Assembly (NCBI GenBank): GCA_016936555.1
Contig: JAFGXR010000003.1
Location: 62,001 to 126,000, forward strand
DNA length: 64,000 bases
Direction of reading: 5' to 3'
Origin: Spirochaetales bacterium
GTDB taxonomy: Bacteria > Spirochaetota > Spirochaetia > DSM-2461
Shown: one piece after another, positions 1 to 64,000 of the stretch
Layout of the letters: each line of letters begins with the position of its first letter
How positions within the stretch are numbered: position 1 is the first letter of the stretch
The notes under the pieces: generated by a model
Seen by the model: only the letters and a program-made list of their open reading frames with translations
Told to the model about the DNA's origin: nothing
Database searches by the model: none
Made by a program: the position numbers and the translations under genes

Positions 1-79
1 TGTAGCGGTTTCTAGCCTGCGATTCACCGGCGAAAGCTTTAAGCAGATTTTTTTCCGTTTCTGTTCCTCTAATAGACAT
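1..79 (-). CDS. Rubrerythrin, N-terminal fragment (runs off the window start)
   Basis: Only the first 26 codons are present, read from an ATG at 79 down to position 2. They match the start of rubrerythrin: a Gly-Thr-x-Thr-Glu-Lys-Asn-Leu stretch, then Ala-Phe-Ala-Gly-Glu-Ser-Gln-Ala-Arg-Asn-Arg-Tyr, where the Glu is a di-iron ligand in the family. An AGGAGA Shine-Dalgarno lies at 85-90, six bases before the ATG. Rubrerythrin is a cytosolic non-haem iron peroxidase that removes hydrogen peroxide in anaerobes. The A+T-rich 80-211 gap holds its promoter and that of the divergent cyclase gene; I could not assign boxes with confidence. The rest of the protein, including the rubredoxin domain, lies outside the window. 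Confidence 0.85.
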   Translation of the reverse strand, partial: MSIRGTETEKNLLKAFAGESQARNRY

Positions 80-211
80 TGCACTCTCCTTGTATATATC
101 ATTGAATTTAATTGATAACTGACAATATAGTTTAATAATAGTATAGAATAAAAAAAAAGGGGGTATCAAACGAAAAAAAGTGTCCATTTTTCCGACCGGG
201 ACAACCGGAAA

Positions 212-2473
212 ATGCAGGAGCAGCGCTTGGACCTTCTCTTCAGTCAGCTGCCCCTGGTCATTCACGCCGCGCTGCTTGTCGGAACGCTGAATATTCTCTT
301 TCTCAAAGATATTGTCCCCTTGAAATCGCTCCTGCTCTGGTATGGGATGCTCGCGACCGTAACCGCTTTGAGACAGATCTACTATTTGTTGTACAAGCGT
401 GACGCATACAGGCATCTCAAGCAGTATTACTTAGTAAATTTCACAGGCATGGTACTCTCATCCTCCGTTTGGGGAAGTACCGGATTCATAATATTCGGCT
501 CCGAACCCCTGAACAATTTCCTTATAATAATTACAATACTGGGGATTATCATCGCAGGCATAACCTCTCTGGCAAGCGATAGGAGAATGCTCTTCTCTTT
601 CATTTCCATAATCATCCTGCCTCTGATGCTGAAAGTATTTCTCTTCAATCAGAAAGAGTACAATCTGATAGGTGTATTTCTTTTAATTTTTTTCCTTCTC
701 ATGGTTACCGTCGCTATCAGAATCAACAAACTGATTGTGAGCAACCTCTCATTCGAAGAATCCCAGATGAAGATTATCGAAAAGCTGACATACAGCGAAG
801 AGAGGTTCCGCTCCATATTTGAAAAAGCCCCGAGCGGAATCTTTTACTACAATCAATCGTTGATTATTTCGGAATGCAATGAAGTCTTCGCCGCGATTCT
901 CGATGCACCGAGAGAAAAATTCCTGAATCTGGATATGAATCTGCTCCATGACAAAAGGATCATTCCATTTTTGGAAAAGCCGTTTTCCGGGGGAATGGGA
1001 ACCTATGAAGGGTACTATAATTCAACCATATCGGGAAAAGGACTCTGGATCAGTATGATCTGCTCCCCTCTGTTCAATAAAGAGGGAGACATAAAAGGGG
1101 CTGTCGGTATTGTCCAGAACAGAAGCGAATTTCATAAAATCGAAGAAAAAATGACCTTTATGGCCTATCACGATAATCTGACAGGGCTGCCTAACCGCCT
1201 TCTTCTGAAAGACAGACTCGGCCAGGCTGTCATGCAGGCGGGAAGAGGACGTTATCACGGAGCTCTTCTTTTTCTCGATCTGGATAATTTCAAGACCATC
1301 AACGATTCTCTGGGGCATGAAACAGGCGATATGCTTCTGATCGAAACAGGAGAGCGGATCCGGTCTCTTCTCCGCGAAGAGGATACGGTATCGAGAATCG
1401 GCGGCGATGAGTTCGTCATAATTCTCAACAGGCTGAGAGAATCGGAAGGGGCGAGCATCTCGGCTGCGGGCCTCGTTGCCGACAAGATCCATCAGAAACT
1501 TACAGAACCGTTCCATCTGGACAACAAGAGTCTCTACACATCGACCAGCATCGGAATTGTCCTTTTCTCCCATAAAGATGAAGATATTGAAACACTGCTG
1601 AAAAATGCCGATGCGGCTATGTATGAAGCCAAGAAAGAGGGCCGCAGCTCCACTCATTATTTCAATGAGGAAATCAATCAATCCATGAAGAAACGGGTTG
1701 CTCTGGAAAACAGTCTCCGTCAGGCCGTGAGAAATTCCGAACTCGCTCCCTATTTCCAGCCCATCGTCCTCATCGGTGACAGGGGGAACCGTATCTGCGG
1801 AGCCGAAGCGCTTATCCGCTGGTTCCACCCCTCGCTCGGCAATATCTCTCCGGCGGAGTTCATACCTCTGGCAGAAGAGACCGGACAGATTCTCGATATC
1901 GGGGAATGGCTGATCGGCGAAGTCTGCCGGATTTACGGGGAATGGCTGAAAATCGGCTCGGTAAGCCTCGATTACGTATCCATTAACCTGAGCGTTCTGC
2001 AGCTGCAGCAGAAAGACTTCTTCAAATCTGTTCTCAGCCATCTGAAAAGAAATTCGATTCCGCCATCGGCGGTTGTTCTGGAAATAACGGAAAACGTTCT
2101 GGTCGGGAAATTCGATCGCGTAAACAGCAATATATCCGCCCTCAGAAAGGAGGGTATCCGCTTTGCCATCGATGATTTCGGGACGGGGTATTCCTCGCTT
2201 ACCTACCTGAAAAAACTCTCACTTGACATAATAAAGATCGACAGAACGTTTATCAGGGAAATTCACGACGACAGGGAAGACAGATCTCTGGTTCAGGCCA
2301 TCCTGAATATCGCCAGAGATTTCGGCTTCAAGGTTATCGCCGAAGGTGTGGAAGAAGAACAGCAGATAAAAATTATGGAGGAGATGGGCTGCTTTTTCAT
2401 TCAGGGATATTATTTCAGCAAGCCTCTGCCCGCAGACGGTTTTCTCAGGTTCTACAATTCTTTCAGGTCTTGA
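212..2473 (+). CDS. Membrane PAS-GGDEF-EAL c-di-GMP signalling protein
   Basis: A 753-residue bifunctional-type c-di-GMP enzyme. The first ~175 residues hold about six hydrophobic segments, forming a membrane sensor module. A PAS domain follows at about 195-310. The GGDEF domain carries an intact GGDEF motif at 397-401 and an upstream Arg-Glu-Glu-Asp I-site, so synthesis with product inhibition is expected. The EAL domain starts near 515 and has EAL at 532-534, [15 protein letters not shown] and AEGVE motifs, so phosphodiesterase activity is also plausible. Which activity dominates cannot be read from sequence. The ATG at 212 has no good Shine-Dalgarno, and no alternative start exists in frame just upstream. 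The 3' end overlaps the convergent chemoreceptor gene by 11 bases. Confidence 0.88.
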
Positions 2474-4082
2474 TCTGCTCAAGCTCGCTGGTCAGTTTCC
2501 GAACCTGCTCGATATTCTCCACGCCGATACGTTTCAACCCGGCGGCTTCTTCTACGATGGACTGACCGAGCTGTGAGAGAACCTTTATGTTCTCCCTCGT
2601 ACGATCGACGGCATCGCGGATTTTCCCCATGCTGTTGTCCCCTTTTCTCAGATCCTCCTCCATGGAATTGAGAGAGAACTGGACGTTCTCATTGGATTGG
2701 AGCAGATCGCGGACGGAACCGGTAATGGTATCGGTCCCCCTGTAGAGAGACTGCATGCTCTCCACGATTTCCCGGAGCGATTTCCCCACATCGCCGATCT
2801 GACCGGTAATCGTTTCAAAAACGGCTTTCAACTCCTGTGATGCCTGATTGGATTCCTCGAAATGCCGGGAATTCATCTCCAGGCTCTGGCGTATAACTCC
2901 TGAATTCTGACCGGTTTCCTCAGCCAGCTTGCGGATTTCCTCCGCCACGACGGCAAAGCCTCTCCCCGCGTCTCCGGCATGAGCCGCTTCGATGGCGGCA
3001 TTCATAGCCAGAAGATTGGTGCGGCTCGAAATTTCCTCTATGACTTCGATCACTTCCAGGATTTCAGCGGAGGACCGTGAAAGCTTCTGGATAGAATCGA
3101 GAGAGTTTTCAAGTTTCACCGCTCCGTCCCGCGACGAGTGGTCGAGCTGTTCCAATGTTTTTATTTTTCCCTCTGCGGACTGGTGGATATAACCGATTCT
3201 TTCGACGATTTCTTCAACGGAGCCGGAAGAGCGGGAGATCGCTTCAGTCTGAAGCGTACCATTCTGCTTCACCTCTATCTGGGAACTCTGGATCTGGCTG
3301 TTTGCCAGACCGGCCTCTTCTGTCGATGAGATGAGATTGTCGGCAATTTCCTCAAGCTTCTGCAAACTGGAGGCTATGTTTTCGCTGCTCCGGCTCGTTT
3401 CCTCAGCGGCGAGAAGAAGCTTCTCCCCCACATTGAAGGAGGACTTCATCGAATCGACCAGGGCGTTGAGACGGCCGTAGCTCTCTTCGGTCTTTCTCTT
3501 CTCCTCCTGAACCGCTTTAATGGTCCTCAGCTGCATGCGGAAAACCATGACGGCGAAGGAACCGGCCATAATCAGAAACATAACGGTTATGAGCAGTTTG
3601 CCCATAATGCCCGTCTCCCCGGCAGCTCTGGCCATGGGGAGAAATTTAAAGAGGAAAAGGAGGATCTGGCCCAGACCGCCGATTACCACGACGACAACCA
3701 TCTGCCACAGATGGTAGGACAGTAGCGGCGTAACGCAGATAACCGAAATCATATAGGTGGAAAAAATATAGAGATCGTTCAGCTCACGGTGCTCCTGAAG
3801 GAGAAAAATCCCGAAAGCCGCGGCGACAAATATTCCCAGGCTGACATTGCTGCTGAAACGGTAGGCCCCCCGGTAGAGCGCCAGAATGTTGAGAAGCAGC
3901 ATCACCGTTACAAAAGCCTCTCCCGCGGCGACGACAAAATCGCCCCGGAGAAGACGGATCAACGTAAATATGAGAAAACTGGTTCCCAGAATCAGATTGA
4001 TGAGTAAAAGAGTGACCGCTTTTTCCTGGACCGTATCGGACTCATTGCCGTATGCTTTGTGAATTCGTTTGAAAAGACTCAT
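2463..4082 (-). CDS. Methyl-accepting chemotaxis-type transducer with polytopic membrane sensor
   Basis: A 539-residue chemoreceptor-like protein. Residues ~20-185 contain about six hydrophobic helices and no periplasmic ligand domain, so it probably senses a membrane-associated or cytoplasmic signal. After a coiled coil comes the cytoplasmic signalling domain with the conserved hairpin tip, reading Glu-Ile-Ser-x-Arg-Thr-Asn-Leu-Leu-Ala-Met-Asn-Ala-Ala-Ile-Glu near residue 350, followed by the usual [15 protein letters not shown] stretch. No HAMP domain is obvious. The partner would be CheA/CheW at the flagellar motor pathway. There is no Shine-Dalgarno: the region just before the ATG is A+T-rich, with a TTGTAG box 17 bases from an ATAATA box that ends six bases before the start, which resembles the leaderless layout seen elsewhere here. 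Confidence 0.88.
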
Positions 4083-4177
4083 ACTATTTATTATTGAGCA
4101 TGTTTTTTTTGCCTACAAATTTTTTGTTACTTTTAGGCACGATCTCCGTAACAATTTGTGAAAGCATGGAGTATTCA

Positions 4178-4732
4178 ATGAATGATAACCGGCAGTTTAT
4201 CGAAATTTACGATGAATATGCAGAACCGATTTACCGCTATATACACTATAAGACCTGTCAGAGGGAAACCGCCGAAGACCTGACGAGCCAGACCTTCCTC
4301 AAGGCCATGGAAAAATGGCATCAGTTCAACAGCGCAAGAGGATCTCTTTCCTCATGGCTGTACGGCATCGCCCGGAATCTGGTAACCGATCATTACCGCT
4401 CCCGGGGGAGATGGGGCTTTATCAGTGATATCAGCGACATCTGGGATATGCCTGCCTCAGACAATGTCATCGGGGAGATCATCGGGAAAGAGGAGAAACA
4501 AGAACTCCACAGAGCTCTCGGGACTCTGCCGTCAAGGCACAGGGAGATTGTTATACTCCGGGTCTGGGAGGATCTTCCCTACAGGGATATTGCGGCTATA
4601 ACCGGGAAAAGCGAAGCCAACTGCAAAATGCTTTTTTCCAGAGCCCTGAAAAAACTGAAGAGCCGTCTGGGGCCGGTTGTTCTCTGCGAACTGATCCTTG
4701 CCCGTCCTTTTTTCGAAAGGAGAGAATTATGA
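4178..4732 (+). CDS. ECF-type RNA polymerase sigma factor
   Basis: Encodes about 184 residues with sigma-70 region 2 near the N-terminus (YDEYAEPIYRYI, then AEDLTSQTFLKAME) and region 4 near the C-terminus (LPSRHREIVILR, then YRDIAAITG and the helix SEANCKMLFSRALKKLK). The two-domain architecture is that of an extracytoplasmic-function sigma factor that directs RNA polymerase to a stress or envelope regulon. I prefer the ATG at 4178 because GGAG lies six bases upstream; the longer reading from 4094 adds a hydrophobic stretch atypical for the family, and an ATG at 4166 is also possible. The stop codon overlaps the next ATG in an ATGA arrangement, so the vWA protein that follows is translationally coupled and is the likely cognate regulator. 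Confidence 0.85.
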   Translation: MNDNRQFIEIYDEYAEPIYRYIHYKTCQRETAEDLTSQTFLKAMEKWHQFNSARGSLSSWLYGIARNLVTDHYRSRGRWGFISDISDIWDMPASDNVIGEIIGKEEKQELHRALGTLPSRHREIVILRVWEDLPYRDIAAITGKSEANCKMLFSRALKKLKSRLGPVVLCELILARPFFERREL

Positions 4733-6597
4733 AAGACAGAATCAGAACCATACTCGAAGAACTATATGAAGCGGATCCCGCACTGAAAGACCAGGAAAAG
4801 AGACTCATTCCGCTTCTGGAAAAGCTGCTGAAAGGCAGAGCCGATGCGTCAATGGACAGCCGATTCAGGGAGGATCTGAGACGGGAACTCCTTGAAAAAG
4901 AAGAATCGGGCACACCACGGTCAGGGTTCAGGCCTGCCCTTTTTCTTATCTCCGGCGCGGCGGCCGCCCTGCTGGCGGTAGCACTGACCCTCCCCTCATT
5001 GATAGATCGATTCGGCGGCGGCTCGGAAGAGACCGCGCTGGAGATACGGTCTATGGCTATGGCCAAATCCGCCGATGCATCGTTGATGGAATCCCCGGAG
5101 GAAGCACCTCTCTTCGCCATGGCCATGGAAAGCGAAGCGCCCCCGGTTCCGCAGTCCCGTTCCCGTGACAGGAGCGAAACGGCCGGATTCAATACGGAAG
5201 AATACAGCAGGATTTATGAGAAGGGCTTTCTTTCCGTTATGGATAACCCCCTTTCGACTTTTTCGATCGATGTGGATACCGCTTCCTATGCCAATGTGCG
5301 GCGCTTTCTCAATTCCGGAACGCTACCTCCACCCGATGCGGTCCGCATTGAAGAACTGATCAATTATTTCCCCTACCATATGGAAGGGCCGAAGGACAAC
5401 GGCCCCTTTGCCGTCCAGACGGTACTTTCTCAATCGCCCTGGAACAGAGATAATCTCCTTTTGAAAATCGGCATTCAGGGCCGGAAAATATCTTTTGAAG
5501 AGCTTCCTCCCAACAATCTGGTATTCCTTCTCGATGTATCGGGCTCTATGGACGATCCCGGTAAGCTACCTCTCTTGAAGAACGCCATGAAAATGATAAT
5601 AGCCAATATGAGACGGGAAGACAGCATAGCCATTTGCGTATACGCCGGAGCAGCCGGTACGGTCATCGCTCCGACCGGCGGTGTCAATAAAAAAGCCATT
5701 GCCGAAGCGCTGGAACAGCTGGAAGCCGGCGGTTCCACAGCGGGAGCCGAAGGGATAGAACTGGCCTATGAACTGGCTCAGAAGAACTTCGACAGCAGGG
5801 GCAACAACAGAATCATTCTGGCGACAGACGGCGATTTCAACGTAGGTCCCTCCTCGGAGGGGGAACTGGTGCGGATGATCGAAGAGAAAAGGATGAGCGG
5901 GATATATCTCACCGTTCTGGGGTTCGGTTCCGGTAATATCAAGGACTCCAAAATGGAGATGCTCGCCGATAAGGGCAAGGGCAATTACGCCTACATAGAC
6001 ACCCTGATGGAAGCGAGAAAAGTTCTTGTGGAGCAGATGGGCGGAACCTTCTTCACCATAGCTGAAGATGTGAAGCTCCAGCTGGAGTTCAACCCCGTTC
6101 TAATCGATTCCTACAGACTTATAGGCTATGAAAACCGGATGCTCGCCCGCGAGGATTTCGACGATGACCAGAAAGACGCCGGAGAGCTGGGCGCCGGACA
6201 CAGCGTCACGGCTTTATACGAGCTGATACCTGCCGGCGGAAGAGAAAGCGGTACGGCTTTGAAATACCAGAATACCACTGTGAATGCCCAGGCCTTAGGC
6301 TCAGGGGAAATTCTCACGATAAAAATGCGTTATAAACAGCCCGGAGCCGAACAGAGCATACTGCTGGAGCAACCGGTAGAGAACAGGCTTATGGATTTCG
6401 ACTCCGCCGATGATGATTTCCGTTTCGCATCAGCCGTGGCCATGTGGGGCCTCCTGCTCAGAGATTCGGATTACAGGGGCGGAGCCTCCTTCGATAAGGT
6501 TCTCGAAATCGCGCGGAATGCCAGAGGAGACGACCCGGAAGGCTACAGAAATGAGTTTATCAGGCTTGTATCTCTGAGCCGGGAGCTGGCCGAATAA
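4729..6597 (+). CDS. Membrane-anchored von Willebrand factor A protein (YfbK-like), probable anti-sigma partner
   Basis: A 622-residue protein. Residues 1-65 are charged and helical, followed by one membrane helix at about 67-88, so the N-terminus faces the cytoplasm and the rest is outside. This is the topology of a sigma-factor regulator. Residues ~150-250 form the extension typical of YfbK-like proteins (it includes a FSIDVDTASYANVRRF-type motif). The vWA domain begins with FLLDVSGSMDDPGK, an intact DxSxS metal-ion-dependent adhesion site, and the C-terminal ~160 residues match the domain that follows vWA in this family. AAAGGAGAG precedes the ATG. Coupling to the sigma gene suggests the short N-terminal segment binds the sigma factor; no zinc-binding anti-sigma HxxxCxxC motif is present, so that role is inference. 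Confidence 0.85.
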   Translation: MKDRIRTILEELYEADPALKDQEKRLIPLLEKLLKGRADASMDSRFREDLRRELLEKEESGTPRSGFRPALFLISGAAAALLAVALTLPSLIDRFGGGSEETALEIRSMAMAKSADASLMESPEEAPLFAMAMESEAPPVPQSRSRDRSETAGFNTEEYSRIYEKGFLSVMDNPLSTFSIDVDTASYANVRRFLNSGTLPPPDAVRIEELINYFPYHMEGPKDNGPFAVQTVLSQSPWNRDNLLLKIGIQGRKISFEELPPNNLVFLLDVSGSMDDPGKLPLLKNAMKMIIANMRREDSIAICVYAGAAGTVIAPTGGVNKKAIAEALEQLEAGGSTAGAEGIELAYELAQKNFDSRGNNRIILATDGDFNVGPSSEGELVRMIEEKRMSGIYLTVLGFGSGNIKDSKMEMLADKGKGNYAYIDTLMEARKVLVEQMGGTFFTIAEDVKLQLEFNPVLIDSYRLIGYENRMLAREDFDDDQKDAGELGAGHSVTALYELIPAGGRESGTALKYQNTTVNAQALGSGEILTIKMRYKQPGAEQSILLEQPVENRLMDFDSADDDFRFASAVAMWGLLLRDSDYRGGASFDKVLEIARNARGDDPEGYRNEFIRLVSLSRELAE

Positions 6598-6646
6598 GTG
6601 TTTACGCTCTGCAGAACATCCGGGGGGACCAGAAAAGAAGAGTTCT

Positions 6647-8398
6647 TCAATCGGGCAGATCCGCCTTGATAACACAGTTTTTTCCCCGGTTTTTTGCCCT
6701 GTAAAGAGCTTTATCAGCCCTTTCGATAAAGCTGTCTGCTGTTTCAGGCGCGCGATACCGGGCGACCCCCACCGAAACGGTTATGCCCCGGAGTCTCTGA
6801 TCTTCTTCCTCTCCCCTTTCGAAACGGGTGCGTATCCTTTCGGCAACTTCAAAAGCCTCGTCCAAAGAGGTTTCGGGGAGTATTACCGAGAACTCCTCCC
6901 CGCCGTACCGGCAGGGGATATCTCTTTCCCTGGCTGAGCCGCGGATGATCGCCCCCATTTTTTTAAGGACCTCGTCACCCTGCTTATGGCCCCACGTATC
7001 GTTGAAGTTTTTGAAGTTATCCACATCGGCCATAATCAGCGAAAGAGGCGCGCCCTTTTCCGGGTTTGCCTCTATCTCCTTTTCAAGGATGCGATGGAGA
7101 TACCCGGCGTTATAGAGACCGGTCAGACTGTCGGTGATGCTGGCCACGCGGAATCTGTCGCGGCTTCTGGCCAGAAGGTCTCTCTGATAGAAAGAACGGG
7201 AATAGCGCCGGATCAGCATCTGGGACTGAATGATGATAAAAATGACAAAACCCGGCGGCGATAAATACATGGAGGTGAGGATCTGGGACGCATAGAGAAT
7301 GTCATTGACCACAGTAACGGAGAATATGATGTAGGCGGCGGAGAGCATGGGAGCTTCCTCACGGCGGGCTTTCATAGCCCGGACCTGTATCCACGCCGCG
7401 TAAAAAAGTCCGGCAACCATCAGACCTTCCGCATAGGGCACCATGTGATTATTGATTCTCACAGGCAGTATCCAGACCAGCATTCCGTAGAAAAGGGTTA
7501 AGCCGATATAAACCCGCTTGAAGGCAAGGGAAGATTCCCGGGGAAAGAGAGCCGACATAAAAAGAGCCAGAAGAGGCGCTGATCCGTAAAAAGGTATAAA
7601 CTCCAGTTTACGCAGGATCTCCCAGGGGAAGGAGGGAATGGCAAACGTGAGAAGCTGCTCTCCCGTACAGAGAATTCTGATCAGAAAAGTAAGGCAGATC
7701 AATCCGAAATAAAAGGCGGCTTTCTCCTCCCTTCTCTGGACATAAATGCCGATGTGAAATAAAGCTATGGCCAGGAGGATACCGGCTATAGCCACTTCGC
7801 CGATGAGACGGCTATCTCTGTAGAGGGAAATGCCGGAGAGATCTCCCACAAAAAGACTTCTCCAGATCCCGCTTTTCCTGTAGTCGAAATTGCTCACGTG
7901 AATCAGGATTTCTACCCTGTCCTTTTCTGTATGAAAAGCGACGAGACGGGGAAGAAACTGAGGACGGCTCTTTTCGGAACTTGTACCGGCAACTCCGTTG
8001 CCTCCCGAATCTTTTCCATCGATATACAGACGGTAGGAACTGACCAGTTCGGGCATGTAGATGCTGTAGATTTTTCCCGGCTCCAGGCCTGTCAATTCGA
8101 GGCGGAGCGTTCCGTATCCATGGGCCGGATGATCAGTGAATTGATCCCAGCTGCCCGGTACGGGGATGTATTCCGGCATGGGTAGATCGGACTGGAGATT
8201 CCTGTCCGGAATAAGAAAGGTATTCCAGTAAAACTCCCAATAGCCGTCAAGCCGGATGATGCTTCCCTGTTCCAGAGCCTGATCAATATAGGCGATGGTC
8301 CCTTTCTCATAACCGGTAGCCGCTCCTTCAGCCCTCAGGCCGGAAAAACAGGACAGAATGAGAACAAGCAATAAGCCCGGGAAGAATCTGAAATTCAT
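6647..8398 (-). CDS. 7TM-DISM sensor diguanylate cyclase
   Basis: About 583 residues. A signal peptide (NFRFFPGLLLVLILSCFSG) is followed by a periplasmic beta-sandwich domain of the 7TMR-DISM extracellular type (~30-190), seven membrane helices (~195-400), and a GGDEF domain. The active-site motif is GGEEF, with an Arg-Glu-Arg-Asp I-site five residues upstream, so it should make c-di-GMP and be product-inhibited. The family usually senses carbohydrates or other small periplasmic ligands; the ligand here is unknown. I place the start at 8398 rather than at the ATG at 8416, because a consensus -10 box lies inside that 18-base extension. It is convergent with the vWA gene and divergent from lon. 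Confidence 0.88.
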   Translation of the reverse strand: MNFRFFPGLLLVLILSCFSGLRAEGAATGYEKGTIAYIDQALEQGSIIRLDGYWEFYWNTFLIPDRNLQSDLPMPEYIPVPGSWDQFTDHPAHGYGTLRLELTGLEPGKIYSIYMPELVSSYRLYIDGKDSGGNGVAGTSSEKSRPQFLPRLVAFHTEKDRVEILIHVSNFDYRKSGIWRSLFVGDLSGISLYRDSRLIGEVAIAGILLAIALFHIGIYVQRREEKAAFYFGLICLTFLIRILCTGEQLLTFAIPSFPWEILRKLEFIPFYGSAPLLALFMSALFPRESSLAFKRVYIGLTLFYGMLVWILPVRINNHMVPYAEGLMVAGLFYAAWIQVRAMKARREEAPMLSAAYIIFSVTVVNDILYASQILTSMYLSPPGFVIFIIIQSQMLIRRYSRSFYQRDLLARSRDRFRVASITDSLTGLYNAGYLHRILEKEIEANPEKGAPLSLIMADVDNFKNFNDTWGHKQGDEVLKKMGAIIRGSARERDIPCRYGGEEFSVILPETSLDEAFEVAERIRTRFERGEEEDQRLRGITVSVGVARYRAPETADSFIERADKALYRAKNRGKNCVIKADLPD

Positions 8399-8404
8399 TG
8401 GGCT

Positions 8405-8433
8405 ATTATAAATCATCTGTTTCAGCAGGACAA
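8405..8433 (-). promoter_or_regulatory. Sigma-70-type promoter placed for a leaderless start
   Basis: On the minus strand TTGTCC (8428-8433) is followed by exactly 17 bases and then a perfect TATAAT (8405-8410). Only six bases separate TATAAT from the ATG at 8398. A start of transcription about seven bases after the -10 box would fall on that ATG, and no Shine-Dalgarno is present. Confidence 0.7.
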
Positions 8434-8500
8434 GAGAAATGACTTTTCTCTTTACTATACGACCGGTCTATTATTATTTTGACTGCGAGAGGTATGCACT

Positions 8501-10882
8501 ATGATTAATTACGGATTGATACCGGATGAACTCCCCCTGATCCCCGTGAAAGGATCGGTGATATTTCCGGGCAGCGATAATCACATCAGGATTTCCGGAC
8601 TCGAACAGGGAGACAAATACAATGCCGGAGAAGAGGGAAAGGATACATACGCCATCGCTCTGTCCATGAGAAAAAACTTCAATCTCAATGAAATGGACGA
8701 GGATGATTTCTATAAAGTCGGAACACTGGTCCGGATTCTCGACAATGAGAAAACAGCCGACGGCTATAAAATCCTGACCCATGGTGTGGAAAGGGTTCAG
8801 ATATTGAACATAAGGAAGGAGGAAGGGATCTATTATGCCCGATTCACCCTCCTCCTCGACGATATGGATCTGGAGAGGAGCAATCAGCAGGATCTGCTTA
8901 CCTATATAAAAGATATTTCCACCGAAACGGCGCGGTACTTCCAGGGGTCGGATAAAATAATAAAGACGATTGAGGAATTCGAAGAACCCTCGTCACTGAT
9001 CTATTACATTGCCCCCTACCTGAATATATCCCGCTCTGAAAAACAGGAGCTCCTTGAGATCACCTCCGTCAGGGAAAGGGGGATGAAATTCCTCGACTAT
9101 CTTATCCGCCAGAAGGAATCGATCAAAATCCAGGCGGAAATGGCTCAGAAAGTCAACGAGAAAGCCAATAAGAGCTACCGGGAGAGTATTCTGCGGGAGC
9201 AGCTCAAATCCATTCAGGAAGAGCTCAATGACGGCAGAAAGAACAAAGGCGAAACTCTGAGAGAGAAAGTAGACAGCTCGGATATGCCGGAAGAGGTGAA
9301 GCAGATCGCTCTGGAGGAATTGGAGAAACTGGAAGCCCAGGGCCCCAACGGGTCGGACAGCCATGTCATCCGCAACTATCTGGATCTTCTCGTCGCCCTT
9401 CCCTGGAAAGAGCCGGAGGAACAGGACATCGACATCAATCTGGCCAGAGATATCCTGGACAGGGACCATTACGGACTCGATAAAGTGAAAGAGCGGATCA
9501 TCCAGCATCTGGCGGTCATGAAGCTCAAGAAAGGGAAAAAAGGGTCCATCCTCCTTCTGGTCGGCCCTCCCGGAACGGGAAAAACGAGTCTGGGAAAAAG
9601 TGTGGCCGGGGCTCTGAACAGGCAGTTCGTCCGGATCAGTCTCGGGGGAATCCGCGATGAGGCGGATATCCGCGGCCACAGACGGACCTACGTGGGAGCC
9701 CTGCCGGGGCGGATCATTCAGGGAATGAAAAAAGCCGGTGAGAGAAATCCCGTTTTTATGCTCGACGAAGTGGACAAGGTCATGCGGGGTTTCAGCGGCG
9801 ATCCGGCCAGCGCCCTACTGGAAGTCCTCGATCCCGAGCAGAACAACAGTTTCTCCGATCATTACCTGGAAGTCCCCTACGATCTTTCCGACGTGTTCTT
9901 CATAGCCACGGCCAATTCGATCGAAACCATTCCGGGGCCTCTGCTCGACAGAATGGAAGTCATCCATATTTCGGGTTACACGAACCACGAGAAGTTTTTT
10001 ATCGGCAAAGAGCACCTGATTCCCCGGGTTCTGGAGGAACACGGTCTGGACGACGGTAAAATGATCATCGACGATGAATCTCTGACCGAAGTCATCGAAA
10101 ATTACACCCGTGAAGCCGGGGTGAGGACCCTGAAGAGACAGCTCGATTCCCTGGCCAGAATCTCATCGGAAAAAGTGGTTTCGGGAAAGGAAAAACTGCC
10201 CTACCATATAAATGCCGGAAAAGTGGAGGAGTTCCTGGGCCGGGAGAGAGTGCGCCACGCCATAGCTGAAGCGGACAACCCTCCCGGTGTCGTGACTGGA
10301 CTGGCCTGGACGCCCGTGGGAGGAGAGATTCTCTTTATAGAAAGCACCAATATGCCCGGAACCGGGCAGCTGACCCTGACCGGTCAGATGGGCGATGTCA
10401 TGAAAGAGTCGGCTCAGATCTCCCGGAGCCTGATCCGCTCGAGGCTGGCACTCTTTGCGGCGGGATTCTCCTTCAGCGAGAACGACCTGCATATCCACAT
10501 TCCTTCGGGAGCCGTACCGAAAGACGGACCTTCGGCGGGCATTGCCCTGTTCACCTCTCTGGCATCGCTGGTAACGGGCAGAAAAGTGGATCCCAAGCTG
10601 GCCATGACCGGAGAGATTACTTTGCGCGGATCGGTAATGCCCATCGGGGGGCTGAAAGAGAAGGTTCTGGCGGCACACAGGGCCGGGATAAAGAAAATAC
10701 TCATTCCCGAAGAGAACAGAAAAGATCTCGAGGATGTCCCTCAGGAGATCAAAGAGGAACTGGAGTTCAAAGCCCTTTCGACGGTTGAGGAAGTGATACT
10801 GGAGACCCTGGGAATCAAGCTGCCCCGCTTCGGCGGGAACAGTCCCGATCCGGACAGACATGAGGTGAAAATTGAAAAATAA
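8501..10882 (+). CDS. lon: ATP-dependent protease La (Lon)
   Basis: 793 residues, the normal length for LonA. The N-terminal substrate-binding domain (1-200) and coiled coil are followed by the AAA+ ATPase with Walker A GPPGTGKT at 355-362 and Walker B FMLDEVDK. The protease domain has PKDGPSAG with catalytic Ser678 and GGLKEKVLAAH with catalytic Lys721; the 43-residue spacing is the standard dyad. It degrades misfolded and regulatory proteins in the cytoplasm. GAGAGG lies eight bases before the ATG. The upstream region shared with the divergent cyclase gene contains a TATTAT box that could serve as its -10. Its last 11 bases overlap the next gene, a TetR regulator. Confidence 0.97.
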   Translation: MINYGLIPDELPLIPVKGSVIFPGSDNHIRISGLEQGDKYNAGEEGKDTYAIALSMRKNFNLNEMDEDDFYKVGTLVRILDNEKTADGYKILTHGVERVQILNIRKEEGIYYARFTLLLDDMDLERSNQQDLLTYIKDISTETARYFQGSDKIIKTIEEFEEPSSLIYYIAPYLNISRSEKQELLEITSVRERGMKFLDYLIRQKESIKIQAEMAQKVNEKANKSYRESILREQLKSIQEELNDGRKNKGETLREKVDSSDMPEEVKQIALEELEKLEAQGPNGSDSHVIRNYLDLLVALPWKEPEEQDIDINLARDILDRDHYGLDKVKERIIQHLAVMKLKKGKKGSILLLVGPPGTGKTSLGKSVAGALNRQFVRISLGGIRDEADIRGHRRTYVGALPGRIIQGMKKAGERNPVFMLDEVDKVMRGFSGDPASALLEVLDPEQNNSFSDHYLEVPYDLSDVFFIATANSIETIPGPLLDRMEVIHISGYTNHEKFFIGKEHLIPRVLEEHGLDDGKMIIDDESLTEVIENYTREAGVRTLKRQLDSLARISSEKVVSGKEKLPYHINAGKVEEFLGRERVRHAIAEADNPPGVVTGLAWTPVGGEILFIESTNMPGTGQLTLTGQMGDVMKESAQISRSLIRSRLALFAAGFSFSENDLHIHIPSGAVPKDGPSAGIALFTSLASLVTGRKVDPKLAMTGEITLRGSVMPIGGLKEKVLAAHRAGIKKILIPEENRKDLEDVPQEIKEELEFKALSTVEEVILETLGIKLPRFGGNSPDPDRHEVKIEK

Positions 10883-11453
10883 TAATACGAAGGAGCATAT
10901 TCTGAGCCGCGGCCTGGCTGTGGTAAAGGAAAAGGGATTCAAAAATACAGGAATCAGTGAAATACTGAAATCCGCTTCGGTTCCCAAAGGCTCCTTCTAT
11001 TATTATTTTGACAGCAAAAGCGATTTCGGGATAGAACTGCTCGATTTTGCGGCCCGGTCCTTCTTCGATGAAATTGAATCACATTTCTCCCGGGAGATTC
11101 CGCCGCTGAAACGGATCGAAACTTTTTTCGAGGACCAGATCGATCAATTGAAGAACGCCCCCTGCCGGTGCAACTGTCTTTTCGGCAGGCTCTCCCAGGA
11201 GATGACCGATGAGGATCCGCGGTTCAGGGAGGAGCTGAAAAACATATTCGATTCATGGCTCAAATACTTCAGCGATGCTCTGGCAGAAGCGGAGGAAGAA
11301 GGTTCGGTCCGCCTTGAATACAGCGCCGAATCTCTGGCGAGATTTATTCTCTCCGGCTGGGAAGGCGCCCTTCTTCAAAGCAAACTGCTCCAGTCCGTCC
11401 GGCCTCTTGAGGAATTCCGCACTATTTTTCTAGCCATGATCAGAGTGAAATAA
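10872..11453 (+). CDS. TetR/AcrR-family transcriptional regulator
   Basis: 193 residues starting at a TTG that lies inside the end of lon, with GAGGTG four bases upstream, so translation is probably coupled to lon. The N-terminal helix-turn-helix is clear: GLAVVKEKGFKNTGISEILKS, then SVPKGSFYYYFDSKSDFG. The C-terminal ligand domain includes a Cys-Arg-Cys-Asn-Cys cluster (near residue 98) that is common in a TetR subgroup with a short core motif CxxG; whether it is redox-active is not known. Its target is not evident, since no inverted repeat stands out nearby. Its 3' end overlaps the convergent cyclase gene by 14 bases. Confidence 0.88.
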   Translation: MKNNNTKEHILSRGLAVVKEKGFKNTGISEILKSASVPKGSFYYYFDSKSDFGIELLDFAARSFFDEIESHFSREIPPLKRIETFFEDQIDQLKNAPCRCNCLFGRLSQEMTDEDPRFREELKNIFDSWLKYFSDALAEAEEEGSVRLEYSAESLARFILSGWEGALLQSKLLQSVRPLEEFRTIFLAMIRVK

Positions 11454-12549
11454 CCGTCCGGTTCCTTCCGGTTCTCTTGGCTTCGTAAAGAGCTTTGTCA
11501 GCTCTGTCGATTAAACTCCCCGTATCTTCATCCTTCCGGATTTCAGCGGCTCCCAGGCTTATGGTTACATGGTCCGGAATGGATTTAAATGTAACGACTT
11601 CCACGGCCGTGCGCAGCCTTTCTGCGATAATTTCAGCGGAAGAGAGGTGTGTATCGGACAGTATGAGAAGAAACTCTTCGCCGCCGTAACGGACAGCCAG
11701 ATCGGTTTTCCGGATCGATGCCAGTGTCAGAGCGGCAATAGCGACGAGAACATCATCTCCCGCGAGATGCCCGAAGCTGTCATTCACAACTTTGAAAAAA
11801 TCCAGGTCGAAGAGCAGAATGCAGAAAGGGGTCCCCTTTCTCTGATAAGCTTCAAACTGAAATGACAGAAAATCATCACAATACCGTCTGTTGTAAAGTC
11901 CCGTCAAAGGGTCTCTGAGTGAAATTTCCTTGATTTCTCTATGGGTTTTCTCCAGTTCATCGGCCATTTTGAGCATCTTTTGCTGGGTCAGTTCCCGGAT
12001 CCGGGAAATATAAAGGGAAAAGACGAAAAAGGCCAGGAGAGGCAGAAGGCTTACAGGTGAAATGATTTTTCCATTCATCAGATAGTAGAGGATGAAAAAA
12101 TATACCAGGCCCGCCGAATGGGTTATGATAAGCCTGATTCGTGTTAACCGGTAGAGAAAGGAAAAAGCCAGTATACCGAAAGTATAGGCGAGAAAATCCC
12201 CATCCTGCAGGGAATCGAAAACGGAGATTCCTATGAGGATAAAATAAGAAGCCAGCAGATAGAGAAATATCACGATTTCAAGTGTCGATTTGTGCTTTTT
12301 TTTCGATAAAAGGAGATAAAGCAAACCCATAAGAAAAGAGAGATAAGTCAGAATCAGAAAAGAAGAAAAGTAGTAAATAAACAATGGAAAATCAGAGCCG
12401 TTTGCCTTTCTGACCCCGAAAATGATTGTAAATGAAAGCGCGAAGATGCCCGTGAGAATTGAAACAGTCTTCATACTCCTGAGATTGTCATCTTCGCGGA
12501 TATGATTCAGCTCCTGGGCAAATGTTTTCTCGGTCAGTTTTTCCCCCAT
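11440..12549 (-). CDS. Membrane diguanylate cyclase (GGDEF)
   Basis: About 369 residues. Roughly six hydrophobic helices (~30-190) form a membrane input module without a clear periplasmic domain. After a short coiled coil, the GGDEF domain starts at SLRDPLTGLYNRRY and contains GGEEF with an Arg-Lys-Thr-Asp I-site, both intact. It should synthesise c-di-GMP. The start is taken at the ATG at 12549; the TTG at 12567 lies upstream of a -10 box and would not be transcribed from it. It lies immediately downstream of, and in line with, the MFS gene but seems to have its own promoter. Confidence 0.88.
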   Translation of the reverse strand: MGEKLTEKTFAQELNHIREDDNLRSMKTVSILTGIFALSFTIIFGVRKANGSDFPLFIYYFSSFLILTYLSFLMGLLYLLLSKKKHKSTLEIVIFLYLLASYFILIGISVFDSLQDGDFLAYTFGILAFSFLYRLTRIRLIITHSAGLVYFFILYYLMNGKIISPVSLLPLLAFFVFSLYISRIRELTQQKMLKMADELEKTHREIKEISLRDPLTGLYNRRYCDDFLSFQFEAYQRKGTPFCILLFDLDFFKVVNDSFGHLAGDDVLVAIAALTLASIRKTDLAVRYGGEEFLLILSDTHLSSAEIIAERLRTAVEVVTFKSIPDHVTISLGAAEIRKDEDTGSLIDRADKALYEAKRTGRNRTVISL

Positions 12550-12555
12550 ACTGAT

Positions 12556-12585
12556 ATAATAGTACAAAGGGAAAAGCTATGCCAA
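12556..12585 (-). promoter_or_regulatory. Promoter adjacent to a start codon (leaderless layout)
   Basis: TTGGCA at 12580-12585, an 18-base spacer and TATTAT at 12556-12561 end six bases before the ATG at 12549. The -35 box touches the stop codon of the upstream MFS gene, and no Shine-Dalgarno is present. Confidence 0.55.
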
Positions 12586-13821
12586 TTATTCCGTAACCGG
12601 AACCGAACTGTCGGGCGGAAGCGAAAGGGAGAATATAAAGGATCCCAGTCCGAAAAAAGCCGCCATGGAGAAAAGCATTTCCAGTCCCAGAGACTCCCAG
12701 AGCAGACCGCCGGCAATGGCGATGACAATGCTGATAAGGTGGTTGATGGAAATTCCCGCGGAGAGAGCCGTCGTCACTTCCTCCTTCGATTCGGAAAGCG
12801 TTTTAACATATTTCGCCCGGGCCATCCCCACCATGAACAGCATGGCATCGAGGACAAAAGCCGTGGAGACAACAATGAAAGCGGTATGTTCATCAAAGAG
12901 ACGATGGGAGAAACCGTAAACCAGGCAAAGAACGAAGAGAATAACCGTGTCGGCTACCAGAATCACTTTATAACCGACTTTATCCATCAACCGGCCCAGC
13001 AGAGGATTGAGAAAAATATTGCCGAGAGACCACAGGCTGTAGAGAAAAGCGATGTATTCCGTTTTGGCCCCGTAATTCATGATCAGGACATAAGGCGCGA
13101 AAGTGAGAAAGACCTGCTTCCGGGCGCCGAAAAACATCTCGAGAATATAATAGCGGGTGAACTTGCGGCTGAAAGTTATTTTCTGCTTTTTTACATGATC
13201 GTCGCGGTTTTTCATTTTCGCCGTCATGATAATACCGCCCAGAAGGATCAGAGCGCCGATAAGGTAAGTGGCTCTATAGGGCAGGGTCTCCGGCAGTTCC
13301 CCTCCGAAACGGCGGACCAGGAGAAATATCAGCGGAACCAGATAATAGCCGGCCAGCTGTCCCGCATTTCCGGCGCTTCCCACGGTCCCCATGGCCAGCC
13401 CCTCTTTTCCCGCTCTGGCCAGATGGAGGGTAATGGAGTTCCGGATCGGCATAAGCATGTGCTCTCCCGTACTCCAGAGAACGATAAGAACAATGGCAGG
13501 GGCCACATTCATACCGAAAAACCCCAGGCCCAGAAGCCCCAGGAAGGAGACAATGAGAGAAAAATACATGACCCGCAGTTCGTTGAACCGGTAGAGGAGG
13601 CCCATGATCAGAAAAAGAAGAAGCCCCGGCAGTTCGCGGGGAAACTCGACGATGCCCCTCCCGGCCCGGCTTATACCCAGAATATCGTGAAGGAAATTAT
13701 TAAGGACGCCGTTCGCCATACCCGTGGCGATTCCGAAAATAAGCATGGCCGCAAGGAATCCGCGTACCCCTTCCCCGGAAAAGACAGTATCGGCCGATTG
13801 AAGTAACCTGTTCTTTTTCAT
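12586..13821 (-). CDS. Major facilitator superfamily transporter
   Basis: 411 residues with about twelve hydrophobic helices and the short positively charged loops expected of an MFS carrier, including LMDKVGYKVILVAD after helix 8. The substrate cannot be told. There is no Shine-Dalgarno before the ATG. A TATACT box ends ten bases upstream, so the transcript would have only a few untranslated bases. The long open frame on the opposite strand here has no coding character. It follows the methyltransferase gene in the same direction after a 41-base gap. Confidence 0.85.
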   Translation of the reverse strand: MKKNRLLQSADTVFSGEGVRGFLAAMLIFGIATGMANGVLNNFLHDILGISRAGRGIVEFPRELPGLLLFLIMGLLYRFNELRVMYFSLIVSFLGLLGLGFFGMNVAPAIVLIVLWSTGEHMLMPIRNSITLHLARAGKEGLAMGTVGSAGNAGQLAGYYLVPLIFLLVRRFGGELPETLPYRATYLIGALILLGGIIMTAKMKNRDDHVKKQKITFSRKFTRYYILEMFFGARKQVFLTFAPYVLIMNYGAKTEYIAFLYSLWSLGNIFLNPLLGRLMDKVGYKVILVADTVILFVLCLVYGFSHRLFDEHTAFIVVSTAFVLDAMLFMVGMARAKYVKTLSESKEEVTTALSAGISINHLISIVIAIAGGLLWESLGLEMLFSMAAFFGLGSFIFSLSLPPDSSVPVTE

Positions 13822-13862
13822 ATTGGAAAAGAGTATATATTATTCTGCAGATATAAACAGCC

Positions 13863-14381
13863 TCAAAATTTCAGATACATATGGCTTTCCAGTTCGAGAA
13901 GTTTTTTCTTGGCGGGAATACCCCCCGCATACCCTCCGAGAGAGCCGTCGCTGGCAATAATTCTGTGACAGGGAATCATGATGGAAATGGCATTGGCTCC
14001 GTTCGCCCCCGCGACAGCCCGCACCGCTGATTCGCGGCCCATACCGGCGGCCAGTCCTCCATAGCTTTCGGTTTTTCCGTAGGGAATCTTCTGCAGAGCC
14101 TCCCAGACTTCCTTCTGGAAGCCGGTTCCCACTGTCAGAAGGGGGATCGAGAAAGCCTCCCTTTTACCGCTGAAGTACTCTTCCAACTGGCGTTCCGTAT
14201 CCTCAAAAAGCTGACAGTTCCCCTCGGAAAACGATGCTTTGAGACAGATTGCGAGACGGCTGTCTATGCGGCCTCTCATCTTTCTGTATTTCCAATCGAG
14301 CAGACAGAGTTTTCCTTCATATTCTCCCAGAATAACTTCTCCGGGAGGGATTTTGATTGTTTTTACAATTATATTGTTCAT
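13863..14381 (-). CDS. ogt: Methylated-DNA--protein-cysteine methyltransferase
   Basis: 172 residues of the Ogt/AGT family. The active-site motif IPCHRIIASDGSLGGYAGG carries the alkyl-acceptor cysteine, and FQKEVWEALQKIPYG plus the AVGANGAN-like segment (AVAGANGAN) form the helix-turn-helix and Asn hinge. It irreversibly takes alkyl groups from O6-methylguanine. An AraC/Ada-like remnant lies divergently upstream, which is a natural setting for an alkylation-repair pair. No Shine-Dalgarno precedes the ATG. Confidence 0.95.
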   Translation of the reverse strand: MNNIIVKTIKIPPGEVILGEYEGKLCLLDWKYRKMRGRIDSRLAICLKASFSEGNCQLFEDTERQLEEYFSGKREAFSIPLLTVGTGFQKEVWEALQKIPYGKTESYGGLAAGMGRESAVRAVAGANGANAISIMIPCHRIIASDGSLGGYAGGIPAKKKLLELESHMYLKF

Positions 14382-14388
14382 ATTGGAT

Positions 14389-14397
14389 ATTATACCA
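14389..14397 (-). promoter_or_regulatory. Extended -10 promoter of the methyltransferase gene
   Basis: The minus strand reads TGG then TATAAT, an extended -10 element, ending seven bases before the ATG at 14381. No good -35 box is visible at 17 bases, as is usual for extended -10 promoters. The layout predicts a leaderless transcript. Confidence 0.6.
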
Positions 14398-14493
14398 TGG
14401 AAAACCCCAACATACTTAACATTTGATTACATCGAGCACAAATTATCAAAAGTGCTTTTTCAAATGCCGGTATAGTGTATACAGGAGGAGAGA

Positions 14494-14877
14494 TTGGACT
14501 GGATAGACAGACTGAACAAGGCAGTTGCCTATATGGATGAACATCTGGAAGAGCCTATGGATATCAGGCTTATTGCGGCTGCCGCCAATACAAGCCACTT
14601 TCATTTCCAGAGGATGTTCGCCCTTATCAGCGGAATGACTGTGGCGGAATACATCCGGAAAAGAAGACTCATTCCGCCTCTGACCTGGGCGGTCTTTCCC
14701 GGCAAAGGAAAAATGCCCGATTCAATTCAGGTCGTATGGAAGAGGATATTTTCCGAATGGTTTCCCGCAATGGACTACGAACACGCCGAAGGGCCTGAAC
14801 TGGAAGTCTACCTGCCGGAGCCCTGTGACGATGGCGAAAGCTCTTTCGAAGTGTGGATTCCCATCGTGAAAAAGTAG
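14494..14877 (+). pseudogene. AraC-GyrI regulator reduced by a large internal deletion
   Basis: 127 residues from a TTG preceded by GGAGGAGAGA. Residues 1-60 are the start of an AraC-type DNA-binding domain, with a first helix-turn-helix of the LIAAAANTSHFHFQRMF type followed by EYIRKRRL. The sequence then jumps directly to the C-terminal end of a GyrI-like ligand domain: LTWAVFPGKGKMPD, IFSEWFPAMDYEHAEGPELEVYL and EVWIPIVKK. Full-length relatives are about 290 residues and have a second helix-turn-helix and most of the GyrI fold in between. The reading frame stays open across the junction. It may be a dead remnant, or a minimal protein that still binds one half-site or a ligand. Confidence 0.75.
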
Positions 14878-14881
14878 AATC

Positions 14882-15265
14882 TCAAACCGGGGCTTTCAGT
14901 CCCGTCAGAGCATCGCCGACAGCTTCGAGGAGTTTCTCCTCGCTGATCGGTTTGATCAGGTAGTCTACCGGTCCCGTCGTCATAGCCCGCCGCTTCGTAT
15001 TCTCATCCCGGTATGCGGTGAGATAGAGCACGGGCGTCGATGTGAGAATTTTCATTCTCTGTACGGCCGACACCCCGTCGACGAAACTGTTGAGATTGAT
15101 ATCCATGATAACGAGGTCCGGTTTGTGCTTGACTATGGCGGGCATGAAATTCTCGCTGGTCATGACCACCTCCGGAACATCGTAACCGGCTTTCTGAAGA
15201 CTCTCCTGAATCTCCATTCCCACGAGGACTTCATCCTCGACGACCAGAATACGCGCCTTTCCCAT
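14882..15265 (-). CDS. Single-domain response regulator
   Basis: 127 residues consisting only of a receiver domain. Acidic residues Glu-Asp-Glu follow the first strand (ILVVEDEVLVG), the phospho-acceptor Asp is in LVIMDINL, and Thr plus Lys are in YLTAYRD and DYLIKPIS. With no output domain it must act by protein contact. AGGAG lies six bases before the ATG. It is divergent from a HisKA_2-type kinase whose start is 67 bases away, its likely partner. Such kinase/receiver pairs often control stress responses through further partners, but none is visible here. Confidence 0.88.
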   Translation of the reverse strand: MGKARILVVEDEVLVGMEIQESLQKAGYDVPEVVMTSENFMPAIVKHKPDLVIMDINLNSFVDGVSAVQRMKILTSTPVLYLTAYRDENTKRRAMTTGPVDYLIKPISEEKLLEAVGDALTGLKAPV

Positions 15266-15332
15266 ATTAGGCTCCTGAATGTTTTATTTTATACTTTATT
15301 AAATATGTAGCCGAGTGTAACATATAAAAGGT

Positions 15333-16364
15333 ATGCCGGTAAATCGAAAACGCTTCAGACTGAACGATCACAGAGTCGTAATCATTCACGACTACCTCTA
15401 TTCCCGTCAGAAATATCCTCTCATTGTCATTACAACCGCTCTTTATGCCATGATTATATTCCTGTGGGGAGAGAATTTCGAGATTTCAGCCAATTATTTT
15501 ATTATATTCCCTATAATCGTTGTCGCCGTAAGTTTCGGTTTCAAAGGAGGTCTCATAGCCGGTGCCCTGGGTTTGCCGTCGAATCTCCTTCTGTTCCACA
15601 TCATCCATCATCCCGAATACGCGCCGGCGAGCCTGACCATGGCGGAAATGTCTGGAGTCGTCCTGGGATCGAGCCTCGGTTACGTGAGCGATTTCTTCAC
15701 CCGTATGAAAGAGGAGATGAGGAGGCGGGAAAAGAGCGAAGCGGCTCTGGCTGAATCTCTGGAAGAAAAGGAAATACTCCTGCAGGAGATCAGCCACAGG
15801 GTCAAAAACAATCTGAACCTGATCAAGAGCTTCATTCAGCTTCAGGCTAACCGGTTCGGCGAGGGAGAGACACGGGATATCCTACTCGCCATGAGAAACA
15901 GAGTCATCGCCATAGCGATGGTGCAGGATCTTCTCTACGCACAGGATTCCCTTGAAAAACTGGACTTCAGGGTCTACATAAAGGAACTGACGGAAGCGTT
16001 CCTCGGAGGGGCGGACCGGAATTTCATGAATATCGAGCTGCTGCCCTGCCCCTCTCCGGTTATGTTTGACAGCCGCAAAGTCACATCTCTGGGCATCATA
16101 ACCAATGAGATTCTCACCAACGCATCAAAATACGCCCGTCCGGAAAAAGGGAGTCCGGAGCTGATAATTACGATGGATGTCCGGGAGGATAGCCTGATCC
16201 TGACCTTCCGGGACAACGGTCCCGGTTATCCCGAGACAGAGGAAGGAACCGGACTGGGCTTCAAGCTGATACGGGCTCTTCTGTCGGAGCTTAAGGGAGA
16301 GCTTACTGTCAACAGTGGAAAAGAAGGCGAAGGCGAATTAAAAATAGAAATTCCTGTAGTATAA
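15333..16364 (+). CDS. Membrane sensor histidine kinase, HisKA_2/HWE-like
   Basis: 343 residues. Three to four hydrophobic helices (~28-120) resemble the short DUF4118-like membrane anchor of this kinase group. The dimerisation domain has EILLQEISHRVKNNLNLIKSF with the phospho-acceptor His, which is the HisKA_2 form rather than classic HisKA. The ATPase domain has NEILTNASKYA, DNGPGYP and GTGLGFKLI, all intact. The likely partner is the divergent single-domain receiver. The start lacks a spaced Shine-Dalgarno; CATATA ends six bases before the ATG with a weak -35 (TTAAAT) 16 bases up. The stop codon lies inside the -10 box of the next gene. Confidence 0.87.
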   Translation: MPVNRKRFRLNDHRVVIIHDYLYSRQKYPLIVITTALYAMIIFLWGENFEISANYFIIFPIIVVAVSFGFKGGLIAGALGLPSNLLLFHIIHHPEYAPASLTMAEMSGVVLGSSLGYVSDFFTRMKEEMRRREKSEAALAESLEEKEILLQEISHRVKNNLNLIKSFIQLQANRFGEGETRDILLAMRNRVIAIAMVQDLLYAQDSLEKLDFRVYIKELTEAFLGGADRNFMNIELLPCPSPVMFDSRKVTSLGIITNEILTNASKYARPEKGSPELIITMDVREDSLILTFRDNGPGYPETEEGTGLGFKLIRALLSELKGELTVNSGKEGEGELKIEIPVV

Positions 16365-16365
16365 T
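16360..16365 (+). promoter_or_regulatory. -10 box immediately before a start codon
   Basis: A perfect TATAAT ends seven bases before the ATG at 16373 and contains the stop codon of the kinase gene. No Shine-Dalgarno separates it from the ATG. The -35 region is weak, so read-through from the kinase may add expression. Confidence 0.45.
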
Positions 16366-16372
16366 TTATTTC

Positions 16373-19300
16373 ATGAAACGCCTCATTTTCTTTTTCGCGC
16401 TGACCGGTTTTCTCTGTTCTGCCCTTCCGGCAGAATCGATATCTCTTTCAATCAGCGTCATCAGTCCCGAGAACAGGGAAAACAGAACCCGGCTGGAATC
16501 CCTTCTCGTCCGGACCGCATCGGGCGCCTCGAGACGGTACGGACAATATTTCGACGTTTTTTTTGAGGAACGCAGCGGCTCGGCCGACAGCGATTACGGG
16601 CTTAGCATAACAGCTCTCATGGAAGGCGAATCTCCCGCCCTGGCTCTTCAATTTACGCCGCGGAAAGGCGGAACCGCTCTGAGCCGAACCATAATGGGAG
16701 AGATTAACGATGAAACACCGACCTATCTCTCGGAACTGATTTTCAGCATATGGGCTATAACAAATCCTTCGCGGATAAAGCCCGATGTACCCCTGCCCCG
16801 ATTCCTGGAAGAGGTTCCCTCACTTTTCCTTGTAGAGTCGGCCATTCCCGATTTCACGGGTTACAACACGGCATCGGCTGTAGCCGTGAAGGAAAACGGC
16901 AATCTCGTTATGGCCTTGGGAGCCCTCTGCTATGAAACGGACAGTGATTTCAATCCCCTTGTCCAGCTGGCGGGAGACCTGTACTCTCCTTCAAGCTCAC
17001 TATTTTTCTTCGGCGCCGGCATAACACCGGGGGGATCGGTCTATCTGAAGCCGACGAACGGCCGGGATATCTATAAAATTATAGAGGGAGCGCCCCGCAC
17101 CATGAAAATCCGCACCGGGATCGATGTAAACGGTCCCATGGCGGTTCTTCCCGACGGGACTGCCATCCTCTATCACACGGTCAGCCGCAAGTTCGTCCGG
17201 ATAGAGGGAGGAAGAAGAAGCGATCTGGAAATCCCCCTCGGTCCCTACACCTATGTCTACGCCATGGCTCCCGGTCCGGAAGGCAATCTATGGCTCCACG
17301 ACAACGTGGAACAGCGCTTTAAGGTCTTCACGGGAACCGGTTCTTTTATCAACTCTCTTATGCCCGTGGGAATGGGAGAAGATGTCCTGGCCCCCATGTC
17401 CATGGTCGTTCTCGATGACGGAGCCCTGATGCTCTATTCCAACAGCGCACTGTACAAATTCAGCAGTGAAGGCGTGCTTCTCTGGAAAATGACGGGATAC
17501 CATTTCAGGGAGGAGGAATCCTTTCCCATGACGCCTCTCAATCTGGCTGTGGATCAGGACAGGGGCTTTATCTATCTGGCCGATTACGCCGCCAACCGGA
17601 TACTCAAATTCTACGACCCCGCTCTGGACCGGAATGAGAATAATTCCCGCAGAGAAACAGAGGGAATTCTGGAACTGAACAGGGTGATAGATGAGGATCC
17701 CTACGGGGAGGCTCCGATCCGGCGCAAAGCCCTCTACTACAGGGAAAAGGAAGACTGGGTTCTGGCCCGCTTCTGGCTGGAAGAGCTGATCAACATCAAC
17801 CCCTTCGACGGCGAAGCTTCGGTTATGCTCGAAGAGATCGAGATCCGGGGACTGATGAAACAGGCTGCGGAACTGGAAGGGGAAACACTCCGGACTGCCC
17901 GGGCGATCGGCCCGGAATCGGCCAGAGAGCTCTACAGCCGTACAGTGCGGCTCTATGAAAAAATAATGAGCCTCGACAGTGCCGACCATGAAGCCTCTTC
18001 CAGAATGAACCGTTTCAAGGAAGCCTTCTATAACGAATCGGCCGGAACCGGAGAAAGGGATGAGAAGCCACTGACAATCGCAGCGGTGTCCGTAAAGGGA
18101 ATATTTCCGGCGCTGATCCACTTTTACAGAGGCAATCCCGTGGGGACAGTGACTGTCCGGAATGATTTCGATCAGGCGATAGGCAATGTGAGAGCGCAAT
18201 TGAATCTGAAAGAATATATCGATTTCCCCGTTGAATCAGAGCCAGTTTCCATACTTGAACCCGGGGAAGAGGTCACCCTCCCCCTAAAGATCCTGCTCAA
18301 TGAAAAAGCTTTTAACCTGAGGGAGGATCTGCCCCTTCAGTTTCAGGTAACAATTCTCTACGAATCGGAGGGAAGATCAGGCGAAACAGGAAAAACAGGA
18401 AGCACAACACTTTACAGGCGCACAGCTCTGACCTGGGACAACACAGCCAAGCTTGCCGCATTTATCATGCCTAACGAGTCGGTCGTCACGACTTTCTCCC
18501 ACAGGGTCCTGGCCGATAGCGCAGATGTCCAGGGTCTGCCTCCGGAAATGGTCAGGGCCGCCCGGCTCTGCGATGCCCTGGGAACCTATGGTATAAAATA
18601 TATCGAAGATCCCGATTCGCCTTTTTCAAGGCAGTTCGAAGCGGAGGGGATAATCGACACAGTCCGCTACCCCCGGACGACCCTGCAGATACGGTCCGGG
18701 GACTGCGATGACTCGACTGCCCTTCTGACATCGCTGCTTGAGTCTTCCGGGATCGCCACGGCGATCATGACTTCACCGGGCCATGTCTTCGCGGCTTTCG
18801 ATACGGAGGAGCCTGCGGGGAACCGGTGGATGTTTGAAAAAGAGGGAAGGGAGATCATCGTCGATGGGGGGACGATCTGGATACCCCTTGAATCGACTTA
18901 TTTGAATGAAGGCTTCGACGCTTCCTGGGAGAAAGCATCCCGGATTATCACCCGGTACTCACCGGGTGAAATCGATTTTCTTCCCGTTGCAGATCAGAGA
19001 AAGGACTTTCCTCCCCTCCCCCTGGGAGAGAGTTCCATCATGGTCGTGGAACCTGGAAAAAGGGAAATCGATCCTCTGAACGACCGGACCCTGTCCGCTT
19101 TGACCAATTCGATTTACAACGCAAACAGAGACAGGCTATTTGAAGAGGCTGCCGGAGCCTCGGGAAGGAAACTTCATCAGCTGAAAAACAGGCTGGCTGT
19201 GCTCCATGCCCGGTTCGGAGAATGGAGGGAAGCCGAGAGAATTTTTCTGGCCCTGATTGAAGGGGACAGCCCCGCTCTCTCGCCCTATGTGAATCTGGGC

Positions 19301-19573
19301 AATCTCTACTACAGCAGAGGCGAATACGATAAAGCGCTGAGAATCTTTTCAGCGGCCCGGGATGTCAAAGGAGATTCACTTATGGTCAACCTGGCCCTTG
19401 CCAGAACCTACTACCGCCTGGGAGACAGAACCAATACCGGTTTTTATTACGGACTCGTAAAAAATGAATCGGCTCCCCTGTCGGAAGAATACGCCTATCT
19501 CTCAGGCAACGGAACGGTAGCCCGGGCCGGAGCTGATGATGAACCGCCTCTTCTCTGGTTAACAGAGGATTAA
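16373..19573 (+). CDS. Large exported propeller-TPR-transglutaminase-like protein
   Basis: 1066 residues with a signal peptide (residues 1-21, ending LPAES). Residues ~140-430 resemble NHL/beta-propeller repeats. TPR-like helices follow at ~440-510 and an immunoglobulin-like segment at ~570-680. A transglutaminase-like domain at ~700-870 has the catalytic Cys in SGDCDDST, His in SPGHVFAAFD and an acidic residue downstream. TPR repeats close the protein (~950-1040; one includes PYVNLGNLYYSRGEYDKAL). The fold set suggests a periplasmic protein that cleaves or cross-links peptides or envelope material. I do not recognise a named family. Its gene runs three bases into an alkaline-phosphatase-superfamily gene, so the two are probably one operon. 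Confidence 0.75.
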   Translation: MKRLIFFFALTGFLCSALPAESISLSISVISPENRENRTRLESLLVRTASGASRRYGQYFDVFFEERSGSADSDYGLSITALMEGESPALALQFTPRKGGTALSRTIMGEINDETPTYLSELIFSIWAITNPSRIKPDVPLPRFLEEVPSLFLVESAIPDFTGYNTASAVAVKENGNLVMALGALCYETDSDFNPLVQLAGDLYSPSSSLFFFGAGITPGGSVYLKPTNGRDIYKIIEGAPRTMKIRTGIDVNGPMAVLPDGTAILYHTVSRKFVRIEGGRRSDLEIPLGPYTYVYAMAPGPEGNLWLHDNVEQRFKVFTGTGSFINSLMPVGMGEDVLAPMSMVVLDDGALMLYSNSALYKFSSEGVLLWKMTGYHFREEESFPMTPLNLAVDQDRGFIYLADYAANRILKFYDPALDRNENNSRRETEGILELNRVIDEDPYGEAPIRRKALYYREKEDWVLARFWLEELININPFDGEASVMLEEIEIRGLMKQAAELEGETLRTARAIGPESARELYSRTVRLYEKIMSLDSADHEASSRMNRFKEAFYNESAGTGERDEKPLTIAAVSVKGIFPALIHFYRGNPVGTVTVRNDFDQAIGNVRAQLNLKEYIDFPVESEPVSILEPGEEVTLPLKILLNEKAFNLREDLPLQFQVTILYESEGRSGETGKTGSTTLYRRTALTWDNTAKLAAFIMPNESVVTTFSHRVLADSADVQGLPPEMVRAARLCDALGTYGIKYIEDPDSPFSRQFEAEGIIDTVRYPRTTLQIRSGDCDDSTALLTSLLESSGIATAIMTSPGHVFAAFDTEEPAGNRWMFEKEGREIIVDGGTIWIPLESTYLNEGFDASWEKASRIITRYSPGEIDFLPVADQRKDFPPLPLGESSIMVVEPGKREIDPLNDRTLSALTNSIYNANRDRLFEEAAGASGRKLHQLKNRLAVLHARFGEWREAERIFLALIEGDSPALSPYVNLGNLYYSRGEYDKALRIFSAARDVKGDSLMVNLALARTYYRLGDRTNTGFYYGLVKNESAPLSEEYAYLSGNGTVARAGADDEPPLLWLTED

Positions 19574-19575
19574 CC

Positions 19576-20472
19576 ATGGAAAGGCTCTTTCTCTTTTTCA
19601 TTGACGGCATAGGCCTGGCTCCCCCATCGGAGAACAATCCCATAGCCGGGATGTTTTCGTCCTTAACCGGAGGGCTCGGGCTCCCCGATACCGATAAACC
19701 TCTGTTTTTTCCCCGAAGCGTTCTCTGCCCAATCGATGCCACTCTGGGCGTGAAGGGGGAACCCCAGTCGGCCACAGGCCAGACGTCCATTTTCACGGGA
19801 GTCAACGCCGCGGATTATCTGGGGTATCACCTTCCCGCTTTTCCGAACAGGGAGCTTGTATCGCTCATTGAAGAGAAAAGCCTTATGAAAGCCCTTTCGG
19901 GAAAGGGCGTTTCCGTCACCTCGGCCAACATGTATTCACATCAGTTTTTCACGGAAAGGGAAAAGGCGGAGAAGAACCGCTTCCCCGTATCGACCCTCAC
20001 AATAAAGGCATCGGGCGCACCGTTCAGAATGATAGAGGACTACCGGAAGGGCAAAGCAGTTTTCGCCGATATTACAGGAGAACTGATCCGGGAGAGAGGC
20101 TACGATATCGAGAAAATTGAACCGGAAGAGGCGGGACGGAGAATATCAGCCATAATGAAAGAAGCCCGCTTCGTCTTTTTCGAGTATTTTATGACCGACC
20201 ATTACGGACACAAGAGAAACCGGATCGGGCTGAAGCAGTCCGTCGAGGTTCTGGACCGCTTCGCAGCGGCTGTCGCATCGGGTCTCGACGGGGAACAGGA
20301 AGCCATGGTCATAATCAGCGATCATGGGAACGCCGAGGACATGACGACCGGCGGACACACGAAGAATCCCGTACCGGGAATCCTCGTCGGAGGAGGAGAA
20401 AAGGAAAGGGAGCAGTTCGCCGGGCTGCGGGATCTGACCGATCTGTACGGCTTTCTGCTTAATGCCTTTTAA
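19576..20472 (+). CDS. Alkaline-phosphatase-superfamily metalloenzyme
   Basis: 298 residues. Metal-ligand motifs of the phosphopentomutase/phosphoglycerate-mutase metalloenzyme fold are present: FFIDGIGLAPP at the N-terminus, the nucleophile region GQTSIFTG, and SDHGNAEDMTTGGHTKNPVP near the C-terminus. It could be a phosphatase, phosphomutase or nucleotide-diphosphatase-like enzyme; there is no signal peptide, so it acts in the cytoplasm. AGAGGA lies six bases before the ATG. It follows the transglutaminase-like gene after two bases and overlaps the convergent HD-GYP gene by 14 bases. Confidence 0.82.
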   Translation: MERLFLFFIDGIGLAPPSENNPIAGMFSSLTGGLGLPDTDKPLFFPRSVLCPIDATLGVKGEPQSATGQTSIFTGVNAADYLGYHLPAFPNRELVSLIEEKSLMKALSGKGVSVTSANMYSHQFFTEREKAEKNRFPVSTLTIKASGAPFRMIEDYRKGKAVFADITGELIRERGYDIEKIEPEEAGRRISAIMKEARFVFFEYFMTDHYGHKRNRIGLKQSVEVLDRFAAAVASGLDGEQEAMVIISDHGNAEDMTTGGHTKNPVPGILVGGGEKEREQFAGLRDLTDLYGFLLNAF

Positions 20473-22441
20473 TCTCCTGCAAGGGCATCAGTGGCGTATA
20501 TGCATCTCTTAAGGCATTCAGATTTTCATGGAGGTATTCGCAGAAAACATCGACGATATTCGGATCGAGATGCCAGCCCGACTCGGCTTTGAGGGCAGCG
20601 ATGGCCACTTCGACAGACATGGGATTCCGGTAGTGGCGACGTGACGTTATGGCATCGAAAAAATCAGCGACGGCGATGATTTTTGCACCGAGGGGAATCT
20701 GGTCCCCTTTCAGCCCGACAGGATATCCGCCCCCGTCGATCTGCTCATGGTGAGAGGACGCGATATCGGGAATCTCCGCCAGATCCCCCTCAAAATTAAT
20801 CTGGTTCAGTATGATTCTGGTTTTGACGACATGGGTTTTAATGATATCGTACTCATCAGCGGTCAATTGCCCGTTTTTCTTCAGAATGCTGTCGGGGACA
20901 CCGATTTTCCCGTAATCGTGAAGCATGGAAGCTATGTGTATCATATCGCGGTAACGGTTCGAAAGCCCCATGCGCCGGCAGATTTCATCGGCATACTCGG
21001 CGACCTTTTCCGAATGTCCCGCCGTCAGCGGATCTCTGGCATCGATACTCGAAGCCAGAACCTTGATAATGGACTGCAGCTGCGTCTCTCTCGCTTTAAT
21101 CAACTGAATTTTTTTCAATCCCACACCGACAATGGAGGCGATTCCCATGAGGAGACTGATATCACTCTGAAGAAGCGGCCGCTGGGAATGAATATTATCC
21201 ACGGAGAGAATACCCAGAGTCTCGTTATCACAGACGATAGGACAGCAGATGAACGATTTTGCCCCGATGCTTCTCGTAAAAGCTATACTCTGAAGGCTCA
21301 GATTTTTTTTAATATCTTCCACATCATTGATGAGAAAAGGTTTCTGCTCTTTGAAACTGATGACGAAGACACCTCTGGAATGAGGGTTGGTCAGGCTGAA
21401 ATCCGTTGTATCGAGCATTTCCCGATAGCCTTCGCTGAAACCGTACCCGCTTGTGAACTGGAGTTTCGTCTTCTCCTTATTAGCCAGAAGTATCAGCCCC
21501 CGGTCGAACTCAAGCAGCTCCCTGATGGTTTCAATCGTCCCCTCTACTGTCTCTTCAAGGGTCATTTTTGAATTGATGACTTCACTCACCTTCTGGGCAA
21601 TAACCGTTGTATTGTAATTGATATCGATCTGATGAAAAAAATCTTCCGTCGTTTTTTCAAGGGAATCGGTTTTAGCCCGGAGTTCCTTGACTTCCTTCAT
21701 TTTTGCGAGATAGGCAAGACCCAGAAAAAGAACCGCCGATAGAGAAAGAGAAGGAAACAGGGGTATTTTTATTCCGAGAGACAGATTCACTCCGTTGGCT
21801 CCGATAAGAGCCAGCAAAGAGCCCCACTTTACCTTATTCATGACCTTAAGCACAGAATCTTCCCATTTCACGACATAACGGCAGGCCCCGCCGCCGGAAA
21901 AAAGGCACTCCGGATGCTCCAGCGTTATCCTCTTCAAGCCCAGAAACGTCGGAATGGCTTCCATCATTCCCTTTCTGTTTTCGCATTGATAAGGTTTTTC
22001 CGAAAGGTCCGGGCCGGATTTAAAAAGGATTTCAACTGAGTTCGAAGAGAGTTTTCTGATTCTGTAATCGGTGTATTTCGTAAAATTGACAGAAATCTTC
22101 TCCATTTTTCTGAAAGCTCTGAAAGGATCAATAATCGTGACGAAAATATCATGGATAAGATTGCCTTTATTAGGGGAGGATGCGAAAAAGCGGCCCGCCT
22201 CCCTGGCGATATTCTGATTTCCCGACATCTGTGCAAGCTTATCGTAAAAGCGGTCCATCTGATTCTGTGTAAACCAGTGCCCGGGATCGGCGACCTGATA
22301 GGATTCTATACCGGCATATTCATAGAGGACCTCGAGATCGACGAAGGGATAGCGGGAATTGATCAGTTTGACATAACCGTCCAGGATTCGGCTACTGTAG
22401 GGCTTCTTCTCCGTATCGGTTTTTTTCAAGTGTGTTCCCAA
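20459..22441 (-). CDS. V4R-like/GAF/HD-GYP c-di-GMP phosphodiesterase
   Basis: 660 residues. Residues ~1-195 form a ligand-binding domain whose C-terminal part has the V4R-like pattern: Cys, then GLKRITLEHPECLFSGGGAC and an aromatic-rich strand, suggesting a small-molecule or metal site. Two hydrophobic segments (~205-245) form a hairpin anchor. A GAF domain follows (~285-430), then HD-GYP with MLHDYGKIGVPD, SSHHEQIDGGGYP and ADFFDAITSRRHYR, all metal ligands intact. It should hydrolyse c-di-GMP to GMP. The start is a TTG at 22441, nine bases after AGGAAGGA. A TATAAT box at 22490-22495 sits inside a CCGAT/ATCGG inverted repeat (22484-22499) that could be an operator. Confidence 0.87.
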   Translation of the reverse strand: MGTHLKKTDTEKKPYSSRILDGYVKLINSRYPFVDLEVLYEYAGIESYQVADPGHWFTQNQMDRFYDKLAQMSGNQNIAREAGRFFASSPNKGNLIHDIFVTIIDPFRAFRKMEKISVNFTKYTDYRIRKLSSNSVEILFKSGPDLSEKPYQCENRKGMMEAIPTFLGLKRITLEHPECLFSGGGACRYVVKWEDSVLKVMNKVKWGSLLALIGANGVNLSLGIKIPLFPSLSLSAVLFLGLAYLAKMKEVKELRAKTDSLEKTTEDFFHQIDINYNTTVIAQKVSEVINSKMTLEETVEGTIETIRELLEFDRGLILLANKEKTKLQFTSGYGFSEGYREMLDTTDFSLTNPHSRGVFVISFKEQKPFLINDVEDIKKNLSLQSIAFTRSIGAKSFICCPIVCDNETLGILSVDNIHSQRPLLQSDISLLMGIASIVGVGLKKIQLIKARETQLQSIIKVLASSIDARDPLTAGHSEKVAEYADEICRRMGLSNRYRDMIHIASMLHDYGKIGVPDSILKKNGQLTADEYDIIKTHVVKTRIILNQINFEGDLAEIPDIASSHHEQIDGGGYPVGLKGDQIPLGAKIIAVADFFDAITSRRHYRNPMSVEVAIAALKAESGWHLDPNIVDVFCEYLHENLNALRDAYTPLMPLQEIKRH

Positions 22442-22517
22442 TGGTGCAAATCCTTCCTGCCGGTAAAAAAGTATTCAAGAAACCCGATTATTATATCGGC
22501 CGGAACAGGGATAAACA

Positions 22518-23168
22518 TTAGCCCTTAATCTGTTTAAAAATTAAATCTCCTATAATTCCCGCACCATTGAAATCAGGATGGACGCCATCTATAAAAAGCT
22601 CTTCGCGATCCAGCAGGGGATGGTATAAATCAATGATCCCGCAATCCTCCTCTGCGGCGATTTCACCGATAAGCGGTATCAGGCATTTCTCCAGCAGATC
22701 CCCCTCCATCCCCCAGCTGTTTTCGAAAAGAGGCGGAGGGAGACAGAGATAAACTTCCCTCTTTTTATCACCGGAGAGGAACGACCTGATCAGGGCCTTG
22801 TAGTCCTCTTTGAACCTGTCCAGAAATATGCGGTTCCCGATCTTCGTATCGTTGGTTCCCAAAGCGATAACGACTATGGAGGCATCGAAATCCAGAGCCC
22901 TGGAATACTGTGGCGTATCTATGTAGGGGCGATCACCCTCTGATGTAAGGGTGGCTCCGTTCCGGCCGAAATTGCCCGTCTCGAAAACACCGCGGGACAG
23001 GGATTCCACAACAGCCGGCCAGGAATTTCTGTTCCGGTTTACCACCCCGTATCCCCATGTGATACTGTCGCCCACCGCTGCGACCCGTACGGGCCCGGAA
23101 GCCCTTTGGGCTCCACAGTCGGAGAGAGCGATAATGGCGATGATAATGAATTGAATGCAACGTTTCAC
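22518..23168 (-). CDS. Exported SGNH/GDSL-type hydrolase
   Basis: 216 residues with a short N-terminal hydrophobic segment and a cysteine near residue 19, so it may be exported or a lipoprotein. Block I is AAVGDSITWGYG with the nucleophile Ser, block III is LGTNDTKIG with the Asn, and block V is IDGVHPDFNG with Asp and His. It should hydrolyse an ester or acyl group, for instance on polysaccharide or lipid. The start is a GTG that overlaps the ptsP stop codon in a GTGA arrangement, so it is translationally coupled to ptsP. Confidence 0.88.
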   Translation of the reverse strand: MKRCIQFIIIAIIALSDCGAQRASGPVRVAAVGDSITWGYGVVNRNRNSWPAVVESLSRGVFETGNFGRNGATLTSEGDRPYIDTPQYSRALDFDASIVVIALGTNDTKIGNRIFLDRFKEDYKALIRSFLSGDKKREVYLCLPPPLFENSWGMEGDLLEKCLIPLIGEIAAEEDCGIIDLYHPLLDREELFIDGVHPDFNGAGIIGDLIFKQIKG

Positions 23169-25387
23169 TTCGCAGAAAAACTCCGGATATACTGCTCCAT
23201 TTCCCCCTGCCTGCCTATGGCCAGCATCTCCCGGCTGATCCGCTCCATTTGAGAGATCGTGTAATTTTTCAGGATTTTTTTTACCGGCTCCACCTTGAAG
23301 GGAGACACGCTGAGCGTTCTGATACCGATTCCCACGAAAAAGGGAACCATCAGGGGGTCGGATGCCATATCTCCGCAGACCGACAGGTTGCTTCTCTTGT
23401 CTCCCGCGTCCTCAGCTATTGTCGCAAGAACGCGCAGAACCGCGGGATGGTGGCTTCTGTAGAGATGATTGAGATTCTCATTGGTTCGGTCCACCGCCAG
23501 AAGATACATGATCAGATCATTGGTTCCGATGGAGAGAAAATCCGTCTCTCCGGCCAGGTCTGCAACCGACATGGCGGCGGAAGGCAGCTCCACCATGGCA
23601 CCGATCCGCGGTTTTCTGTTGAAGGAGACCCCCCGCTCTTCCAGCTGTAGGGAACAGAGGGAGATTTCCTCTTTGGCCGACAGGACTTCCTCAACGCTGG
23701 ACACCATGGGCAGCATGATCCCCAGATCAGCCCCTTCCCCCGCCCTCAGCATGGCTTTCAGCTGCTCCCGGAACATGCCCCGGTTAGCCAGGGAAAAGCG
23801 GATGCCCCGAACTCCCAGAAAGGGATTGCTTTCGGTCTCGCTCCGGCCGTCGAGGAGTTTGTCTCCTCCTATATCGGCTGTGCGCAGGATAACGGGCTTT
23901 CCTTCCTGGCTTCTCACAATAGCCCGGTAAATGCGGAACTGCTGCTCTTCCGAAAGAAAATCATTTTTGAGAATGAAAGGAAATTCGCTTCTGTACAGAC
24001 CTATGCCTTCCGCCCCCTGGCGAACCGCTTCCCGGGCATCACCGAGAATATTGATGTTGGCCAGAACCCGAACGGTCTCACCATCGGCGGAACAGCCCCG
24101 GACCGTATAGAAATTCTCGAGACGGCTCGTTCTGCCGGCCTCCTCCAGGAGCCTGATCCTGTCTTCTTCATCGGGATTGATATAGAGCTTTCCTTCGCCT
24201 CCGTCCAGAATAAGATCTGTTCCGTCGGGAATAAACAGAAAATCCTTTTCCTCGCAGATCAGAACCGGCACATCGAGTGAACGGGCCAGTATGGAGATAT
24301 GGGCCGTAACGCCCGAACCTTTGAGAACAATTCCCGAAGCCTTCTCCACAGCGAGACGAAAAAGATCGGATGGATAAACATGGCGGCACAGAACGATGCG
24401 CCCCTCATAGGAGAACCCCCTGTCCTCCTCCGCCGACATATTGCTGATAAGCCGGAAACCGAGATCCCTCACATCCTGAGCCTTTTCGGCGAAACGGGTT
24501 TCCTTCATGGATGCGAACCGGTCGGCATACTCGTTTACAACCAGACAGACTGCTTCGGAGGCCTCTTTTTCCCCGTCTATAAATCGTCTCATTTTATTGA
24601 TAAAGCTGTGGTCTTTCAACATATAGATCTGAGCCGTAAAAATCATGGCCACGATTTCCGACTCGCCGGTCGCAGCCGTATCCTGATAGCGAGCGAGCTG
24701 TTCCAGAGAAAGCTTCAGAGCCTTTTCAAACCGCGCGGCTTCCCCCTCTATCGAACCGGCCGGAGCAAGATCCTGAGCGGCAGTTTCCATATCGCTCCAT
24801 TCGGGGAGAGCTCTGCCCCAGGCGATTCCTTCGGACGTCTTTATTCCCGTGAGAACCTTTCTGGCAGAGTGATCCTCTTCGATTTCACAGACAGGATAGT
24901 TGATCAGAACCAGCGCATCGGAAAGCCGATCGGCGAACATCGCCGCCGCTTCCATAACCGATGCCTTATCGATACGGGAAAACGCATCGAATTTTTTATT
25001 GCCGAGAAGAAGAATGCCATCTTTCCTGCTCCCCCGGAAAAAAGGAACAACGATCCCGGACCCCAGGAGATTATCCTGAAAAATACGAACCGTACCATCG
25101 CTGAAAGCCCGCTCAATCTCAGCCCGGTCCAGAGCAAAGGCGGCGGGCAGCCCCAGCTCCCGGGATCGGCATCCGTCCCAGAAATCCTCCCCCTCAAATC
25201 CGACTCGGAAAACCGGATCATCCCCTGTATCGTTATAGCCGAAAATGGCTCCGATCGAGGCTCCGGTTATTATCATCAACTGCCGGATCGCTTCCTTAAA
25301 AAAATCATCAACTTCACCGGATGTTTCAAAGACGGAGATCTCCCCGCAGACTGTATCGAGAAATTTTATCAAGGGATTTTTTTTCAT
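23165..25387 (-). CDS. ptsP: PEP-protein phosphotransferase with GAF domain (EI-Ntr-like)
   Basis: About 740 residues. A GAF-like domain (~20-150) precedes an enzyme I module. The phospho-His region reads GSGVTAHISILARSLDVPV, and the PEP-binding barrel carries GIGLYRSEF, TADIGGDK and the active-site CGDMASDP. It takes phosphate from PEP and passes it to an HPr-like protein. In the EI-Ntr type the GAF domain tunes this to nitrogen or second-messenger signals. The start at 25387 is five bases after the FlhX stop; the upstream extension to 25456 overlaps flhX and is less likely. TATACT ends seven bases before the ATG. No HPr or EII gene is nearby. Confidence 0.92.
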   Translation of the reverse strand: MKKNPLIKFLDTVCGEISVFETSGEVDDFFKEAIRQLMIITGASIGAIFGYNDTGDDPVFRVGFEGEDFWDGCRSRELGLPAAFALDRAEIERAFSDGTVRIFQDNLLGSGIVVPFFRGSRKDGILLLGNKKFDAFSRIDKASVMEAAAMFADRLSDALVLINYPVCEIEEDHSARKVLTGIKTSEGIAWGRALPEWSDMETAAQDLAPAGSIEGEAARFEKALKLSLEQLARYQDTAATGESEIVAMIFTAQIYMLKDHSFINKMRRFIDGEKEASEAVCLVVNEYADRFASMKETRFAEKAQDVRDLGFRLISNMSAEEDRGFSYEGRIVLCRHVYPSDLFRLAVEKASGIVLKGSGVTAHISILARSLDVPVLICEEKDFLFIPDGTDLILDGGEGKLYINPDEEDRIRLLEEAGRTSRLENFYTVRGCSADGETVRVLANINILGDAREAVRQGAEGIGLYRSEFPFILKNDFLSEEQQFRIYRAIVRSQEGKPVILRTADIGGDKLLDGRSETESNPFLGVRGIRFSLANRGMFREQLKAMLRAGEGADLGIMLPMVSSVEEVLSAKEEISLCSLQLEERGVSFNRKPRIGAMVELPSAAMSVADLAGETDFLSIGTNDLIMYLLAVDRTNENLNHLYRSHHPAVLRVLATIAEDAGDKRSNLSVCGDMASDPLMVPFFVGIGIRTLSVSPFKVEPVKKILKNYTISQMERISREMLAIGRQGEMEQYIRSFSAK

Positions 25388-25391
25388 CTCT

Positions 25392-25661
25392 TTAAGTATA
25401 CCTGATAGAACTGTCCAGTTCCATAAGAAAGACATAGACTTCCGCGGCCAGGGCAAAGAGCTCCTGAGGAATTTCCCGGCCCGGAGGGAGGGTCAGCAAT
25501 AAATTCGCCAAAGGCTCCTGTTGGACGAGAGGAATGCCGGCTTCATCGGCCAGTTCGAGAATTTTCTCAGCCAGATACCCCTTCCCCGAAGCGATCAGGC
25601 GGGGAGCCTCATCTTTTTCCCTGTCCCATTTAAGCGCGGCGGCGCCTTTCTCTAACCCCAT
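25392..25661 (-). CDS. FlhB C-terminal-domain protein (FlhX-like)
   Basis: 89 residues corresponding to the cytosolic C-terminal domain of FlhB without the membrane part. It contains the pattern APRLIASGKGYLAEKILELA, then AGIPLVQQEPLA and a leucine-rich end, as in stand-alone FlhX proteins. The autocleavage NPTH of FlhB is absent. FlhB's domain switches flagellar export specificity together with FliK. The gene overlaps the end of the FliK-like gene by ten bases and lies five bases before ptsP, so the three form an operon. Confidence 0.82.
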   Translation of the reverse strand: MGLEKGAAALKWDREKDEAPRLIASGKGYLAEKILELADEAGIPLVQQEPLANLLLTLPPGREIPQELFALAAEVYVFLMELDSSIRYT

Positions 25662-26419
25662 AGATCCACCCTCTCCCGGCTTTTCCGGGTATGTTCTCTC
25701 ATTCCCGGATCAAGAGGGGAGTGAATGGAAATCCGGGGAACCTCCATTCCGTGCTTTTCAAGCTGAGTTCTGAAAAGGGATGAGGATTTCTTCAGCAGCT
25801 TTCGAACCGACTCGTCGGATGAGCTGAAAGAGCAGCTGCGCAGAGCCGGACCGTCCTCGAGTAACACAGTTATTTCCCCGAGTCGGGAAGAGGAAAAATC
25901 GAGACGGCATGACAGGGTTTCCTCCTCATCCCGGTTTTTTCCGGGATCGCGGCCCTCCGGGCGGACAGTCAGTTGCCAGGAACGATCCATCCCCGGTACG
26001 TGCCGGCCCGAAATAAGATAAAGAGGTTCATCGTGCCAGTTCAGGTTCTTCAGGGCGGCTTTCAGATCCTCAAGACCTTTTTTAAGCTGCACCGGCATGC
26101 CCGACAGGTTCTCCTCCATCCAGAGAGAGAGGAATCTTTCGGCGATTTTCATGTCCAGACTGCCGGGAAGCGGTTGTGCCGTCTCGAGCAGAGAGAAAAG
26201 TGAGATGAGCACCGGCATGCCCGACCCCTTTGCAGGGACCCTTAGACTTTTCAACCTCCCGATCAGACTTTTCAAATCAGATTCCGGGATTTTTTCCCGA
26301 TCAAGCTTTATCTTCACAGCCGATTCCGATTTTTCAGCGGATAATGCGCCTTTTGCTGACGGACCGTTCTCCCGGCTTATCTTCCCGTGCGGCAGTAGAT
26401 TTTTCTTTTCGATTTTCAT
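25652..26419 (-). CDS. FliK-like hook-length-control domain protein
   Basis: 255 residues. The N-terminal ~50 residues are charged and disordered-looking. The region around 150-235 matches the FliK C-terminal domain pattern: a strand of the SCRLDFSSSRLGEITVLLEDG type, then a helix with the form ESVRKLLKKSSSLFRTQLEKHGMEV. This domain contacts the FlhB C-terminus, and here the next gene is exactly such a domain, so the pair may act as an alternative or auxiliary export switch. It is shorter than typical FliK and lacks a clear ruler region. GGGGA lies seven bases before the ATG. Confidence 0.7.
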   Translation of the reverse strand: MKIEKKNLLPHGKISRENGPSAKGALSAEKSESAVKIKLDREKIPESDLKSLIGRLKSLRVPAKGSGMPVLISLFSLLETAQPLPGSLDMKIAERFLSLWMEENLSGMPVQLKKGLEDLKAALKNLNWHDEPLYLISGRHVPGMDRSWQLTVRPEGRDPGKNRDEEETLSCRLDFSSSRLGEITVLLEDGPALRSCSFSSSDESVRKLLKKSSSLFRTQLEKHGMEVPRISIHSPLDPGMREHTRKSRERVDLWG

Positions 26420-26452
26420 AGATGATTCCCCGATTCAAGTATCGGCGGAATT

Positions 26453-26494
26453 ATAAAAAAAAGCGCAGAATTTACCCTTGCGGTATCTGCGCTT
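26453..26494 (-). terminator. Rho-independent terminator or attenuator before the FliK-like gene
   Basis: On the minus strand AAGCGCAGA (26486-26494) pairs perfectly with TCTGCGCTT (26461-26469). Between them an inner TACC/GGTA pairing closes a short loop. Eight T residues follow. It lies about 35 bases upstream of the FliK-like start, so it would stop transcripts entering that operon, or end a separate small RNA. Confidence 0.7.
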
Positions 26495-26700
26495 CAAAAC
26501 CGTGAACTGTTGTTCACCATAACCTCCTGGGGAGATTATCTGTTAAAAAGTCAAAATTCGAAACCTTTCAGTTTTGGTGGCTCACCCTCATTATTCAACA
26601 ATAATCAGCCTCCTAAAAATCAAAGATTCTGTTCCGAAGAACTTGTTATAAATATAAATCCACAGCAGGTCGGAGGCAACATTTTTTTAAAAATAATCAA
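26494..26700 (-). ncRNA. Possible leader RNA with three mini-ORFs
   Basis: This gap has no normal gene. On the minus strand, in order, it holds a 20-codon frame from an ATG at 26682; a GTTC-TTCG-GAAC hairpin (26630-26641); an AGGAGG (26609-26614) seven bases before a TTG that opens a 16-codon frame (26551-26601); a second AGGAGG (26523-26528) before an ATG/GTG that opens an 8-codon frame ending at 26494; a GTGAAC/GTTCAC hairpin within that last frame; and the terminator. This is how a translation-controlled attenuator or a short structured RNA could look. No known riboswitch motif was matched, and no firm promoter was found. The remaining 26701-26805 is A+T-rich with nothing recognised. Confidence 0.35.
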
Positions 26701-26805
26701 CGTTTTTTCAACACCTTTTCACAATTGCGTAACTTTATGCACATAAAAAGTAAACTTTGAGTCGGAAACCTCGAAAGCGAATTCTCACTATCCCCAGAGA
26801 ACTGC

Positions 26806-26834
26806 TTGAAGCATGGAACTCTGTAAACTAATCT
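26806..26834 (+). promoter_or_regulatory. Promoter placed for a leaderless start
   Basis: TTGAAG (26806-26811), 17 bases, TAATCT (26829-26834), then six bases to the ATG at 26841. No Shine-Dalgarno is present. Confidence 0.55.
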
Positions 26835-26840
26835 TTATAT

Positions 26841-28202
26841 ATGACCAGAAAACCAGCCGCCTTTCTTCTGTTATTCTCTTTATGTCTCTTTCCTTTTTTC
26901 GGAGAAAGCAAACCGGTTAAACAGATACTCATAGTACACTCCTATCACCAGGGACTTCAGTGGACTGACAGCATCACCGAAGCGGTAGAAAAGACCTTCG
27001 CAGAAGCCGGAGGGAACTACGAACTGTACTTTGAATACCTGGATACGAAAAGGAATTCCGGTCCCGAATACTTCCAGCGGCTCACCGAATTTGAAAAACA
27101 GAAGACCCAGCTCGCGGAACTGGACTTCGACCTGATTATCTGTTCCGATAACGACGCCCTGAATTTTCTCGCCTCCAACGGAAAGGACCTGTTCGGCCCC
27201 ATTCCCATAGTCTTCTGCGGTGTCAACAATTTTACTCCGTCCATGCTGCAGGGGCAGAAAAACATTACTGGCATTACGGAAACTCTTGATTTCGAATCCA
27301 ATCTGAAGGCAATGGAAAAACTTCACCCCGACAGGTCGCATATACTCTTTATAGTTGACAGGACATCGACAGGAAACGCCATAACGGAAGAGCTGCAGAA
27401 TATAATCGGTGAATACGAAGGACAGTTCACATTCGAGTACCTGAGAGATTTTTCCGTTGAAACAATTGATGAGACATTGAGCAGTCTGACCAATAATGAT
27501 CTTATTTATCTGCTCGTAATGAACATAGATCGCAACGGAACTTTCATATCCTACAGCAAGGCCATATCACTGGTCCGCAATGCCGTAAACGTTCCCATAT
27601 ACGGATCCTGGGATTTTTATTTCGGCAAAGGGATTCTGGGAGGTATGCTCATATCCGCAGAGCGTCAGGGAGAACAGGCCAGCCGGATCGCCCTTCAGAT
27701 TCTGGAAGGGGCCAGACCCGAAGAGATCCCTGTCGAAATTGGCGCCGGGAATGAATTCCGGTTCGATTACCGGGAAATGGAGAGATTCGGTATCGGCAAA
27801 TCGGCACTTCCGCCGGGCAGTATCATAGAATTCGTCCCGGACTCTTTCTTCAAACGGCATGAAGCAACACTCTGGACCATAGGCCTAACGGCTGTTCTTT
27901 TCCTGCTGATTCTCATATCCGTCAGCCTCTATCTGCGGAACAGGAACCACCGGCTTGAGGAAATGAACCGCCTTCTCGATGAAAGGGTTCAACAGGCGCT
28001 TTCAGAAGTCAACACGCTGAACGGACTGCTGCCTATCTGCGCCCATTGCAAAAAGATACGCGATGACTCAGGGTACTGGAACAGGCTGGAAACCTATATC
28101 AAGAAACACAGCAACGCCGAATTCTCTCACGGCCTCTGTCCCGACTGCGCCGCTGAACTATACCCGACTCATTTTAAAAAGAAGGAAGAGGAGACCTCAT
28201 GA
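26841..28202 (+). CDS. ABC_sub_bind-type periplasmic sensor fused to a cytoplasmic zinc-ribbon module
   Basis: 453 residues. A signal peptide or anchor (1-22) is followed by a periplasmic-binding fold (~28-325) of the ABC_sub_bind type (ILIVHSYHQGLQWTDSI). One membrane helix at ~338-362, a coiled coil, and a C-terminal ~55-residue module follow. That module has Cys-Ala-His-Cys, a KKIRDDSGYWNRLETYI stretch and Cys-Pro-Asp-Cys. The same module is known at the ends of PAS, GGDEF and receiver proteins and probably binds zinc. The layout is that of a transmembrane receptor rather than a transporter subunit. Its output is unknown. The stop overlaps the next ATG (ATGA). Confidence 0.8.
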   Translation: MTRKPAAFLLLFSLCLFPFFGESKPVKQILIVHSYHQGLQWTDSITEAVEKTFAEAGGNYELYFEYLDTKRNSGPEYFQRLTEFEKQKTQLAELDFDLIICSDNDALNFLASNGKDLFGPIPIVFCGVNNFTPSMLQGQKNITGITETLDFESNLKAMEKLHPDRSHILFIVDRTSTGNAITEELQNIIGEYEGQFTFEYLRDFSVETIDETLSSLTNNDLIYLLVMNIDRNGTFISYSKAISLVRNAVNVPIYGSWDFYFGKGILGGMLISAERQGEQASRIALQILEGARPEEIPVEIGAGNEFRFDYREMERFGIGKSALPPGSIIEFVPDSFFKRHEATLWTIGLTAVLFLLILISVSLYLRNRNHRLEEMNRLLDERVQQALSEVNTLNGLLPICAHCKKIRDDSGYWNRLETYIKKHSNAEFSHGLCPDCAAELYPTHFKKKEEETS

Positions 28203-28783
28203 AAAAAACAGCTATCACCGTTTCAATACTGATACTGAGCACCTTGATTCTATCGGCTCAGGAGAACGGAAAAGTCAAGGCGGGATTTCATATTCTGGGC
28301 GGCGGACGCTATGATGATGTGAGAATGTGTGTCGGATCACCTCAGGGGGTAAAAGGCGGTCCGATTATGGAAGCCTATTTCGATATCCGGATTCCCGCCG
28401 GAGAAAAGGGAACGCTGGTTGTAAATATTCCCGTGCTCAGGCCGATTCTCTTCGGAGTGTCTTTCGGAATGCTTCAGCTGGAACCTCAGGTTACTTATGA
28501 GCACCTGTTTCCAATGAATTCAGACAAAATAGATATTGTTCTGGGGGGAGGACTGGGTGCCGTATTCCACTACGGCCCCGATTACAACTCCACTCCCGAT
28601 GACAAAGGCGAATCTTTTTTTTCCATTGGACCTCTTATCACAGCATCAGCGGGAATGGTCTTCCACAGCCGGAGCGGCGACTGGACACCGGGAATAAAAG
28701 TTTTCTACGCACCGCTCTTTTCTCCTGATTATAAAACCGGTCAGGTACTGGGAGGAGGAATGGAACTGCATTACGGATTTTAG
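28199..28783 (+). CDS. Exported protein, probable small outer-membrane beta-barrel
   Basis: 194 residues with a signal peptide (KKTAITVSILILSTLILSAQ). The mature part has alternating hydrophobic and glycine-rich strands (GGRYDDVRM, FGVSFGMLQLEPQVTYEHLF, VLGGGLGAVFHYGP) and ends in an aromatic residue (HYGF), as outer-membrane barrels do. I do not recognise a named family. It is coupled by ATGA overlap to the periplasmic receptor gene upstream, so the two probably serve the same envelope function. The 3' end overlaps the convergent Cys-rich gene by four bases. Confidence 0.6.
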   Translation: MKKTAITVSILILSTLILSAQENGKVKAGFHILGGGRYDDVRMCVGSPQGVKGGPIMEAYFDIRIPAGEKGTLVVNIPVLRPILFGVSFGMLQLEPQVTYEHLFPMNSDKIDIVLGGGLGAVFHYGPDYNSTPDDKGESFFSIGPLITASAGMVFHSRSGDWTPGIKVFYAPLFSPDYKTGQVLGGGMELHYGF

Positions 28784-29001
28784 CCGTTCTGTGCGATATG
28801 CATATAGGCACGCTCTTTCTCATGAGGAAAAAGATCGGGAAGCATTTTATCGGCACCCAGGCTATTGGCAACCATATATCTGGCACAGTTCAGATTATTT
28901 TTCCGGCAGTATTTCTCTTTCAACTCTTCGACCTGGTCAGGCATATTTGCCAGCTGACCGTTGAAAAAAGGACATTTATTGATGAATTCGCAATCACCCA
29001 T
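28780..29001 (-). CDS. Small four-cysteine protein
   Basis: 73 residues from the ATG at 29001, ten bases after AGAGG; an earlier ATG at 29070 would add a 23-residue tail unlike the compact family. It starts GDCEFINKCPFFNGQLANMP, later KYCRKNNLNCARYMVA, giving Cys-x5-Cys and Cys-x6-Cys pairs that could hold zinc or an iron-sulfur cluster. Proteins of this shape are widespread in anaerobes as conserved hypotheticals; the function is unknown. It is convergent with the barrel-like gene and lies in line with, but downstream of, the split kinase. Confidence 0.65.
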   Translation of the reverse strand: MGDCEFINKCPFFNGQLANMPDQVEELKEKYCRKNNLNCARYMVANSLGADKMLPDLFPHEKERAYMHIAQNG

Positions 29002-29089
29002 TGTATAAAGAACCTCTTTTGAAATTATCTTATGACTTGATATTTTTCTTCTAATATATGATTTAGTCAAGAATAAGATAGGCGATTAA

Positions 29090-30706
29090 TCAGAAAGAGA
29101 GTATGAGATCGGTCCCTTCATCATCGCTGGAGGTGAATGTAAGCCCGGCGCCGATGGCGTGGGACATCAATCTGGCGCTGTACGTACCGAGACCCGTTCC
29201 CGATTTTTTGTTCATTGTGACGTATTTTTCGAAAAAACGCTCTCTGATCTCAACAGGGATAACACCTCTATTGTGGACGGAAATAGAGAGCGACGGCGAT
29301 TGGTCGACCCGTACTGTCACATCGGAATTTTCAGGGGATGCTTCGATGGCGTTTTTTATGAGATTGCTCAAAATCATCTGAATAAGGATTTTTTCCGTCA
29401 TCCTGATGATTTTATCGTCCTTCTCCGCTTTTTTACCGTCTATGAAAATCTTTACGTTAATCTTTTTTTTCGATCTCAATTCAGAAAGATCCGCTTCGAT
29501 CTGCCTCAGCAGAGCCAGAATGTCCGTCTCTTCCGGATCGGGCTCCCAGGTTCCCTCCTCGATCCTGTAAAGATAACGGGACGCTTCGATCAGCTGTTTC
29601 ATCGTCAGTCCGGAATTTCTGATGATATTCAAATATTCGCGGAACTCATCACTGAGATTTGTATCGGCGAGCATTATGGCGGGAAAACCAATGACAGAGT
29701 TAAGCGGGGTTTTCAGATCATGACGGATAACCCTCTCCATATCGGTTTTGTAGCGCTCAAACTCACGCCATTCTGTCAGATCGGTAAAACTGACGATTTT
29801 CCCTGTTATTTCGCCTTTATCATTTGTCAGTAAAGCGGAATAACGGGCAACGGTTTTCTCCTTCCCCTCTTTTGATATAAGAGTTCCCACAGATTCCCCC
29901 GATTTATCAAAATGGTACTCAGCCAGAGACTGCTCGAGCCGGGGAACCAGAATCGTTTCATTGACACCGACCATCTCTTCCTTTCTGTAACCCGTCAGCT
30001 CTTCGGCCTTCATGTTGAAATCGAGAATCCGGCCTCCCTGGTCCACCGTATAAGCGGCGCTGGGATTATTGTGAAAAATCAAATCAGAATATTCCATGGC
30101 GGAATGGAGTTCTGCTGTCCGTTTCTGAACCTCTTCACTGACGCGGGCCAGGTTCCGCTCGAGAATCCAGCTGTTCAGAATATTTACCGCTCAAATGATG
30201 ATGATGAAAAACAGGGAATAAACCAGATAGGACGGGGAAAAAACCTGAACATCCTTTTTCAGAAAATAGAGGATAATTAAATAAACAACACAATAGAGTG
30301 TTATCGGTATGGAAAATTTCCGCCCCCCGTATATGGATGCGAAGGAAATCATTAAAACAAAATTCAGGATCTCCACTTCCCTGTATTCCCCCAGAACCTG
30401 GGAGAGAGAGAGAATAAAAGTAAAGGCGAATAGAACAAACAGAACAGTTATTCTGTAATATCCGCGAATAAGCAGAATAATGAGAAAAGGTGACAGTATT
30501 CCGATAATCAGAAATCCCGGATTATCCCATAAATGGCCCGATAGAAATTCCTTAACGGAAAATGCTGAACAGAAAAAAAAGACGGACAGAAGTATCAGGA
30601 GCAGGAAAAAAGCCTTGTTGCGCTCAGTGGAATCAAGAGAACTGTATCGTTTATAAAATCTTTCACTTCCTATCATTTGAGAAAAGCTAAAAACGCAATT
30701 ATGCAC
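29090..30706 (-). pseudogene. Membrane PAS histidine kinase interrupted by an in-frame TGA
   Basis: The membrane half (30706-30194, ~170 codons, five or six helices) ends in FFIIII and then TGA at 30191-30193. Reading straight on in the same frame gives 31 sense codons, rich in Glu, Arg and Leu as in a linker helix, which lead directly into a PAS domain at 30097. Next come HisKA with VIRHDLKTPLNSVIGF and an ATPase domain with NLIKNAIEASPE and GTGLGTYSARL. The parts therefore make one ~538-residue kinase broken by a single nonsense codon. The kinase half could still be made from the ATG at 30097, without its anchor. Sequencing error, mutation or read-through are the options. The start is a GTG at 30706; GGAGGAG lies upstream. 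Confidence 0.8.
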
Positions 30707-30738
30707 ATACCCTGTTTAACTCCTCCGCTTTTACACTA

Positions 30739-30767
30739 ATTATCATATCTTCAGACCCCAGATTCAA
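30739..30767 (-). promoter_or_regulatory. Promoter of the interrupted kinase gene
   Basis: TTGAAT (30762-30767), 17 bases, GATAAT (30739-30744) on the minus strand. Transcription would begin near 30732, giving a leader of about 26 bases with GGAGGAG, unlike the leaderless genes nearby. Confidence 0.5.
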
Positions 30768-30788
30768 ATATCCCGGGTATAAATCGGT

Positions 30789-30817
30789 TTGTTTTATGAT
30801 TTTAAAAAGTGTACAAT
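30789..30817 (+). promoter_or_regulatory. Promoter that fixes the start of the following gene
   Basis: TTGTTT (30789-30794), 17 bases, TACAAT (30812-30817). Transcription would begin near 30824, so the ATG at 30796 would not be transcribed and the ATG at 30829 is the likely start, with a leader of about five bases. Confidence 0.5.
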
Positions 30818-30828
30818 TGATGCAGCAC

Positions 30829-31845
30829 ATGAATGGAGAAAACTCACTGCCCAGACTATTTCTCATACTCTTTTTTTCAGGCTTTACGACCGTATTTCTC
30901 TACTCCTTCGATCTGCTGATTATTGATTCACAGACGGCGAATCCCTACACACCGGTCAGAGAATCCATGGTGGAGGAACTGGCCAGGAGAGGGTTCGTCG
31001 AAGGAGAGAGTCTCAATATTAAAATATGGTCTCTGGGCAACCAGGAGGGCATGGCGAAAAGAGCCTGGTTAAGGGAAAAAGAAAATGATTATGATCTGAT
31101 ATTTCTAAACGGAACCGTTGCGGCAACACAATTCGGAAATTTCGCTCTCGATGATTTCAGATATAAGTTTCTTTTCGGAGCCGTCACGGATCCTGTCGGT
31201 CTCGGTCTTGTCAAAGATTTCACAAGCCTGCCCGCCTCCAATTTTACCGGCGTAGCCTATCCGGTACAGGTTCGGGAAAGATTAAGATTTATTATGGATA
31301 TTCTACCGGAAGCGAAAGATATCGGCTTTATCTATGCAGACATGTCACAATCCCGCAGTTACCGCCTCTGGCTCGATGAAATCCTGCAGGAAGAAGAGTT
31401 CAGTTCCCTGCAATTTCACTACAGAATCGTCGAGTTCGTTCAGAGCGAAGCCGGGCACGTCAGAATGGCCATGCTCTCGGAAAAGCACATAAAGGAACTG
31501 AATCCGATCGTGGATCTGTTTCTCTGTCCCAACGATCAGATGGGAGTCCAGCCGGAATATGCCCGAACGGTTCACCGGCTCTCCGAGAAACCTCTGATCG
31601 GACTGGGGGAAAAGGATGTGATGGAGGAATGGGGAGCCGTGATGTCCATTTACCCCGATCTGAATCAGATGGGAATCCAGCTTGCCACTATGGCCGAAAA
31701 GATTTTTAACGGAACGTCCGTTCAGGAGATTAAGCCCCAATGGCCCCGCACGGGCATGGCCTTCAATTTAAAAGAGGCGGAAAGGCTGGGGATAAAAATC
31801 CCCGCTTCTTATATCGAAATGGCCGGAAATAAAGTGATACGTTAG
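30829..31845 (+). CDS. ABC_sub_bind-type periplasmic binding protein
   Basis: About 338 residues. An N-terminal hydrophobic segment (PRLFLILFFSGFTTVFLYSF) serves as signal peptide or anchor. The rest is a two-lobed binding fold of the ABC_sub_bind family, with features such as an EELARRGFVEGESLNI segment, GAVTDPVGLGLV and a C-terminal MAFNLKEAERLGIKIP, typical of the family end. It is related in fold to the receptor at 26841 but has no membrane helix or zinc-ribbon at its C-terminus. No permease or ATPase gene is adjacent, so it may feed a sensor such as the neighbouring kinase rather than a transporter. Confidence 0.78.
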   Translation: MNGENSLPRLFLILFFSGFTTVFLYSFDLLIIDSQTANPYTPVRESMVEELARRGFVEGESLNIKIWSLGNQEGMAKRAWLREKENDYDLIFLNGTVAATQFGNFALDDFRYKFLFGAVTDPVGLGLVKDFTSLPASNFTGVAYPVQVRERLRFIMDILPEAKDIGFIYADMSQSRSYRLWLDEILQEEEFSSLQFHYRIVEFVQSEAGHVRMAMLSEKHIKELNPIVDLFLCPNDQMGVQPEYARTVHRLSEKPLIGLGEKDVMEEWGAVMSIYPDLNQMGIQLATMAEKIFNGTSVQEIKPQWPRTGMAFNLKEAERLGIKIPASYIEMAGNKVIR

Positions 31846-31894
31846 TCTCAAAGGTCTGAACTATCTAAAAAAGCCGCTGATCCTCACCCTTTGC

Positions 31895-31922
31895 TTGACA
31901 TTGTTAACCGGCAGACTAAACT
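31895..31922 (+). promoter_or_regulatory. Strong ferritin promoter
   Basis: A perfect TTGACA (31895-31900), 16 bases, then TAAACT (31917-31922). Transcription near 31929 would give a leader of about 40 bases that contains the GGGGAGGAAA Shine-Dalgarno. This contrasts with the leaderless genes. Confidence 0.65.
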
Positions 31923-31967
31923 TTTTTATAACGGCGCTCTTTTTACGCAGTCGCCGGGGAGGAAATT

Positions 31968-32453
31968 TTGAATAAGAAAATGCTTGATGCCTTGAACGGG
32001 CAGATTAATGAAGAATTGAATTCCATGTATATCTACATGGCTATGGCCGCCGATCTCGATGAAATGGGATGGGGAGGAATGGCTCACTGGATGAGGAAGC
32101 AGGCGCAGGAGGAGCTGGCCCATGCCCTGAAAATTCAGGGTTATGTAAAAGACAGACAGGGCCGCGTTGTTTTCAAAGCCATTGGAGAGCCTCAGTTGAC
32201 CTGGAATACACCTCTGGAGCTTTTCAAGGGAGCCCTTGCCCATGAGCAGCATATTACGGGAACCGTCCACAAGCTGGTCAAACTGGCCCGGGAACTCGAC
32301 GATATCGCGACGGAAGTCTTCCTGAACTACTTCGTATCCGAGCAGGTTGAAGAAGAGGACGCCGCTCATGAAATCGTCGACGCTCTTGAAAAAGTCGGAA
32401 ACAGCGCAGGCCCTCTCTATCAGGTCGATTCCTGGCTGCGCAAAAGGGAGTAG
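31968..32453 (+). CDS. ftnA: Ferritin (non-haem iron storage protein)
   Basis: 161 residues, the normal length. Di-iron ferroxidase ligands appear as LNGQINEELNSMYIYMAM (Glu), HWMRKQAQEELAHALKI (Glu and His) and FVSEQVEEEDAAHEI (Glu-Gln-Val-Glu-Glu). It oxidises and stores iron in a 24-mer shell in the cytosol. The start is a TTG four bases after GGAGGAAA. No Fur-type box overlaps its promoter. Its likely partners in oxidative-stress defence are rubrerythrin at the window start and the metal importer near 36.2 kb. Confidence 0.95.
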   Translation: MNKKMLDALNGQINEELNSMYIYMAMAADLDEMGWGGMAHWMRKQAQEELAHALKIQGYVKDRQGRVVFKAIGEPQLTWNTPLELFKGALAHEQHITGTVHKLVKLARELDDIATEVFLNYFVSEQVEEEDAAHEIVDALEKVGNSAGPLYQVDSWLRKRE

Positions 32454-32482
32454 GAATTATTCTGCCTGATGCAATCTCTGTC

Positions 32483-32516
32483 CCGGTTTCTCCGCGACTT
32501 CCTGCGGGAAAACCGG
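32483..32516. terminator. Hairpin between convergent genes
   Basis: CCGGTTT (32483-32489) pairs with AAACCGG (32510-32516), with an inner CCGC/GCGG stem and an eight-base loop. There is no T tract on either side, so it may be a weak or factor-aided terminator, or may protect 3' ends of the ferritin and convergent AlkZ-like transcripts. Confidence 0.4.
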
Positions 32517-32555
32517 ATAATGGTCTGAAGAGATCTCTTTTCTGAAGCCTTTCAC

Positions 32556-33611
32556 TCAGAATCGCATCAGCGATGAGTATCTCCTCAGCACGGTTTCATG
32601 AGGCGGATAGACTTTCTCGATGGCTTTCTCAATATCGGAGCGGAATTCTTTTTTTTCCTTTTCAGTGACATCGAGAATGACATTTTCCAGCTCATTGGGA
32701 CCAAAACAGAAACGGCCCGAAACAATGCCGATGAAATCCCCCTGTTTCATGATGTAATGGAGCGTTTTATGGGGTCCGGGATTAAATCTGTCTTTCAGCA
32801 GCAACTCTTCTGACCGGACAAGATAATCATTCAGATCCAGAATATATGTTTCATCGGGAATGACTCCCCGGCAAGATAAAATCTCATCTTCATCATCCGC
32901 CAGAATATACCCGACGGTTCCCGGAACTTCTTTCTGCAGGAGTATACCTTCCTCAGCAAGAGATGATAAAGCCTGTTTGATATCCCGGTTCGGCAATCTG
33001 GTAAATGATTTGATCATGGTCTCATGGGCAAACACGTTGAGAAAGACAAAGCGCTTTATCACTTCGCCGAGAGCTGCTTCCCTGGAAAAAGCATTCAGAT
33101 CCATATGTGAGAACTCGTCTTCAAGCAGATACCAGGATCTGTCCCACTCGCTATCCACCTGGTCTTCAAAAACCACAAAGGCTTTCTGAAGCTTCTGCAG
33201 AGAGGCGGATATTTGCCTGGACAGCAGACCCGTTATCTCTTTAATCATCTCGATATTCATGGGGCCTTCGGTTCTGAGGACATTCAGAACGGCAAGATCA
33301 TGACTGTTATACAGCGAAACATCTTTTCTGTAGGCCGCCATAAACAGAGGCAGTTCATCGGCAAAAATATAGCCGACGCTGCCTCCGCGGAAGCGGCCTT
33401 TGATTATGGTTCTGTCAGAACGCCTGTGATCATTAAGTTTCCTGTCATCAACATCGGTTCGATACTGAATAACCGGCGGTTCCCCGGGCGTCGCCCAGAA
33501 GAGAGTCGGCACAGGAGACATAAGGCGGAACAGCTCCTCATATTCCATGGCTTTATGGCCATCAAGGAGATTCTGCCGCTTCAGTCTCAGGTAATTGATC
33601 GATTGTATCAT
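32556..33611 (-). CDS. Winged-helix AlkZ-like (HTH_42-type) protein
   Basis: 351 residues. The layout fits the AlkZ-like winged-helix family. An N-terminal region with a RGGSVGYIFADELPLFMAAY motif corresponds to the family's 'RGT-x-H-x-DLP' strand. It is followed by tandem winged-helix segments (LAVLNVLRTEGPMNIEMIK, then ITGLLSRQISASLQKLQ) and a C-terminal domain. Family members include interstrand-crosslink DNA glycosylases, but the catalytic Gln-x-Gln motif is not obvious here, so enzymatic activity is doubtful. The ATG overlaps the TGA of the upstream regulator gene, so they are co-translated. Confidence 0.6.
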   Translation of the reverse strand: MIQSINYLRLKRQNLLDGHKAMEYEELFRLMSPVPTLFWATPGEPPVIQYRTDVDDRKLNDHRRSDRTIIKGRFRGGSVGYIFADELPLFMAAYRKDVSLYNSHDLAVLNVLRTEGPMNIEMIKEITGLLSRQISASLQKLQKAFVVFEDQVDSEWDRSWYLLEDEFSHMDLNAFSREAALGEVIKRFVFLNVFAHETMIKSFTRLPNRDIKQALSSLAEEGILLQKEVPGTVGYILADDEDEILSCRGVIPDETYILDLNDYLVRSEELLLKDRFNPGPHKTLHYIMKQGDFIGIVSGRFCFGPNELENVILDVTEKEKKEFRSDIEKAIEKVYPPHETVLRRYSSLMRF

Positions 33612-34462
33612 CGCAATTCAAGGGGTTCCAGCTCTGAAATATCGAAGGCCGCTGCTTCCCCATCCATCCACAATGACACACTACCGGTTATAAACCTGGC
33701 CACAAAATATACAGGATCGGAAGGTCCGCCCGGATAGTGATTGATAAACCAATCGACCCAGACCGACTCCTTGATCTTCTGATCGGTAACGATCTCAAAA
33801 TCTCCGGTGAGCGAGACATTGGAATTTCCCTTATGAAAACAGACAGCCGCTTTTCCGCTGCGGCTTATGGCTTTTGCCAGGTTGCCTTCCCTGTCCGTCG
33901 TAAAATAACAGGAATAGATTCCCTCCGCCTCCCGTACGGACCGGGTTGCCACATGGGGATATCCCTTTTCATCCACGACAGCCACATACCCTTCCGTACA
34001 GGATTCAATGAGCTCACCGGCTTTTCTGATTATTTCCGCGTTCATTTTGTTTCTCCTTATGATTCCGATTTTTCCGGAGAGGCTGTCTTTATAGAATGAA
34101 GCCAGATCGATTTGAATCATATCTCCACAAGATTTACCGAAATCGGCGGATACAATTTTATTGAGAAGAATCCTGACATCATCGTTACCACAGACACTAT
34201 CAAGCCCCTTAAGTGCCGCAATCAGATCGGAAAGTTCACCGCTTTTAAGCAGACTCCGGTCCAGCTTGTAACCGTCGGGTACCGATATGCCGCCCCCGGC
34301 CCCCTGTTTTGTCACGATAGTTATACCGGCAAGACACAAGGCCTCGATATCGCGGTTGATCATTCGTCTGGAAACCTCAAACTGCCGGGCAAGCTCGGGA
34401 GCCGTAACCGTTTCTGTCCGGGAAAGTGTATTTATGATGCCCAGAAGTCTATCGATTTTCAT
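33608..34462 (-). CDS. HTH regulator fused to a flavin-binding split-barrel domain
   Basis: 284 residues. Residues 1-60 are a DeoR/YafY-type helix-turn-helix (TAPELARQFEVSRRMINRDIEAL), with a YafY-like bridging segment to about 135. Residues ~150-275 match the pyridoxamine-5'-phosphate-oxidase-like split barrel: EGYVAVVDEKGYPHVATRS, a CYFTTDREGNLAKAI strand, and a conserved segment of the VCFHKGNSNVSLTGDFEIV type. The barrel normally binds FMN, haem or F420, so the protein is probably a cofactor- or redox-sensing repressor. A perfect palindrome overlaps its own promoter just before the start, suggesting autoregulation. It is co-translated with the AlkZ-like gene. Confidence 0.8.
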   Translation of the reverse strand: MKIDRLLGIINTLSRTETVTAPELARQFEVSRRMINRDIEALCLAGITIVTKQGAGGGISVPDGYKLDRSLLKSGELSDLIAALKGLDSVCGNDDVRILLNKIVSADFGKSCGDMIQIDLASFYKDSLSGKIGIIRRNKMNAEIIRKAGELIESCTEGYVAVVDEKGYPHVATRSVREAEGIYSCYFTTDREGNLAKAISRSGKAAVCFHKGNSNVSLTGDFEIVTDQKIKESVWVDWFINHYPGGPSDPVYFVARFITGSVSLWMDGEAAAFDISELEPLELR

Positions 34463-34465
34463 TTT

Positions 34466-34501
34466 TTGTAAGTTTACAATGATGACGTCTAAAAGTTAAT
34501 G
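34466..34501 (-). promoter_or_regulatory. Promoter with overlapping TTGTAA/TTACAA operator
   Basis: A perfect inverted repeat, TTGTAA-2-TTACAA, lies at 34466-34479, directly before the ATG at 34462. It covers the -10 box TAAACT (34471-34476); TTAACT sits 17 bases further up. A bound dimer would block RNA polymerase, so the HTH fusion protein is the obvious candidate ligand. The -10 box ends eight bases before the ATG, again a leaderless layout. Confidence 0.55.
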
Positions 34502-34566
34502 CTCTTTTTCCCATTCATTTCCATGTAAATTAAAGCGCCGTTTTATTTATCCCTGTAGAAAGCAGT

Positions 34567-35241
34567 ATGAAAACATACGAACTGACCAAAATAACCACAA
34601 TGTCGGTCCACGACCGTCCACGGGAAAAAATCATGAATCGCGGAGCCGAAGCCCTGAGCGATATGGAACTGATGGCCATTCTGATCGGCAGCGGATCAAG
34701 GCATAACCCCGTGGAAAAACTGGCGGGGAAGGCACTGCAGCTCGTCGATGGCTTTCCCGGTGTCATCCAGGCTGAGGACTTTCTCTCCATCGACGGGATC
34801 GGTCCCGCCAAGGCGACACTTCTGGCCGCATCCATGGAACTTTCCAGACGGATTTACTCCCCCCGGAACCGGAAAATCAGCACCCCCGGAGATATCTATC
34901 CTCTCCTCTCCCACTACGGAGACCGGCAGCAGGAGTACTTTTTCTCGATCAGCCTGAACGGGGCCCATGAAGTAATCGATGTAAAAACCGTCTCGAAGGG
35001 GATATTAAACCGGGCCATTATTCATCCCAGGGAGGTTTTCGCCGATGCGATCACTTTAAGGGCAGCCAGCCTGGTGGTGGCACACAATCACCCCTCCGGC
35101 AATCTGGAACCCAGCAAAGAGGACAGGGAGATCACCTACAGGCTCCAGGAAGCGGGAGTGCTTCTGGGCATAGAGCTGCTCGATCACATCGTGTTCTCCC
35201 ATAAGGGGTATTTCAGTTTTCTGGAGGAAGGGGAGATCTAG
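34567..35241 (+). CDS. radC: RadC-family JAB-domain protein
   Basis: 224 residues, full length. An N-terminal helix-hairpin-helix-like region (LSIDGIGPAKATLLAA) precedes the JAB/MPN domain, with metal ligands in AHNHPSGNLEPSKED and a Glu in the preceding strand. The biochemical role of RadC is unsettled; the old link to recombination repair is weak, and it is often found on mobile or defence islands. Its stop codon is immediately followed by the ATG of a HEPN-domain gene, so the three genes 34567-36028 form one operon. I saw no clear Shine-Dalgarno. Confidence 0.9.
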   Translation: MKTYELTKITTMSVHDRPREKIMNRGAEALSDMELMAILIGSGSRHNPVEKLAGKALQLVDGFPGVIQAEDFLSIDGIGPAKATLLAASMELSRRIYSPRNRKISTPGDIYPLLSHYGDRQQEYFFSISLNGAHEVIDVKTVSKGILNRAIIHPREVFADAITLRAASLVVAHNHPSGNLEPSKEDREITYRLQEAGVLLGIELLDHIVFSHKGYFSFLEEGEI

Positions 35242-35682
35242 ATGTCTGAGGAAAACATTGAAAGCCGGGATAAAAAGCAGTACCATGATAATATGCACAG
35301 GGCAAAAGACTGGTTCAGTCAGGCGGAAAACGATTTATTATGGGCTCGGGATACTTTAAAAGCGACCCGATATGCTCAGGCCTGTTTTGTCGCACAGCAG
35401 GTGGCTGAGAAATCCCTGAAAGCCCTGGCTCTTGCTCAGGGTTATGACAGCGTAAGAAGTCACTCCATTCTACAGATTACAAAATCTTTGAAGATCAACG
35501 GCGAAATGGAAATGATGGCCAAAAGGCTGGATCAGTACTATATCAGCGCCCGCTATCCCGATGCTTATATAGAAGGAGCCCCTTTCGAGTATTTTACGGA
35601 AGATCAAGCTTCTGAAGCAGTTTCCTTCGCCGGAAGATTTATAGATATCATCAGAGAGAAGATATATCATGGGGACAACTGA
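35242..35682 (+). CDS. HEPN-domain toxin of a HEPN/MNT pair
   Basis: 146 residues. The helical HEPN core is clear: RAKDWFSQAENDLLWARDTL, then ACFVAQQVAEKSLKALALAQG, RSHSILQI and YYISARYPDAY. In HEPN/MNT systems this protein is usually a ribonuclease or the target of modification by its partner. The strict Arg-x4-6-His nuclease motif is not evident at the usual place; the Arg-Tyr-Pro-Asp segment occupies it, as in many MNT-linked members. GGGGAG lies six bases before the ATG. It overlaps the MNT gene by 14 bases. Confidence 0.85.
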   Translation: MSEENIESRDKKQYHDNMHRAKDWFSQAENDLLWARDTLKATRYAQACFVAQQVAEKSLKALALAQGYDSVRSHSILQITKSLKINGEMEMMAKRLDQYYISARYPDAYIEGAPFEYFTEDQASEAVSFAGRFIDIIREKIYHGDN

Positions 35683-36028
35683 CAAGGCCATACTCATTCG
35701 ATACGAACGGGATCCGCTGCAAGGATACACAAAAGAGAACTTTACTGATCTTCTGAAAGAAAAACTGACTGGTAGAGTTTCTCAAGCCTGGCTCTTTGGT
35801 AGTTTTGTCACCGATAGATTCACCAGAGACAGCGATATAGATCTTCTCCTGGTTTGCGATACAGATCTGCCTTTTCCTGAAAGAGGCAGGATTTTCGATG
35901 ATATCTACGACCTTGGCCCTGAAATGGATATTCTGGTTTACAGGACAGAAGAGCTCAGGAAAATCAGGGAAAACCCATCGATCGGATTCTGGACTTCCGT
36001 AACATCCTCCATGGTCCGGCTTCTATGA
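35669..36028 (+). CDS. MNT-type nucleotidyltransferase antitoxin
   Basis: 119 residues of the minimal nucleotidyltransferase fold. The glycine-serine motif is WLFGSFVTDRF (Gly44-Ser45), the metal-binding Asp pair is in RDSDIDLLL (Asp56, Asp58), and the third Asp is in EMDILVY (Asp87), so it should be catalytically active. Active MNT antitoxins transfer AMP or short adenylate chains to a tyrosine on the HEPN toxin. The gene begins inside the end of the HEPN gene, which keeps the two proteins in balance. Confidence 0.85.
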   Translation: MGTTDKAILIRYERDPLQGYTKENFTDLLKEKLTGRVSQAWLFGSFVTDRFTRDSDIDLLLVCDTDLPFPERGRIFDDIYDLGPEMDILVYRTEELRKIRENPSIGFWTSVTSSMVRLL

Positions 36029-36086
36029 ATTAAATGATTCAGACGTTCTGCCTTTAATTCCAGAACTGTTGAAGGTTCATCGGCAA

Positions 36087-36194
36087 TCAGCCACAGTAAT
36101 ACATGCCGTCGAATATAGAGACGAGAACTCCCGATAAGAAAAGGGCAAACCAGAGCTCTGACTGTGTCCGTTCAGGAAATTCAACAAGAGACAA
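36087..36194 (-). other. Possible small membrane ORF in frame after the ZIP stop codon
   Basis: Right after the TAG of the ZIP gene, the same frame continues for 36 codons to a TGA at 36087. A TTG at 36194 would give 35 residues with one hydrophobic stretch (LWFALFLSGVLVSIFDGMYY). It may be chance, a decayed C-terminus or a read-through extension. No Shine-Dalgarno is seen. The rest of the 36029-36197 gap shows nothing else. Confidence 0.2.
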
Positions 36195-36197
36195 AAC

Positions 36198-37013
36198 CTA
36201 CCCCAGAGCCACGTCCAGCGTCATCATCACCGCAAACCCGAGCATGGCCCCGATGGTCGAAATATCATTGTGATCCTCATCCTCCTGGGCAGAAGGAACC
36301 AGTTCCTCCACGACGACATAAATCATCGCCCCGGCGGCAAAGGCCAGCGCATAGGGAAGAATCGGTCGGAACAGAATAACCGAAGCCGCCCCGAGCACGC
36401 CGGCGACGGGCTCGACCATACCGGAAAACTGCCCGTAGACAAAACTCTTCCGTCTCGACAGGCCTTCCCGGCGGAGGGGAACCGAAACAGCCGCTCCCTC
36501 GGGAAAATTCTGAATCCCGATGCCGATGGCCAGAGCCAGAGCCCCGGCTATGGACGCCGAGGGGATACCGGCCGCCACGGCGCCGAAAGCGACACCGACG
36601 GCCAGTCCTTCGGGAAAATTGTGAATGGTTATGGCCAGAACGAGGAGAATGCTCCGCTGCCAGCTCGATTTTATCCCCTCCTGTTCCCCTTTCTTGAAAC
36701 CGGGATGAACGTGAGGCAGGGTCTTATCGACAAGCCAGAGAAAAGCTCCCCCGAGAAGAAACCCGACAACGGCGGGAACCCAGTCCGGACCGGGAAATTC
36801 CGCAGCCATATCAATGGCGGGAGCCAGAAGCGACCAGTAGGAAGCGGCTATCATAACCCCGGCGGCAAAACCGAGCATGCCGTTGAGAACCTTTTTGTTG
36901 ATGGTTTTGAAAAAGAAAACCATGGCGGCGCCCAAAGCCGTCACTCCATAAGTAAAAAGAGTACCGAATAATGCCTGGGTTACGGGATGAAATTGGGATA
37001 GCCATTGAATCAT
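36198..37013 (-). CDS. ZIP-family metal transporter (GufA-like)
   Basis: 271 residues with eight membrane helices. The metal-binding helices are present as ITIHNFPEGLAVGVAFG (helix IV) and GIGIQNFPEGAAVSVPL (helix V), both with the His/Gln-Asn-Phe-Pro-Glu-Gly motif, plus a His-containing loop (LPHVHPG). It imports zinc, iron or manganese. GGAGG lies six bases before the ATG. A Fur-type box over its -35 region points to iron- or metal-responsive repression. Confidence 0.92.
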   Translation of the reverse strand: MIQWLSQFHPVTQALFGTLFTYGVTALGAAMVFFFKTINKKVLNGMLGFAAGVMIAASYWSLLAPAIDMAAEFPGPDWVPAVVGFLLGGAFLWLVDKTLPHVHPGFKKGEQEGIKSSWQRSILLVLAITIHNFPEGLAVGVAFGAVAAGIPSASIAGALALAIGIGIQNFPEGAAVSVPLRREGLSRRKSFVYGQFSGMVEPVAGVLGAASVILFRPILPYALAFAAGAMIYVVVEELVPSAQEDEDHNDISTIGAMLGFAVMMTLDVALG

Positions 37014-37041
37014 ATGAAGTCCTCCAGTTGATGCTGATTAG

Positions 37042-37070
37042 ATAATATACAAAATAGTTGACAATGACAA
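37042..37070 (-). promoter_or_regulatory. ZIP transporter promoter
   Basis: TTGTCA (37065-37070), 17 bases, TATTAT (37042-37047) on the minus strand. The -35 box lies inside a Fur-like box, and the leader of about 25 bases carries GGAGG. Confidence 0.6.
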
Positions 37071-37078
37071 TTATTATC
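37060..37078 (-). promoter_or_regulatory. Fur-like metal-regulator box
   Basis: The minus strand reads GATAATAATTGTCATTGTC, which matches 15 of 19 positions of the classic Fur consensus palindrome. It overlaps the -35 box of the ZIP gene. A second AATGATAATG-like half lies just upstream at about 37084-37095. Fur, Zur, PerR or a DtxR-type regulator could bind; sequence alone cannot decide. Confidence 0.55.
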
Positions 37079-37154
37079 AGTAAACATTATCATTAAGCAG
37101 GATACCTTTTTATTCCTCTTGAATCTGTCCATAACCTCAACTACCTTTATATAT

Positions 37155-37925
37155 GTGGATAACTTATTAAAATATAAAACAGCAACCGTATTTTTTTCCA
37201 TTATGTTTATACTTTCCATTACTTATCCACTATATTCACAGGATATTGATAAGTTGTATCTGATGAGTGAAGAGTTCCCTCCCTATAACTTTGAAAAGAA
37301 CGGGCGGCTTCAGGGCATTTCCATCGATCTGATGGCTCTCTGCCTGGATATGCTCGGTTCCCGTCAAACAAGACAGGATATCCGCATGCTCCCATGGGCG
37401 CGATCCTACAAGCTGCTTCTCGAAGAGAAAAACACGGTTCTTTTCGCCATAACCAGAACAGAGCAGAGAGAAGGTCTCTTTAAGTGGGTCGGTCCTATTT
37501 CATCAAGCAGGAATGTTCTTCTGGCCAGGAAGGATTCACAAATAAGCCTGACCAGCCCCGATGATATCAGGAAATACAGAACAGGAGCCATCAGGGACGA
37601 TGCGGGAGAGCAGCTTCTTAAGAACCAATTCGGCCTGGACCGGGATGAAATAGAACTGACAAGCAGTGCTCTCTCCAGCCTGCGCCAGCTTAAGACGGGA
37701 AGAATAGACCTTTTTGCCTATGATGAGAATGTCTCCCGATGGATTTTGTCCCAGGAAGGATTTAATCCGGAAGAATTCGAAAGCATCTATACCCTCAGTG
37801 AAGGATTTCACTATTTCGGGTTCAATATAGAAACCGATGATGAACTGATCAACCGGTTTCAGAGAGCTCTCGAGGAGTTGAAGGCTGAGGGCATATACGA
37901 CATTATCCTGAAACGCTACCGCTGA
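37155..37925 (+). CDS. Solute-binding protein family 3 (amino-acid type)
   Basis: About 256 residues from a GTG that gives a good signal peptide (DNLLKYKTATVFFSIMFILS, cleaved near LYSQD). The mature protein has the family pattern: LYLMSEEFPPYNF, LQGISIDLMALCLDML, a middle lobe with LLARKDSQISLTSPDDI, and a C-terminal EELKAEGIYDIILKRY. These proteins bind amino acids or similar polar solutes. No ABC permease or ATPase is adjacent, so it may be an orphan or serve a sensor. A weak promoter (TTGAAT, 17 bases, TACCTT) ends seven bases before the GTG, again without a Shine-Dalgarno. Confidence 0.75.
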   Translation: MDNLLKYKTATVFFSIMFILSITYPLYSQDIDKLYLMSEEFPPYNFEKNGRLQGISIDLMALCLDMLGSRQTRQDIRMLPWARSYKLLLEEKNTVLFAITRTEQREGLFKWVGPISSSRNVLLARKDSQISLTSPDDIRKYRTGAIRDDAGEQLLKNQFGLDRDEIELTSSALSSLRQLKTGRIDLFAYDENVSRWILSQEGFNPEEFESIYTLSEGFHYFGFNIETDDELINRFQRALEELKAEGIYDIILKRYR

Positions 37926-37948
37926 TTTCCAACCTCTCAAAATTTATA

Positions 37949-37977
37949 TTGACTTTTCTCAACACAACAACTACCAT
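37949..37977 (+). promoter_or_regulatory. Promoter of the TetR gene
   Basis: TTGACT (37949-37954), 17 bases, TACCAT (37972-37977). The -10 box runs into the first operator arm, so bound repressor would occlude it. Confidence 0.6.
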
Positions 37978-38005
37978 ATGACCATATATGTATTTTTGGT
38001 CATAT
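37976..38005 (+). promoter_or_regulatory. Operator O1 for the TetR regulator
   Basis: ATATGAC (37976-37982), a 16-base spacer and GTCATAT (37999-38005) form an inverted repeat; the flanking bases extend the arms to nine. The identical arms and spacing recur at 38640-38669 before the ABC genes. Confidence 0.7.
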
Positions 38006-38021
38006 ACCAAAGGAGAGAGAA

Positions 38022-38624
38022 TTGCCCCGGGGCTTCACGGATCAGGAAAAACAGAATATTCATAACAGGCTTCTTGAAACGGGAAAAGAAGCATTCGGAC
38101 TCTACGGCATAAAAAAAACCAGTGTTGAAGATCTGGCCAGGAAGGCAGGTATATCAAAAGGGGCTTTTTACCAGTTTTTCTCCTCCAAGGAAGAGCTCTA
38201 CTTCGCCATTATGAGGCATTACGAAACGGTGCAGCACGAACGGATGTACGATCTTCTCAGCAAAAACAGCGATAACGCCAGAGTGCAGTTGAAAATAGTT
38301 ATAACCTCGATTATGGATCAGGTCGATAAAGATCCCTTTACCAGAAAGATACTCAGCGGTGATGAATTCGAGTATCTGTGGCAGAAGTTTACTCCGGAAC
38401 AGCTGCAGACGGCTATGGAGGCCGATGTGGATTTCGCTTCGAAACTGGTGGAGACCTGGAAGGAAAAAGGGAAACTTAAAGTCGAAGATCCGAAACTCGT
38501 CACAGGAGTTTTCCGAGCGCTTTTCTTCCTCTATCTGCACAAAAGGGATATCGGAGAAGAGGTCTTTCCCTCTGTTGTGGACCTGCTGCTCGAATCGTCC
38601 ATTGAAAAGCTCATAGAGGAATGA
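38022..38624 (+). CDS. TetR-family repressor of the adjacent ABC exporter
   Basis: 200 residues from a TTG, preceded by AAAGGAGAGAG. The helix-turn-helix reads AFGLYGIKKTSVEDLARKAG then ISKGAFYQFFSSKEELY. The C-terminal half is a ligand and dimer domain of unknown specificity. Operators O1 and O2 flank the gene with the same arms and spacing, so it very likely represses both itself and the ABC operon that starts 74 bases after its stop. Confidence 0.9.
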   Translation: MPRGFTDQEKQNIHNRLLETGKEAFGLYGIKKTSVEDLARKAGISKGAFYQFFSSKEELYFAIMRHYETVQHERMYDLLSKNSDNARVQLKIVITSIMDQVDKDPFTRKILSGDEFEYLWQKFTPEQLQTAMEADVDFASKLVETWKEKGKLKVEDPKLVTGVFRALFFLYLHKRDIGEEVFPSVVDLLLESSIEKLIEE

Positions 38625-38639
38625 GTTTTTTTATCGGGC

Positions 38640-38669
38640 ATATGACTATTTTAAACACCGCGGTCATAT
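38640..38669 (+). promoter_or_regulatory. Operator O2 before the ABC exporter genes
   Basis: ATATGAC (38640-38646), 16 bases, GTCATAT (38663-38669). Arms and spacing are identical to O1, while the spacer sequences differ. That is what a conserved repressor site looks like. Confidence 0.7.
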
Positions 38670-38698
38670 AGTTACACAATAAAAGAGGAGTTTCGAAA

Positions 38699-39613
38699 AT
38701 GGATAGCCTACCTGTTCTGGAAACGGAGAATCTGACGAAGTTCTACGGAAAAGCGAGGGGGATCTCTGAGGTGAATCTCTCAGTTTCGAAAGGGGAGATT
38801 TTCGGTTTTATAGGACCCAACGGCGCCGGAAAATCAACGACGATCAGAACGGTGCTCGGTCTTCTCTTCCCCGATTCGGGAGGTGTCCGCCTCTTCGGAG
38901 AAAACGCCCTTGCCAGAGGGGATAAACTGAGACGGAGAATAGGATTTGTCCCGTCGGAACTCAATTATTACGACGGCCTGAAGACCGGCCAGCTTCTGGA
39001 TTATTCCGCCCGGCTTTTCGGCATCGGGGATCGAAGCGCGATCAGGGAATACAGTGCAAGGCTCGATCTTGATCTGAACCGCTCCATTAAGGACCTCTCC
39101 CTGGGAAACAGAAAGAAAGTGGCGATTGTGCAGGCCCTGCTTCACCATCCCGAGCTTCTTATTCTCGACGAGCCGACCAGCGGGCTGGATCCCCTTATGC
39201 AATCGCGTTTCTACGAAATACTCAGAGAAGAACAGGAGCACGGCGCGACGGTTTTCTTTTCGTCCCACACTCTTTCGGAAGTGGAACGGCTCTGCAGCCG
39301 GGTTGCCATCATCAAGGAAGGCAGGATTATCAAAACAAGCGGGATGGATGAACTGAAGCAGCTCTACCTCAAGCGCTTCCGGATTATTTTCCCGAGAGGG
39401 ACAGCATTCACGGTTGAAGAACTGGAGAGAAAAGCACCGGGAATTCTCCAGATATCAGTCAGCAAAAGAGGAGCAGAGGGGCTTTACAGGGGGGACGTTA
39501 GAGATCTTATGAAATATTTCTCGGTTTTACCCCTCGAAGACGCCGTTCTGGAGGATCCGGGTCTGGAGGAAATTTTTATGCATTATTACAACGGGAAAGA
39601 GGAGATATCATGA
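38699..39613 (+). CDS. ABC-2 exporter ATP-binding protein
   Basis: 304 residues. Walker A is GPNGAGKSTT, the signature is DLSLGNRKKVAIVQALL, Walker B is LLILDEPTSGLDPL, and the switch His is in FFSSHTLSEVE. The C-terminal 80 residues are the accessory domain of DrrA/CcmA-like exporters. It powers export of a drug, lipid or polymer through the permease encoded next. GAGGAG lies eight bases before the ATG; the stop overlaps the next ATG. Operator O2 lies just upstream. Confidence 0.92.
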   Translation: MDSLPVLETENLTKFYGKARGISEVNLSVSKGEIFGFIGPNGAGKSTTIRTVLGLLFPDSGGVRLFGENALARGDKLRRRIGFVPSELNYYDGLKTGQLLDYSARLFGIGDRSAIREYSARLDLDLNRSIKDLSLGNRKKVAIVQALLHHPELLILDEPTSGLDPLMQSRFYEILREEQEHGATVFFSSHTLSEVERLCSRVAIIKEGRIIKTSGMDELKQLYLKRFRIIFPRGTAFTVEELERKAPGILQISVSKRGAEGLYRGDVRDLMKYFSVLPLEDAVLEDPGLEEIFMHYYNGKEEIS

Positions 39614-40950
39614 ATCTGACAATATATTCAATGGAAATGAGACGGAACTTCAGATCCTTTCTGATATGGACGGCGTCGGTCTGCGGCATCCTCTTCTTCG
39701 GAATGCTTTTCTACCCCGTCATCAATGCCGACGGATTGCTGGTTCAGCTGGACCCCCTTTTTGAAAACACCATGATGAAGGGATTGCTCTCGGCGTTCGG
39801 AGCCGATATTTCCAGCCTGGGCAGCCTGACCGGCTTCTACGTCACATACAACTCCATCTACAATGTACTGCTGGCCTGTATATTCGTCTCTACTGTAGCG
39901 GCCAATCTTCTGGCAAAAGAGGAAGCGGAGAAAACCGCGGAGTTTCTCTACACCCGCCCCGTTTCCCGGAGAACGGTCTTCATCAGCAAGTCAGCGGTTC
40001 TCCTCACTTATGTAACGGCACTGTCCCTCCTCTATTTTTTAACCGGCATCATGGCCATGGAGTTTGTAAAAAAGGAATCGACGACAGCGCTTTTTGTCTC
40101 ACCCCGTAACAAAGCGGTTCTCGCCGATGCCATAAAAACCCATAGCGAAGTCATATACGAGGCATTCGATCTGGATGATGAGAGCTTCGGAAAACTTGCC
40201 CTCTCCTACGCCGCAGGGATGCTGGCCGGAAACAGAGAAAAAGTGGATGAGATGGATCTCGATCCCGCAGCCATGTCCGGCCTTCTAGAAGAGGCGGGCA
40301 AAGATCCTGACAGGTTTTTTTCCGCGGTGCTGGACAATCCCGATCTCTATATGTCCCTTTTTTCGTTTCCACAGGAACGGAAAGAGGAATTTCTCGATAA
40401 TGTGCGGAAAGAAATGGAAGAGTATAAGTCTATGAAAGAGGATTTTTTCCAGTCTCCCGAACTGCTTCTGCTTTTTTTCGATACCGATCCCTCGCTCATC
40501 CTCGACCGTTTCAGCGAATCGGAATCTTCCATGGATAAGGCGATCGAGCTTCTGGATCTCCCCGGGGACTTTTATTCGAAAATCTATAAAGCCTACAGCG
40601 TGCGGGTCCTGCTTATCCTCAACCTCTATATTTTTCTCCTTCTCCTTTCCATGGGCTCTCTTGTTCTTCTCATGTCCCTGCTGGTAAAAAGGGGCAGATC
40701 CGTACTGGGGGCTTCTCTGGGAATCGTCTTTTTCTTCTACTTCATCAATTCCTTATCTTCTGCCGCATCGGCCCTCTCTCCGGCGGTAAAGCTTATAGGA
40801 TTTGTAAGTCCTTTTACCTGGATGGACAGCGGGTTCAGCGCGCCATCTTACGGATTGCGATGGTGGAGAGTCGCCCTGTTTCTGGGGACAAGCGTTTTGT
40901 CGCTTCTGCTCAGCTGCAGGATCTTCAGAAAAAAAGATATTCTGATTTAA
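39610..40950 (+). CDS. ABC-2 type permease
   Basis: 446 residues with about six membrane helices: one near 20-37, two around 78-98 and 121-145, and three after 325. A large extracytoplasmic helical segment (~155-320) sits between helices. The NLLAKEEAEKTAEFLYTRPV motif at the start of the second group is characteristic of ABC-2 permeases. The substrate is unknown. It is co-translated with the ATPase and overlaps the convergent MoaD-like gene by four bases. Confidence 0.88.
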   Translation: MNLTIYSMEMRRNFRSFLIWTASVCGILFFGMLFYPVINADGLLVQLDPLFENTMMKGLLSAFGADISSLGSLTGFYVTYNSIYNVLLACIFVSTVAANLLAKEEAEKTAEFLYTRPVSRRTVFISKSAVLLTYVTALSLLYFLTGIMAMEFVKKESTTALFVSPRNKAVLADAIKTHSEVIYEAFDLDDESFGKLALSYAAGMLAGNREKVDEMDLDPAAMSGLLEEAGKDPDRFFSAVLDNPDLYMSLFSFPQERKEEFLDNVRKEMEEYKSMKEDFFQSPELLLLFFDTDPSLILDRFSESESSMDKAIELLDLPGDFYSKIYKAYSVRVLLILNLYIFLLLLSMGSLVLLMSLLVKRGRSVLGASLGIVFFFYFINSLSSAASALSPAVKLIGFVSPFTWMDSGFSAPSYGLRWWRVALFLGTSVLSLLLSCRIFRKKDILI

Positions 40951-41171
40951 CCCCCGCCGATGGGGGGGAACAGGCCGATCGAATCCCCCGCTTTAAGAGG
41001 GGATTCGAAAGTCCCGTGAATGTTATTTATAAATATGATGGTAATCTTTTCCCGGGGGATAGCCAGCCGGTCCACCAGCGAACCGACGGTTTCTCCCTTT
41101 GAGATTCCGATCTCCGGCACAGATGGATAGAGGGTTCTCAACGTAGCAAAAGTCTTTACTTCAACTGTCAA
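40947..41171 (-). CDS. MoaD/ThiS-family sulfur carrier
   Basis: 74 residues with the ubiquitin-like fold pattern and the terminal IGLFPPIGGG, which ends in the Gly-Gly that is thiocarboxylated. MoaD-like proteins supply sulfur for molybdopterin dithiolene, and dedicated copies often sit beside tungsten aldehyde oxidoreductases. The start is a TTG a few bases after AGGGAAA, six bases past the stop of the previous gene. It is the last gene of the aldehyde oxidoreductase operon. Confidence 0.88.
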   Translation of the reverse strand: MTVEVKTFATLRTLYPSVPEIGISKGETVGSLVDRLAIPREKITIIFINNIHGTFESPLKAGDSIGLFPPIGGG

Positions 41172-41177
41172 ATTTCC

Positions 41178-41618
41178 CTATCTCCCCTCTTCATCGATAT
41201 AAAAACCGCAATTGACCAGATCTCTCTTGTGATCGGTCAGAACCGTATTGAAGAGTTTAAGCCGGATCATCCCTTCGGGAACCGATTCATCCCGTCCCGA
41301 AGAGGTTTCGCTGATGGTCGTCCGCATGGCTTTTATAGGGCTGTTGCTCCGCAGCATGGCCCCGACCAGTCCGGGCATGGCGCCCGAGAGAACCAGCGTG
41401 TCGCCGGTGATCAGCTGTCTGACCTCCGGTTCATCGACACAGCCGTTGTTGAGAATCAGAGTCTGAACCTCTTTTTCCATCTGTTCCCTCGAGAGATTCA
41501 GAACTCTGAGGATAAAAGCGGTAACCGTTTCTCCTTCAAGGCAGGGAACCAGAACACCTTTCTGCAGTTCCATAGTGAGAATCAGGCTGCCGCTTTCTTC
41601 TTTTCCGATAAATTTCAT
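41178..41618 (-). CDS. Conserved-looking protein of unknown function in the aldehyde oxidoreductase operon
   Basis: 146 residues that I do not recognise. It is soluble, without signal peptide or membrane helix. It has a central NNGCVDEPEVRQLITGDTLV segment and a small hydrophobic GAMPGLVGAMLRSNSP stretch. It lies one base after the aldehyde oxidoreductase stop and before the MoaD-like gene, so it probably assists cofactor insertion, electron transfer or complex assembly. That is inference from position only. Confidence 0.6.
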   Translation of the reverse strand: MKFIGKEESGSLILTMELQKGVLVPCLEGETVTAFILRVLNLSREQMEKEVQTLILNNGCVDEPEVRQLITGDTLVLSGAMPGLVGAMLRSNSPIKAMRTTISETSSGRDESVPEGMIRLKLFNTVLTDHKRDLVNCGFYIDEEGR

Positions 41619-41619
41619 G

Positions 41620-43350
41620 CTACCAGTTGAAAACCTGATCCAGTTCTTCGTCAGTCACATCAAAGATGGCATCATGCGGTGCCAGTCTCTCCCGTTTGAA
41701 GTACATGGGAAGTCTGTCGTGCTCTTTGGTAAAGCCCGCTCTTTTGTTGAACTCCCGTTCCCAGGTCAGAATGTTTTTCCCCAGGGCCGTGACGTCATCA
41801 GCCGTCAGGCTCAGCCCGTGGAAAGCGTTGATCAGATCGACGAAGGCGTTGAATGTTTCGGGCTGGTCGAGGATGGGGAAGGCAATAAAGAGACACATTC
41901 CCGTAGAGTCGATGGCAGCCGTCGCGATCTGGAGGTTCCGTGACAGTTCAATCTGCCCCTGCGGTTTCAACGGATCGACAAATCCCCCCACTTTCAGGAT
42001 GTTGGTGGCAATGGCGTATCCGGCCGTATGGTCAGCCCCCATGGGAGTTGTGGCATAAGTTACGCCGATACCCTGAATCGGCCTCGGGTCATAAGCCGGC
42101 ATAGCCTGTCCCTTGACGACGGGAGCTCTCTCGATACCGAATGTTTTGGCCGTTACGGCGGCACCGCTTCCGAGGATTCTACCCAGAGGCGTTCCGTCCC
42201 CTACTTCCTGAACCAGCTTGATGGCGCCTTCGACATCTCCGAACTCGCAGAGTCCCGCTTCCATGGCCACGCCGATGGTGGCGCCCATTTCTATGGTGTC
42301 CAGACCGAAATCGTCATCCATGCGGTCCATTCTGGCAATGGCATCGAGATCATCGATCCCGCAGTTCGCCCCGTGGGCCCAGACTGTTTCGTACTCGGGC
42401 TGTTTGGTAACGTAATTTCCCTCTTTATCCACATAAGTTCCGGAACACTGGATAACGCATCCCCTGTGGCAGCCGTGGGTCGCCAGTCCGCCCCTTGATG
42501 TTTCCGTTTCCGCCTGGGTTTCCCCGCTGATATTATGGACTTTGTCGAACTGTCCCTTTGTAAAGTTATTGGTGGGGAATCCGCCCGCTTCATTGATGAC
42601 ATTGGACAGAACGTTCGTTCCGTAAGCCGGGAGGCCCTGTCCGGAGACGGCGTGTTTTTTGATGCCGGCAATGAACTCTTTGTTGGCAGCTTTAAAGGCT
42701 TCGTCGTTCACCGGTTTTCTGACAGAGCAACCCGCATCATCGAGAACAAGGGCTTTAATCCCCTTTGAAGCCATGACGGCGCCGACGCCTCCTCTGCCGC
42801 AATGCCTGGTCGGCCTCAGTTCCATATCGGTAACGGCGATGGAGGAGTTGGCCATCTTTCTCTCGCCGGCGGTTCCGATGGACATATAGGCGCATTTGTC
42901 GCCGTATTTGGCGACCAGTTTTTCCACGGCAGCATAATTGTTCAAACCTTTTATATCATCAGCGGGAACAATCTCCACACTGTCTTTTTTAACTACCAGA
43001 GTATAGAGTTTTCCTTCGGGAGATTCCCCTTCGAGAATAATGGCGGCGTATCCGATCCTGGCCAGAACCTGAGCGGCCTGTCCGCCCGCATTGGATTCTT
43101 TGATTGTTCCGGTCAGAGGACTCTTGCAGCCGACGGAGAGACGGCCGGAAATAGCGGCGGCGCTTCCCGACATCAACCCCGGGGCTATAACCAGTTTATT
43201 CTCCGGTCCCAGAGGGTGGCAGAGAGGCGGAACTTCTGTAAAAATGACTTTTGAGGTGAGCGCCCGACCGCCGATACCGGCATAGTCGCCCACTTCTTCG
43301 ACTGAGTATTCCGGTTTGGAACTCATTCTGACGCGTAAGATCTTATCCAT
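41620..43350 (-). CDS. Aldehyde:ferredoxin oxidoreductase family protein (tungsten type)
   Basis: About 576 residues. The N-terminal domain starts MDKILRVRMS and has GIGGRALTSKVI and the pterin-binding SGRLSVGCKSPLTG region. The [4Fe-4S] ligands are Cys-x3-Cys-x3-Cys in HGCHRGCVIQC, with the fourth Cys in STGMCLF. The enzyme oxidises aldehydes to acids with ferredoxin, using a bis-molybdopterin tungsten centre. The start at 43350 is preceded by GGGAG; a longer frame to 43431 would run into a structured leader that matches the Moco/Tuco RNA motif. Two small genes follow in the operon. Confidence 0.92.
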   Translation of the reverse strand: MDKILRVRMSSKPEYSVEEVGDYAGIGGRALTSKVIFTEVPPLCHPLGPENKLVIAPGLMSGSAAAISGRLSVGCKSPLTGTIKESNAGGQAAQVLARIGYAAIILEGESPEGKLYTLVVKKDSVEIVPADDIKGLNNYAAVEKLVAKYGDKCAYMSIGTAGERKMANSSIAVTDMELRPTRHCGRGGVGAVMASKGIKALVLDDAGCSVRKPVNDEAFKAANKEFIAGIKKHAVSGQGLPAYGTNVLSNVINEAGGFPTNNFTKGQFDKVHNISGETQAETETSRGGLATHGCHRGCVIQCSGTYVDKEGNYVTKQPEYETVWAHGANCGIDDLDAIARMDRMDDDFGLDTIEMGATIGVAMEAGLCEFGDVEGAIKLVQEVGDGTPLGRILGSGAAVTAKTFGIERAPVVKGQAMPAYDPRPIQGIGVTYATTPMGADHTAGYAIATNILKVGGFVDPLKPQGQIELSRNLQIATAAIDSTGMCLFIAFPILDQPETFNAFVDLINAFHGLSLTADDVTALGKNILTWEREFNKRAGFTKEHDRLPMYFKRERLAPHDAIFDVTDEELDQVFNW

Positions 43351-43363
43351 ACTATTCTCCCTT

Positions 43364-43463
43364 GTCTGTTTTTCTCCTTTCCAAACACGGGAGGCCCGGG
43401 GATTTCTCCACAGGACCCTTACGGTCGGCACTCCATGGTTTTTTTATCTTTAGGAGAACAGAC
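43364..43463 (-). ncRNA. Moco/Tuco-type riboswitch upstream of the aldehyde oxidoreductase gene
   Basis: The leader (minus strand) has a closing helix, GTCTGTT (43457-43463) with AACAGAC (43364-43370), continued by CTCCT/AGGAG. The conserved 3' core reads GCCTCCCGT, four bases, TGGAAAGG, which matches the Moco RNA motif upstream of E. coli moaA. A CCGACCGTAAGGGTC segment matches the central region. The P3 hairpin is only a short GGA-GAAA-TCC, as in the 'Tuco' variants linked to tungsten cofactor. The helix ends two bases before the GGGAG Shine-Dalgarno, so control is probably at translation. Confidence 0.75.
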
Positions 43464-43483
43464 TCGGAGATAAGTATCTCTTA

Positions 43484-43511
43484 ATTATACAACGGCTGAG
43501 TCATTTGTAAA
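43484..43511 (-). promoter_or_regulatory. Promoter of the aldehyde oxidoreductase operon
   Basis: TTTACA (43506-43511), 16 bases, TATAAT (43484-43489). Transcription near 43477 would start just ahead of the riboswitch closing helix. Confidence 0.65.
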
Positions 43512-43522
43512 TGTTCAATTTT

Positions 43523-44113
43523 TTAATTTGTGAGAAGAGAACAGAGAAGATTCACCTCATCCTCAACATCTTTGAAAGAAAGGGATTCGCGGACAAGTCT
43601 CATAACAAGTCTCTGAGTGTAGGCGATGAGCATATCGATAGTGGCGAATTCTGCAAAATCAACCGAAGAGGGATCAGATAAGTCCAGGACAGTTCCGTAT
43701 TCTCTCGACCTGATCTCCCGTTCCATGAAATCTACATATTTCCTGTCGGGATATCCCTTGCTGAAAAATATATCGAAACAACTGATGAACATATATTCCT
43801 GAAGATGGTTTTCGAGTATATCTTTTATGATAGCTCTGACTTCTCCGGCTGATTTTCCCAGTATATTCCAGGTATCGAAAAAACTTACAGCCGTGAGATT
43901 GAGGATCTGTATATCCACAGCAATTTTTTCTTTGGATTCATAATAGTTGTAAAGACTGCGTCTGGTTATGGAAGCGGCTTCGGCAATGACCTGCATGGAA
44001 ACCCGGTCTATCCCCTGTTCGATAAAGAGCTTTCGGGCTGCTGTGAGGATTTCTCCCCGTTTTTTATTGAGCGTTCTCGAATCGTCGTAGCCGAGATTGT
44101 CCAGATCCATCAT
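43523..44113 (-). CDS. TetR-family regulator (second of a tandem pair)
   Basis: 196 residues. The helix-turn-helix has AARKLFIEQGIDRVSMQVIA then AASITRRSLYNYYESKEKIA. The rest is a poorly conserved ligand domain. The ATG overlaps the TGA of the preceding TetR gene, so the two are translated together, in the same direction as the aldehyde oxidoreductase operon just downstream. They may form a heterodimer or act on different targets. Confidence 0.85.
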   Translation of the reverse strand: MMDLDNLGYDDSRTLNKKRGEILTAARKLFIEQGIDRVSMQVIAEAASITRRSLYNYYESKEKIAVDIQILNLTAVSFFDTWNILGKSAGEVRAIIKDILENHLQEYMFISCFDIFFSKGYPDRKYVDFMEREIRSREYGTVLDLSDPSSVDFAEFATIDMLIAYTQRLVMRLVRESLSFKDVEDEVNLLCSLLTN

Positions 44114-44760
44114 GACGAGGCTCCTTCGATTCCCCGGAGCAGTTTATCGATAAGCAGCACAAAGTCGTGATAGCGGACTATCCCCTGTTCTTTATGAGCC
44201 TCGCTTCTGAAACTGATCCGCTCCATATAAGCTATCAGACTTTCAAAGCAGATTTTGGCCATCAGTTCGGGAGAGACTGTTTCATCCCGGAAGACCCCTC
44301 TCTTCTTCAAATGCGAAAAATAATCAATGATCTGCGTATTGGCCAGAAGATAATTCACAAAGAGATTTTCCTCTCCGATAAGATCATTCCGCTCTCTGGC
44401 GTACTGATCAAAATAAACGGTAAAAGACAGCCGGTCCTGATCTTTGGAAATATAATCATAAAGCGATACGAGACAATGTTTTATACCTTCCCGGTCCATC
44501 TCTTCAGGCTCGAGTTTGTAATTGCAGTTATCCAGAACATCGCCGAGAAGGAGTTTATGAAGGAGAACCGCAAGGTCCTCTTTCGTATCGTAATGATTGT
44601 ACAGTGTTCTCCGGGTCAGGCCGACTGCATCGGCGATATCCACCATAGTCGTTTTGAAAATACCATTGCGGGCGAACAGTCCGAATGAAGTTTCGAGGAT
44701 ACGTCTGCGGGTTTTCAAAATGGTGCGGCTTAGCGCTTTGTCTTCTATATGGTAAAACAT
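44110..44760 (-). CDS. TetR-family regulator (first of a tandem pair)
   Basis: About 216 residues from the ATG at 44760; a GTG at 44802 is possible but would add an unneeded tail. The helix-turn-helix has SFGLFARNGIFKTTMVDIAD then AVGLTRRTLYNHYDTKEDLA, very like its neighbour, so the pair probably arose by duplication followed by divergence. The region upstream has a short TTAC-3-GTAA repeat at 44768-44778 that may be an operator. Confidence 0.85.
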   Translation of the reverse strand: MFYHIEDKALSRTILKTRRRILETSFGLFARNGIFKTTMVDIADAVGLTRRTLYNHYDTKEDLAVLLHKLLLGDVLDNCNYKLEPEEMDREGIKHCLVSLYDYISKDQDRLSFTVYFDQYARERNDLIGEENLFVNYLLANTQIIDYFSHLKKRGVFRDETVSPELMAKICFESLIAYMERISFRSEAHKEQGIVRYHDFVLLIDKLLRGIEGASS

Positions 44761-44870
44761 CACTAAATTACTCGGTAAAATACACCATACAAAAAATTTC
44801 ACACTCCGGCAACGGCTTGAAAGGAGGAACCGGCATTTTTCGATAAAAAAAGGACAATATTAAAAATGAA

Positions 44871-45254
44871 CTAATTCTTTTTTTCCGGAATGGAAAACTT
44901 CCGGCTGTCGAACCGGTCTCCTCCCAGCCAGAGGTCTATCTTGATACCGCTGCCCGTTCTGGCCACATCACAGTGTTTCAGCTGCCACCCCAGAAGATTG
45001 AGCCTGGAGGAGCCAAGGAGGTCATGGCCGGTCATGGCACCGTAATAGCTGGCCAGCTCCGGCCTTTTCCGGCTGTTGAGAGCTTTGTCGATTTTTTTAA
45101 GCTCCTCATCGCTGTGCTCGTTGTCGTCGATTATACAGAGATGAAGACCGTCCTCCTCCTGGTGGAGTGAAATCACCATCCTCATGGGGTCGCCCTCCAG
45201 AATATAACTGGAGATCTCTCCGATGAGATGGAGTATGAAGTCTTTTCTTTTCAT
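44871..45254 (-). CDS. Small protein with degenerate GHKL-ATPase-like features
   Basis: 127 residues, soluble. It opens with a helix (DFILHLIGEISSYILEGDP), then MVISLHQEEDGLHLCIIDDN, which recalls the strand-loop around the D-box of histidine kinase ATPase domains, and ends GSGIKIDLWLG. No complete N, G1 or G2 box is present, so it may be an inactive regulatory relative. It starts one base after the DUF1576-like gene and is certainly co-transcribed with it. Confidence 0.5.
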   Translation of the reverse strand: MKRKDFILHLIGEISSYILEGDPMRMVISLHQEEDGLHLCIIDDNEHSDEELKKIDKALNSRKRPELASYYGAMTGHDLLGSSRLNLLGWQLKHCDVARTGSGIKIDLWLGGDRFDSRKFSIPEKKN

Positions 45255-45255
45255 A

Positions 45256-46533
45256 TCAGAATTCCTCTTTGTTCGTTCTGTACCACTGTATGACGGCGAT
45301 GATAAGCGAAGCCGTCAGACCTCCGGCAAATCCGTTGTTATAGAGATTCATTCCACCATGCCATGATCCCGTCTGGAGAACCATAAGAAGGTGGATCATC
45401 CCGGCCGCCAAACCGACGGGAATACCGAATTCTCCCGCCAGTGGTGCCAGGGTTGTGGAAAAGATGGCTGCCAGCACGGGACCGGGTGACGAGAGAGAGT
45501 TCCCCGTAGCCACTGTCGCGATGATCACACCCGTGACGACCGGCCAGGCATTGGCGATATGGGTACCGAAAGCACCGAAGCCCATAATGGTGAGAAGCCC
45601 GCCGATAACCGCTCCGTTGAAAGGAGCTCCGATCAGGTAAATATAGAGTGAACCGGCCAGACCGATCAGTCCGCTGTTGAAAAGGGTCCCTCCGGCGGAC
45701 ACAAGATCGATAAAATCCGAAGGCAGACGTCCGGGAATGGTGAGGATCTCCCGGAAAGAACTCCACATTTTCCGGCCGTCTCTCTGAATGCCCCCGAGAA
45801 TCAGCAGAAGCGAAAGAGCAGGCACCAGCATGGTCAGAAAGGGAGACGAACCTTCATACCAGAAAAAAGTTCCGGCATATTCGTGACCGAATCCACGCAG
45901 GACCGCCGCGGCGAAAAGTCCGAAAAATCCGCAGGTCAGCCCCATATTGTAGAGATTGTATCCCTGATGGAGGTGGAGCATGGAAACGGCGATCGACGGC
46001 AGAAAAAAACCTGTCACGACACCGCCGGCGGTTCCGGCGAGAATTGCCGGAACCGGAGAAAGCCCCAGTTCCCAGGCGAGAGTACTCACAAGAGGGGCCA
46101 GAGCCGTTCCGAAGAGAGCGATCATCAGGTAGTCCCGGAGTCTCTTGCCGACAAGGCGTGCGGAAAGGTAAACGCCGAGAAATACGGGCAGAATATTCAG
46201 AGGGGTTTTACCGAAAAGCCCGAAGCCCGTCATAGTCAGAACGGCTGCGAAAGTCGGACCCGAAAGGGGAATTCGGGAAAGCAGAATCAGAATCAATCCG
46301 ACAAAGCCGACGAGAGCCCCGTTGAGAAGAGCTCCTCCTATACCGGCAATTTCTATATAATCGTTGATAAGCCGGGCCGGATGGACCTGAATCTCGGCAA
46401 ACCCTCTGATCGTTTCATAAAAACCCGATTCGACGAGGCCGGTGAGAATCATCCCCGTTAACAAAAAAGAGAGAATGATGAGAAGAAAAGTGTGGTTGCT
46501 GATTTCCTTATTAGCCATAGAGGATTTTTGCAT
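45256..46533 (-). CDS. DUF1576-like integral membrane protein with internal duplication
   Basis: 425 residues with about ten or more membrane helices. Two halves repeat: GGALLNGALVGFVGLILILL with TMTGFGLFGKTPLNILPV in the first corresponds to GGTLFNSGLIGLAGSLYIYL with TIMGFGAFGTHIANAWPV in the second, and HQGYNLYNMGL corresponds to HGGMNLYNNGF. Such inverted or tandem duplication is typical of transporters. I recognise it as DUF1576-like; the substrate is unknown. The start may be 46533 or the ATG at 46518. It follows the Cache hybrid kinase after 15 bases. Confidence 0.7.
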   Translation of the reverse strand: MQKSSMANKEISNHTFLLIILSFLLTGMILTGLVESGFYETIRGFAEIQVHPARLINDYIEIAGIGGALLNGALVGFVGLILILLSRIPLSGPTFAAVLTMTGFGLFGKTPLNILPVFLGVYLSARLVGKRLRDYLMIALFGTALAPLVSTLAWELGLSPVPAILAGTAGGVVTGFFLPSIAVSMLHLHQGYNLYNMGLTCGFFGLFAAAVLRGFGHEYAGTFFWYEGSSPFLTMLVPALSLLLILGGIQRDGRKMWSSFREILTIPGRLPSDFIDLVSAGGTLFNSGLIGLAGSLYIYLIGAPFNGAVIGGLLTIMGFGAFGTHIANAWPVVTGVIIATVATGNSLSSPGPVLAAIFSTTLAPLAGEFGIPVGLAAGMIHLLMVLQTGSWHGGMNLYNNGFAGGLTASLIIAVIQWYRTNKEEF

Positions 46534-46548
46534 GAAAAACGGAGCCTA

Positions 46549-48936
46549 TCAATCTATTTCCAGAACTTCACGCAACTTTTTAGCCAGGCTGCCCATGGAA
46601 AAAGGCTTCTGAATAAAGAGAGATCCCGATTCGAGGATATTGTGCTGAACGATGGCGTTATCAGCGTAACCGGACATATAGAGAACTTTCAAATCCGCCC
46701 TCTGTGAGGCCGCTTTTTCGAAAAGCTCCCTGCCGTTCATATCGGGCATGATCACATCGGTAAGCAATAGATCAACTTTGCCCTGGAAGCCTGCGAGAAG
46801 GTTCAGCGCTTCCGTACCGTTATTCCCGCTGAGCACATGATATCCCAGGTCGCGGAGAATCATTTCAGTCAGCTCTTTCACCTGGCTGTTATCTTCGGCG
46901 ACAAGAACAGTTTCAGATCCGCGCCGGCTTTCCCCTTCCATCTCCCGCTCTTCTCCCGGAAGACTTTCCGAACAGAGGGGAAGATATATGTTGAAGGTGG
47001 ATCCCCGTCCCGGCTCACTGTAAACCTGAATATCGCCATTATGCTGGTTGACTATGCCGTATACCGTCGCCAGTCCCAGGCCTATGCCGAATTCCCCTTT
47101 CGTGGAGAAAAAGGGTTCGAAGATCTTATCCTTGATCTCCGGCGCCATCCCCTGCCCCGTATCGCTGATGGCCAGCAGGACATAGAATCCCTGTTCTATG
47201 TTACTGTATTTCCGTCCCGAGCGCTGATCCATTTCCACCACCGTAAGCTCTATGGTGAGGACACCGCCCGACGGCATGGCATCCTGACCATTCACACAGA
47301 GATTGAGAATGACCTGTTCGATCTGCCCCGGATCGGCCATGACGGCGGGAGTGATTTCCGACTCGACTATTTCAATGGAAATATTCTCGCGGATGGTTCT
47401 TTTCAGCAGCTTCTGAAACCCCGTAACCACTTTGTTCAGGTCCAGAGGCTTGTACTCCAGCTCCTGTTTGCGGCTAAACGCGAGCAGCTGCTGTACCAGA
47501 TCGCGGGCTTTTCCTCCCGCGTTGAAGATCTGCCGGATCTGCCGGTTCAAAGACTCTTCCGGTATTTTATTCATCAGCATTTCGCTGTAGCCGAGAATGG
47601 GAGTGAGAAGATTATTCAGGTCATGGGCCACGCCGCTGGCAAGCCTTCCTATGGACTCGACTTTCTGGGTCTGCTGGAGCTGCTCTTCAATACGCGATTT
47701 CTCCTCCAGTTCAATCCGCATCAGTTCAAAGACGCGGGCGGTTTCATCGACTTCCCGGTAGGCTGTCTCTATATTGAGAGGACTTTTCAGGTTGCCGCTC
47801 CCGACAGACTTGGCCGCCCCCTGAAGGCGGAGCAGAGGCTGAACGATCGACCGGGTTATGAGAAACCCGATGAGAATGGTAATCAGCCCGACCGACAGGG
47901 AAATGAAGACTGAAAAAGTCCTGTTCTTTTTCAGTGCTCCGATATAATCATCTTCGGGAATGTAGATCCCCAGGAGCCAGGGCCAGTATGAAGCTTTGAA
48001 CGGAGCGAACATGGCATGAAAGACCTGTCTGTCGTGTTTAAAAGTAAAAAAAAGCTCGCTCTTTTCATCGAGTTCGTACTCTTTGGACAGAAGAGCTTCG
48101 TAAGCTGCTTTGCTGATCTCATCATCCAGCTCTCCGATGGTTGCCAGATGAACCGCGTCATCATCGGTATTGACTGTCAGCCGGCTTTTCTCAGGGTATG
48201 CCAGAACTTTACCCTTATTATCGAGAATAAAGGCTTTTCCGCTTTTGCCTATGCTGAGAGTCGCCAGAAAATCGGAAAGCTCGGATATCTCGATATCGAC
48301 ACCCACAACGCCGTGGAGAGAACCGTTCTCATTGTATACGGGACTGGCTGTCGTTATACCGGGATTCCGCGAAGTGAAAAATACATAAGGATCGGTCCAG
48401 ATCAGGCTTCCGGCTTCAATCGCCTGGCTGAACCAGGGCCTTTTCCTCGGATCATAGGTGTCGCTATTGTCCTGATACCGGTCTTTTTCCTGAAAAAAGA
48501 GATCGGTTTCCCGGAACTGAACGGAGCGTCCGCTCTCGCTTATGGAAATGTTTTTCGTCATAAATCCCTCATCGTTACGACGGGAAACCATGACGAACTC
48601 GCCATCGACCGTTCCATAATAAATATTGGAAAACTGGGAATTGACCAGCAACTGCTCAAAAAAATAATGCTCCATCTCGGTTTTACGGCTCGATGTGACG
48701 ATTTTATTGACCGCCAGGCCGCTGGTCAGAAGGGCCGCATCCCTGGCCGGATAGAGGTGGCTCCGAGATTTGTCTATAGTGTAGGATGAAATATTCCCCA
48801 TAATCTCTCTGGCATGCTCGGTGAAAACCTGCTTGGACGAGACGTAAGTGGACAGGATGATGAAGCTTATGATTCCCATTACGAGACCGGGCATTCCCAG
48901 GATAAGAATCAGGCGAATTGATATTTTCTTTTTCAC
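46549..48936 (-). CDS. Cache-HAMP hybrid sensor histidine kinase with receiver
   Basis: About 795 residues. A first helix (~10-32) and second (~330-350) flank a periplasmic double-Cache domain (for example DTYDPRKRPWFSQAIEAG and VVGVDIEISELSDFLA). HAMP follows, then HisKA with LASGVAHDLNNLLTPILGYS, an ATPase domain with NLCVNGQDAMPSGG and GIGLGLATVYGIV, and a C-terminal receiver with VLVAEDNS, LLLTDVIMPD and FIQKPFS. Cache domains sense small organic molecules. I choose a GTG at 48936 because the promoter places transcription there; ATGs at 48942 and 48957 lie too close to or inside it. It leads an operon with the DUF1576-like gene. Confidence 0.88.
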   Translation of the reverse strand: MKKKISIRLILILGMPGLVMGIISFIILSTYVSSKQVFTEHAREIMGNISSYTIDKSRSHLYPARDAALLTSGLAVNKIVTSSRKTEMEHYFFEQLLVNSQFSNIYYGTVDGEFVMVSRRNDEGFMTKNISISESGRSVQFRETDLFFQEKDRYQDNSDTYDPRKRPWFSQAIEAGSLIWTDPYVFFTSRNPGITTASPVYNENGSLHGVVGVDIEISELSDFLATLSIGKSGKAFILDNKGKVLAYPEKSRLTVNTDDDAVHLATIGELDDEISKAAYEALLSKEYELDEKSELFFTFKHDRQVFHAMFAPFKASYWPWLLGIYIPEDDYIGALKKNRTFSVFISLSVGLITILIGFLITRSIVQPLLRLQGAAKSVGSGNLKSPLNIETAYREVDETARVFELMRIELEEKSRIEEQLQQTQKVESIGRLASGVAHDLNNLLTPILGYSEMLMNKIPEESLNRQIRQIFNAGGKARDLVQQLLAFSRKQELEYKPLDLNKVVTGFQKLLKRTIRENISIEIVESEITPAVMADPGQIEQVILNLCVNGQDAMPSGGVLTIELTVVEMDQRSGRKYSNIEQGFYVLLAISDTGQGMAPEIKDKIFEPFFSTKGEFGIGLGLATVYGIVNQHNGDIQVYSEPGRGSTFNIYLPLCSESLPGEEREMEGESRRGSETVLVAEDNSQVKELTEMILRDLGYHVLSGNNGTEALNLLAGFQGKVDLLLTDVIMPDMNGRELFEKAASQRADLKVLYMSGYADNAIVQHNILESGSLFIQKPFSMGSLAKKLREVLEID

Positions 48937-48944
48937 GTTCATAT

Positions 48945-48973
48945 ATGATAAGTTCATAAAAATAGGGTGTCAA
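48945..48973 (-). promoter_or_regulatory. Promoter of the Cache kinase operon
   Basis: Perfect TTGACA (48968-48973), 17 bases, TATCAT (48945-48950) on the minus strand. The -10 ends eight bases before the GTG at 48936 and two bases before the ATG at 48942. Confidence 0.65.
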
Positions 48974-48978
48974 CAATG

Positions 48979-49011
48979 AAAAAGCCGCTGTTCCGGCAAG
49001 AACGGCGGCTT
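48979..49011 (-). terminator. Rho-independent terminator of the coiled-coil protein gene
   Basis: A 12-bp stem (48982-48993 with 49000-49011, one G-U pair) with loop cggcaa is followed on the minus strand by five T residues. It lies 26 bases past the stop of the gene at 49037-49636 and directly ahead of the next promoter. Confidence 0.8.
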
Positions 49012-49036
49012 CTCTGAAGGATCCATTCGGAAAGTA

Positions 49037-49636
49037 TTACTGAGCTGAGTCCGTTGTTACTTCTTCTCTCAAACTATCCAGCTGTCCGAGGATCGAATCG
49101 AGTTTGGAAGAGACTTCGCTGATTTTAGCTTCCGTATCCGATACGGCTTTCTGCTTTGAAGAAATGGTTTCTTCATTTCTGGCGATAATGGTCTCCCGTC
49201 TGGCGTTGTCGTTGGTAAGAAACTCAACTTCCCCTTTATCGGAGGTGACCTGTTCCGTTAACCGGCTCTGTTCGGTTCGCAAAATCCAGATGACGCTCTT
49301 CAGTTCGGCCCGGCTGGATTCCAGCCGATCGAGAGTTTCTCTGTCCCTGGTTTCCCGGCTGATGGAATTGAGTTCCAGATTTGTTTCCGCTGCGTAACCT
49401 AGATTTTCCGCAATTTTTTCAAGACGAGCTTCCGAAGTTTGAATCCTATTTTCCAGAAAGGCTTTTCTCTCTGTATTGGCTTCTATATTCGTCCTGTGAT
49501 TGTCATTGGCTCTCTGCAATCTCGCGATTTCTTCATTTGTCTCTTTGACATCGACATAGGAAGTCCCGTCCTGAGCCCAAATAGAAAAAACTCCTGCCAG
49601 CAACAGGCAAAGCAATACAACAACTCTGTGCTTCAT
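49037..49636 (-). CDS. Exported coiled-coil protein
   Basis: 199 residues with a clear signal peptide (KHRVVVLLCLLLAGVFSIWA, cleavage near WAQ). The mature part is almost all heptad-like helix rich in Glu, Arg, Leu and Ser, with no cysteines or enzymatic motifs. It is probably a periplasmic structural or adaptor protein. GGAGGGAGAG precedes the ATG. It follows the acidic-tail membrane gene and ends at a strong terminator. Confidence 0.7.
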   Translation of the reverse strand: MKHRVVVLLCLLLAGVFSIWAQDGTSYVDVKETNEEIARLQRANDNHRTNIEANTERKAFLENRIQTSEARLEKIAENLGYAAETNLELNSISRETRDRETLDRLESSRAELKSVIWILRTEQSRLTEQVTSDKGEVEFLTNDNARRETIIARNEETISSKQKAVSDTEAKISEVSSKLDSILGQLDSLREEVTTDSAQ

Positions 49637-49725
49637 CTCTCCCTCCTGATAATTTTCTATCTTTATTGAAATTATAAGAAGCTCATGGAGAATTTACAAA
49701 TTCACTGCGAAGAAAAAATGAGAAA

Positions 49726-50175
49726 TCAATCGTCGATGGCTTCCAGTTCCTCGACCGGCTCCTCGAATGCTTCGAGCTCTTCAAGAGGCTCGGGATCAGC
49801 CGGGACGGGAACAGCTGCGGGCATAGGGGCGATTTTCTCAAGAACTTCCGTTTGAAAAGGATTGAACGGCGGGATATCGCCGCCCACTTCAATCAATTCG
49901 CCGAGATCACTTTCATCCTCAAGCGGGATCAGAATTCCGGGATCGGAGTTTTCTTCCTCAGAGAGATATTCCAGACCCTTTTCGGCGGATCTGAATCTGA
50001 CGGGCTTCAGGATAATATAGAACAGGAAAGAGTAAAATAAAAAAACCGAAAGTGTTCCGGCTATATGAAGTATCCTGCTTTCGGCAAGGTACAATCTGTC
50101 TATCAGGAAAAGGGAAAGAGCCAGAGAAACAATGAGAATAAAGGCCCCCCTCCCCTTTTTTACAGCACTTTTCAT
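49726..50175 (-). CDS. Two-helix membrane protein with acidic repeat tail
   Basis: 149 residues. Two hydrophobic helices (~10-30 and ~36-57) are followed by a cytoplasmic or periplasmic tail very rich in Glu, Asp and Pro, including repeats of the form EPLEELEAFEEPVEELEAI at the end. I do not recognise the family. TATAAT (50185-50190) ends nine bases before the ATG and there is no Shine-Dalgarno, so the transcript would have almost no leader. It is divergent from the signal peptidase gene. Confidence 0.55.
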   Translation of the reverse strand: MKSAVKKGRGAFILIVSLALSLFLIDRLYLAESRILHIAGTLSVFLFYSFLFYIILKPVRFRSAEKGLEYLSEEENSDPGILIPLEDESDLGELIEVGGDIPPFNPFQTEVLEKIAPMPAAVPVPADPEPLEELEAFEEPVEELEAIDD

Positions 50176-50250
50176 AGTTTTTTCATTATAGTATGAACCA
50201 TTTGAAAATTACACTCATTTTCTTTTTAACAATTGTTAATATCCTGAATC

Positions 50251-50279
50251 TTGAATTAAAGGGGACTTTTACCTATTCT
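50251..50279 (+). promoter_or_regulatory. Promoter placed for a leaderless start
   Basis: TTGAAT (50251-50256), 17 bases, TATTCT (50274-50279), then seven bases to the ATG at 50287. No Shine-Dalgarno is present. Confidence 0.6.
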
Positions 50280-50286
50280 TTGGTTT

Positions 50287-52026
50287 ATGCAGAAATTCAA
50301 TAAATACAGCAGAAGACTTATTATCACGACAGCGCTCTATTTTCTCGTGCAGGTTCTCTATTCCTGGAGAATGGAACCGGCAGGAAAAGCCCAGCTGTTC
50401 GCTTTTATTTCAGCGGCCATTATCGGGGCCAATATCTTCTTTATAATCAGACTGAATAACAAACTCAGCGATCAGCTGCTCAAGGTTTACAACAGTTACC
50501 TGCTGATTTCGACCTTCGGTTTTTATCTGGCTTACTGCCTTAAGGCATCGCTGATAACAAGCGATCCCGATATTCTGAAAACCCCATTATTCCTGGAACT
50601 TTTGCTACTTGCCGCGCTGCTCTTCAACGCCTGGCAGATTTTTCTCTATTCCCGTGAGATAAAAGCGAGAGAAAAGAAAAACGCCAAAAAGAAAAAGACT
50701 CTCTTCGGCGAAATTTTCAGCTGGGTAGATGCTCTGCTTTCCGCGGTAATCTTTGTTCTTCTTATCAATATTTTCCTGATTCAGATCTATAGCATTCCTT
50801 CCGAATCGATGTATCCCGTCTTTTTCGTAAAGGACAGACCGGTCGTCGATAAGATTACAAGAGGCCCCGAGCTTCCCTTCACACGGTTCCGCATTCCGTC
50901 GCTTCAGAAAATTCATAGAGGCGACATCGTCACTTTCCGGAATCCCAAATATGCGAAAACAGTAGAAAGCGAACTGAAACACCTCTTGTCGCAGTTTCTT
51001 TATATGATCACCTTTACGACCGTTAACATCGACCGCTACGATGAATCGGGAAAAGAAAAAGCCGATCCCCTGGTCAAGAGAGTCGTCGGTCTTCCGGGAG
51101 AACAGATTCAGATCATAAATGATGTTATCTATTACCGCGAGAGCCTGAAGGAAGAGTTCAAAGTTCTTGAAGAGAACATTCACTCCCGGACCGACCTCTA
51201 CAATCTGCCCCAGAGCAGCCTGAACCACCTCCAGTTCCTCCCCGTCGACAGAAGCGCCAGGGAGATGCTGGACCTATGGGACAGCGCTATCGATCAGCTC
51301 GACAGTACGGCTGTTCTGAACGATATCAACAGGATCAGGCTGGAAGCGGGCCGCATCCGGGAAAGGCTTCTGGAAACCCAGTCGGCAACGGTAAAAAACG
51401 GACTTCAGAACAAATACGACAGAATCAACAAGGGAGATATCTCCATAGATCTCTCCTACCATCCCTTTCAGAAAATCGAAAACCTGCGCGATGACAACGT
51501 CCATTTTATCTATAACATCGACGATGGTGAACTATGGAACCGGGGCTGGGATTTCCTTTCCCGTCTATCCACCGGCGGTGAGGGCGCTTTTTTCGATGCG
51601 GCGTCAAAAACGGATATGAGATACAAGCAGATTGTCAGCAACTGGATCCTCGACAACCTGAAATATATGGAGAAGGTCTTTGCGGGCCTTCCCACCGATA
51701 CGGCCGAAGCAGAGCTGGAGGAGGATGAAATCCTGCTGGGAGAATTCCTCAATTACATCCTCAGGTATTACGATTTCAGAAATCTTCCCCCCTTCCCGGA
51801 AAAGGGGCTGATTGAGGAAGACAACTACTTCGTGATGGGAGACAACCGGTACAATTCTCTGGACCTGAGACACGGGCTGAATAAAGAGGACCGCTTCTTC
51901 ACAGGAGATGAAGAGAACAGCTTCGTCTACAAATCCTACCTCAACCCCGTAACCATTGACGAGCGGTGGATCGAGGGATTTGTCGTCTTCCGCCTCTTCC
52001 CGCTGGGGCGGATAGGAATCCCCTGA
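50287..52026 (+). CDS. lepB: Signal peptidase I with extra membrane helices and a large insertion
   Basis: 579 residues, much longer than usual (about 250-350). Four extra hydrophobic segments (residues ~10-120) precede the normal anchor (~147-168). The catalytic Ser174 lies in IPSESMYPV and the general base Lys264 in LVKRVVGLPGE, with the standard substrate-site RGDIVTFRNP between. Box E, YFVMGDNRYNSLDLR, comes only near residue 515. The ~230 residues between (285-510) are a helical insertion without known motif. It should cleave signal peptides outside the membrane; the insertion may select substrates or bind a partner. The GNAT-kinase gene starts two bases later. Confidence 0.87.
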   Translation: MQKFNKYSRRLIITTALYFLVQVLYSWRMEPAGKAQLFAFISAAIIGANIFFIIRLNNKLSDQLLKVYNSYLLISTFGFYLAYCLKASLITSDPDILKTPLFLELLLLAALLFNAWQIFLYSREIKAREKKNAKKKKTLFGEIFSWVDALLSAVIFVLLINIFLIQIYSIPSESMYPVFFVKDRPVVDKITRGPELPFTRFRIPSLQKIHRGDIVTFRNPKYAKTVESELKHLLSQFLYMITFTTVNIDRYDESGKEKADPLVKRVVGLPGEQIQIINDVIYYRESLKEEFKVLEENIHSRTDLYNLPQSSLNHLQFLPVDRSAREMLDLWDSAIDQLDSTAVLNDINRIRLEAGRIRERLLETQSATVKNGLQNKYDRINKGDISIDLSYHPFQKIENLRDDNVHFIYNIDDGELWNRGWDFLSRLSTGGEGAFFDAASKTDMRYKQIVSNWILDNLKYMEKVFAGLPTDTAEAELEEDEILLGEFLNYILRYYDFRNLPPFPEKGLIEEDNYFVMGDNRYNSLDLRHGLNKEDRFFTGDEENSFVYKSYLNPVTIDERWIEGFVVFRLFPLGRIGIP

Positions 52027-52027
52027 T

Positions 52028-53998
52028 ATGGTTGCCATATCAAAAAACTCGATCAGCCCCCTGACTCCCGAACTGGAAAAGCGGATCCTTCACAATCCTC
52101 TGCTCAATATAGACACCTTTATCATTCCCTCCCCTTATGTAAAAAATCCCAATCTGATAAAGGATTACGAGCACAGTTTCGTCTACATGCACGAGGGAGA
52201 GCTGCTGGGGTACATTCTCGTTTACGCCGACAGGGAGAAAAAGGACTTCCTCATTTATAAAGTGACGACGAGCCCCTTCGGCCGCGGCATGGGTATCGGC
52301 ACCCTGTTTATCGAATTTCTGGCGGAGATGATTCCCACGGGCTCCACCATCAGCCTTTACGTCTGGGAAAAGCAGCAGGATACCATGGAGTTTTTCACCA
52401 GCATGGGCTTTGTTTCCGAGGAATCCATTGTCTACAGGAATCTGATTTATCACTATTTTTCCGCTACCAGAGCCCAGATTATCAAACGGACCAGTAACAG
52501 GAAGATACGGGGGAACTCCGCCCTGGAGGAAATCGGCAACACCCGCCATGACGCCCGGAAAGTGGTGAGGCTCCTCTCCTCCATGGTGGAAAAACTGGCC
52601 CTGGAAAACTGCGACCGCATTATAGAGGACATAAACCGGGAAACGACGGGACTTATCAATATCCTGAACTCTTTCCGGGACAGCATCGAAACGATCCACG
52701 AAGTGGATCTGAAAGACCTGATAACCGAAAGAATCATTCCCTATATCGAAACATCCATACAGAACTGCGATATCAAGTTTCATATGGAATCGCGCATCTC
52801 CTCTATCAAAGGCTCCTACGTCAATATCAGCCGGGCTCTGATCAACCTCTTCGCCAACTCTATCGACGCCATAAAGGAGAAAGGGGAGAGAGGCATGATT
52901 ACCATACAGCTCTCCCAGGACGAAGAGAACGTCTACCTGATGGCCGGAGACAACGGCACGGGGATCCAAGCTGAACTGCTGATTAAGGACGAAAAGGGAT
53001 ATCCCGCCTTTGTGGGCCAGACTACGAAGATCCGCAAACAGGGCGAAGGGCTCGGTTCGGTTCAGATTTTTTCAACCATCGGCGTGGAGAACATCGCCAT
53101 AAACAGCGTCGTGGGAGAGGGGACCTACTGGACGCTGCGGTTCAAGAAGAAACAGAAGGAGAAGGAGAAGTGGTTCATGAGCCTGGAACGGCGCTATTTC
53201 GAATTCACGGGCCTTCAGGAGTCGACAAAAATCACAGAGCGAACGCCCCACAATGCAGTCATTTCAGTTATATGGCAAATGCGGAAAATGGAGATCTTCC
53301 TCTTCGACATCATTATGCAGTTCAGCAAATTCCACAATATGCGCGATGTCTACCGGCAGATTCTCGTTTATCTCCAGGGGTACGAGTCGGAAGAGAAACT
53401 CCTCGAGACGATCGAAAGCTACCGCTGCGACCATCCGGTCATCAAAAAATGGATGTACCGCATTTCCCTGGGCATCCGGGGAACCATGGTGAAGCTGGAA
53501 AAACATGTGGAACTGAATGAATACAGGGGAGAGCTTTTCAAGAGCTATGGCCAGGCTATCGGCAATATCATGATCTTTACCCTCGACCCGGAGACCGGGA
53601 ACTTTCTGGTTACGGACCGCAAGCTGGCGGAGCACTTCGACTTTGTCTATTACCTGAAAAAAGAGCGGGATGAACTGTTAAGAGGCGAATTTATCGGCGA
53701 TATGAAAAACCCCGACAGCCCGATCCTCTTCGGCGTATGGCACATCGATTCCGACGAAGACCTTCTGGCAAAGCTGAAGCTGATACGGGAAGGGGCGCGC
53801 CGCCTCGTCCAAATCGGCATTGACGAGACCAAAAAGCTGGCTTTCTATCAGACGACCTACTGCGAAAACGACAAGGACATCAATACGGACATGACAACGA
53901 CTTTCGGAGAGTTTATCCATCTGAAAGATGAAGAGCTTACACAGTTCATGCGAACAGCCGACGATGAATTCGCCGGCTTTCTGGTTCACCGGGACTGA
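52028..53998 (+). CDS. GNAT domain fused to a histidine kinase core
   Basis: 656 residues, soluble. Residues ~1-145 are a GNAT acetyltransferase fold with the acetyl-CoA loop SPFGRGMGIGTLF (Arg86 to Gly91). A dimerisation helix follows with His174 in NTRHDARKVVRLL, an H-box-like phospho-acceptor. The ATPase domain has N-box residues Asn274 and Asn278, DNGTGI at 309-314 and GEGLG at 340-344, so nucleotide binding is expected. The last ~280 residues are a domain I do not recognise. The gene is two bases after lepB, so they are one operon. It may sense acetyl-CoA or an acetylated substrate; no response regulator is adjacent, but a second kinase gene lies convergent, one base away. Confidence 0.75.
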   Translation: MVAISKNSISPLTPELEKRILHNPLLNIDTFIIPSPYVKNPNLIKDYEHSFVYMHEGELLGYILVYADREKKDFLIYKVTTSPFGRGMGIGTLFIEFLAEMIPTGSTISLYVWEKQQDTMEFFTSMGFVSEESIVYRNLIYHYFSATRAQIIKRTSNRKIRGNSALEEIGNTRHDARKVVRLLSSMVEKLALENCDRIIEDINRETTGLINILNSFRDSIETIHEVDLKDLITERIIPYIETSIQNCDIKFHMESRISSIKGSYVNISRALINLFANSIDAIKEKGERGMITIQLSQDEENVYLMAGDNGTGIQAELLIKDEKGYPAFVGQTTKIRKQGEGLGSVQIFSTIGVENIAINSVVGEGTYWTLRFKKKQKEKEKWFMSLERRYFEFTGLQESTKITERTPHNAVISVIWQMRKMEIFLFDIIMQFSKFHNMRDVYRQILVYLQGYESEEKLLETIESYRCDHPVIKKWMYRISLGIRGTMVKLEKHVELNEYRGELFKSYGQAIGNIMIFTLDPETGNFLVTDRKLAEHFDFVYYLKKERDELLRGEFIGDMKNPDSPILFGVWHIDSDEDLLAKLKLIREGARRLVQIGIDETKKLAFYQTTYCENDKDINTDMTTTFGEFIHLKDEELTQFMRTADDEFAGFLVHRD

Positions 53999-53999
53999 T

Positions 54000-55259
54000 T
54001 CAGCCGCGGGCCAGAGTAATTGTAATTTGCGTTCCTTCCGATGAAGTGCGGATTTTCATCGATGCTCCGTACTTATCAAGAGTCCGCCTAACTGAAATCA
54101 TACCGAGACCTGTTCCCGCGATTTTCGTTGTCCGGCCGACCTTGAATACATCACAGCCCGAGCATTCGCCTTTGCAGTTCTTTTCCAGACAGGCCCTGAT
54201 GCCGGGACCGTTATCCTTAAAAGTTATTATGCTTACCTCTGCCTTTCCACTTATGCCAACTGATAGTAGGGCATCGAAATCCTTCATCCCCTGTTCTTCC
54301 AGAGCTTTTTTATGCTCTACCAGAGCTTCATAGGCATTTTTCAGCAGGTTTTCAAACACCTGGGAGATTTCCGAAGGATTGCCGTAAAAGAAAACTTCAT
54401 CAATAAAATCCGTTTTTGTTGTTACGATTCTGAACTGCCTGTTGATATTGAAGACTTCCAGAAGGCTGTAAAGGAGGGCATTGATACTGAACTCCATATC
54501 GGCTTCAGCCTGGGAATACTTGGCCAGGGTCAGGATATTGCGTATTTTCGCCTGAAGATTTTTATTGCCCCTTTGAACGAACTCGACGGCTTTGTGGTCA
54601 ACCTCTTCCTCCAGCATACTCGCAGCCATGGTCATAAGCCCCAGATCACCGTTCATATTGTGAACAAGTCCGGAGATATTTTCCCCGAGATTGACGAAAA
54701 CCCGGCTTTTTTCGATCTGGGTATTGAGTTTCTGGTTTTCGAGGGTGAGGCGTTTGATATCATCTTCAAAGACGATAAAAATCAAAATCACAGTTGCGGC
54801 GAGAAAAGCCAGTTCATTCGGTAAATGCCAGATTGTCAACTCTTCGGAAACTGTTCCAAGAGCGCCATAGTTCATAAAACTTACAACAATGGACAGAACA
54901 AGCAAGATGAGAAGTGAAGTATGATAGAGCTTGGCGCTTGTAAAAATTCTGTACTTTTTTGATAAAAAATAGATGAATATCAAGAGTAGATATCCAACCT
55001 GATTCGTTACGGGATTCGTCATAATCGTAAAATATGATATCAGCAGGAGAAAAATGACCTGGACTCTTTTAGTGGCTCCCCCTGATTTTAAAAAGAACAG
55101 GAGGAGAAAAATCGCGATAAAAACAAAAAAAGGTAATAACTGGGAAAGTGACGTCTCCTCGTTGCTCTTCATTATATTAAAGAATAAAGTCACACAGAAG
55201 AAAAAGAAGAAAAGAATATTTACCTTCTGGTATTGATCAATTCCACCAGAAATCACCAC
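54000..55259 (-). CDS. Membrane sensor histidine kinase
   Basis: About 420 residues. Six hydrophobic helices (first one phenylalanine-rich, ILFFFFFCVTLFF) form a membrane sensor without a periplasmic domain. The phospho-acceptor region reads ENISGLVHNMNGDLGLMTMA, and the ATPase domain has NLLKNAYEALVEH, KDNGPGI, and GTGLGMISVRRTL. An unusual CLEKNCKGECSGCDVFKVG segment sits in the ATP lid; four Cys could bind metal or an iron-sulfur cluster. The start is uncertain: GTG codons at 55259 and 55256 overlap the previous gene slightly and keep all six helices, while the ATG at 55172 would drop the first. It is co-transcribed with the gene at 55237-55641. Confidence 0.78.
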   Translation of the reverse strand: MVISGGIDQYQKVNILFFFFFCVTLFFNIMKSNEETSLSQLLPFFVFIAIFLLLFFLKSGGATKRVQVIFLLLISYFTIMTNPVTNQVGYLLLIFIYFLSKKYRIFTSAKLYHTSLLILLVLSIVVSFMNYGALGTVSEELTIWHLPNELAFLAATVILIFIVFEDDIKRLTLENQKLNTQIEKSRVFVNLGENISGLVHNMNGDLGLMTMAASMLEEEVDHKAVEFVQRGNKNLQAKIRNILTLAKYSQAEADMEFSINALLYSLLEVFNINRQFRIVTTKTDFIDEVFFYGNPSEISQVFENLLKNAYEALVEHKKALEEQGMKDFDALLSVGISGKAEVSIITFKDNGPGIRACLEKNCKGECSGCDVFKVGRTTKIAGTGLGMISVRRTLDKYGASMKIRTSSEGTQITITLARG

Positions 55260-55641
55260 GAAGGTTCTCTTCCCCGGATACTTCCCCTCCGGATTCTCCC
55301 TGACGCGCCCAATTGGCTTTCTCGATTTTGACCCACTCATCTATTTTTCCTTCGTTCTTTTCCTGACCGGGAGTCCGGAATACGGTGAACCTCTCATCGG
55401 GGTTCTTTCTGAAATAATCGGTCGCGGGGAAAATATCATGGACAGCTTCGACTGCCAGCAATATGACTCCGCGGCGGAAGAGGTAGACTTTCTGCTCCTC
55501 ATCGGCTTTGTACCCGTTAACCATCTCATATAATTCCCTGAATCTCTCGAAAAGTCCACGATTTTCCCACTCTGCGGCAATAAATCCCTGTACAGCCTTC
55601 TCCGTTTCAGCGATGACCTGTTCGAAAATGCTCTGATTCAT
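55237..55641 (-). CDS. Soluble protein of unknown function upstream of the kinase
   Basis: 134 residues, acidic, no signal peptide and no cysteine. Helical N-terminal half (FEQVIAETEKAVQGFIAAEW, then RFRELYEMVNGYKADEEQ), more polar C-terminal half ending DFWWN. I do not recognise a family. AGGGAGAG lies before the ATG. It overlaps or abuts the downstream kinase gene, so it may be a partner or ligand-binding regulator of that kinase. Confidence 0.55.
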   Translation of the reverse strand: MNQSIFEQVIAETEKAVQGFIAAEWENRGLFERFRELYEMVNGYKADEEQKVYLFRRGVILLAVEAVHDIFPATDYFRKNPDERFTVFRTPGQEKNEGKIDEWVKIEKANWARQGESGGEVSGEENLRGDFWWN

Positions 55642-55702
55642 AAATCTCTCCCTGTAAAGTAATAATCAGACATTTTATCATATTTTAAACTATCAGTGAG
55701 AA

Positions 55703-56944
55703 TTATTTGTCATCCCAGAGAAAGACTCTGTCCCGTCCCTCTTCTTTTGCCCGGTAGAGGGCCTTGTCAGCATGCTTCAGAAGGATTTCCGCCGATAAAC
55801 GGCGGTCGTTGACAGCGATTCCGCAGGAAAAAGTGAATTTCATATCGATATTGTTATGAGTAACGGTCAGCGACCTGACGATTTTGAGCAATTTGCCAGC
55901 AATGAGGAGAGCCTCTTCACGGTTGGTCCGGGGTAGAAGGACGAGAAATTCCTCACCTCCCCAGCGGGCTTTGAGATCCGTTTCCCGCAGATCGCTCCGG
56001 AGGACATCGGCCATTTTCTTTATAACCTCGTCCCCGGCATCATGGCCATAGCGGTCGTTGACCAGCTTGAAATGGTCCAGATCGATCATGAGGAGGGAGA
56101 ATGTCACTTCGGAGCGCTTGTAGTCGCTGATAAAATGATCGAGAATATTGACCATGAAACGGCGGTTCGACAGACCCGTCATATGATCGGTTATAGACAG
56201 TTCCTCCAGAAGGATATTCTGCTCGCGGATTTTCTGTTCCTGATTTTTCTGTTCGGTGACATCGACGATAAGCCCCTGGACCATTTCGAACAAGCCGTCG
56301 TCGGAACGAAAGTGGTTATCGTAGCTTCTGACCCACCTCACTTCGCCGTCTTTCCGGATGATTCTGTATTCCGATTCGTTTTCGTAACCGGGCTTCTCGT
56401 AGATGCGAAGCCCCTCTTCGGCCATTCTGTCCCTGTCGTCGGGATGAATGATCTCAAGCCAGGAAGCCAGATCCCGCGACTGATCCTCCGTATATCCCGT
56501 CAGCCGCTCCAGGGCTCCCGAGGTAAACATGGCCAGACGCTCGGGCTTGAGCATTCTCTGAAAGGCGATTCCCCGGAGATTATCGATAAACTGCCGGTAG
56601 CCCGATGCCCGGAACAGCATGTATTCCTCTTTGCGCTCGTACTCGGTGAAGTCGATTCCCATCAGTTCATACAATCCCTTTCCCTTTCTGTTACAACCCG
56701 CTCTGAAAGATCGGCCTGTGGAGGCAAAATTGAGAATCATGGTTTCACGGGTCAGGATTTTTTCCAGGGAGAGCTCCCATTTATCGCCGAACGCTTTCTC
56801 GGCGATATTTCTTCCTTCCTCGCATTCCAGACCGGAAAGAGCCCGGAACCTGTTATTGCAGTCTATCAGGGACAATGAAGATTCATCACAAGAGACAAGA
56901 GCATAGGCCATCGAAAATTTCCCGGGATCCATCATCCTTTCCAT
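55703..56944 (-). CDS. PAS-GGDEF diguanylate cyclase, cytoplasmic
   Basis: About 413 residues, no membrane helix. Two PAS-like domains (~10-115 and ~125-245; the second with LTGYTEDQSRDLASWLEIIHP and GEVRWVRSYD, and a PAC end VDVTEQK) precede GGDEF. The active motif is GGEEF with an Arg-Glu-Thr-Asp I-site, both intact. It should make c-di-GMP in response to a soluble or redox signal. The start is placed at the ATG at 56944 because the -10 box ends seven bases upstream; an ATG 63 bases further up lies in the divergent gene's promoter zone. Confidence 0.88.
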   Translation of the reverse strand: MERMMDPGKFSMAYALVSCDESSLSLIDCNNRFRALSGLECEEGRNIAEKAFGDKWELSLEKILTRETMILNFASTGRSFRAGCNRKGKGLYELMGIDFTEYERKEEYMLFRASGYRQFIDNLRGIAFQRMLKPERLAMFTSGALERLTGYTEDQSRDLASWLEIIHPDDRDRMAEEGLRIYEKPGYENESEYRIIRKDGEVRWVRSYDNHFRSDDGLFEMVQGLIVDVTEQKNQEQKIREQNILLEELSITDHMTGLSNRRFMVNILDHFISDYKRSEVTFSLLMIDLDHFKLVNDRYGHDAGDEVIKKMADVLRSDLRETDLKARWGGEEFLVLLPRTNREEALLIAGKLLKIVRSLTVTHNNIDMKFTFSCGIAVNDRRLSAEILLKHADKALYRAKEEGRDRVFLWDDK

Positions 56945-56951
56945 ATATACT

Positions 56952-56980
56952 ATTGTCTTACGGCGGCCGTAAAATTTCAA
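56952..56980 (-). promoter_or_regulatory. Promoter with a palindromic operator in its spacer
   Basis: TTGAAA (56975-56980), 17 bases, GACAAT (56952-56957), then seven bases to the ATG at 56944. The spacer holds the perfect inverted repeat TTACGGC-G-GCCGTAA (56958-56972), which would place a dimeric regulator between the -35 and -10 boxes. Confidence 0.6.
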
Positions 56981-57006
56981 ACTGATCCCATTACCCTTCC
57001 CGCCCA

Positions 57007-57035
57007 TTGAACGGCGGAGCGATAACCGCTATAAG
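57007..57035 (+). promoter_or_regulatory. Promoter placed for a leaderless start
   Basis: TTGAAC (57007-57012), 17 bases, TATAAG (57030-57035), then six bases to the ATG at 57042. A weak AAGGGA adjoins the ATG but is too close to serve well as Shine-Dalgarno. Confidence 0.6.
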
Positions 57036-57041
57036 GGAACT

Positions 57042-58253
57042 ATGAATATTGAAACATCCAAGCTTCCCTGGCTGAGGGGAATGAGTCACAACGGACGGGT
57101 CGTGACCCTGACGGAGCCTTTCTGGTCTATTCCGTTCAATATGTTCGCCGTCTACGCGGTTCTGTATATGATGGAGCTGGGGCTGACGGAAAGGCAGATC
57201 GGACTGACCCAGACGGTTCTGGTGGGTGCCCAGATCGTCTCTTCCCTTTTTTCCGGAAGCCTGACCGACAGGCTGGGGCGGAAGAGAACGACTCTCCTCT
57301 TCGATATGGTTTCCTGGACAGTTGCCTGTCTGGTCTGGGCCATGAGCCGCAGCATAACCGGATTTCTCATAGCCGCCGTTCTGAACGGAATCAATAAAGT
57401 GGTCTACGTATCCTTTACCTGTATGGTGACCGAAGACGCCACGTCCTCCCAGAGACTGAGGAATTATTCGGGCCTTCACTTTATGGTCCTGACGGGAGGC
57501 TTTTTCGCCCCGCTCGCCGGAATCATCGTAGCCCGCAGCGGGATCGTCGGAGGGACCAGGCTCATTTACCTCGGTTCGGCGCTTATCATGGGACTGATGT
57601 TTATCGTCAGGAACATCCTCTGGACAGAACCGGTGGTCGTCAAGGAAGAAAGGCACACGGGGATGCTCAAGGGCCTTACCGAGTCTCTCTCCTATTTTCT
57701 TCAGGACAGACAGCGTGTCATTACCTTCGCGCTGCAATCAGTGGTCCAGTTCTTCTACATATTCAAACCTCTGTTTTATTTCGCCTTTCTGAAAGAGATC
57801 GCCGGTCTTGAATCGGGATTGATATCAATCGTGCCCATGGTCATTTCTGTCATAACCATGGTGGTCCTCCTGGGCTTTATGCCGCGGGTAAAAAACAGAC
57901 AGAGACGCCCCATGCTGACCCTTGGCTTTGTCGCGGGAAGCCTCTCGCTTCTCTGTCTCGTTCTCTCTCCGGGTCATCACTGGAGCTTTCTGCTCCTCTC
58001 GGTCCTGCTCGACGGCATGAGTACGGCGCTGATCCGCCCTCTTCTCGACAGTCTCTGGGCCGATCATCTCGACGACAGAAAAAGGACCCGGCAGCTGGCA
58101 GCGGGAAATCTGCTTTTCGGGCTGATTTCCATACCGGCGGGCAGTATCGCCGCGGAGCTCTACTCAGTGACACCCTACCTGCCTTTTGCCGCCGCCGCAG
58201 CCATTCTTCTGCTCTCCGCAGGATTGAGTCTGGCGCTGAAGAGGCATGATTGA
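57042..58253 (+). CDS. Major facilitator superfamily transporter
   Basis: 403 residues with about twelve helices. The loop after helix 2 carries the MFS signature SGSLTDRLGRKRTTLLFD, nearly consensus, so this is a drug- or solute-antiporter-type MFS protein. The substrate is unknown. It is divergent from the PAS-GGDEF gene across a 97-base region holding both promoters. Its stop TGA overlaps the ATG of the phosphatase gene by one base, so the two are co-translated. Confidence 0.9.
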   Translation: MNIETSKLPWLRGMSHNGRVVTLTEPFWSIPFNMFAVYAVLYMMELGLTERQIGLTQTVLVGAQIVSSLFSGSLTDRLGRKRTTLLFDMVSWTVACLVWAMSRSITGFLIAAVLNGINKVVYVSFTCMVTEDATSSQRLRNYSGLHFMVLTGGFFAPLAGIIVARSGIVGGTRLIYLGSALIMGLMFIVRNILWTEPVVVKEERHTGMLKGLTESLSYFLQDRQRVITFALQSVVQFFYIFKPLFYFAFLKEIAGLESGLISIVPMVISVITMVVLLGFMPRVKNRQRRPMLTLGFVAGSLSLLCLVLSPGHHWSFLLLSVLLDGMSTALIRPLLDSLWADHLDDRKRTRQLAAGNLLFGLISIPAGSIAAELYSVTPYLPFAAAAAILLLSAGLSLALKRHD

Positions 58254-58873
58254 TGAAAACGCTTCTGTTAATCCGTCACGGCGAAAGCGAAGCGAACCGG
58301 AAGAGAATCCTGGCCAGCCGATTGCCCTACCCTCTGACCGAGGAAGGTAAAAAAGATGCCCGGCTTATAGCGGAAGAACTGGAAAGAAGTACTGCTGTGG
58401 ACCGGATCATATCCTCTCCCCTGGTCCGGGCCCGGGAGACAGCTGAACAATTTGCCGCTGTGTTCAAACTTCCCGTTGAAACCGATGAACGCATCGCCGA
58501 GCAGGAACTGGGGATCTATTCGGGCATGTCTTACGATGAGGTAAAAGGGGAGAAAGAGTACGAAGCCGATCCTCTCAAGCGCTGGGACTGGGTTCCCCGG
58601 GGCGGCGGAGAATCCTATGCCGCCATAGCTGAACGCCTTCTCTCTTTTTTCCGCGATCTGGAAGATGATAGAGAGGAAACCCTGCTGATCGTGACCCACG
58701 CCGTGGCTTTCCGCCTTATCCGGGCGATTCTGCAGAATACCCTGCCCGGGTATGAAGCTCCATTTCCCAACAACGGCGAAATCTGGAAGGTGAATTTTAC
58801 CGGAACCGGAAATTTCCACGGAATCGAATCACTTTTTCTCGGCAACAGCCGGTCTTTTACTCACAATCCCTGA
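58253..58873 (+). CDS. Histidine phosphatase (phosphoglycerate-mutase-like)
   Basis: About 206 residues. The phospho-acceptor motif is LLIRHGESEAN (Arg-His-Gly-Glu), the second Arg is in SSPLVRARETAE, the acid Glu is in EQELGIYSG, and the second His is in VTHAVAFR. This is a cofactor-independent-of-2,3-BPG or broad phosphatase of the GpmB/CobC type. It is coupled to the MFS gene and overlaps the convergent Hsp70-like gene by 13 bases. Confidence 0.88.
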   Translation: MKTLLLIRHGESEANRKRILASRLPYPLTEEGKKDARLIAEELERSTAVDRIISSPLVRARETAEQFAAVFKLPVETDERIAEQELGIYSGMSYDEVKGEKEYEADPLKRWDWVPRGGGESYAAIAERLLSFFRDLEDDREETLLIVTHAVAFRLIRAILQNTLPGYEAPFPNNGEIWKVNFTGTGNFHGIESLFLGNSRSFTHNP

Positions 58874-60228
58874 TAGGATGCCACAGCCAGGCCGGCGGCA
58901 ATTCCCCGGAAAGATTCCCACTCTTCGGGCTCCCGTCCCAGCAGTTCCGCCAGATGCTGCCTGACGGCGGGAATGCGCGATGAACCTCCCGTGCAGAGAA
59001 CGCGGTCGATATTTTCTTTCCCCATACGGGCTTTAAAAAGGATTTCAGATACGACCGTACTGATATCCCTGAAAACCGGCTCCAGAATCTCTTTCAGTTC
59101 ACTACGGGAAAAACCGATGGAGAGGTCTATCTCTTCCATTTCGATGGATGTCTCATCAAGGGAGGACAAGGCGATCTTCGCCTCTTCAATCAGCTCGATT
59201 AGCTGAAAAGAGCCGTTCAGCCGAATCAGTTTTTTCAATCGGCGGCCTTTTTCCGCATTTTGACCGCCGCTCTTTATCAGGTTGTTTATTTTTTCCATAT
59301 AACGGGACTGGTTGAGAAGGTAGGTGCTCTGCCAGTTCAGAAGATTCTCTTCGAACTCGGAAAAATGAAAATCCTCCGCGGAACCGAGACCCGCCCCGAG
59401 ATAAGGTGATATTTTATGCCGGTAGATCAGTCTGTCGATATAATCCCCCGCCCGGGGTACGCCGGCGACGGCTTTCAGGTTGTAACGGTTGTTTTCCCTG
59501 GTCATGATGCAGAGATCCAGAGTCCCCCCGCCGAAGTCGACGACGAGAACATTCTCGCCCTCCGCTCCTTCATGACTGTGAAGATAGCTGATGGCCGCCG
59601 CTTCCGGTTCCATCAGAAAGGAAACATCTCCTAATCCGGCATGGGAGCAGATTGCCCCCATCCGTTCCAGGGCCCTGGCAGACGGGTCTTCCGACGTGCC
59701 GCTGTAGAGTACGGGACGCCCGATATAAACCTGTTGATGCCCCGCTGCGCTTTGCTGTGAAATATGCTGCCCCACATGCCGGAGTATGATGGTCAGAATC
59801 GCCTCGAGACGGAATTTCCTTCCGAAAACATCGAAGCGCTGATCGCCTCTGTCACCCAGATAGCTTTTCATGGAGCGGAAAAGCCGTCCCGGCAGCTCCG
59901 CATCGATCTTTCCCGTAACCGTAGTGGTAAAGGTCCTGTCCCGCTCGATAAAGTAATCGCGGTCCATCTCCCCCATATGAACAGTGACGGAACCGACATC
60001 CTTATCGGAGAGAACGATTTTTCTTCCCGTATTGTCTTCGAGGCACCGAACCAGCGCTTCGGCCCCGACAGAAGGAGCGCAATCCCGGTCCAGATAGAGC
60101 GCCGTGGGCATAATGCTGCCCTTACCGGTTCTGGTGTCCAGTTTCAGATAGGTGATGGACTGCCCGTCATAAACAGCGACAGTCGTATTGGATGTTCCGA
60201 AATCGATTCCGATTCCCGGTAGCGCCAT
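58861..60228 (-). CDS. Hsp70-like (YegD-type) ATPase
   Basis: 455 residues, only the nucleotide-binding part of Hsp70. The phosphate-1 motif is GIDFGTSNTTVAVY, phosphate-2 is VVDFGGGTLDL, and the adenosine motif is CTGGSSRIPAVRQ; MEPEAAAISY is the connecting motif. The C-terminal substrate-binding domain of DnaK is absent, so it is a YegD-like protein with an unclear client. AGGGAG precedes the ATG. Confidence 0.88.
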   Translation of the reverse strand: MALPGIGIDFGTSNTTVAVYDGQSITYLKLDTRTGKGSIMPTALYLDRDCAPSVGAEALVRCLEDNTGRKIVLSDKDVGSVTVHMGEMDRDYFIERDRTFTTTVTGKIDAELPGRLFRSMKSYLGDRGDQRFDVFGRKFRLEAILTIILRHVGQHISQQSAAGHQQVYIGRPVLYSGTSEDPSARALERMGAICSHAGLGDVSFLMEPEAAAISYLHSHEGAEGENVLVVDFGGGTLDLCIMTRENNRYNLKAVAGVPRAGDYIDRLIYRHKISPYLGAGLGSAEDFHFSEFEENLLNWQSTYLLNQSRYMEKINNLIKSGGQNAEKGRRLKKLIRLNGSFQLIELIEEAKIALSSLDETSIEMEEIDLSIGFSRSELKEILEPVFRDISTVVSEILFKARMGKENIDRVLCTGGSSRIPAVRQHLAELLGREPEEWESFRGIAAGLAVASYQGL

Positions 60229-60310
60229 GGAAGGCTCCCTTCTACTAGTTTTCTCTATTATTTATAAAGAAAAGAGCCGGCGTGTACAGGGGGGAACTTA
60301 TAAAAAGAAT

Positions 60311-60339
60311 GGGAAGCCCCGTTAACAACAGGGCTCCCC
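60311..60339 (-). terminator. Rho-independent terminator of the sugar ABC operon
   Basis: Stem arms GGGAAGCCC (60311-60319) and GGGCTCCCC (60331-60339) pair with one mismatch around an 11-base loop. On the minus strand a T-rich tract (ATTCTTTTTA) follows. It lies eight bases past the last gene of the operon. Confidence 0.7.
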
Positions 60340-60346
60340 ACCGGTA

Positions 60347-60994
60347 TTATTTCAGAAGTTCCGTACTATCCAGCCGCACGTGGCCATGACCGACCCGTTC
60401 GGCAGGGCCGATTCCCACAGCGCGGAATCCCCCTTCCAGGGCTCCGCTCACGCCGGCTTGAGCGTCCTCCACGACGACGCACCGCGATACAGGCAGGCCG
60501 ATCTGTCCCGCCGCGTGGATAAAGACATCAGGAGCCGGCTTGGCCCGGGTAACAAAGGACCCGCTGGCCACGCCATCAAAATAGGAACCGATCCCCAGAT
60601 GCCCGAGAATGAATTCCGTATTGCGGCTCGCCGAGCCGATGGCCAGTTTTTTTCCGAGGCTTTTCAACCGGTCCAGAAAGGGAATGACACCGGGAAGAAT
60701 ATCGTCAGGATTTAACTGATCGAGAAAATCCCTGTAATAGCGGTTTTTCCGGTCGGTCATCTCCCCTTTCTTCTCTTCGGGGTATTCTCTTCCGTCGAGG
60801 ATGATTACCAGAGACGCCATCCGGGAAATGCCTCTCAGTTTTTCATTAATCTCCTCGTCAAAGGGAAGCCCCTCTTCATCGGCCAGTTTCTGCCAGGCAA
60901 GATAGTGATAGCGGGCCGTATCGGTAATAACGCCGTCGAGATCGAAGATCCAGCCTTCCAGTGAGGGGTCCGTAACTAATTGCTCCAGAGTCAC
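60347..60994 (-). CDS. pgmB: Beta-phosphoglucomutase
   Basis: 215 residues of the HAD family. The nucleophile motif is IFDLDGVITDTARYHYLAW, the cap has NEKLRGISRMASLVIIL, both typical of beta-phosphoglucomutase, motif II is IGSASRNTEF, and motif III/IV is VVVEDAQAGVSGAL. It interconverts beta-glucose-1-phosphate and glucose-6-phosphate after phosphorolysis of an alpha-glucoside such as maltose or trehalose. The start is a GTG that shares one base with the permease stop codon, so it is the last gene of the ABC operon. The phosphorylase itself is not in the window. Confidence 0.9.
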   Translation of the reverse strand: MTLEQLVTDPSLEGWIFDLDGVITDTARYHYLAWQKLADEEGLPFDEEINEKLRGISRMASLVIILDGREYPEEKKGEMTDRKNRYYRDFLDQLNPDDILPGVIPFLDRLKSLGKKLAIGSASRNTEFILGHLGIGSYFDGVASGSFVTRAKPAPDVFIHAAGQIGLPVSRCVVVEDAQAGVSGALEGGFRAVGIGPAERVGHGHVRLDSTELLK

Positions 60995-61890
60995 TATTTG
61001 ATGGCCCCTTCAACCATACCCTTGATGATGTATCTCTGAGCAAAAAGATAGAGAACGATTACGGGAAGAATCGCCAGCAGTGTGGACGTCAGAATCAGGT
61101 CCCACTGCTTCAGATAGGCTCCCGCGAAGGCAGTCACCGCAATCGGTATGGTCTGGACGGCGCCGTTTGAACCCAGCACAAGCAGAGGCAGCAGGTAGTC
61201 GTTCCAGATCCAGATTCCGTTAAGGATCAGAACCGTGACGATAATGGGCTTCAAAAGGGGAAAAACGATCTGAAAAAATGTTCTCTGATGGGAACAGCCG
61301 TCAATGGTCGCCGCCTCTTCCAGCTCATAGGGGATATTCTTGATAAACCCGTGGAAGATGAATATGGAAAGGGATGAACCGAATCCAAGATAGGCGAAGA
61401 CGATTCCCGGAATAGTTCCCAGGAGCTTGAAGTTCAGAAAGGTTCCCAGTACTCTCATCCACCGCACCAGGGGATACATGAGAACCTGGAAGGGTATAAC
61501 CATAGCGGCGACGAAGATCATGAAAACCCACAGGGACCACTTCGTGTGGTTTCTCACCAGGACCCAGGCGGCCATGGAGGAAAAGACTACGATGATCAGA
61601 AGCGAAATGGCAGTTATCAGAAAACTGTCGACGAAAGCTCCCAGGTAATCTACGGTCCTGTTTCCGAAAATCAGAGAGACGTTGGTCCAGAGCTGCCCCC
61701 AGCTCTCGGGCATGGCTACGGCGTTGTAAATGATTTCCTTCGATGTCTTGGCCGAGTTCAGCACAACCATGGCGAAGGGAACCATAAAGAGAATAAAGAG
61801 CAGAATTGTAGCGGCTTCCAGAGATATTCTCGCGATCCTGCGGGAATTTCCTCCGACGCCTTTCCTGCCGATAAGATTTAAATTACTCAT
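60994..61890 (-). CDS. Sugar ABC transporter permease, MalG type
   Basis: 298 residues with six membrane helices. The EAA loop that contacts the ATPase reads EEAATIDGCSHQRTFFQIVFP. It pairs with the preceding MalF-type permease; TAATG overlap joins the two genes. The carried sugar is unknown, but beta-phosphoglucomutase downstream suggests a glucose disaccharide. Confidence 0.93.
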   Translation of the reverse strand: MSNLNLIGRKGVGGNSRRIARISLEAATILLFILFMVPFAMVVLNSAKTSKEIIYNAVAMPESWGQLWTNVSLIFGNRTVDYLGAFVDSFLITAISLLIIVVFSSMAAWVLVRNHTKWSLWVFMIFVAAMVIPFQVLMYPLVRWMRVLGTFLNFKLLGTIPGIVFAYLGFGSSLSIFIFHGFIKNIPYELEEAATIDGCSHQRTFFQIVFPLLKPIIVTVLILNGIWIWNDYLLPLLVLGSNGAVQTIPIAVTAFAGAYLKQWDLILTSTLLAILPVIVLYLFAQRYIIKGMVEGAIK

Positions 61891-62777
61891 TACATTTCCA
61901 CCTCTTTTCTCTTATTCACGGCGACCTGGATAAGGGCGACCACAACCAGGGCGACGAACAGAATGACCGCCTTGGCCTGTGCTTCGGCCATTTTATTAGC
62001 CGTCGCCGTGTCGAATATGTTCATAGCCAGCAGCTGGCTTGCCTTGACCGGCGATCCCATGAACCGGGTGGCCGGACCGCCGTTGGTGAGAGTGAAGTTC
62101 ATATCGAATTGCTTGAATGAAGTTGTCAGCGTTAAAAACAAAGAAATGGTAAAGGCATTGGCCATCATGGGGATCAGGATGTGAAAAACCCTGGTGACAT
62201 ATCTGGCCCCGTCGACCTGGGCCGCTTCCATAAGTGAAGCGGGAATGCTCTGTATCGATGCCACGTAAATGAGCATCAGGTACCCCGAATACTGCCAGGT
62301 GTTGACAACGGACATGGCCCAGATAACCGACTCCGGGCGGCTGAGAAAGGAGGCTTCAAGTATGGTAATGGACATGCTCTTTCCCATGGATACGAAAATA
62401 TTGTTAAAGAGGAACTGCCAGATATATCCCAGAACGATCCCGCCTATAAGGTAAGGGACAAAAAAACCGGCCCGGTAGAAATTCCGGAGCTTCAGGTTGC
62501 TGGTGACAATAAGAGACAGCGCGAAACTGACGATATTGACAAGCACGACGTTGATAGCGGTAAAGCCTATGGTGATGACAAAAGAGTGTACAAAGTCCGG
62601 CATGGAGAACAGTTTTGCGTAGTGCTGGAATCCGACAAAGTTTATGTTGGGGCTGACTCCGTTCCAGTCGGTCATGGAGTAGTAGAGCCCGAAGAAAAAA
62701 GGCACCACGATAATCATGAGAAAAGCGAAAACCGTGGGAAAAAGAAATAGGATATTTACTAAACGTTTATTGTTCAT
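61890..62777 (-). CDS. Sugar ABC transporter permease, MalF type
   Basis: About 295 residues from the ATG at 62777, with AGGAG nine bases upstream; a longer frame to 62801 lacks a site. Six membrane helices; the EAA loop reads MEAAQVDGARYVTRVFHIL. It forms the heterodimeric channel with the next gene's product. An ATPase gene (MsiK/MalK-like) is not in the window and may be shared from elsewhere. Confidence 0.93.
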   Translation of the reverse strand: MNNKRLVNILFLFPTVFAFLMIIVVPFFFGLYYSMTDWNGVSPNINFVGFQHYAKLFSMPDFVHSFVITIGFTAINVVLVNIVSFALSLIVTSNLKLRNFYRAGFFVPYLIGGIVLGYIWQFLFNNIFVSMGKSMSITILEASFLSRPESVIWAMSVVNTWQYSGYLMLIYVASIQSIPASLMEAAQVDGARYVTRVFHILIPMMANAFTISLFLTLTTSFKQFDMNFTLTNGGPATRFMGSPVKASQLLAMNIFDTATANKMAEAQAKAVILFVALVVVALIQVAVNKRKEVEM

Positions 62778-62835
62778 CCCGGGGAACTCCTGAATATTCA
62801 ATTATGATGTTCTGCGCGTATGATGAAAAAAGGGA

Positions 62836-62865
62836 AAACGCGCAGCCTTTTGAGACCGCGCGTTT
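62836..62865 (-). terminator. Attenuating hairpin between binding protein and permease genes
   Basis: AAACGCGC (62836-62843) pairs with GCGCGTTT (62858-62865); on the minus strand TTTTCCCTTTTTT follows. Its place after the binding-protein gene fits the common arrangement in which the binding protein is made in excess over the permeases. Confidence 0.6.
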
Positions 62866-62880
62866 CTTCAAAGATTCAAA

Positions 62881-64000
62881 TTACATGTTGGGAAGACCGG
62901 CAATAGCAGCTTTCATATCAGCTATGAACTGCTCCAAATCATCCTGATTCTGAGCGAAGAGGTCATAAATAGGTCCGAACACGTTCTGACCGGCACCATC
63001 GGGAAGCATTCCGAAGAAGACACCGTAGTTTCCGCCCTTTGCGTTGGCAGCCATAAGAGCCTGGCTCAACTGACCTGTTGGTTTAAGCTCAACAGATTTG
63101 AAAGCGGGAATCATTCCGGCTTCGTTGACAATATAAGCCTGGCCGTCAGCTGTCGTTGCCATGGCATTCAGGAAGGCTTTCGCCTGTTCCGCTCTGGGGC
63201 TCTGGCTGTTTACACAATACCAGCTGGGAGCAAAGAGGTAGAGACCTGTCTGAGGTTTTTCCGTAAAGGCGTGGGGAGCGTATCCCATTTTAAATGTCAC
63301 GCCGAGCTGTTTCATGTTGGGATCAACCCAGTTTCCCTGGTGGAGGAATGCAGTTTTGCCCTGAGCAAAAGAACCGACCTGATCGTCGTAGCTTCCATTG
63401 AGAAGGATATTCTGGTCGGCATATTTAAAGAGGAGCTGCACGTATTTTGCATATTCGCGGAAGCGGGGTTCATCCATTTTCCCCTGAAGAGCCGCTTCGA
63501 TAACACTTGTATCGTTGAAACCGAGTCCCCCGCCCCAGTAAGCAGCCAGGTTGTGCTGACCGGCTACCCACCACATACCGCCGGCTACGGAAGCCGCCAT
63601 GGCTACGGGCGCATCGATCCCGAGTTCGGCTTTTTTGGCTTCCAGTGTCTGGAATGCTTTTTCATATGCGCTTCTTGTTGTCAGAGAGGCAGGATCAATT
63701 CCGGCTTTTTTCAGGATGTCAGCATTATAGGCAAGTCCGTAACCTTCGATAGCAACGGGAAAGCCGAAGGCTTGTCCGTCAACCATAAAAGCCAGATCGG
63801 TATCTTTCAGCCAGGGCTGATCATCGAGATTGGCAATATAGTCTTTCCATACATTGTATCCGCCCATACCTTCGATGACGAAAATATCGGGCATATCGCC
63901 GGCCTGAGCCTTAGCTTTCATGGCACCGCCGAAATCGGCACCGCCGCCGAGTGTTTCAACTTCGACTGTGACTCCGGGAGTCATTTCGGAATACTTGGCC
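62881..64000 (-). CDS. Extracellular sugar-binding protein (5' end outside the window)
   Basis: At least 372 residues of an ABC solute-binding protein family 1; the frame is open to the window edge, so the signal peptide and first residues are missing. Typical features are MPDIFVIEG, FPVAIEGYGLAYNADILKKAG, AYWGGGLGFND and GKTAFLHQGNWV, and a C-terminal domain with MIPAFKSV. It binds a sugar in the periplasm and delivers it to the MalF/MalG-type permeases encoded next. Confidence 0.9.
   Translation of the reverse strand, partial: AKYSEMTPGVTVEVETLGGGADFGGAMKAKAQAGDMPDIFVIEGMGGYNVWKDYIANLDDQPWLKDTDLAFMVDGQAFGFPVAIEGYGLAYNADILKKAGIDPASLTTRSAYEKAFQTLEAKKAELGIDAPVAMAASVAGGMWWVAGQHNLAAYWGGGLGFNDTSVIEAALQGKMDEPRFREYAKYVQLLFKYADQNILLNGSYDDQVGSFAQGKTAFLHQGNWVDPNMKQLGVTFKMGYAPHAFTEKPQTGLYLFAPSWYCVNSQSPRAEQAKAFLNAMATTADGQAYIVNEAGMIPAFKSVELKPTGQLSQALMAANAKGGNYGVFFGMLPDGAGQNVFGPIYDLFAQNQDDLEQFIADMKAAIAGLPNM

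Follow-up and report, generated by a model that had tools for sequence, protein, structure and literature searches.

A GNAT domain joined in one frame to a histidine kinase core and a conserved, unassigned C-terminal domain in Spirochaetota

We looked at a gene of a Spirochaetales bacterium in which three parts are joined in a single frame: a GNAT domain, a histidine kinase core made of a DHp hairpin and a CA domain, and a C-terminal domain of no known family. The gene lies at positions 52028-53998 of the forward strand of the window, that is, the whole stretch of 64,000 nucleotides that was analysed, and encodes a protein of 656 aa; all the parts of it given below are on the same strand. The reading that we favour, with a probability of about 0.42, is that of a soluble, orphan and kinase-biased histidine kinase in which an acyl-CoA-binding GNAT domain is the input and the new domain at the C-terminus is a partner or the output.

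The fusion of the three parts in one frame is real. The ORF contains no internal stop, and the longest open frame found in 300 shuffles of its bases was 205 codons. When the gene was compared with that of the sister genome G002, dN/dS was about 0.02 over its full length and 0.01-0.03 within the individual parts, these ratios being rough since dS is near saturation. The protein has no transmembrane segment; because its highest 19-residue Kyte-Doolittle mean is only 1.24, it is probably cytosolic. In the AlphaFold model, the strands and helices of the GNAT come in order; after them a helix runs into a hairpin built from two long helices, and the CA domain and a separate C-terminal domain follow. 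Both the GNAT fold and the ATPase fold that a sequence-only reading of this gene had proposed are present in the model.

The same domain order was found in Spirochaetota in 59 full-length orthologues (39-95% identity), none of which is split (0/59) into separate genes for the halves. About half of the nearest 61 genomes carry an orthologue, with 29 long matches and one fragment, truncated by the end of its contig, that has the GNAT alone. The class-wide search detected orthologues in 61 of 297 genomes. Among 296 genomes sampled across the phylum, 5 had one, and one of these five, G102 (39%), belongs to another class. The 61 loci referred to below are the 59 full-length genes and two incomplete copies ending at contig ends. 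No split or stand-alone version of the GNAT or the kinase was found, the short copies that were checked ending at contig ends, and a search with the GNAT subfamily alone in 149 genomes of the phylum gave, outside the fusion, only two weak stand-alone GNAT matches. When the C-terminal domain was searched alone in about 600 Spirochaetota genomes, it was present essentially once per genome and only within the GNAT-kinase frame or in copies cut by contig ends, the exception being one 57-residue fragment in genome G420. This second, weak match (L122, G420:C167:7315-7485, E 5e-14) lies in a frame of 136 aa that may be a decayed copy and that was not recovered by protein search at E 1e-30. The plasmid search gave no match, and a strict-pattern contig scan using this protein alone picked up nothing but a 79% relative. 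In the tree of the 59 proteins, most taxonomic families cluster, and members of f1, the family to which the window belongs, are spread among several clades; since most families group together, the tree suggests that inheritance was mainly vertical. These results indicate that the order GNAT, kinase, C-terminal domain is not a local accident and that the three parts are strictly co-inherited.

The gene directly upstream (50287-52026, forward strand) encodes an enlarged signal peptidase I of 579 aa (PF10502, TIGR02227) and lies outside the conserved unit. From the sequence alone, it had been proposed that the kinase gene shares an operon with this lepB gene and controls protein export or envelope remodelling. 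The adjacency itself stands, as lepB ends 1 base upstream of the kinase ORF in the window genome, but the short gap is not conserved: a minus-strand gene lies between the two in G002, and in a further sister genome, G003, they are 139 bases apart, with a terminator-like hairpin and a T-run in the gap. Over the 61 loci, lepB was found beside the kinase gene in the window's genus only and was missing there in all other families. The control of export is thus unsupported, since the adjacency is absent outside the genus and already broken in G002 and G003. A kinase unit working with lepB on protein export or the envelope, for which the 1-base gap speaks, is largely refuted by the neighbourhood comparison and we regard it as highly improbable; the lepB operon was rejected as a functional clue. 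No neighbour, response regulators included, is conserved in the 61 loci, and even ABC-F-like ATPases, one of the commonest neighbour groups, occur at nine of them. Because of this lack of a conserved neighbour, the GNAT-kinase gene is an orphan.

Several observations concern the surrounding genes themselves. The signal peptidase, which is kept in G002 and G003, has extra N-terminal hydrophobic segments, and a long insertion separates the two halves of its S26 domain. The intervening gene of G002 (L032) has about 206 codons and is DJ-1/PfpI-like by eye. In the window, a 446-aa histidine kinase with hydrophobic N-terminal segments (54000-55340, reverse strand) is arranged tail to tail with the GNAT-kinase gene, and an 802-aa dCache-HAMP-kinase-receiver hybrid (46549-48957, reverse strand) and a PAS-GGDEF protein (55703-57007) are encoded nearby.

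The kinase core starts with a linker helix and the DHp hairpin (residues about 151-222; 52478-52693), where the kinase profile match begins. The AlphaFold model places helices at residues 148-160, 165-189 and 192-220 over this region, with a low pLDDT of 42-49 for the DHp. The sequence-only reading had pointed to His174 as an H-box-like site, and this exact position was confirmed: in the profile alignment, the segment R-H-D-A-R-K falls on S-H-E-L-R-T of T. maritima HK853, with His174 (codon 52547-52549), the putative phospho-acceptor, on the His known to accept the phosphate. R173, H174, D175 and K178 are invariant in the 59 orthologues, so that the hairpin, albeit modelled at low pLDDT, carries the acceptor-type His followed by an acidic residue. 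Pfam HisKA matched only 1 of 30 members, at E 0.11. The CA domain (residues 223-380; 52694-53167) matches PF02518 over residues 266-375 (E 2.2e-7, 31.7 bits for a cut-off of 26.4). As had been claimed, its ATP-binding boxes are complete, all four being present and invariant: N273/N277 for the N box, D308-x-G-x-G312 for G1, P326-x-F-x-G330 for F and G339-x-G-x-G343 for G2, with N273, N277, D308, G310, G312, G339, G341 and G343 each kept in 59/59. In three orthologues of family f28 (L049, L098 and L104; 681-718 aa), an insertion near residue 337 sits at the ATP lid, after the F box and before the G2 box.

The core thus shares with NtrB/ZraS/KinB-like kinases (HisKA and HATPase_c) a DHp hairpin with an H-D/E box and a CA domain with N, G1, F and G2 boxes. 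The whole-family profile ranked solved histidine kinases first, KinB (3d36) being the best match (3.2e-12), together with ZraS (3.1e-9) and HK853 (2.4e-9 to 3e-8), and the modelled CA domain superposes on ZraS 9jfj with a VIA-align Z of 18.9 (rmsd 1.9, 140 residues aligned). Structures of mitochondrial-type PDK and BCKDK likewise give a good fit to the CA domain (Z about 16-17), and this, along with the lack of a linked response regulator, would agree with a core that works like PDK/BCKDK, as a GHKL Ser/Thr kinase, an ATPase or a conformational switch. We find this quite improbable, as the H174-D175 pair is invariant in an H-box-like site aligned with the acceptor His of HK853 and bacterial histidine kinases top the sequence-profile ranking. 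Contrary to the NtrB/ZraS/KinB-like kinases, the window protein has a GNAT input instead of a membrane or PAS input, an extra C-terminal domain of 270 residues, and Lys for Thr/Asn at H+4. HisKA proteins depend on an acidic H+1 residue to act as kinases and on Thr/Asn at H+4 to act as phosphatases (PMC3510030). Since H+1 is the acidic D175 and H+4 is Lys in place of Thr/Asn in all 59 orthologues, we infer a kinase-biased histidine kinase whose phosphatase activity would be weak or absent.

The GNAT domain covers residues 1-150 (52028-52477), including a conserved lead-in, PLLNIDTFIIPSPY. Its PF00583 match spans residues 39-128 (E 1.3e-7, 32.3 bits for a cut-off of 20.7), and both PF00583 and PF02518 (HATPase_c) were matched by 30/30 members of alignment A1. 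The acetyl-CoA pyrophosphate loop that had been noticed in it, R86-G-M-G89-I-G91 (52283-52300), follows the R/QxxGxG/A pattern of the GNAT superfamily as R86xxG89xG91 and is kept among the orthologues (R86 and G89 in 59/59, G91 in 58/59). The motif WEKQQDTMEFFTSMGF (W113-F128; 52364-52411), whose W113 is kept in 59/59, holds position 123, the place of the usual catalytic Tyr of FYxxxGF. This Tyr is the general acid in many GNATs. Position 123 is Phe in 57/59 orthologues, including the window protein, and Tyr in 2/59; this mark of an active GNAT acetyltransferase is therefore missing from 57 of the 59. Loss of the Tyr alone does not end GNAT catalysis, and some GNATs function without it. As the CoA loop is invariant while Tyr is replaced by Phe in 57/59, binding fits better than catalysis, and the evidence tilts towards sensing. 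By analogy, it suggests binding without catalysis, or with altered catalysis, like PanM (PanZ), a GNAT relative without acetyltransferase activity for which a role as acetyl-CoA sensor has been described (PMC4537548). The likeness lies in a non-catalytic, GNAT-fold acetyl-CoA sensor that regulates another protein; the difference is that PanM/PanZ is a small stand-alone protein acting on pro-PanD, with no kinase fusion. By sequence the proteins do not belong to the PanZ family PF12568, which matched 1/30 members at E 0.12, and PanM serves as an analogy only.

On the side of the GNAT domain where the substrate presumably sits, conservation is very strong in the 59 copies (F31, P34, P36, S50, E58, Y77, K78 and W113). 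This could fit an enzyme with a fixed substrate and counts against the favoured reading. In that case, the GNAT domain would be an active acetyltransferase and the output of the protein, the state of the kinase (phospho-His174, ATP lid) switching the acetylation of a small molecule or a protein. Besides these invariant residues, the solved GNATs found closest to the N-terminal part by the family profile search include the true enzymes Naa50 and PaiA. The family has in common with PaiA/Naa50-type acetyltransferases the CoA loop and the segment WEK(N/Q)..(A/T)..F(Y/F)xxxGF, and differs from them by Phe for the catalytic Tyr in 57/59 and by a unique N-terminal lead-in, LLNIDTFIIPSPY. The change of the general-acid Tyr, the absence of a linked substrate gene in the 61 loci, and the usual placing of histidine kinase outputs, which normally follow the core in the chain or are carried by separate regulators, make such an acetyltransferase output rather unlikely. 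Alternatively, the kinase or its response regulator might be the target that the GNAT domain acetylates, with acetylation and phosphorylation then competing on one pathway. A precedent of linked but unfused genes exists in Porphyromonas gingivalis, where pat, encoding a GNAT, shares a transcript with rprY, which encodes a response regulator (PMC5706477), and a fusion would hold the enzyme beside its target. No regulator partner is known for this kinase, however, and the catalytic Tyr is absent from most copies; we judge acetylation of a partner to be decidedly unlikely.

The C-terminal part is made of a helical half (residues 381-510; 53168-53557), with predicted helices mostly above pLDDT 90, and an alpha/beta half (residues 511-645; 53558-53962) without Pfam or NCBIfam family. 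Folded alone with AlphaFold, these roughly 270 residues gave a confident compact domain (pLDDT 91.2, pTM 0.87). The sequence-only reading had left this part as one of unknown fold, and this description stands, with no family and no clear match among solved folds. Pfam and NCBIfam searches of the last 270 residues or so matched no family of note, the profile search against the PDB gave one match at E 0.24, and Foldseek gave none below E 0.04 in the PDB and none below 0.5 in viral structures. A receiver, a PAS or another known domain was rejected, as none of these searches gave a good match. Cofilin/ADF, gelsolin and Tdp2 were likewise rejected as fold relatives, their PDB matches being weak and incoherent. 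The best, weak fold match of the alpha/beta half was the STAYGREEN (SGR) magnesium dechelatase 7y5y (VIA Z 6.5, under the tool's meaningful level; rmsd 4.3; 114 residues aligned; Foldseek E 0.044; 6% identity), which is too weak for a function to be drawn from it and perhaps reflects merely a common arrangement; 0/16 members matched Staygreen PF12638 at E up to 10. A scan for Staygreen genes in the relatives gave no match either, but as its control gave none, it carries no weight. In the alpha/beta half, each named residue of D530-R-K-L-x-E-H-x-D538 and R552-G-E-x-x-G-D558 is present in 59/59. D530, R531, K532, E535, H536, D538, R552, E554 and D558 would form a charged set of the kind seen at active or ligand sites. 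As judged from its residues, the C-terminal part is a new conserved domain with enzyme-like invariant positions, absent from the family libraries searched.

The favoured reading can be set out as a chain of steps. The N-terminal GNAT domain would bind acetyl-CoA or another acyl-CoA and serve as the input. The state of the ligand would travel via helix 148-160 to the DHp hairpin and determine the rate at which His174 is phosphorylated by the CA domain. The C-terminal domain would be the output, either docking a separately encoded response regulator or being itself a module controlled by the state of the kinase. Histidine kinase inputs usually sit N-terminal to the DHp. In the model, the GNAT domain is N-terminal to the DHp and linked to it by a near-continuous helix, and its role as an input is favoured because this placement matches that of the usual inputs. 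The low confidence of the DHp model (pLDDT 42-49) and the lack of a response regulator tied to the kinase count against the favoured reading. It is also conceivable, though unlikely, that the C-terminal domain directly uses the phosphoryl group or the conformational state of a kinase set by the GNAT domain, with no separate response regulator. The user would then be the domain bearing D530-R-K, E535-H-x-D538 and R552-G-E-x-x-G-D558, and metabolism would be both read and acted upon within one protein.

Our literature search, which covered open-licence papers only, found no description of a histidine kinase that has a GNAT domain built in as its input, and we know of no such kinase. Acetyl-CoA is a central readout of the carbon state of a cell. 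It is plausible that acetyl-CoA serves as the input of the kinase in this family, which would represent a new, GNAT-input variant of histidine kinases with a C-terminal domain lacking annotation. In these free-living spirochaetes, the acetyl-CoA state of the cell could thereby feed straight into phosphate signalling.
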